From contig JAGAAF010000049.1 of the NCBI GenBank assembly GCA_017615435.1, positions 1 to 21,204 of the forward strand: DNA of 21,204 nucleotides, read 5' to 3'. The stretch comes from Bacteroidales bacterium (GTDB lineage: Bacteria; Bacteroidota; Bacteroidia; Bacteroidales; UBA932). Positions within the stretch are counted from its first letter, which is position 1. The number at the start of each line of letters is the position of its first letter. Position numbers and translations under genes: made by a program. Shown here piece by piece: positions 1 through 21,204 of this stretch. The notes beneath the pieces were generated by a model. It ran no database searches, was not told the DNA's origin, and was given only the letters and a program-made list of their open reading frames with translations.

Positions 1-201
1 CCGGACGTACCGCAACTCTCGGCCCGCGAAAAAGAAATCTTGGATCTTCTCTCGAAGGGTTATACTGCCCCTGACATCGCCCAGGCCCTCGGCCTAAGCC
101 ACGAAACCATCCGTTGGTATCGCAAAAAACTCATCGCCAAGCTCGACGTCTCCAACACCGCCGAACTTATCTCCCTCGCCAAAGAATCCGGGTTGATCTA
201 G
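1..201 (+). CDS. LuxR/NarL-type HTH regulator, C-terminal fragment
   Basis: The open frame enters from the left edge and ends at TAG 199-201, giving 66 residues. They match a LuxR/GerE DNA-binding domain: the opening LSAREKEILDLLSKGYT (residues 6-22), the helix-turn-helix with IAQALGLSHETI (25-36), and the closing helix KKLIAKLDVSNTAELI. The N-terminal part that would tell a response regulator from another LuxR protein lies outside the window, so signal and targets are unknown. It converges on the downstream transposase gene, and the REP palindromes beginning about 6 nt after its stop codon may serve as its terminator (inference). Confidence 0.85.
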   Translation, partial: PDVPQLSAREKEILDLLSKGYTAPDIAQALGLSHETIRWYRKKLIAKLDVSNTAELISLAKESGLI

Positions 202-206
202 CGGCC

Positions 207-300
207 GAGCGTTAAAGGTGTCCCAAAAAACGGGACACCTTACGCAAAATACCCCCTAAAACGCACAAGGTGTCCCGAAATTTGGGACACCTTATACGCT
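207..300. repeat. Left REP doublet flanking the RAYT gene
   Basis: Two hairpins lie in tandem. Hairpin 1 is 215-241, a perfect 10-bp stem (AAGGTGTCCC / GGGACACCTT) with a 7-nt loop. Hairpin 2 is 267-293, the same perfect stem with loop GAAATTT. A 25-nt spacer (242-266) separates them. The outer arms AGCGTTAAAG (208-217) and TTATACGCT (292-300) are near-complementary, so the whole unit is a nested palindrome. It is collinear without indels with the right copy at 1270-1363: about 10 differences over the first 87 positions, and none in the spacer. This layout resembles the REP/BIME units associated with RAYT transposases. Confidence 0.9.
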
Positions 301-1167
301 GCATTCGTCCAAAAGCCGGGCGGCATCGGCGTAAGTCAGACCGCAAACCCTGGCGATTTGGTTGGCGTCGGAGTTGAACCTGAAACGCAGTTGCTTGGCA
401 AATTCTGTTTTCTCCTTTGAGTTGAGTTCATCGAAAGAAGATTTCTGGAATAAAGACCAGCACATATCTTGAATACAACTGAGAACAGTCTGGTCTTTGA
501 GAGACATAATATTGTTCCCTGATTCAAATTTGTTTTTTGCCTTAGAAGAAGTACGAATGAAATAATTCATTCGCGACGGGCTTCTAAAAATACTTTCCAC
601 GCTTTTCACATCGACATAATTGGAGGGTAGAATGACACCTTCATCATCTATTCCCCAATCTTTGGGTATCTCCGAGCAGGCAGAGTGGAACCGTTTGATG
701 CACCCTCGCCGTGAAAGATTTCCTACCGTTCCGGCACTTTTGACATTCGGATTGAAATAAAGGCTGCCTGTTCCCCATCTGTACTGGCAGGGATGTGAGC
801 AGATATTTGCGGCTACCGAATTATCGATCACGTATGCAAGCGCTCTCTCCAAAGCTTCTGCTACATTCTCCACCTCCCTGACATCCAGAGAGTTGCCGCG
901 CAAAAATTCGCAGGTGCCATATTTCTTACGGTAATAAATGGAGTAGCATCGCTTGAATTCATTCACGAAGGCAATCACATCCTTCCGCGTTCCGCGAAGA
1001 ACAAAGTGAACGTGGTTGGACATCAGAATGAATGCCAACACAACTACCTCCGGGTGCCTGGCGGCCTGAATGGCGACGTAATTCATCGCCACAATAAAAT
1101 CCTCGTCGTCAAGGAACCACAGCCTCTTCTCAAGATGGCTCGTGGAAATAAGATAAAACTTTTTCAT
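292..1167 (-). CDS. REP-associated tyrosine transposase (RAYT, Y1/IS200-like)
   Basis: A 291-residue single-strand DNA nuclease/transposase of the HUH Y1 superfamily. Visible motifs are the metal-binding HVH (52-54) in ILMSNHVHFVLRG, the candidate catalytic tyrosine Y112 in AYVIDNSVAA (the position of the YIHxNP motif of RAYTs), and YRWGT (129-133), the usual YRWSS block. The roughly 150 residues after the core are less recognisable. Known RAYTs are single-copy domesticated relatives of IS200/IS605 TnpA that nick REP hairpins. Near-identical double hairpins on both sides (207-300 and 1270-1363) fit that role. The outer REP arm supplies the final codons and the stop. ATG at 1167 agrees with the family N-terminus MKKFYLIST. 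A TAnnTTTG element lies 36 nt upstream. The frame looks intact. Confidence 0.88.
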   Translation of the reverse strand: MKKFYLISTSHLEKRLWFLDDEDFIVAMNYVAIQAARHPEVVVLAFILMSNHVHFVLRGTRKDVIAFVNEFKRCYSIYYRKKYGTCEFLRGNSLDVREVENVAEALERALAYVIDNSVAANICSHPCQYRWGTGSLYFNPNVKSAGTVGNLSRRGCIKRFHSACSEIPKDWGIDDEGVILPSNYVDVKSVESIFRSPSRMNYFIRTSSKAKNKFESGNNIMSLKDQTVLSCIQDMCWSLFQKSSFDELNSKEKTEFAKQLRFRFNSDANQIARVCGLTYADAARLLDECSV

Positions 1168-1203
1168 AGTAGTTTTGGTCGCGGGGGCTTATACCCGCTG
1201 TTA

Positions 1204-1211
1204 CAAATATA
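1204..1211 (-). promoter_or_regulatory. Candidate -7 box for the RAYT gene
   Basis: On the minus strand this reads TATATTTG, an exact fit to the Bacteroidetes -7 consensus TAnnTTTG, 36 nt before the RAYT ATG. No TTTG was found at the expected spacing upstream, so this is a half-supported promoter. Confidence 0.4.
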
Positions 1212-1269
1212 CGACAATACGGGTTAATTGTGCTGGAAACACGTACGTTTTTAAAAAACAATCCATCCG

Positions 1270-1363
1270 GAGCGTTAAAGATGTCCCGGATTTCGGGACA
1301 TCTTACGCAAAATACCCCCTAAAACGCACAAGATGTCCCAAAATCTGGGACACCTTTAACGTT
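1270..1363. repeat. Right REP doublet between RAYT and truA
   Basis: Direct copy of the left element. Hairpin 3 is 1278-1304, a perfect 10-bp stem AAGATGTCCC / GGGACATCTT. Hairpin 4 is 1330-1356, AAGATGTCCC / GGGACACCTT with one mismatch. The 25-nt spacer 1305-1329 is identical to 242-266. Relative to hairpin 1, hairpin 3 changed G to A in one arm and C to T in the other, preserving pairing. The outer arms AGCGTTAAAG (1271-1280) and CTTTAACGTT (1353-1362) pair over nine of their ten bases. The element lies 5 nt beyond the truA stop codon, so it may also end truA transcripts (inference). Confidence 0.9.
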
Positions 1364-1368
1364 TGGGG

Positions 1369-2100
1369 CTAGTAATCGATCTCGCAGAGGAAGAGGGCGT
1401 GGCCGGGGACGGTCTCGCCGGCGAGGCAGCGGTTGCGACCTTCGAGGAGCTCCACCATCGAGTTCGGCGAGCGCTTGCCGCGCCCGACTTCGATCAGGGT
1501 CCCGACGATGGCGCGGACCATTCCGCGAAGGAAGCGGTCGGCGGCGATGTGGAAGGTCCAGTGGTCAGGGTCGTCCTTGACCCAGCGCGCTTCGACTATC
1601 GTGCAGATTGAAGTCTTGTTGTCGCTTCCGGTTTTTTCGAAGGAAGAGAAATCGTGTGTTCCCAACAACAACACTGCGGCCTGGTTCATCGCGTCGAAAT
1701 CCAGCCCGGGATAGCTGCAAAGCCAGGAATACTGCGCTGCGAACGGGTCTTTCACGCGGTGGATGTGGTAGACGTATTTGCGGCGCTTGGCGTCGAAGCG
1801 GGCGTGGAAATCCGGCGAGACTTCTTCGATAGAAGAAACGCTCACCGAAGGGGGCAGTATGGCATTTAATTTGTAGCACAAATCGCCCGGATCGAAAGCC
1901 TTTTCGCAATCGAAATGAGCGACGTATCCGATGGCGTTAACCCCCGTGTCCGTGCGGCCAGCACCGGTCACGGCAGTCGGGCACCCCAGAAGGGTACCGA
2001 GCGCGGCCTGCAGGGCTTCCTGCACGCTTGGAGCGTTTGGTTGAAGCTGCCATCCGCAGAAGTCCGCTCCCGAATACGACAAGGTCATTTTGTACCGCAT
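1369..2100 (-). CDS. truA: tRNA pseudouridine(38-40) synthase TruA
   Basis: Makes pseudouridine at positions 38-40 of the tRNA anticodon stem-loop in the cytoplasm. The 243-residue length is normal for TruA. The catalytic aspartate is D51 in GAGRTDTGVNA (46-56). Other family blocks are SYSGADFCGWQLQP near the start, FHARFDAKRRKYVYHI (98-113), GTHDFSSF (147-154) and FLRGMVRAIVGTLIEVGRG (190-208). The reading frame is open upstream to 2274, but the family N-terminus begins at the ATG at 2100 (MRYKMTLSYSG); M5 at 2088 is a possible alternative. It is divergent from moxR with only 24 nt between the two starts. Confidence 0.95.
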   Translation of the reverse strand: MRYKMTLSYSGADFCGWQLQPNAPSVQEALQAALGTLLGCPTAVTGAGRTDTGVNAIGYVAHFDCEKAFDPGDLCYKLNAILPPSVSVSSIEEVSPDFHARFDAKRRKYVYHIHRVKDPFAAQYSWLCSYPGLDFDAMNQAAVLLLGTHDFSSFEKTGSDNKTSICTIVEARWVKDDPDHWTFHIAADRFLRGMVRAIVGTLIEVGRGKRSPNSMVELLEGRNRCLAGETVPGHALFLCEIDY

Positions 2101-2106
2101 ACTTTG

Positions 2107-2138
2107 CAAATTTAAACTTTTTATATGGAAAGTGTAAA
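2107..2138 (-). promoter_or_regulatory. Candidate truA promoter
   Basis: The minus strand has TAAATTTG (2107-2114), an exact TAnnTTTG -7 box, and TTTA (2135-2138, one base off TTTG) 20 nt upstream. The -7 box ends only 6 nt before the truA ATG, implying a very short or absent leader. The upstream element falls inside the moxR coding region. Confidence 0.5.
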
Positions 2139-3117
2139 CATCAAAGAACTCAATGAGAAGATCCAGAAAGAGAGCGCGTTCGTAGACCTCCTTTCGCTCG
2201 AAATGGGCAAGGTGATAGTCGGTCAGAAGCACCTCGTGGAGAATCTCGAAATCGCCCTCCTCGCCAACGGCCACATCCTTCTCGAAGGTGTCCCCGGCCT
2301 TGCGAAAACCCTCGCGATCAGTACTTTAGCCAAAGCCGTCAGCGGTCAGTTCTCCCGCATCCAGTTCACCCCGGACCTCCTTCCGGCGGACGTGACGGGA
2401 ACCCTCATCTACAGTCAGAAGAAAGAATCCTTCGAGGTCCACAAAGGCCCCGTGTTCGCCAACTTCGTGCTTGCGGATGAAATCAACCGTGCTCCGGCGA
2501 AGGTACAGTCTGCTCTGTTGGAGGCGATGCAGGAAAGGCAGGTGACTCTCGGAGAGCAGACTTACAAGCTGCCGGAGCCCTTCCTTGTGATGGCAACGCA
2601 GAACCCTATCGAGCAGGAAGGAACCTATCCTCTGCCCGAGGCGCAGGTGGACCGTTTTATGCTTAAGGTCCTCGTGGACTATCCGAAGAAGGAAGAGGAA
2701 CGCCTGATTATCCGTATGAACAACACGGGCGAGTTCCCTCAGCCTAATGCGGTCGTCAAACCGGAAGACATCATCAGGGCGCGCGAAGTCGTCCGCGAAG
2801 TGTATATGGACGAAAAGATCGAGCGCTATATAGTGGATATAGTCTATGCGACCCGCAAGCCGGAAGACTATAATCTGCCCAACCTTAAGAATATCATAGG
2901 TTACGGCGCCTCTCCTCGTGCGAGCATCAGCCTCGCGGCGGCTGCGAAGGCGTACGCCTTCATCAAGCGCCGCGGCTATGTGATCCCCGAGGACGTCCGC
3001 GCCGTCTGCCCGGAAGTGCTCAGGCACAGAATCGGCCTTACCTATGAAGCGGAGGCTGAAAACGTGACTTCAGAAGAGATTATCGACCAGGTTATCAATG
3101 CAGTCATCGTCCCGTAG
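2125..3117 (+). CDS. moxR: MoxR-family AAA+ ATPase, first gene of the bat operon
   Basis: A 330-residue cytoplasmic AAA+ ATPase of the MoxR branch, thought to act as a chaperone for VWA-domain partners. Walker A is GVPGLAKT (55-62), Walker B is FVLADE (114-119), sensor 1 is ATQN (157-160), PEAQVDRF (171-178) is the MoxR-typical segment, and the sensor 2 arginine is R265 in GYGASPRASISLA. An alpha-helical lid domain completes the protein. Six genes follow in the same direction with overlapping ends, three of them with VWA motifs, the classic MoxR context. No convincing consensus promoter is visible in the 24-nt gap, so it may start inside truA. The last 20 nt overlap the next gene. Confidence 0.95.
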   Translation: MESVNIKELNEKIQKESAFVDLLSLEMGKVIVGQKHLVENLEIALLANGHILLEGVPGLAKTLAISTLAKAVSGQFSRIQFTPDLLPADVTGTLIYSQKKESFEVHKGPVFANFVLADEINRAPAKVQSALLEAMQERQVTLGEQTYKLPEPFLVMATQNPIEQEGTYPLPEAQVDRFMLKVLVDYPKKEEERLIIRMNNTGEFPQPNAVVKPEDIIRAREVVREVYMDEKIERYIVDIVYATRKPEDYNLPNLKNIIGYGASPRASISLAAAAKAYAFIKRRGYVIPEDVRAVCPEVLRHRIGLTYEAEAENVTSEEIIDQVINAVIVP

Positions 3118-3988
3118 TGCGACCGACCTCCTGAAGAAGGTCCGCAAGATCGAAATCAAGACCCGTGCGCTCTCGCACCAGATCTTCGCCGGCGAGTACC
3201 ATTCCGCCTTCAAAGGCCGTGGTATGGCGTTCAGCGAAGTGCGCGAGTATCGCTGGGGCGACGATGTGAGGTCTATGGACTGGAATGTGACCGCCCGCCT
3301 TCGCCAGCCGTATATCAAGGTGTTCGAAGAGGAGCGCGAGCTCACGGTCGTCCTGCTTGTCGACGTAAGCCGCAGCGGCCTTTTCGGCACGGCAGGGGAC
3401 ACCAAGCGCGAGCGTATAGCCGAAATCGCGGCCGTGCTCAGTTTCAGCGCCATCCTTAACAACGATAAGGTGGGGGCGCTGTTCTTCTCCGACAAAGTGG
3501 AGAAGTTCATCCCGCCGAAGAAGGGCCGTTCGCACCTTCTGCACATAATCAGGGAGATGCTCGAACTGCAGCCCACTTCGGACGGAACCGACATCGGCGC
3601 CGCGCTGGAGTTCCTGACGAACGCCATCAAGAAAAAATGCACGGCGTTCGTGCTCAGCGATATGATCGATGTGGATGCCGAAGGCAACCCGCGCTACGAA
3701 GAAGCGCTGAAGGTGGCGGTGAACCGTCACGATATATCCGTGATCAAGGTCCACGACCCTCGCGAGGAGCGCCTCGTGCCGGTGGGCCTCGTTCATATCA
3801 AGGACAGCGAGACGGGTAAGGGTTCGTGGATCAACACTGACAACCCGAAGGTTCGCGCGGCTTACGAAAAATGGTTCGCCGACCTCGGTGCAAAGGAAAC
3901 TAAACTGCTTAACAGATATAAAGTCGACTCGGTGGATATCAGCACCGACGGCGACTATGTAAAGGGTTTGATGGGATTGTTCAGATGA
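3098..3988 (+). CDS. DUF58 protein with VWA-like fold (bat operon)
   Basis: A 296-residue soluble protein of the DUF58 family that accompanies MoxR. The DUF58 signature GRGMAFSEVREYRWGDDVRS (40-59) leads into DWNVTARLRQPYIKVFEEE. A VWA-type metal-binding set follows: D89-x-S91-x-S93 in VDVSRSG, T164 in DGTDIG and D188 in VLSDMID. No signal peptide or membrane helix is evident, so it should sit in the cytoplasm next to MoxR. The ATG at 3098 lies inside moxR (20-nt overlap) and gives the family N-terminus LLKKVRKIEIKTRALS. Its stop overlaps the next start by 4 nt (ATGA), suggesting translational coupling. The biochemical role is not established in the family. Confidence 0.92.
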   Translation: MQSSSRSATDLLKKVRKIEIKTRALSHQIFAGEYHSAFKGRGMAFSEVREYRWGDDVRSMDWNVTARLRQPYIKVFEEERELTVVLLVDVSRSGLFGTAGDTKRERIAEIAAVLSFSAILNNDKVGALFFSDKVEKFIPPKKGRSHLLHIIREMLELQPTSDGTDIGAALEFLTNAIKKKCTAFVLSDMIDVDAEGNPRYEEALKVAVNRHDISVIKVHDPREERLVPVGLVHIKDSETGKGSWINTDNPKVRAAYEKWFADLGAKETKLLNRYKVDSVDISTDGDYVKGLMGLFR

Positions 3989-4947
3989 TGCTGATTACTC
4001 TCATAGCGGCGATAATGCTGGAAGTCATTCCGGCGGGGCAGGCTTTCTTCAAGCCTCTTCAACAGCGCGATTCGGTGCTGATTGCAGACCAGTTCAAGTA
4101 CGGTTTCAAGCTCGAAGACACGAAAGACGTCGAAGGCCTGACACTCCAGGATTTCTCCCAAATTTGCAATGACACTCTGGTGCTTGTCAGAGGATGGCAG
4201 ATCGACACGGTAAGTACGAAGAAGCAACTGAAAGAAGGGAAGGTCGATGTCGAGTGGTGGATAACTGTCGCTCCCTTCGAGGAGGGACGTTACGAACTGC
4301 CGGACATCTATGTCGTAAAGCACACCGCCGACGGTTCGGACACGCTCTGCTTCGAAGCGCCGGAGCCGTTTGAGGTCAAGACTATGCCGGTGGACACGAC
4401 CACCTTCGTGCCTCACGACATCAAGGACCAGATCAACTATCCCGTAACGTTGGAGGAAGTGCTCCCGTACATTGGTGGCGGCATCGCCGGATTGTGGATC
4501 ATTACGGCCATAGTAGTGCTGATTGTGTACTTCGCAGGCCGTAAGAAGAAAGCCGAAGAACGCAGGGATCCGGCCCACATCGTTGCCCTTCGCAAACTGG
4601 ATAAATACCGCAGCGACAAATACTGGGCTCCCGACAAGCAGAAGGCATTCTATTCGGGCATCACGGGAGCAGTCAAGGAATATATCGACGAGCGCTTCGC
4701 GATAGACGCGCCCGAAATGACCACCGCCGAGCTCTTCGACGCCCTTCAGGGCCGCACGGAGCTCACTCCGGAACTTTACGAAAAGATGAAGGAGCTCTTC
4801 GAGAGGGCGGACTTTGTGAAATTTGCCAAATATGTGGCTGACGATGCGCAGAACGCCGAAGCTTTGCCTCTGTGCGTGCGCTTCGTCACGAGCACATACC
4901 AGGCTGAAATAGAGGAGGAGGCTCATTCCGAGAAAGATGTTCTTTGA
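3985..4947 (+). CDS. Single-pass membrane protein of the bat operon (DUF4381-like)
   Basis: 320 residues, identified mainly by operon position and architecture. A signal peptide (1-20, ending PAGQA) precedes a periplasmic beta-rich region of about 140 residues, with WWITVAPFEEGRYELPDIYV resembling the BatD-type beta domain. One membrane helix (about 163-185, GGIAGLWIITAIVVLIVYFAG) is followed by a basic stop-transfer RKKKAEERR and a cytoplasmic helical domain of about 130 residues (LRKLDKYRSDKYW, FYSGITGAVKEYIDERF). The same layout, periplasmic beta domain then helix then cytoplasmic helical domain, recurs in the BatD half of the last gene, so the two may be paralogous (inference). It overlaps the DUF58 gene by 4 nt and batA by 11 nt. 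Function is unknown. Confidence 0.8.
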   Translation: MMLITLIAAIMLEVIPAGQAFFKPLQQRDSVLIADQFKYGFKLEDTKDVEGLTLQDFSQICNDTLVLVRGWQIDTVSTKKQLKEGKVDVEWWITVAPFEEGRYELPDIYVVKHTADGSDTLCFEAPEPFEVKTMPVDTTTFVPHDIKDQINYPVTLEEVLPYIGGGIAGLWIITAIVVLIVYFAGRKKKAEERRDPAHIVALRKLDKYRSDKYWAPDKQKAFYSGITGAVKEYIDERFAIDAPEMTTAELFDALQGRTELTPELYEKMKELFERADFVKFAKYVADDAQNAEALPLCVRFVTSTYQAEIEEEAHSEKDVL

Positions 4948-5920
4948 GTATCCCGCACTCCTCTGGCTGCTGGCAATTCCGGCGCTGCTCGTTATCCTAT
5001 ATATTTATAGGGAAGCGTCCGGAAGGACTCCGCACGTAAGGGTCAGTTCGGCTGCCCCCTGGAAGGCCGGTGGAATGAGCGCACTAGCGGTGCTGCGTCA
5101 TCTCCCGTTCGCCTTTCGAGCGCTTGTGCTCATAATGATAATAATAGCGGTAGCGCGCCCGCGTTCGAGCACTCAGGTGGAGAAAACGGACACCGAAGGA
5201 ATCGATATCGTGCTGGCGATGGACGTCAGTACGAGTATGCTCGCGCAGGATTTCACCCCGAACAGGCTCAGCGCTGCGAAGGACATTGCAATCGAGTTCA
5301 TCGCGCAGAGACCGTCGGACCGTATGGGTATAGTCGTTTTCGCGGGCGAGAGTTACACCCAGTGCCCGCTCACGACCGACCGCGCCACGCTGATCAACCT
5401 GATGAAGGAGGTGCAGACCGACCTCATCGAAGACGGTACGGCAATAGGAAACGGACTGGCGACCGCGGTGGCGAGGATGGCCGATTCGGACGCGAAAAGC
5501 CGGGTGATCATCTTGCTTACGGACGGTGTGAACAACAGGGGAGAGATAGCTCCGCTGACGGCGGCCGAGATAGCGAAGACCTACGGAGTGCGCGTGTACA
5601 CGATAGGTGTGGGCGCGAACGGTATGGCGCCGTATCCGGTCATCACGCCGTGGGGAGTGGAGACGCGCAAGATCCAGGTGGAGATCGACGAAGACCTTCT
5701 GAAGGGCATCGCGAACTCCACGGGCGGTCGTTATTTCCGCGCGACTGACAATACGAAACTCGCCGAGATTTACGGCGAAATCAATAAGATGGAGAAGGCG
5801 AAGACCACGGTCGAGTCCTTCCCCGTGTACCAGGAACTGTTCGGGAGGTTCGGTCTGATCGCACTGATCTGTCTGCTTGCCGAACTTGTAATGAGACTGT
5901 TGCTCAGGAGGATGCCGTGA
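4937..5920 (+). CDS. batA: BatA, membrane-anchored VWA protein
   Basis: 327 residues. Two N-terminal membrane helices (about 8-24 and 57-74, the second VLIMIIIAVARP) anchor a VWA domain, and a third helix lies near the C-terminus (LFGRFGLIALICLLAELVMRLL). The metal-ion-dependent adhesion site is complete: D96-x-S98-x-S100 in AMDVSTSM, T168 in DGTAIGNG and D196 in LLTDGVNN. BatA was named from the Bacteroides aerotolerance operon of B. fragilis, where it is tied to oxygen or oxidative stress tolerance by an unclear mechanism. The order BatA then BatB, both VWA proteins, is the conserved one. The ATG at 4937 overlaps the preceding gene by 11 nt, with a purine-rich GAGGAGGAGG about 13 nt upstream. 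Confidence 0.95.
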   Translation: MFFEYPALLWLLAIPALLVILYIYREASGRTPHVRVSSAAPWKAGGMSALAVLRHLPFAFRALVLIMIIIAVARPRSSTQVEKTDTEGIDIVLAMDVSTSMLAQDFTPNRLSAAKDIAIEFIAQRPSDRMGIVVFAGESYTQCPLTTDRATLINLMKEVQTDLIEDGTAIGNGLATAVARMADSDAKSRVIILLTDGVNNRGEIAPLTAAEIAKTYGVRVYTIGVGANGMAPYPVITPWGVETRKIQVEIDEDLLKGIANSTGGRYFRATDNTKLAEIYGEINKMEKAKTTVESFPVYQELFGRFGLIALICLLAELVMRLLLRRMP

Positions 5921-6924
5921 TAGTTTTTGCAAATCATATGTATTTGTGGCTCCTGCTGCTGGTGCCTGTGATCCCGGTCGCTTACGCGGTCGTGATGGCT
6001 CTCAGGCGCAGGCGCATCAGGCGTTTCGGCGACGAGAAGATGGTGCGTGAGCTGATGCCGCACTACAGCCCGGCTAAGGGTTGGGTAAGGATAGTTCTCT
6101 TCACGCTGGCGTTTATGTCGTTCGTCATAGGCCTTGCCCGTCCTCAGATAGGCGCGAAGCTCAGCGAACGCAAGACAAAGGGGGCGGAGATTATGATCTG
6201 CCTGGACGTGTCGAATTCGATGCTGGCGGAGGACTACTCTCCGAACAGGCTCGAGCGCGCGAAAATGGCCATATCGGCCATAGTGGACAAGCTGCGCGAC
6301 GACCGCATCGGACTGATCATCTTCGCCGGAAGCTCGTTCGTGCAGCTGCCGGTCACTACCGACTATGTCTCCGCGAAGATGTTCCTCAGCTCTATCGACG
6401 CCGGTTCGATACCCGTGCAGGGAACGGCCATAGGTGATGCCATCCACACCGCTATCAAGAGCTTCAGCGCGCAGAGCGAGAAGAGCCGCGTGATCATCCT
6501 GATTACGGACGGCGAGAACCACGAAGACGACGCGGTCGCAGCCGCTCGCGAAGCCGGGGATGCGGGCATACGTATCTACACCATCGGCGTGGGTTCGGCC
6601 CACGGTCAGCCGATACCCGTGGACGGCCAGCTGCTGACGGATAAGAACGGCAACATAGTGGTCTCCAAGCTGGACGAGGCGGTGCTTCGCAAGATAGCCG
6701 CCGCAGGGGGCGGTGCCTATGTGCACGCCGGCAACGACGAATTCGGCCTCAATCCGATAGTCGATGAAATCCGCCGTATGGAAGGGGAGGAATTCTCGTC
6801 GGTCGTGTTCGAGGAATACGATGAACAGTATATGTATTTCTTCGCTATGGCTCTGCTGCTTCTCGTGATCGAGATTCTTGTGGGCGAGCGTAAACCGGAT
6901 AGGAGGATGTTTGAAGATGCGTAG
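5917..6924 (+). CDS. batB: BatB, membrane-anchored VWA protein (GTG start)
   Basis: 335 residues, a paralogue of BatA with the same plan: helices at about 8-28 and 58-74 (VLFTLAFMSFVIGLARPQ), a VWA domain, and a C-terminal helix (about 305-321). The metal site is intact: D97-x-S99-x-S101 in CLDVSNSM, T170 in QGTAIGDA and D198 in LITDGENHED. The GTG at 5917 is chosen because it overlaps the batA stop as GTGA and has AGGAGG (5906-5911) at 5-nt spacing; the next in-frame ATG at 5938 would cut into the first helix. It probably pairs with BatA in an envelope complex served by MoxR (inference from the operon). Confidence 0.94.
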   Translation: MIVFANHMYLWLLLLVPVIPVAYAVVMALRRRRIRRFGDEKMVRELMPHYSPAKGWVRIVLFTLAFMSFVIGLARPQIGAKLSERKTKGAEIMICLDVSNSMLAEDYSPNRLERAKMAISAIVDKLRDDRIGLIIFAGSSFVQLPVTTDYVSAKMFLSSIDAGSIPVQGTAIGDAIHTAIKSFSAQSEKSRVIILITDGENHEDDAVAAAREAGDAGIRIYTIGVGSAHGQPIPVDGQLLTDKNGNIVVSKLDEAVLRKIAAAGGGAYVHAGNDEFGLNPIVDEIRRMEGEEFSSVVFEEYDEQYMYFFAMALLLLVIEILVGERKPDRRMFEDA

Positions 6925-7606
6925 GATAGTCGTTATACTGCTGGCGCTGCTGATGGCCCTGCCGCTGTCAGCCCAGGCGGACAAGCGCGAGGTGCGCCGC
7001 GGCAACCGCAAGTTCGGCAAGCAGAACTACAAGGAAGCCGAACTTGACTACCGCCGCGCGCTCGTGAAGGATTCGACTTCGTTCGCGGGCATCTACGACC
7101 TTGCTTCCGCATTGTACAAGCAGAAAGACTACGAAGGCGCCGGCTCGGTGCTCGCACGCCGCGAGGAGGCTCCGCCGGAGACGGTGGACGGTGCGAAATA
7201 CTACTTCAACGCCGGCGACATAGCCCTGCAGAAGAAGGACTACGGCACCGCGGTGAAGGCTTTCAGGCAGGCGCTGATGATTACCCCCGATGATCTTGAG
7301 GCAAAAGAGAACTATATTTACGCCAAAAAGATGCTGGATAACCAGCAGAATCAGGATCAGCAGGATCAAGACGACAAGAATAAGAACAAGCAGGACCAGG
7401 ACGACCAGCAGCAGAACCAGCAGCCTAAAGACCAGCCGCAGGATCAGGATCAGCAGCAGGAGCAGCCTCAGGAGCAGAAGATATCTCCACAGCAGGCGCA
7501 GCAGATGCTCCAGGCCATCCAGGCAAAAGAGAAGGAGACTCAGGACAAGGTGGAGAAGGCCAAGGCCCTGCAGGCTAAAACCCGTCAGAAGGAGAAGAAT
7601 TGGTAA
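6917..7606 (+). CDS. batC: BatC, periplasmic TPR protein with Gln/Asp-rich tail
   Basis: 229 residues. A signal peptide (1-21, MRRIVVILLALLMALPLSAQA) is followed by TPR-type helices: GNRKFGKQNYKEAELDYRRAL (29-49), then YYFNAGDIALQKKDYGTAVKAFRQALMITPDD (95-126). Residues about 141-187 are a low-complexity Gln/Asp/Lys tract made of CAG and GAY-type codons. A charged helix (KEKETQDKVEKAKALQAKTRQ) ends the protein. The frame is open from 6878, but only the ATG at 6917 gives a clean signal peptide; AGGAGGA (6901-6907) precedes it. It overlaps batB by 8 nt and its TAA shares one base with the batD ATG. TPRs suggest a scaffold for the periplasmic parts of Bat proteins (inference). Confidence 0.92.
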   Translation: MRRIVVILLALLMALPLSAQADKREVRRGNRKFGKQNYKEAELDYRRALVKDSTSFAGIYDLASALYKQKDYEGAGSVLARREEAPPETVDGAKYYFNAGDIALQKKDYGTAVKAFRQALMITPDDLEAKENYIYAKKMLDNQQNQDQQDQDDKNKNKQDQDDQQQNQQPKDQPQDQDQQQEQPQEQKISPQQAQQMLQAIQAKEKETQDKVEKAKALQAKTRQKEKNW

Positions 7607-10149
7607 TGAAAAGGATATCAGCAGTTATTATGTCGCTGTTCGCGACGGTCGTGGCGCTGGCGCAGATCAGCGTGCAGGTGCCCTCGGCCGTGGCGCTTGA
7701 CGAGCAGTTCAACCTTACGTTCGTGGTGGAGGGGAACAAGCCTTCATCCTTCGATTGGCAGTGCCCCGCCGACTTCCAGCTTGTGTGGGGACCGCAGACG
7801 GGCACCAGCAGCCAGATCTCTATGGTGAACGGGAAAACCACCAGATCAACCCAGACGTCCTATACCTATGTCCTGATGCCCCGCAAAGAGGGCACCTTCC
7901 AACTCCCGGCAGCGACCGCAAAGATAGGCGGCAAGACCGTCACTTCTTCTTCGCCTTCAATCAAGGTCGTGAAGAGCGGCGCCGCGTCGGCAACGTCCAA
8001 CCCCACCCAGCAGAATGCCTATTCCGTCTCGGGCGAGGATCTGTTTATGAGGCTCGAGGTCAGCAGTCGTAACGTCGTGCTCGGAGAGCCTTTCACGGCA
8101 GCGATCAAACTCTATCAGAGAGTCAACATAGTCGGCTACGAAGACTTCAGGGTGCCGTCGTTCGACGGTTTCTGGAACCAGGTGACGGCAGCTCCTTCGG
8201 AGATACAGTTCCGCAGGGAAACGCTCGGAGAGCAGATTTACAATGTGGCGACCATACGCAGCTATACGCTGATTCCCCAGCAGAGCGGTGACCTTGTGAT
8301 CGATCCGGCCGAGCTCGTGTGCGTTCTGCGCATACGCAACCGTTCTACCGGCAGCAGCATTTTCGACAGCTTCTTCCAGGACGACTACAGTTCCATCCGA
8401 AAGCGCGTCTCCACCAAGGCGACCACTATCCACGTCAGTCCGCTGCCCCAGCCTCAGCCGGCTTCGTTCTGCGGGGGCGTGGGCAAGTTCGGAATACGGT
8501 CTATGGTCACCCGCGATTCGCTGGCCACGCACGATGCAGCTTCGCTCGTGGTCACGGTGACGGGCAAGGGCAACCTCGCGCTCGTGCAGGCTCCGAAGGT
8601 AAATTTCCCTCCGGATTTCGAGGTCTACGACGTGAAAACTTCGGACAAAGATGGCTCCAAAGTCTTCGAATATCCCTTCATCCCTCGCCACTACGGCGAT
8701 TTCGTGATTCCGGCGGTCGAGTTCAGTTACTACGACATCGCATCGGGTAAATACGTCACTGTGAGCGGAGGGCCCATCCCCGTCAAGGTGTCGCGCTCTG
8801 AAAGCGATCTTCTGCCTTCGGGCGGTCCTTCGCAGGTATTCTCGGGCGTTGCCGGAAGGGATGTGCGCAACCTTGGCACTGACATAAGGTACATTTCCAC
8901 GGGGAATCCCGGTCTGTATGAGGCTGGTTCGTTCTTCGTGTGCTCTCCTCTGTTCTATGTGCTGGTGGCGCTGCTGGTGCTGATTGCTGCCGGTTTGTGG
9001 ATAGGTTTGAGGAAGATCGCGGCCCGCAGGGCCGACGTCGCCGGCGAGCGTAAGCGCACCGCATCGAAGATGGCGCGTGGGCGCCTTGCCCGGGCCGGCG
9101 CATTCTTGAAGGAAAACTTGTACACGGCCTTCTACGAGGAACTTCACAAAGCCCTGCTAGGTTTCGTTGCCGACAAGTTCGGTATCGAGGCGACGGGCCA
9201 GGACAAAGAAACCATATCAGCCCGGCTGGGAGGCGCCGGCGTGCCGCAGGCGGATGTCGACGAGTTCGTCGGCCTCCTGGACGCCTGCGAGTTCGCCCGC
9301 TACGCCCCCGACGCCGGCTTCGAAGCAATGGACGCCCACTACAAATCCGCCCTGGAGGTCATCTCCTCCATCGATGAATCCACCAGGAAGAAGCGCCGCG
9401 GCCACTCCGCCGCTCTCGTCGCACTGCTGCTGCTCGTGCCGTTTGCGGCGAATGCGCAGGATGCCTGGCAAACAGGCATCGACGCCTATGCCGCCGGCGA
9501 CTGGGCGGCGGCGAGGGAATCCTGGACCTCGATTCTGGATTCGGGTCAGGAGAGCGCCGCATTGCTGACTAACATAGGCTCGGCCTGCTTCAAGGAGGGT
9601 GACCTCGCTTACGCGATCCTGTACTACGAGAAGGCGCTGAAGGCCGATCCTTCTTATTCTGATGCGAAGTACAATCTCGAATTCGCCAAGACTTTCCGCA
9701 AGGACCGCATCGAAAGCGTTCCTGAATTCTTCGTGGTCGGATGGATACGGGCGCTCCGCTGCGTCCTCGCCGGCAATGCGTGGGCAGCCCTGTTCCTCGC
9801 GCTCTTCGCGCTCGCCCTCGGCCTGCTCCTCCTCTTCCTGCTCGGCCGCAGTCCCGCCGCCCGTAAGACCGGTTTCTTCACCGGCCTGGTGGCTCTTCTG
9901 CTGGCCCTTATGTGCCTGGGGTTCTCGCTGAGGCTCCGCGCAGACTATTCCGCAAGGTCTTCTGCGATAGTGGTTTCGCCCGTCGTGGTGGCTCGCAGCG
10001 CTCCTGACAACAATTCCGGTACAGACCTGTTTATACTGCACGAGGGCACCAAGGTTAAAGTGCTGGATTCTATGGGCTCGTGGGACAATATCGAGCTCGC
10101 TGACGGCCGTCAGGGGTGGATAATATCAAATGAAATCGAAATTATTTGA
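7606..10149 (+). CDS. batD: BatD-BatE fusion, last gene of the bat operon
   Basis: 847 residues from the ATG at 7606 (TAATG junction with batC, preceded by AAGGAGAAG; the TTG two codons earlier is less likely). BatD half: signal peptide (1-19, ending VALA), periplasmic beta-rich region to about 440, membrane helix about 447-468, then a cytoplasmic helical domain to about 597. BatE half: hydrophobic segment about 601-617 ending PFAANA before QDAW, which looks like a retained signal peptide with an AxA cleavage site; TPR-like helices (about 620-700, LLTNIGSACFKEGDLAYAILY); two membrane helices (about 725-748 and 756-776); and a C-terminal SH3-like domain (788-847, GTKVKVLDSMGSWDNIELAD). The helices alternate so that the TPR and SH3 parts would face the periplasm. 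In B. fragilis batD and batE are described as separate genes. Confidence 0.93.
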   Translation: MKRISAVIMSLFATVVALAQISVQVPSAVALDEQFNLTFVVEGNKPSSFDWQCPADFQLVWGPQTGTSSQISMVNGKTTRSTQTSYTYVLMPRKEGTFQLPAATAKIGGKTVTSSSPSIKVVKSGAASATSNPTQQNAYSVSGEDLFMRLEVSSRNVVLGEPFTAAIKLYQRVNIVGYEDFRVPSFDGFWNQVTAAPSEIQFRRETLGEQIYNVATIRSYTLIPQQSGDLVIDPAELVCVLRIRNRSTGSSIFDSFFQDDYSSIRKRVSTKATTIHVSPLPQPQPASFCGGVGKFGIRSMVTRDSLATHDAASLVVTVTGKGNLALVQAPKVNFPPDFEVYDVKTSDKDGSKVFEYPFIPRHYGDFVIPAVEFSYYDIASGKYVTVSGGPIPVKVSRSESDLLPSGGPSQVFSGVAGRDVRNLGTDIRYISTGNPGLYEAGSFFVCSPLFYVLVALLVLIAAGLWIGLRKIAARRADVAGERKRTASKMARGRLARAGAFLKENLYTAFYEELHKALLGFVADKFGIEATGQDKETISARLGGAGVPQADVDEFVGLLDACEFARYAPDAGFEAMDAHYKSALEVISSIDESTRKKRRGHSAALVALLLLVPFAANAQDAWQTGIDAYAAGDWAAARESWTSILDSGQESAALLTNIGSACFKEGDLAYAILYYEKALKADPSYSDAKYNLEFAKTFRKDRIESVPEFFVVGWIRALRCVLAGNAWAALFLALFALALGLLLLFLLGRSPAARKTGFFTGLVALLLALMCLGFSLRLRADYSARSSAIVVSPVVVARSAPDNNSGTDLFILHEGTKVKVLDSMGSWDNIELADGRQGWIISNEIEII

Positions 10150-10175
10150 CAATTCAAAAATATTCTCTAACTTTG
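10145..10175 (+). promoter_or_regulatory. ompA promoter, Bacteroidetes consensus
   Basis: TTTG (10145-10148), a 19-nt spacer, then TAACTTTG (10168-10175) match the TTTG / TAnnTTTG consensus exactly. The upstream box overlaps the last codon and stop of the batD-batE gene. The predicted start near 10180 gives a leader of about 50 nt. The leader has a small hairpin, ATACA-GTAG-TGTAT (10183-10196), followed by four T residues, and an A/T-rich stretch before the ATG with no clear Shine-Dalgarno. Confidence 0.85.
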
Positions 10176-10232
10176 TGCCTCGATACAGTAGTGTATTTTT
10201 GATAGAAATAGTTAACAAAATCTATACAACTT

Positions 10233-11471
10233 ATGAAAATTAAAGCTTTTCTTTTCGCAGCTCTCCTGCTCGCAGGCGTTTCCGCTTTCGCTCAGGAGGC
10301 ATCCGAGGGTGAAACTGGCAAGGGTCCTACCGATTCCTTCATTTCTCACTCTTTCAAGGATAACTGGTTTATCGGTGGCGGCGTAGGCGTCAATTTCGTT
10401 GTTGACGGACCTTTCAGCGGTCCCCGTGTCGGTGGCGGCGTTGATCTCGGCCTGAATTTCGGTAAATGGCTTGACCCTATGTGGGGTATCCGTGCCAGCT
10501 TCGACGGTATCTGGAGCAGCCACGCCGATCTTTTCGCTCTTGGTAACAGCACCACTGTAGCAAAGGATCCTTATAACTTCCTCTTCATCCACGGTGATGT
10601 GATGTGGAATATTACCAACCAGTTCTGGGGATACAAGGAGAACCGCAAATATCAGTTCATCCCTTACCTCACCGCAGGTCTCTACTGGCCTTTCGACCGT
10701 AGCAAGAACTTCACCGCAGGTATGGGTATCCTCAACAAGATCCGCCTCAGCGACAGGCTCGACCTCGACATCGACCTCACTGGCATTTTTGTCAAGCAGG
10801 CTTCGATCGAGCAGGTTAATATCTGCAGCGGTGTCGCAGGTGTCGGCTTCGTGAAGGTTGGTGTTTCTTACAAACTTGGTGACAACCCTGGTTGGCAGAC
10901 CAAGGCTGACGCCCTTATGCCCGCAACTATCGCAGTCGCCGAGGCTACCGCAGCTCTCGCAGCCGCTCAGGCTGAGAAAGAGCAGCTCGCAGCCGAGAAG
11001 GAAGAGGCTGAGGCAGCACAGGAAGAGGCAGCAAAGGAGAACGAGGCTCTCAAGAACGAGCTCGCAGAGAATGCAGCCCAGAACGAGGCTATCGTGAAGA
11101 ACCTTATGGAGACCCCTGCTATCGTCTACTTCGAGATTGGCCAGGCTACCCTCTCCGTCAAGGAACTCGAGCACTTCGACCGCATCGTGAAGACTATGCT
11201 CTCGCAGGATAAGGAGATGAAGTTCACGCTCACCGGACTCACCGATCACAACACCGGTTCCGCACGTCGCAACAAGCAGCTCCAGAAGCAGCGCAGCAAC
11301 TACATCCACAAGCTCCTCGCCGACAAGTACGGTCTCTCACAGGATCAGTTCGAGATCATCATCGACGAAAGCGCGAAGAACCGCTTCACCACCATCGAGC
11401 TCAACCGTGCCGTCATCATCGAGTCTGCCAAGGCAGCCGAGGAGGCACCCGCAGAGGAGCCCGCAGAATAA
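10233..11471 (+). CDS. ompA: OmpA-family outer membrane protein
   Basis: 412 residues. A signal peptide (1-20, ending VSAFA) leads into an N-terminal beta-barrel region (about 43-215) rich in alternating aromatic/glycine strands such as WFIGGGVGVNFVVDG and FIPYLTAGLYWPF. An Ala/Glu coiled coil follows (about 235-290). The C-terminal OmpA-like peptidoglycan-binding domain (about 295-397) has VYFEIGQATLS, then D338 in GLTDHNTGS and R354 in LQKQRSNYI, which align with the two residues that bind diaminopimelate in E. coli OmpA; the loop is one residue longer. It ends in an Ala/Glu/Pro tail. A strong promoter, its own terminator and biased codon use point to an abundant protein linking the outer membrane to the wall. 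Confidence 0.93.
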   Translation: MKIKAFLFAALLLAGVSAFAQEASEGETGKGPTDSFISHSFKDNWFIGGGVGVNFVVDGPFSGPRVGGGVDLGLNFGKWLDPMWGIRASFDGIWSSHADLFALGNSTTVAKDPYNFLFIHGDVMWNITNQFWGYKENRKYQFIPYLTAGLYWPFDRSKNFTAGMGILNKIRLSDRLDLDIDLTGIFVKQASIEQVNICSGVAGVGFVKVGVSYKLGDNPGWQTKADALMPATIAVAEATAALAAAQAEKEQLAAEKEEAEAAQEEAAKENEALKNELAENAAQNEAIVKNLMETPAIVYFEIGQATLSVKELEHFDRIVKTMLSQDKEMKFTLTGLTDHNTGSARRNKQLQKQRSNYIHKLLADKYGLSQDQFEIIIDESAKNRFTTIELNRAVIIESAKAAEEAPAEEPAE

Positions 11472-11495
11472 GACATTCTAACCTTATTCGATACG

Positions 11496-11529
11496 AAAAA
11501 GGCTGACCAGAAATGGCCAGCCTTTTTTT
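11496..11529 (+). terminator. ompA rho-independent terminator
   Basis: AAAAAGGCTGACCA (11496-11509) pairs with TGGCCAGCCTTTTT, with one A-C mismatch and a GAAA tetraloop (11510-11513). It continues into a run of seven T residues and begins 24 nt after the ompA stop codon. Confidence 0.9.
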
Positions 11530-11534
11530 ATGTC

Positions 11535-11660
11535 GCTATCAGCAGTTGCCACTGGCGGAACTCAGTCGCTACGCTCCTTCGGCCCCTCCCACTTCGTGGG
11601 CCCCTCCCCCTGCCCGTGTCCGGGGGTGGACACGTCCGCCAGTGGCTAACTGCTGATAGC
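11535..11660. repeat. Long palindromic element overlapping the folC 3' end
   Basis: The left arm 11535-11559 and right arm 11635-11660 are inverted copies that differ by one inserted base: GCTATCAGCAGTT-GCCACTGGCGGA against GCTATCAGCAGTT-A-GCCACTGGCGGA. The 75-nt interior holds two further hairpins, CCCAC-TTC-GTGGG (11588-11600) and CGTGTCC-GGGGGT-GGACACG (11615-11634). The right arm encodes the last residues and stop of folC, ending at 11646. It looks like a mobile or structural intergenic repeat rather than a simple terminator, since there is no T-run. Confidence 0.8.
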
Positions 11661-13049
11661 TTCAGCCACTACGAAGGTGCTACCTCCAATGTAGATAATG
11701 CTGTCGGGAGTGGACTGTGCTAATGCCATTTGGAGGGCGTCGGCGACGGATGGAGAGGTCTGGAGGTTTAAGTCGGGTCGTAATGCTGACAGCCTGCTAT
11801 GCAATGTGTCCACTGGCAGGGCGCGGGGAGTGTCGGGGGCGCAGAGGATGTAGCGGGCGGAAGAGGGCATAAGCGGAGCGATGTCGTCCAGCGCCTTGTC
11901 CGCCATTATACCATAGACAATGATCAACGGCTTTCCGGATTCTTCGAGTTGGCGGAAATTGTGGGCGAGCGCGGCCGGATTGTGTCCGATGTCGCAGATG
12001 ACCGTGGGGTTTTCCTGAAGAATCTCCCAGCGCCCGCGAAGACCTGTAATCTTTGCAGTGTTGCGAAGCGCATCGTAATCAGGCTCGATTCCGAGAATCT
12101 GAAGTGCCGCGAGAGTCGTACGGACATTCGCGTCCTGATACTCTCCACGCAGATCCATTCCGTCCAGATGAACCGGCTGAACCATCTCGTCTGCGAAATG
12201 CAACTGTGCCCCGACTTCTTGCGAGTACTTCTCGAACACCGCATCCGTTTCGGCATCGTGCCCCCAAACCAGCGCGGGCACACCCTTCTTGAATATCCCG
12301 GCCTTTTCCAGTGATATTTCGGCCCTTGTATCGCCCAACATCGCGCAATGGTCCAGGCCAATGCTCGTAACCACCGACAATATCGGGCTTATAACGTTAG
12401 TGCTATCAAGTCTTCCTCCAAGTCCCACCTCGATCACCGCCACATCCACATTTTCCCTCTCGAACCACCACAACGCCATCCCCGTCGTAATCTCGAAAAA
12501 CGACAACTCCTTTATCTCCTCCTCATACCTTTCCAAAAACTCCATCACCTCTTCTTTGCTTATGAGCAGCGAATGTTCCCCCTGTCCCGGGAGATGATGT
12601 GCGTAGGGTATAAAGGCGTCATCAGACGCCCGGCCGGCCCGGGTATTTGGCGAAGACAAATACGGAAAGGGAGAAAGGCCGCTGGGGGCTTCGGGGGTGT
12701 CCCCCGTATAATAGCGAGGGCGGCAGGGTTTCGGAGGGCAGAGGTCTTCTCCGAACGTTGAAGAAATTATTTTGATCCGTTCGCGAAAATCGATAAGGTG
12801 CGGAGAGGTGAAGAGCCCGACGCGGAGTCCTGTGGAGGCGAGGGAAGCGGCGAGCATTGAACTGACGGAACCTTTTCCGTTAGTTCCGGCGACGTGTATG
12901 CAGCGAAAAGACTTCCACGGATGCCCGAGAGCGGCGTCGAAAGCGAGCATAGAATCGATTCCGGCTTTGTAGGTGCGCCCGTTGAATCCGGACACCTGCA
13001 CGCTCGGGTGGCGCGCGAAAATCTCTTCTATCTTCTTTTCGTATTGCAT
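11646..13049 (-). CDS. folC: Folylpolyglutamate/dihydrofolate synthase FolC with an insert
   Basis: A Mur-ligase-type ATP enzyme that joins glutamate to dihydropteroate and/or reduced folates in the cytoplasm. 467 residues from the ATG at 13049 (MQYEKKIEEIF); the frame extends 3 codons further to a TTG that is less likely. Motifs: P-loop GTNGKGS (55-61), TSPHLIDFRERI (81-92), SFFEITTGMALWWF (183-196), VIEVGLGGRLDSTN (205-218) and DIGHNP (353-358). Residues about 95-162 (12564-12767) interrupt the stretch where the family normally runs from RERIxxNG directly to ISxEEV, adding about 68 Pro/Arg/Gly-rich residues without breaking the frame. The C-terminus ends in a palindromic element. Whether the enzyme still works is not visible, but the other motifs are intact. 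Confidence 0.93.
   Translation of the reverse strand: MQYEKKIEEIFARHPSVQVSGFNGRTYKAGIDSMLAFDAALGHPWKSFRCIHVAGTNGKGSVSSMLAASLASTGLRVGLFTSPHLIDFRERIKIISSTFGEDLCPPKPCRPRYYTGDTPEAPSGLSPFPYLSSPNTRAGRASDDAFIPYAHHLPGQGEHSLLISKEEVMEFLERYEEEIKELSFFEITTGMALWWFERENVDVAVIEVGLGGRLDSTNVISPILSVVTSIGLDHCAMLGDTRAEISLEKAGIFKKGVPALVWGHDAETDAVFEKYSQEVGAQLHFADEMVQPVHLDGMDLRGEYQDANVRTTLAALQILGIEPDYDALRNTAKITGLRGRWEILQENPTVICDIGHNPAALAHNFRQLEESGKPLIIVYGIMADKALDDIAPLMPSSARYILCAPDTPRALPVDTLHSRLSALRPDLNLQTSPSVADALQMALAQSTPDSIIYIGGSTFVVAEAISS
12564..12767 (-). repeat. In-frame palindrome-rich insert inside folC
   Basis: 204 nt (68 codons) lie between the family-typical RERIKI and ISKEEV of FolC. The DNA contains several perfect inverted repeats: GGCGTC-ATCA-GACGCC (12615-12630), CGGGGG-TGT-CCCCCG (12692-12706) and TTCGGAG ... 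CTCCGAA (12730-12755), plus a CGGCCGGCCCGGG stretch. The encoded segment (PKPCRPRYYTGDTPEAPSG and onward) is Pro/Gly/Arg-rich and resembles no enzyme domain known to me. Boundaries are estimated from the expected protein alignment and are good to about 5 codons. No target-site duplication was recognised. Confidence 0.7.
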
Positions 13050-13055
13050 ACAACT

Positions 13056-13063
13056 CAAAAATA
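13056..13063 (-). promoter_or_regulatory. Candidate -7 box for folC
   Basis: The minus strand reads TATTTTTG, an exact TAnnTTTG, ending 6 nt before the chosen ATG at 13049. No TTTG is seen 19-20 nt upstream. The spacing to the start codon is the same as for truA. Confidence 0.4.
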
Positions 13064-13087
13064 ACTAATTTTACACGATTTTGGTAT

Positions 13088-14089
13088 ATGAAAGATCTAT
13101 TCGATTCCCGTTTCATTATCGACGGCGTGCCCGAAGAACTCACCCCGGCCCAGATGCTGGGAAGAAACAGGGCCCCGCTGGACGGCGAACCCATAATCGA
13201 TGAGACCGTCGATCCCGCGATTCTGTCTTTCGAATTCGACGAAAGCAAGATCTCGAGCTACCTCCGCGCAGTGAAGAAGACCAGGCGGGAGCTGCAGTTC
13301 CCGTTCGCGGCCCAGTATGCCCGCGCCTGTCTGGCAAACGTGCTGACCGAGGCGATATGGTCCCACGGACATTTCACCCTCCCCGAACTGTCGGTCGATG
13401 CCGTATGGCACTGGCGGGAGATGGGCATAGGCAGTATGTCCGCCCTCTACGAAAGCGTCCGCGCCGTGAGCGAGTATGCCGACGTCCTGGACATAGGCTT
13501 CAGCAGTGCCGAATGCGCAGAAGGGGAGCCGGAGATACTGATGAAGGTGCCGCAAGCTGCCGGCCGCGCGATTCCCGCGACCCTCAACCCGGACCCGGAA
13601 AGCTGGATCGTGTACGTGCCTTTCGACACCGAAGAATACCGACTCGGCGGGTCGCTCCTCGCGCAAGCTCTCGGCCTCAAAGGCGGCACCTGCCCGCAGG
13701 TGGACAACCCCGATTATCTGATGGACTGCTACGAAGTCGTCCGCGAACTGGTGGAGGACCGCATCGCGATAAGCGGCATCACCGTGGGCGCAGGCGGGCT
13801 TATGGCGGCGCTGGATAAGATGGCCTACAAGGGCGTGGGGGCGGATCTCGACCTCTCGGACCTGACTCGCGCTTATCCCGGCTCGGACGTGGTGCGTCTG
13901 CTCTTCGGTGAGATTCCGGGAGTCATTTTCCAGATCAGGGACGACGATTTCGATTACCTGGATGCTGAGTTCATCCTTCAGGATGTGATGTATTTCCCGC
14001 TGGGTCATCCGATCAAGGGACGCGACATCAAACTGCGCTGGTCGTCGAAACCGGCGATAGGCAGCATCCTGGAATCGCTTGTCCGTTGA
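13088..14089 (+). CDS. PurL/PurM-like orphan protein (AIR synthase C-domain homologue)
   Basis: 333 residues, apparently cytoplasmic. The C-terminal half resembles the AIR-synthase-related C-terminal domain of phosphoribosylformylglycinamidine synthase (PurL): VDNPDYLMDCYEVVRELVED (205-224), VGAGGLMAALDKMAYKGVGA (233-252, compare the PurL pattern DVSxGGLAVALAEMA), then VVRLLFGEIPGVIFQIRDDD (268-287). The N-terminal half (1-160) is not confidently recognised. It is far shorter than a full PurL, and I see no glutaminase domain. The ATP-binding features of the PurM/PurL N-domain were not recognised. It may be a degenerate paralogue with a regulatory role; this is inference. It is divergent from folC (38 nt between starts) and followed by a 21-bp palindrome and ppdK. 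Confidence 0.65.
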   Translation: MKDLFDSRFIIDGVPEELTPAQMLGRNRAPLDGEPIIDETVDPAILSFEFDESKISSYLRAVKKTRRELQFPFAAQYARACLANVLTEAIWSHGHFTLPELSVDAVWHWREMGIGSMSALYESVRAVSEYADVLDIGFSSAECAEGEPEILMKVPQAAGRAIPATLNPDPESWIVYVPFDTEEYRLGGSLLAQALGLKGGTCPQVDNPDYLMDCYEVVRELVEDRIAISGITVGAGGLMAALDKMAYKGVGADLDLSDLTRAYPGSDVVRLLFGEIPGVIFQIRDDDFDYLDAEFILQDVMYFPLGHPIKGRDIKLRWSSKPAIGSILESLVR

Positions 14090-14116
14090 GTATTTGGTTA
14101 AAAACCAAATAATTTG
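14086..14116 (+). promoter_or_regulatory. Candidate ppdK promoter with overlapping 21-bp palindrome
   Basis: A near-consensus -7 box ATAATTTG (14109-14116) has TTG (14086-14088) 20 nt upstream. Between them lies a perfect inverted repeat, TATTTGGTT-AAA-AACCAAATA (14091-14111), starting 2 nt after the stop of the upstream gene. Its low GC content and position argue for a regulator-binding site rather than a terminator. The leader to the ppdK ATG is about 45 nt and A-rich. Confidence 0.45.
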
Positions 14117-14166
14117 TAAATTCGCGTGCTTTTTAGACGAAACTAAAACAACATACTAAACACATT

Positions 14167-16893
<2,727 letters not shown>

Positions 16894-16956
16894 TTATCAA
16901 CCCGGGAGTCGCGTCGCCCCGTGGCGGACAACTTCCTGATAGTCAATAAATTACAG

Positions 16957-16989
16957 AAATTAGGCTCCGAGTTTTTCGGAGCCTAATTT
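16957..16989. terminator. Bidirectional terminator between ppdK and glyA
   Basis: A perfect 14-bp stem, AAATTAGGCTCCGA (16957-16970) with TCGGAGCCTAATTT (16976-16989), and loop GTTTT. It lies between the convergent ends of ppdK and glyA, and the A/T flanks inside the stem suit both directions. The rest of the 168-nt gap holds a GC-rich stretch at 16903-16937 and, at 17009-17022, the motif AACGGTTTAGCCGC that recurs at 18970. Confidence 0.85.
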
Positions 16990-17061
16990 GCGTAATATGC
17001 TATGTATCAACGGTTTAGCCGCCACGCTTCCGCCGGCTGTCAGCGGCGATGTGGTGCGAAA

Positions 17062-18393
17062 CTAGTATGCGAACAGCGGACGGCCGTCGGTGAGTTTCAG
17101 GACCTCGGCGCGGACCTCGGCGAGAAGCGAAAGGTGCTTCGGCGCGAGGATGGGGTCGCTGCTCTTGGCCTGGGGATCAAGCCAGGTGCTGCAGGAGGTC
17201 AGCACTTCGTCGATCAGCGCGACTATCTTCGGCATATCCTCCTCCTTGAAACCGCGGGTAGTGATGGCGGGAGTGCCGACTCGCAGACCGGAGGTAAGGA
17301 ACGGGCTGCGGGTGTCGTCCGGGACCATATTCTTGTTCACGGTGATGTCGGCCGCGACCAGTTCGTGCTCGGCTACCTTACCGCTGAGGTTTGGGAACTT
17401 CGAGCGGAGATCGATGAGCATAAGGTGGTTGTCCGTTCCGCCGCTTACGATCTTGTATCCACGGTCGAGGAAAGCCTGTGCCATAGCGGCAGCATTTGCC
17501 TTCACCTGCATCTGATATTCTGCGAATTCGGGCTGCAGCGCTTCATAGAACGCGACGGCCTTCGCGGCGATGACGTGCTCGAGCGGACCGCCCTGCACGC
17601 CGGGGAACACCATACCGTTCAACACCTGGCTCATCATCTTCACTTCACCCTTCGGCGTCCTGCGTCCCTGCGGGTCCGGGAAGTCTTCGCCCATCAGGAT
17701 GATACCGCCGCGAGGGCCACGGAGTGTCTTATGAGTCGTGCTGGTGACGATATGCGCATAGCGAACCGGATTCTTGAGCAGACCGGCTGCAATCAGACCG
17801 GCTGTGTGGGCCATATCGATCCAGAGGATTGCTCCGACTTTGTCCGCTATCGCGCGCATACGTTCATAATCCCACTCGCGCGAGTACGCGGAGGCGCCTC
17901 CGATTATGAGCTTCGGCTTGTTTTCGAGGGCAAGCTGCTCCATACGGTCGTAGTCGATAAGACCAGTCTTCGGATCAAGGCCGTACGGTACCGCGTGATA
18001 CAGAAGGCCGGATGCGTTCACTGGCGAGCCGTGGGTCAGATGTCCGCCGCAGCTGAGGTCCAGGCCCATAAAGGTGTCGCCCGGGTTGAGCACTGACATA
18101 ATCACGGCCATATTCGCCTGCGCGCCTGAGTGCGGCTGGACGTTCGCCCACGCAGCGCCATATAGAGCCTTCAGGCGGTCGATAGCGAGCTGCTCGATCT
18201 TGTCCACGACCTCGCATCCACCATAGTAACGGTGTCCGGGATAGCCCTCGGCATACTTGTTCGTGCAGATGGAGCCCATTGCCTGAAGCACCTGGTCGCT
18301 GACATAATTCTCCGAGGCGATAAGTTCGAGGCCGCCGGACTGCCTTTCTCGCTCATTCTCAATGAGGTCGAATATCTGTTTGTCTTGTTTCAT
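17062..18393 (-). CDS. glyA: Serine hydroxymethyltransferase GlyA
   Basis: A PLP enzyme that converts serine and tetrahydrofolate to glycine and 5,10-methylene-tetrahydrofolate, the main one-carbon source. 443 residues from the ATG at 18393 ([14 protein letters not shown]); an in-frame TTG two codons earlier is discarded. The PLP lysine is K222 in [14 protein letters not shown]. Other landmarks are [10 protein letters not shown] (23-32), [17 protein letters not shown] (46-62), the PLP aspartate in [10 protein letters not shown] (191-200) and the VFPGVQGGP block. A perfect -7 box and a TTG upstream element form its promoter in the 50-nt gap to the divergent methyltransferase gene. The protein works on the same folate pool as FolC in this window, but the genes are not an operon. 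Confidence 0.97.
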
Positions 18394-18410
18394 AGTCAAT
18401 TATATTCACA

Positions 18411-18441
18411 CAAATATAATTATTAAATTTGCCATAGTCAA
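18411..18441 (-). promoter_or_regulatory. glyA promoter
   Basis: The minus strand has TATATTTG (18411-18418), an exact -7 match, with TTG (18439-18441) 20 nt upstream. Leader length to the glyA ATG is about 12-15 nt. Confidence 0.65.
18424..18431 (+). promoter_or_regulatory. Candidate -7 box for the SpoU methyltransferase gene
   Basis: TAAATTTG is an exact TAnnTTTG, 12 nt before the ATG at 18444. No TTTG lies at the expected distance upstream. It interlocks with the oppositely oriented glyA promoter, so the two genes may compete for polymerase. Confidence 0.45.
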
Positions 18442-18443
18442 TT

Positions 18444-18971
18444 ATGGATCGTAAACTTCTGAACAGCGAATTGGGACGCGTGAGTCCCGAGGAATATAAG
18501 GACCTTCCCGAATCGGGAATGGTGGTGGTTTTGGACAATATCAGGAGCGCGCACAACGTGGGCAGCGCCCTGCGCACAGCCGACGCCTTCAAGGCGGACA
18601 AGGTCTGGCTGTGCGGCATCTGCGCCTGCCCGCCTTCGGCGGAAATCCACAAATCAGCGCTTGGGGCTGAAGACAGCGTGCCGTGGGAGCACGCCGACGA
18701 CACGCTCGCGCTTGTAGGCCGGTTGCGCTTGGACGGTTTCACGGTCGTGTCAGTAGAGCAGACCGAACGTTCAGTCTCGTTAGAGACTTTCACCCCCGAA
18801 CCCGGTAGGAAGTACGCCTTCATCTTCGGCAACGAAGTGGACGGTGTTCAGCAGTCCGTCGTGGATGCATCCGATTTCTCCCTCGAAATTCCGCAATTCG
18901 GCACAAAACACTCCCTGAACGTCAGTGTCAGCATAGGCGTCGTCCTCTGGCAGTGGCGCAGCGCCCGATAA
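18444..18971 (+). CDS. SpoU/TrmH-family RNA 2'-O-methyltransferase
   Basis: 175 residues, the size of a minimal SPOUT methyltransferase without an extra RNA-binding domain. The three family motifs are present: motif 1 NIRSAHNVGSALRTADAF (32-49, with N38 and R44), motif 2 FIFGNEVDGV (126-135) and motif 3 EIPQFGTKHSLNVSVSIGV (148-166), which together form the knotted S-adenosylmethionine site. The substrate (tRNA or rRNA position) cannot be told from the sequence. It is divergent from glyA and followed by a GC hairpin and a terminator. Confidence 0.92.
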   Translation: MDRKLLNSELGRVSPEEYKDLPESGMVVVLDNIRSAHNVGSALRTADAFKADKVWLCGICACPPSAEIHKSALGAEDSVPWEHADDTLALVGRLRLDGFTVVSVEQTERSVSLETFTPEPGRKYAFIFGNEVDGVQQSVVDASDFSLEIPQFGTKHSLNVSVSIGVVLWQWRSAR

Positions 18972-18972
18972 C

Positions 18973-18997
18973 GGTTTAGCCGCGTGGCGGCTAAGCC
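18973..18997. repeat. Hairpin sharing a motif with the glyA 3' flank
   Basis: GGTTTAGCCGC (18973-18983) and GCGGCTAAGCC (18987-18997) form an 11-bp stem with one T-G wobble and a GTG loop, starting just after the methyltransferase stop. The 14-mer AACGGTTTAGCCGC at 18970-18983 is identical to 17009-17022, next to the glyA 3' end. It lacks a T-run, so a terminator role is doubtful. Confidence 0.6.
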
Positions 18998-19018
18998 ACT
19001 GACACACAGCTCATTATT

Positions 19019-19053
19019 AAAAGTCGACTCCGACAATCGCGGAGCCGATTTTT
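19019..19053 (+). terminator. Terminator after the SpoU methyltransferase gene
   Basis: AAAAGTCGACTCCG (19019-19032) pairs with CGGAGCCGATTTTT (19040-19053), with two mismatch or wobble positions and a 7-nt loop, ending in five T residues. It is followed by a smaller AT hairpin, TAGTAAT-ACGTTG-ATTACTA (19053-19072). Confidence 0.8.
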
Positions 19054-19113
19054 AGTAATACGTTGATTACTAGGGAGTTGTGCGCCACGGGCAAATGCGG
19101 ACGACAGTATTAT

Positions 19114-19144
19114 TGACAAATTGTCACTGGAACGGAAATTGTCA
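19114..19144 (+). promoter_or_regulatory. Repeated TGTCA motif upstream of groES
   Basis: TGACA-AAT-TGTCA (19114-19126) is a perfect inverted repeat, and AAATTGTCA occurs at 19118-19126 and again at 19136-19144, 18 nt apart. No CIRCE element and no TAnnTTTG box were found before groES, so an alternative sigma factor or a different heat-shock regulator is likely (inference). An A/T-rich leader with TATTATATATT runs straight into the ATG at 19184. Confidence 0.5.
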
Positions 19145-19183
19145 TACTAAAAGGCAGAAAATAATTAATACCTATTATATATT

Positions 19184-21075
<1,892 letters not shown>

Positions 21076-21099
21076 TTTTTCAAATTTTTTAAAAAATAA

Positions 21100-21130
21100 T
21101 TTGGAAATTCAATTTTAGTTACTACCTTTG
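21100..21130 (+). promoter_or_regulatory. Consensus promoter at the right edge
   Basis: TTTG (21100-21103), a 19-nt spacer and TACCTTTG (21123-21130) fit the Bacteroidetes consensus exactly, in an AT-rich setting 25 nt after groEL. It should drive a transcript leaving the window; no coding start is visible before the end. Confidence 0.8.
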
Positions 21131-21131
21131 C

Positions 21132-21188
21132 AATCCCGCTTGAAAGACAGTGGGATTTTTTACACTCTGATCGGGGCGCAAGCCCCGA
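21132..21188 (+). other. Two hairpins just downstream of the edge promoter
   Basis: Hairpin a: AATCCCGCT (21132-21140) with AGTGGGATT (21149-21157), one G-T wobble, followed by four more T residues, which is terminator-like. Hairpin b: TCGGGGC-GCAA-GCCCCGA (21171-21188), a perfect 7-bp stem closed by a GNRA tetraloop. Hairpin a overlaps the predicted transcription start, so it may instead be the groEL terminator. Hairpin b would lie in the 5' leader of the next gene. Confidence 0.5.
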
Positions 21189-21204
21189 AAAAAATGTAAA
21201 AAAG

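Follow-up and report, generated by a model that had tools for sequence, protein, structure and literature searches.

A palindromic DNA repeat of Bacteroidales, probably mobile, found mostly between genes and in frame within FolC and four other protein families

Palindromic elements tolerated within proteins are best known from Rickettsia, where weak selection, along with small genome size, is a frequent explanation. Rickettsia palindromic elements (RPEs) are described as stem-loop forming units of 105–146 bp that lie in frame within 19 reading frames as well as in intergenic DNA; the gmk product, a host enzyme bearing an RPE, is reported there as active (PMC2229807). REPs measure 20–40 bp and are marked by an unpaired GTAG or CGTC motif (PMC3733652, PMC6006769). 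PMC3733652 reports intragenic REPs from several species, with pseudouridine synthase genes recurring, and CGTC repeats from five phyla including Bacteroidetes; palindromic repeats of Wolbachia (WPE) are named there as well. Subclass 2.6 of the RAYT genes, as outlined in PMC6006769, belongs mostly to Bacteroidetes and is flanked by atypical secondary structures with copies elsewhere. PMC2229807 presents ERIC/RU-1, RU-3 and the Correia 107-bp repeats as bacterial MITEs that contain open frames and occur as fusions with genes.

The DNA analysed here (the window, a stretch of 21,204 nucleotides from a Bacteroidales bacterium) carries a folC gene, identified by a match to TIGR01499 (281.8 bits, cut-off 162.65). 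The open reading frame (ORF) encodes 470 residues, and has an in-frame ATG at 13049, at the start position of the homologues P0002, P0003 and P0005. An in-frame insert of about 68 residues had been proposed in the first-pass annotation, and alignment bears this out. The segment is stop-free, with the frame kept throughout; it is absent in 7 of the 10 relative loci aligned (L004–L009 and L013, where a short turn only is found), and the other three (L001–L003) carry different inserts at the same site. The alignment took in L001–L009 and L013, and L010–L012 were left out. Presence of the segment in distant FolC, which the first-pass annotation had named as an outcome against its reading, was not observed in this comparison. 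The best solved FolC structure matched by phmmer (1o5z) is aligned in two pieces, broken around the insert, and GC content is 59.8% in the insert and 54.5% in the remainder of folC. Genome comparisons were made against related genomes and loci; the nearest ones (L001–L008) are metagenome assemblies of Bacteroidales, with the rumen named for L002 and L007.

The FolC insert is composite, made by a repeated core and other sequence on both sides (Table 1). The upstream part features a 7-bp stem of its own (12730–12736 paired to 12749–12755). Additional segments were noticed in related proteins. FolC of L003 (3512–4873) has a second extra segment of about 30 residues in another loop, after LEKM, which is absent from 13 other aligned FolC proteins. 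A short insert in FolC of L002 (4001–5263) reads CHFERSREI, and in L125 the C-terminus of the RibF frame ends in CHFDQAQRVEKSH; both resemble pieces of another dispersed repeat.

Table 1. Coordinates of the features in the window (positions of the whole stretch; strand given where assigned)
Feature	Position	Strand	Remarks
Direct repeats of 92 nt flanking the RAYT-like gene	207–298, 1270–1361		87% identical; two hairpins of GGTGTCCC/GGGACACC type each
folC, folylpolyglutamate/dihydrofolate synthase ORF	11646–13058	-	TTG at 13058 is the listed start
In-frame FolC insert, residues 98–165 (68 extra)	12564–12767	-	alignment to FolC of relatives, pLDDT
Upstream part of the insert, outside the core	12714–12767	-	peptide ISSTFGEDLCPPKPCRPR; also present in FolC P0005, there lacking the core
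Palindromic core, residues ~117–150 (a copy of the dispersed element)	12610–12709	-	model R1, 107.2 bits (the window copy is itself among the copies used to build R1)
Hairpin 1	12692–12706		CGGGGG-ACA-CCCCCG on the coding strand; inverted-repeat scan, DNA fold
Outer stem of the central hairpin, arms 12631–12635 and 12677–12681	12631–12681		coding-strand prediction; the opposite strand folds differently
Central hairpin	12643–12663		GTATTTG / CAAATAC; inverted-repeat scan, covariation, DNA fold
Hairpin 3	12615–12630		GGCGTC-TGAT-GACGCC on the coding strand; inverted-repeat scan, covariation, DNA fold
Downstream part of the insert	12564–12609	-	peptide PYAHHLPGQGEHSLL; common to FolC P0002 and P0003

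The segment had also been described as packed with perfect inverted repeats, and this stands in part. With 9-base seeds and a length of at least 12, no inverted repeat was found within the insert, and one pair spans the segment from outside. A finer scan of positions 12540–12790 yielded 16 pairs, a count given without a chance expectation, in which the perfect ones measure 6–7 bases and two longer ones are imperfect. The core palindromes are several short stems, rather than a single long one: separate hairpins, with several stems over ~100 bp, were predicted in the six copies folded and in the consensus, in all cases for the core only. Folded as DNA, the 105-nt core is more stable than shuffled sequences on both strands (z -3.04 and -3.06; 1/200 and 0/200 shuffles as good). 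Folded as RNA, a region of 221 nt is weakly better than shuffles (z -1.59; 15/200 as good or better).

Conservation of the stems was analyzed in an alignment of 31 of the 44 copies, 13 truncated, interrupted or divergent copies being left out. In a structure of 24 pairs 98.6% of the cells are paired, and 10 pairs are changed on both sides in some copies; in hairpin 3, this is the case for five of six pairs. Cells changed on both sides number 50, against a mean of 13.5 in shuffled alignments, and in 0/500 shuffles was any of five measures reached. The structure prediction itself used this alignment, and the copies share descent; the controls remove these effects only in part. Pairing drops to 38–52% when the partners are slid. 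In helices 2–5 (20 pairs) the 615 paired cells include no G-U pair; variant ones number 49, all of them Watson-Crick, and three further cells are mismatched; helix 1 is looser, with G-U at the inner pair in 22 of the 31 copies. Since helices 2–5 covary without G-U pairs, selection would act on DNA hairpins, or on both strands, rather than on one RNA. The core is also slightly richer in open frames than expected (mean 3.35 of 6, against 2.63 in shuffles), a modest excess which fits reading on both strands.

Related sequences are found well beyond folC. Of eight related genomes searched with the DNA, seven contained matches at E<=0.1 (38 in all), and six contained matches at E<=1e-10 (33 in all); the absence of any related sequence elsewhere, which the first-pass annotation had named as an outcome against its reading, was therefore not observed. 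The element was detected at E<=1e-4 in 9 of 61 genomes (G001 and relatives). When the RibF-type copy was used as query, 14 of 101 genomes matched, at full length only in G003, and with the core or a part in the others. Aligned copy stretches measure 99–117 nt, and the unit common to L031, L042 and L043 132–141 bp. The repeated unit (~100–140 bp) is smaller than the peptide insert taken earlier as the cassette, and resides mostly outside genes.

The 44 copy rows analyzed are those left in the BLAST list once duplicates of a place were removed; neither L020 nor L050 contributed a row, 5 of the 38 DNA matches had no locus, and some of the DNA matches are represented as L058–L060. Four copy rows lie at contig ends. 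In L060 and L041 (both at ~1501–1551) and in L049 (~1501–1542) the copy is broken midway by other sequence, which suggests that insertions are nested. In more distant genomes (G101:C7, G159:C28, G159:C37) weak matches to the model occur in regularly spaced tandem, and perhaps represent other similarly built hairpin repeats.

Six of the 44 copies lie in frame within genes, encoding FolC (window), RibF (L014, G003), MiaA (L024, G002), a pseudouridine synthase of the RluA type (L040, G002, as a remnant) and an MFS transporter (L058 in G002 and L059 in G001). The other 38 are not in genes by the test used, which considers codon usage of the flanks and neighbouring ORFs. Codon-usage scoring was applied to the flanks of the 44 rows, four having a flank missing on one side, and the same best strand and phase was obtained on both flanks in 12. 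Flank scores are 7.3 and -6.5 for the window FolC, 13.3 and -0.1 for L014, 9.5 and 15.8 for L024, 23.7 and 16.8 for L058, 23.9 and 17.1 for L059, 3.0 and 4.9 for L040; the in-gene assignments rest chiefly on translation across the copies and on family matches, rather than on these scores. In the other six of the 12 (L016, L023, L028, L035, L043 and L056) one flank or both score -11 or less, and the copy is not in a gene by the codon test. At the remaining loci ORFs are found beside the copy and none across it, except in L041, L045, L047 and L053, where a frame running from stop to stop overlaps the copy with its upstream end, probably ahead of the real start.

Protein searches extend this list. 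A search of ~5.8 billion proteins with residues 98–166 of FolC yielded, from 33 candidates, four with E<=10: the FolC proteins P0002, P0003 and P0005, and one pseudouridine synthase of the RluA type (P0004), identical to the window insert at 34 of 50 residues. P0005 has only the first half of the insert in common, which lies outside the core. The RibF insert is the element read on the strand opposite to that used in FolC; as query it retrieved eight proteins among 11 candidates, six RibF (P0006–P0011) and two RluA (P0012, P0013). The MFS insert retrieved one more MFS protein (P0014) among 18 candidates. Judging from these translations and matches, the element is carried in frame by five protein families, FolC, RibF, RluA-type, MiaA and MFS, and occurs in copies outside genes as well; the recurrence of the cassette in other genes had been put forward as the decisive test of a mobile repeat.

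Orthologues devoid of the element were found for each of the five families: FolC L004–L008, MiaA L134–L138, RluA L146 and L147, MFS L155, RibF L126 and L127. MiaA L139, MFS L156 and RibF L122, L123 and L125 have other longer linkers and were not counted as empty sites; RluA L148, L150 and L152, from which no ORF was recovered, were left out. Outside the linker RluA P0012 is 95.9% identical to L147, and P0013 96.3% identical to L146, both without insert, yet P0012 and P0013, which have the same insert, are only 88.0% identical to each other. This pattern means that the insert was recently gained, lost or exchanged. P0004 carries the element in the same loop as P0012 and P0013, in frame and in opposite orientation, and is 89.0% identical to P0012 outside the element; either independent insertions or an inversion at the site may have produced this arrangement.

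Different modules occupy the same loops. Outside the segment RibF P0009 and L124 are 97.6% identical; within it the former has the palindromic core and the latter another module. Besides its own place, the FolC insert of L001 is matched in G005 and G003 (3 of 8 genomes). A second repeat module, found in RibF L124, RluA L149 and FolC L001, encodes a peptide like RSTPPFTSFTVPP and sits at the same loops as the core; in L124 and L149 the RSTPPFTSFTVPP-like peptide is followed by PRVA. The motif GCCGAGGGTGGCA, which adjoins the second module, was found at 12 of 181 loci, some of which are overlapping stretches. MiaA L139 (G008) has a different insert of ~20 residues at the site occupied by the element in L133. 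It is doubtful that in-frame cassettes, as different modules or in either orientation, are being actively exchanged through hairpin DNA at fixed loops of FolC, RibF and RluA in close relatives. If they are, cassette exchange would be a lineage-wide process repeatedly reshaping the loops of housekeeping enzymes, rather than a series of rare accidents.

Near-identical copies were found at apparently unrelated loci of different genomes. L031 (G007) and L042 (G005) are 95.5% identical over 132 bp, the sole match between the two loci, and their description as unrelated depends mainly on one side, the flank of L042 measuring only ~140 bp on the other; folC of the same genomes is 76.1% identical, and 54% of fourfold sites differ. 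L031 is 95.0% identical over 141 bp to L043 (G001), with one further short match (folC 74.7%). L042 and L043 are 97.1% identical over 140 bp, in genomes that are closer (G001 and G005, folC 88.8%). Copies do not cluster significantly by genome: identity is 81.4% within and 80.2% between genomes in a set of 24 copies (224/2000 permutations).

In seven of nine protein comparisons the insert is better conserved than its flanks. RibF inserts of P0006–P0008 are 97.7% identical to L014 (flanks 90.0, 80.9 and 79.1%), that of P0009 93.0% (flanks 76.3%), those of P0010 and P0011 86.0% (flanks 76.0 and 73.7%). The FolC insert of P0002 is 96.8% identical to that of the window, against 85.4% in the flanks. 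No excess is seen in P0003 (83.9% against 84.7%) or in P0005 (39.6% against 86.9%), in which the second half of the insert is different. The higher conservation of the inserts is consistent with inserts that arrived later, with copies that were exchanged, or with hairpins under constraint.

Modelling had been suggested as a check for a disordered loop. In an AlphaFold2 model of FolC (14 sequences, mean pLDDT 75.9) residues 102–160 have pLDDT <50, and are placed between the strands 95–98 and 163–165. The best reading is that the insert extends a beta-hairpin turn as a segment predicted to be disordered. The model of RibF (mean pLDDT 54.7) is too poor for judging disorder. The insert would be translated and kept in the protein, and FolC with the insert may stay active.

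A RAYT-like gene lies in the same window (292–1167, minus strand), matching PF01797 at 25.2 bits (cut-off 23) and REP_Tyr_transpos at 27.1 bits, below the cut-off of 80. With its 92-nt direct repeats it is a REPIN-like unit, unrelated to the FolC element; as the flanking repeats are of a different type, this gene was rejected as the source of the element. PF01797 matches were found in 10 of 11 genomes, and 30 of the 32 matches had loci; a clear copy of the element was found at one of the 30, with another ORF in between. At a second locus (L080) the element match is at chance level (E 0.96), and in G094 a RAYT-like ORF (L109) follows the single weak match (E 0.0017) at a distance of ~470 bp. 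Co-occurrence was assessed in 149 genomes of the family of G001, the searches being treated as the same draw. Relatives of the window RAYT (E<=1e-10) occur in 19/19 genomes with a match to the element model and in 50/130 without (p ~1e-7, uncorrected for kinship), many of the model matches being weak and the RAYT relative of G207 being marginal (4.4e-11). For PF01797 the figures are 17/19 and 78/130 (p 0.011), and for the six of the 19 genomes with a strict model match (E<=1e-9) the RAYT is present in 6/6, against 63/143 (p 0.009), both uncorrected for kinship. That a RAYT mobilises the element is a tentative proposal, which we would put somewhat below even odds; the alternatives are recombination or another transposase.

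Taken together, genome comparison shows a dispersed family, with covarying predicted hairpins and near-identical copies at apparently unrelated loci of different species, and we give a probability of about 85% to the reading that the core is a non-autonomous, hairpin-forming mobile DNA repeat, tolerated in frame as a flexible peptide. The repeat, of ~100–140 bp, would reside mostly between genes in related Bacteroidales, and sometimes within a gene. Several frames of the element, on either strand, can be read through, and nothing but a flexible peptide is added to the protein, which would explain why in-frame copies persist in loops or linkers; the one in FolC would lengthen a beta-hairpin turn. 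The architecture suggests movement via single-stranded hairpins recognised in trans, for which a RAYT-type transposase would be the most likely, if still tentative, agent. The resemblance to RPEs noted at the outset, from the window alone, gains support from the dispersed family and from the five protein families with in-frame copies.

The likeliest rival, though itself rather unlikely, is a spread through template switching or recombination among repeats, with no transposase involved. It is favoured by the exchange of modules at one site, as in RibF P0009 and L124, and by the interrupted copies; L031 and L042, which have only the element in common and no flank, are more easily explained by transposition. 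A MITE moved by a DDE transposase would fit the size and the scattered occurrence, and is rather improbable: the predicted stems are local hairpins of the core, and terminal inverted repeats were not found in the window copy or in the core folds (the core was folded, not the full unit of 132–141 bp). Moreover, no consistent target-site duplication was seen by eye, and a Pfam scan of 67 ORFs neighbouring the copies (9 of 76 were left out) gave no transposase among the listed 25 of 104 families.

More improbable is a functional structured RNA (a terminator, a 3'-end stabiliser or a regulator), mainly intergenic and incidentally copied into genes. Strong covariation and the intergenic location of most copies speak for it, as do five copies found within 50 bp of a tRNA gene (L019, L026, L031, L048 and the second copy in L024) in the 10 sources scanned. 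Rfam 15 argues against it, the 10 sources giving six matches at gathering scores, all to tRNAs, and positions 12500–12850 a single match outside the insert (E 0.12; 16.2 bits, the gathering score being 54). So do the in-frame copies in both orientations and the lack of G-U pairs in helices 2–5 despite 49 variant cells, taken as unusual though judged without an RNA yardstick. An RNA role may exist locally, at some places. That FolC has a functional extension specific to its lineage, maintained by selection and unrelated to mobile DNA, could account for the agreement of the window and P0002 at 60 of 62 insert residues, above the flanks, and is hardly credible when the same peptide occurs in RluA P0004 and, read from the opposite strand, in both RibF and RluA, when relatives lack the insert or have other ones, and when the insert is predicted to be disordered. 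An assembly chimera or a binning artefact comes to mind given that the relatives are metagenome assemblies; it is equally hard to credit, as the FolC insert is found on other contigs in P0002 and P0003, with the frame open each time, and the RibF insert in seven sequences, one also in NCBI.

If the core is such a mobile repeat, this Bacteroidales family, in which close relatives differ by the presence, orientation or kind of insert at a single loop, would offer a comparatively recent case of new peptide segments entering essential enzymes. It also calls for caution with segments of this kind in proteins from metagenomes, which can be repeat DNA rather than domains. In the open-licence PMC literature, a body that leaves bioRxiv and most subscription papers outside, a search for accounts of such elements within coding genes of Bacteroidales found none. 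WPEs are reportedly, from the title of the original paper, protein-coding palindromic repeats; the likeness is by title only, and Wolbachia belongs to a different bacterial group.

Like ERIC/RU-1, RU-3 and the Correia 107-bp repeats, the element is a short repeat with open frames inside genes; the terminal inverted repeats with which they are listed in PMC2229807 were not found in its window copy or core folds, nor was a consistent target-site duplication, given there for ERIC/RU-1 and Correia elements, seen by eye. With REPs and REPINs it shares a palindromic make-up, a scattered and mostly intergenic distribution, occurrence within some genes, including those for pseudouridine synthases, and co-occurrence with RAYT-like genes. 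It differs from REPs in length (100–140 bp), in having several stems, and in not flanking the RAYT genes examined. A CGTC in the window copy sits inside a stem and is not invariant among copies. The closest likeness is to the RPEs, in size (~100–140 bp), in stem-loops, and in the coexistence of intergenic copies and in-frame copies in several unrelated conserved genes, as described in PMC2229807. The core is predicted to form separate hairpins, whereas RPEs are described in the same source with long stem-loops and terminal inverted repeats. The bacterial group is another one, the likeness is one of description and not of sequence, and both orientations are found within one loop of orthologous genes. 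In its workings the element is an analogue of the Rickettsia palindromic elements, from a bacterial group for which our literature search gave no description of them.
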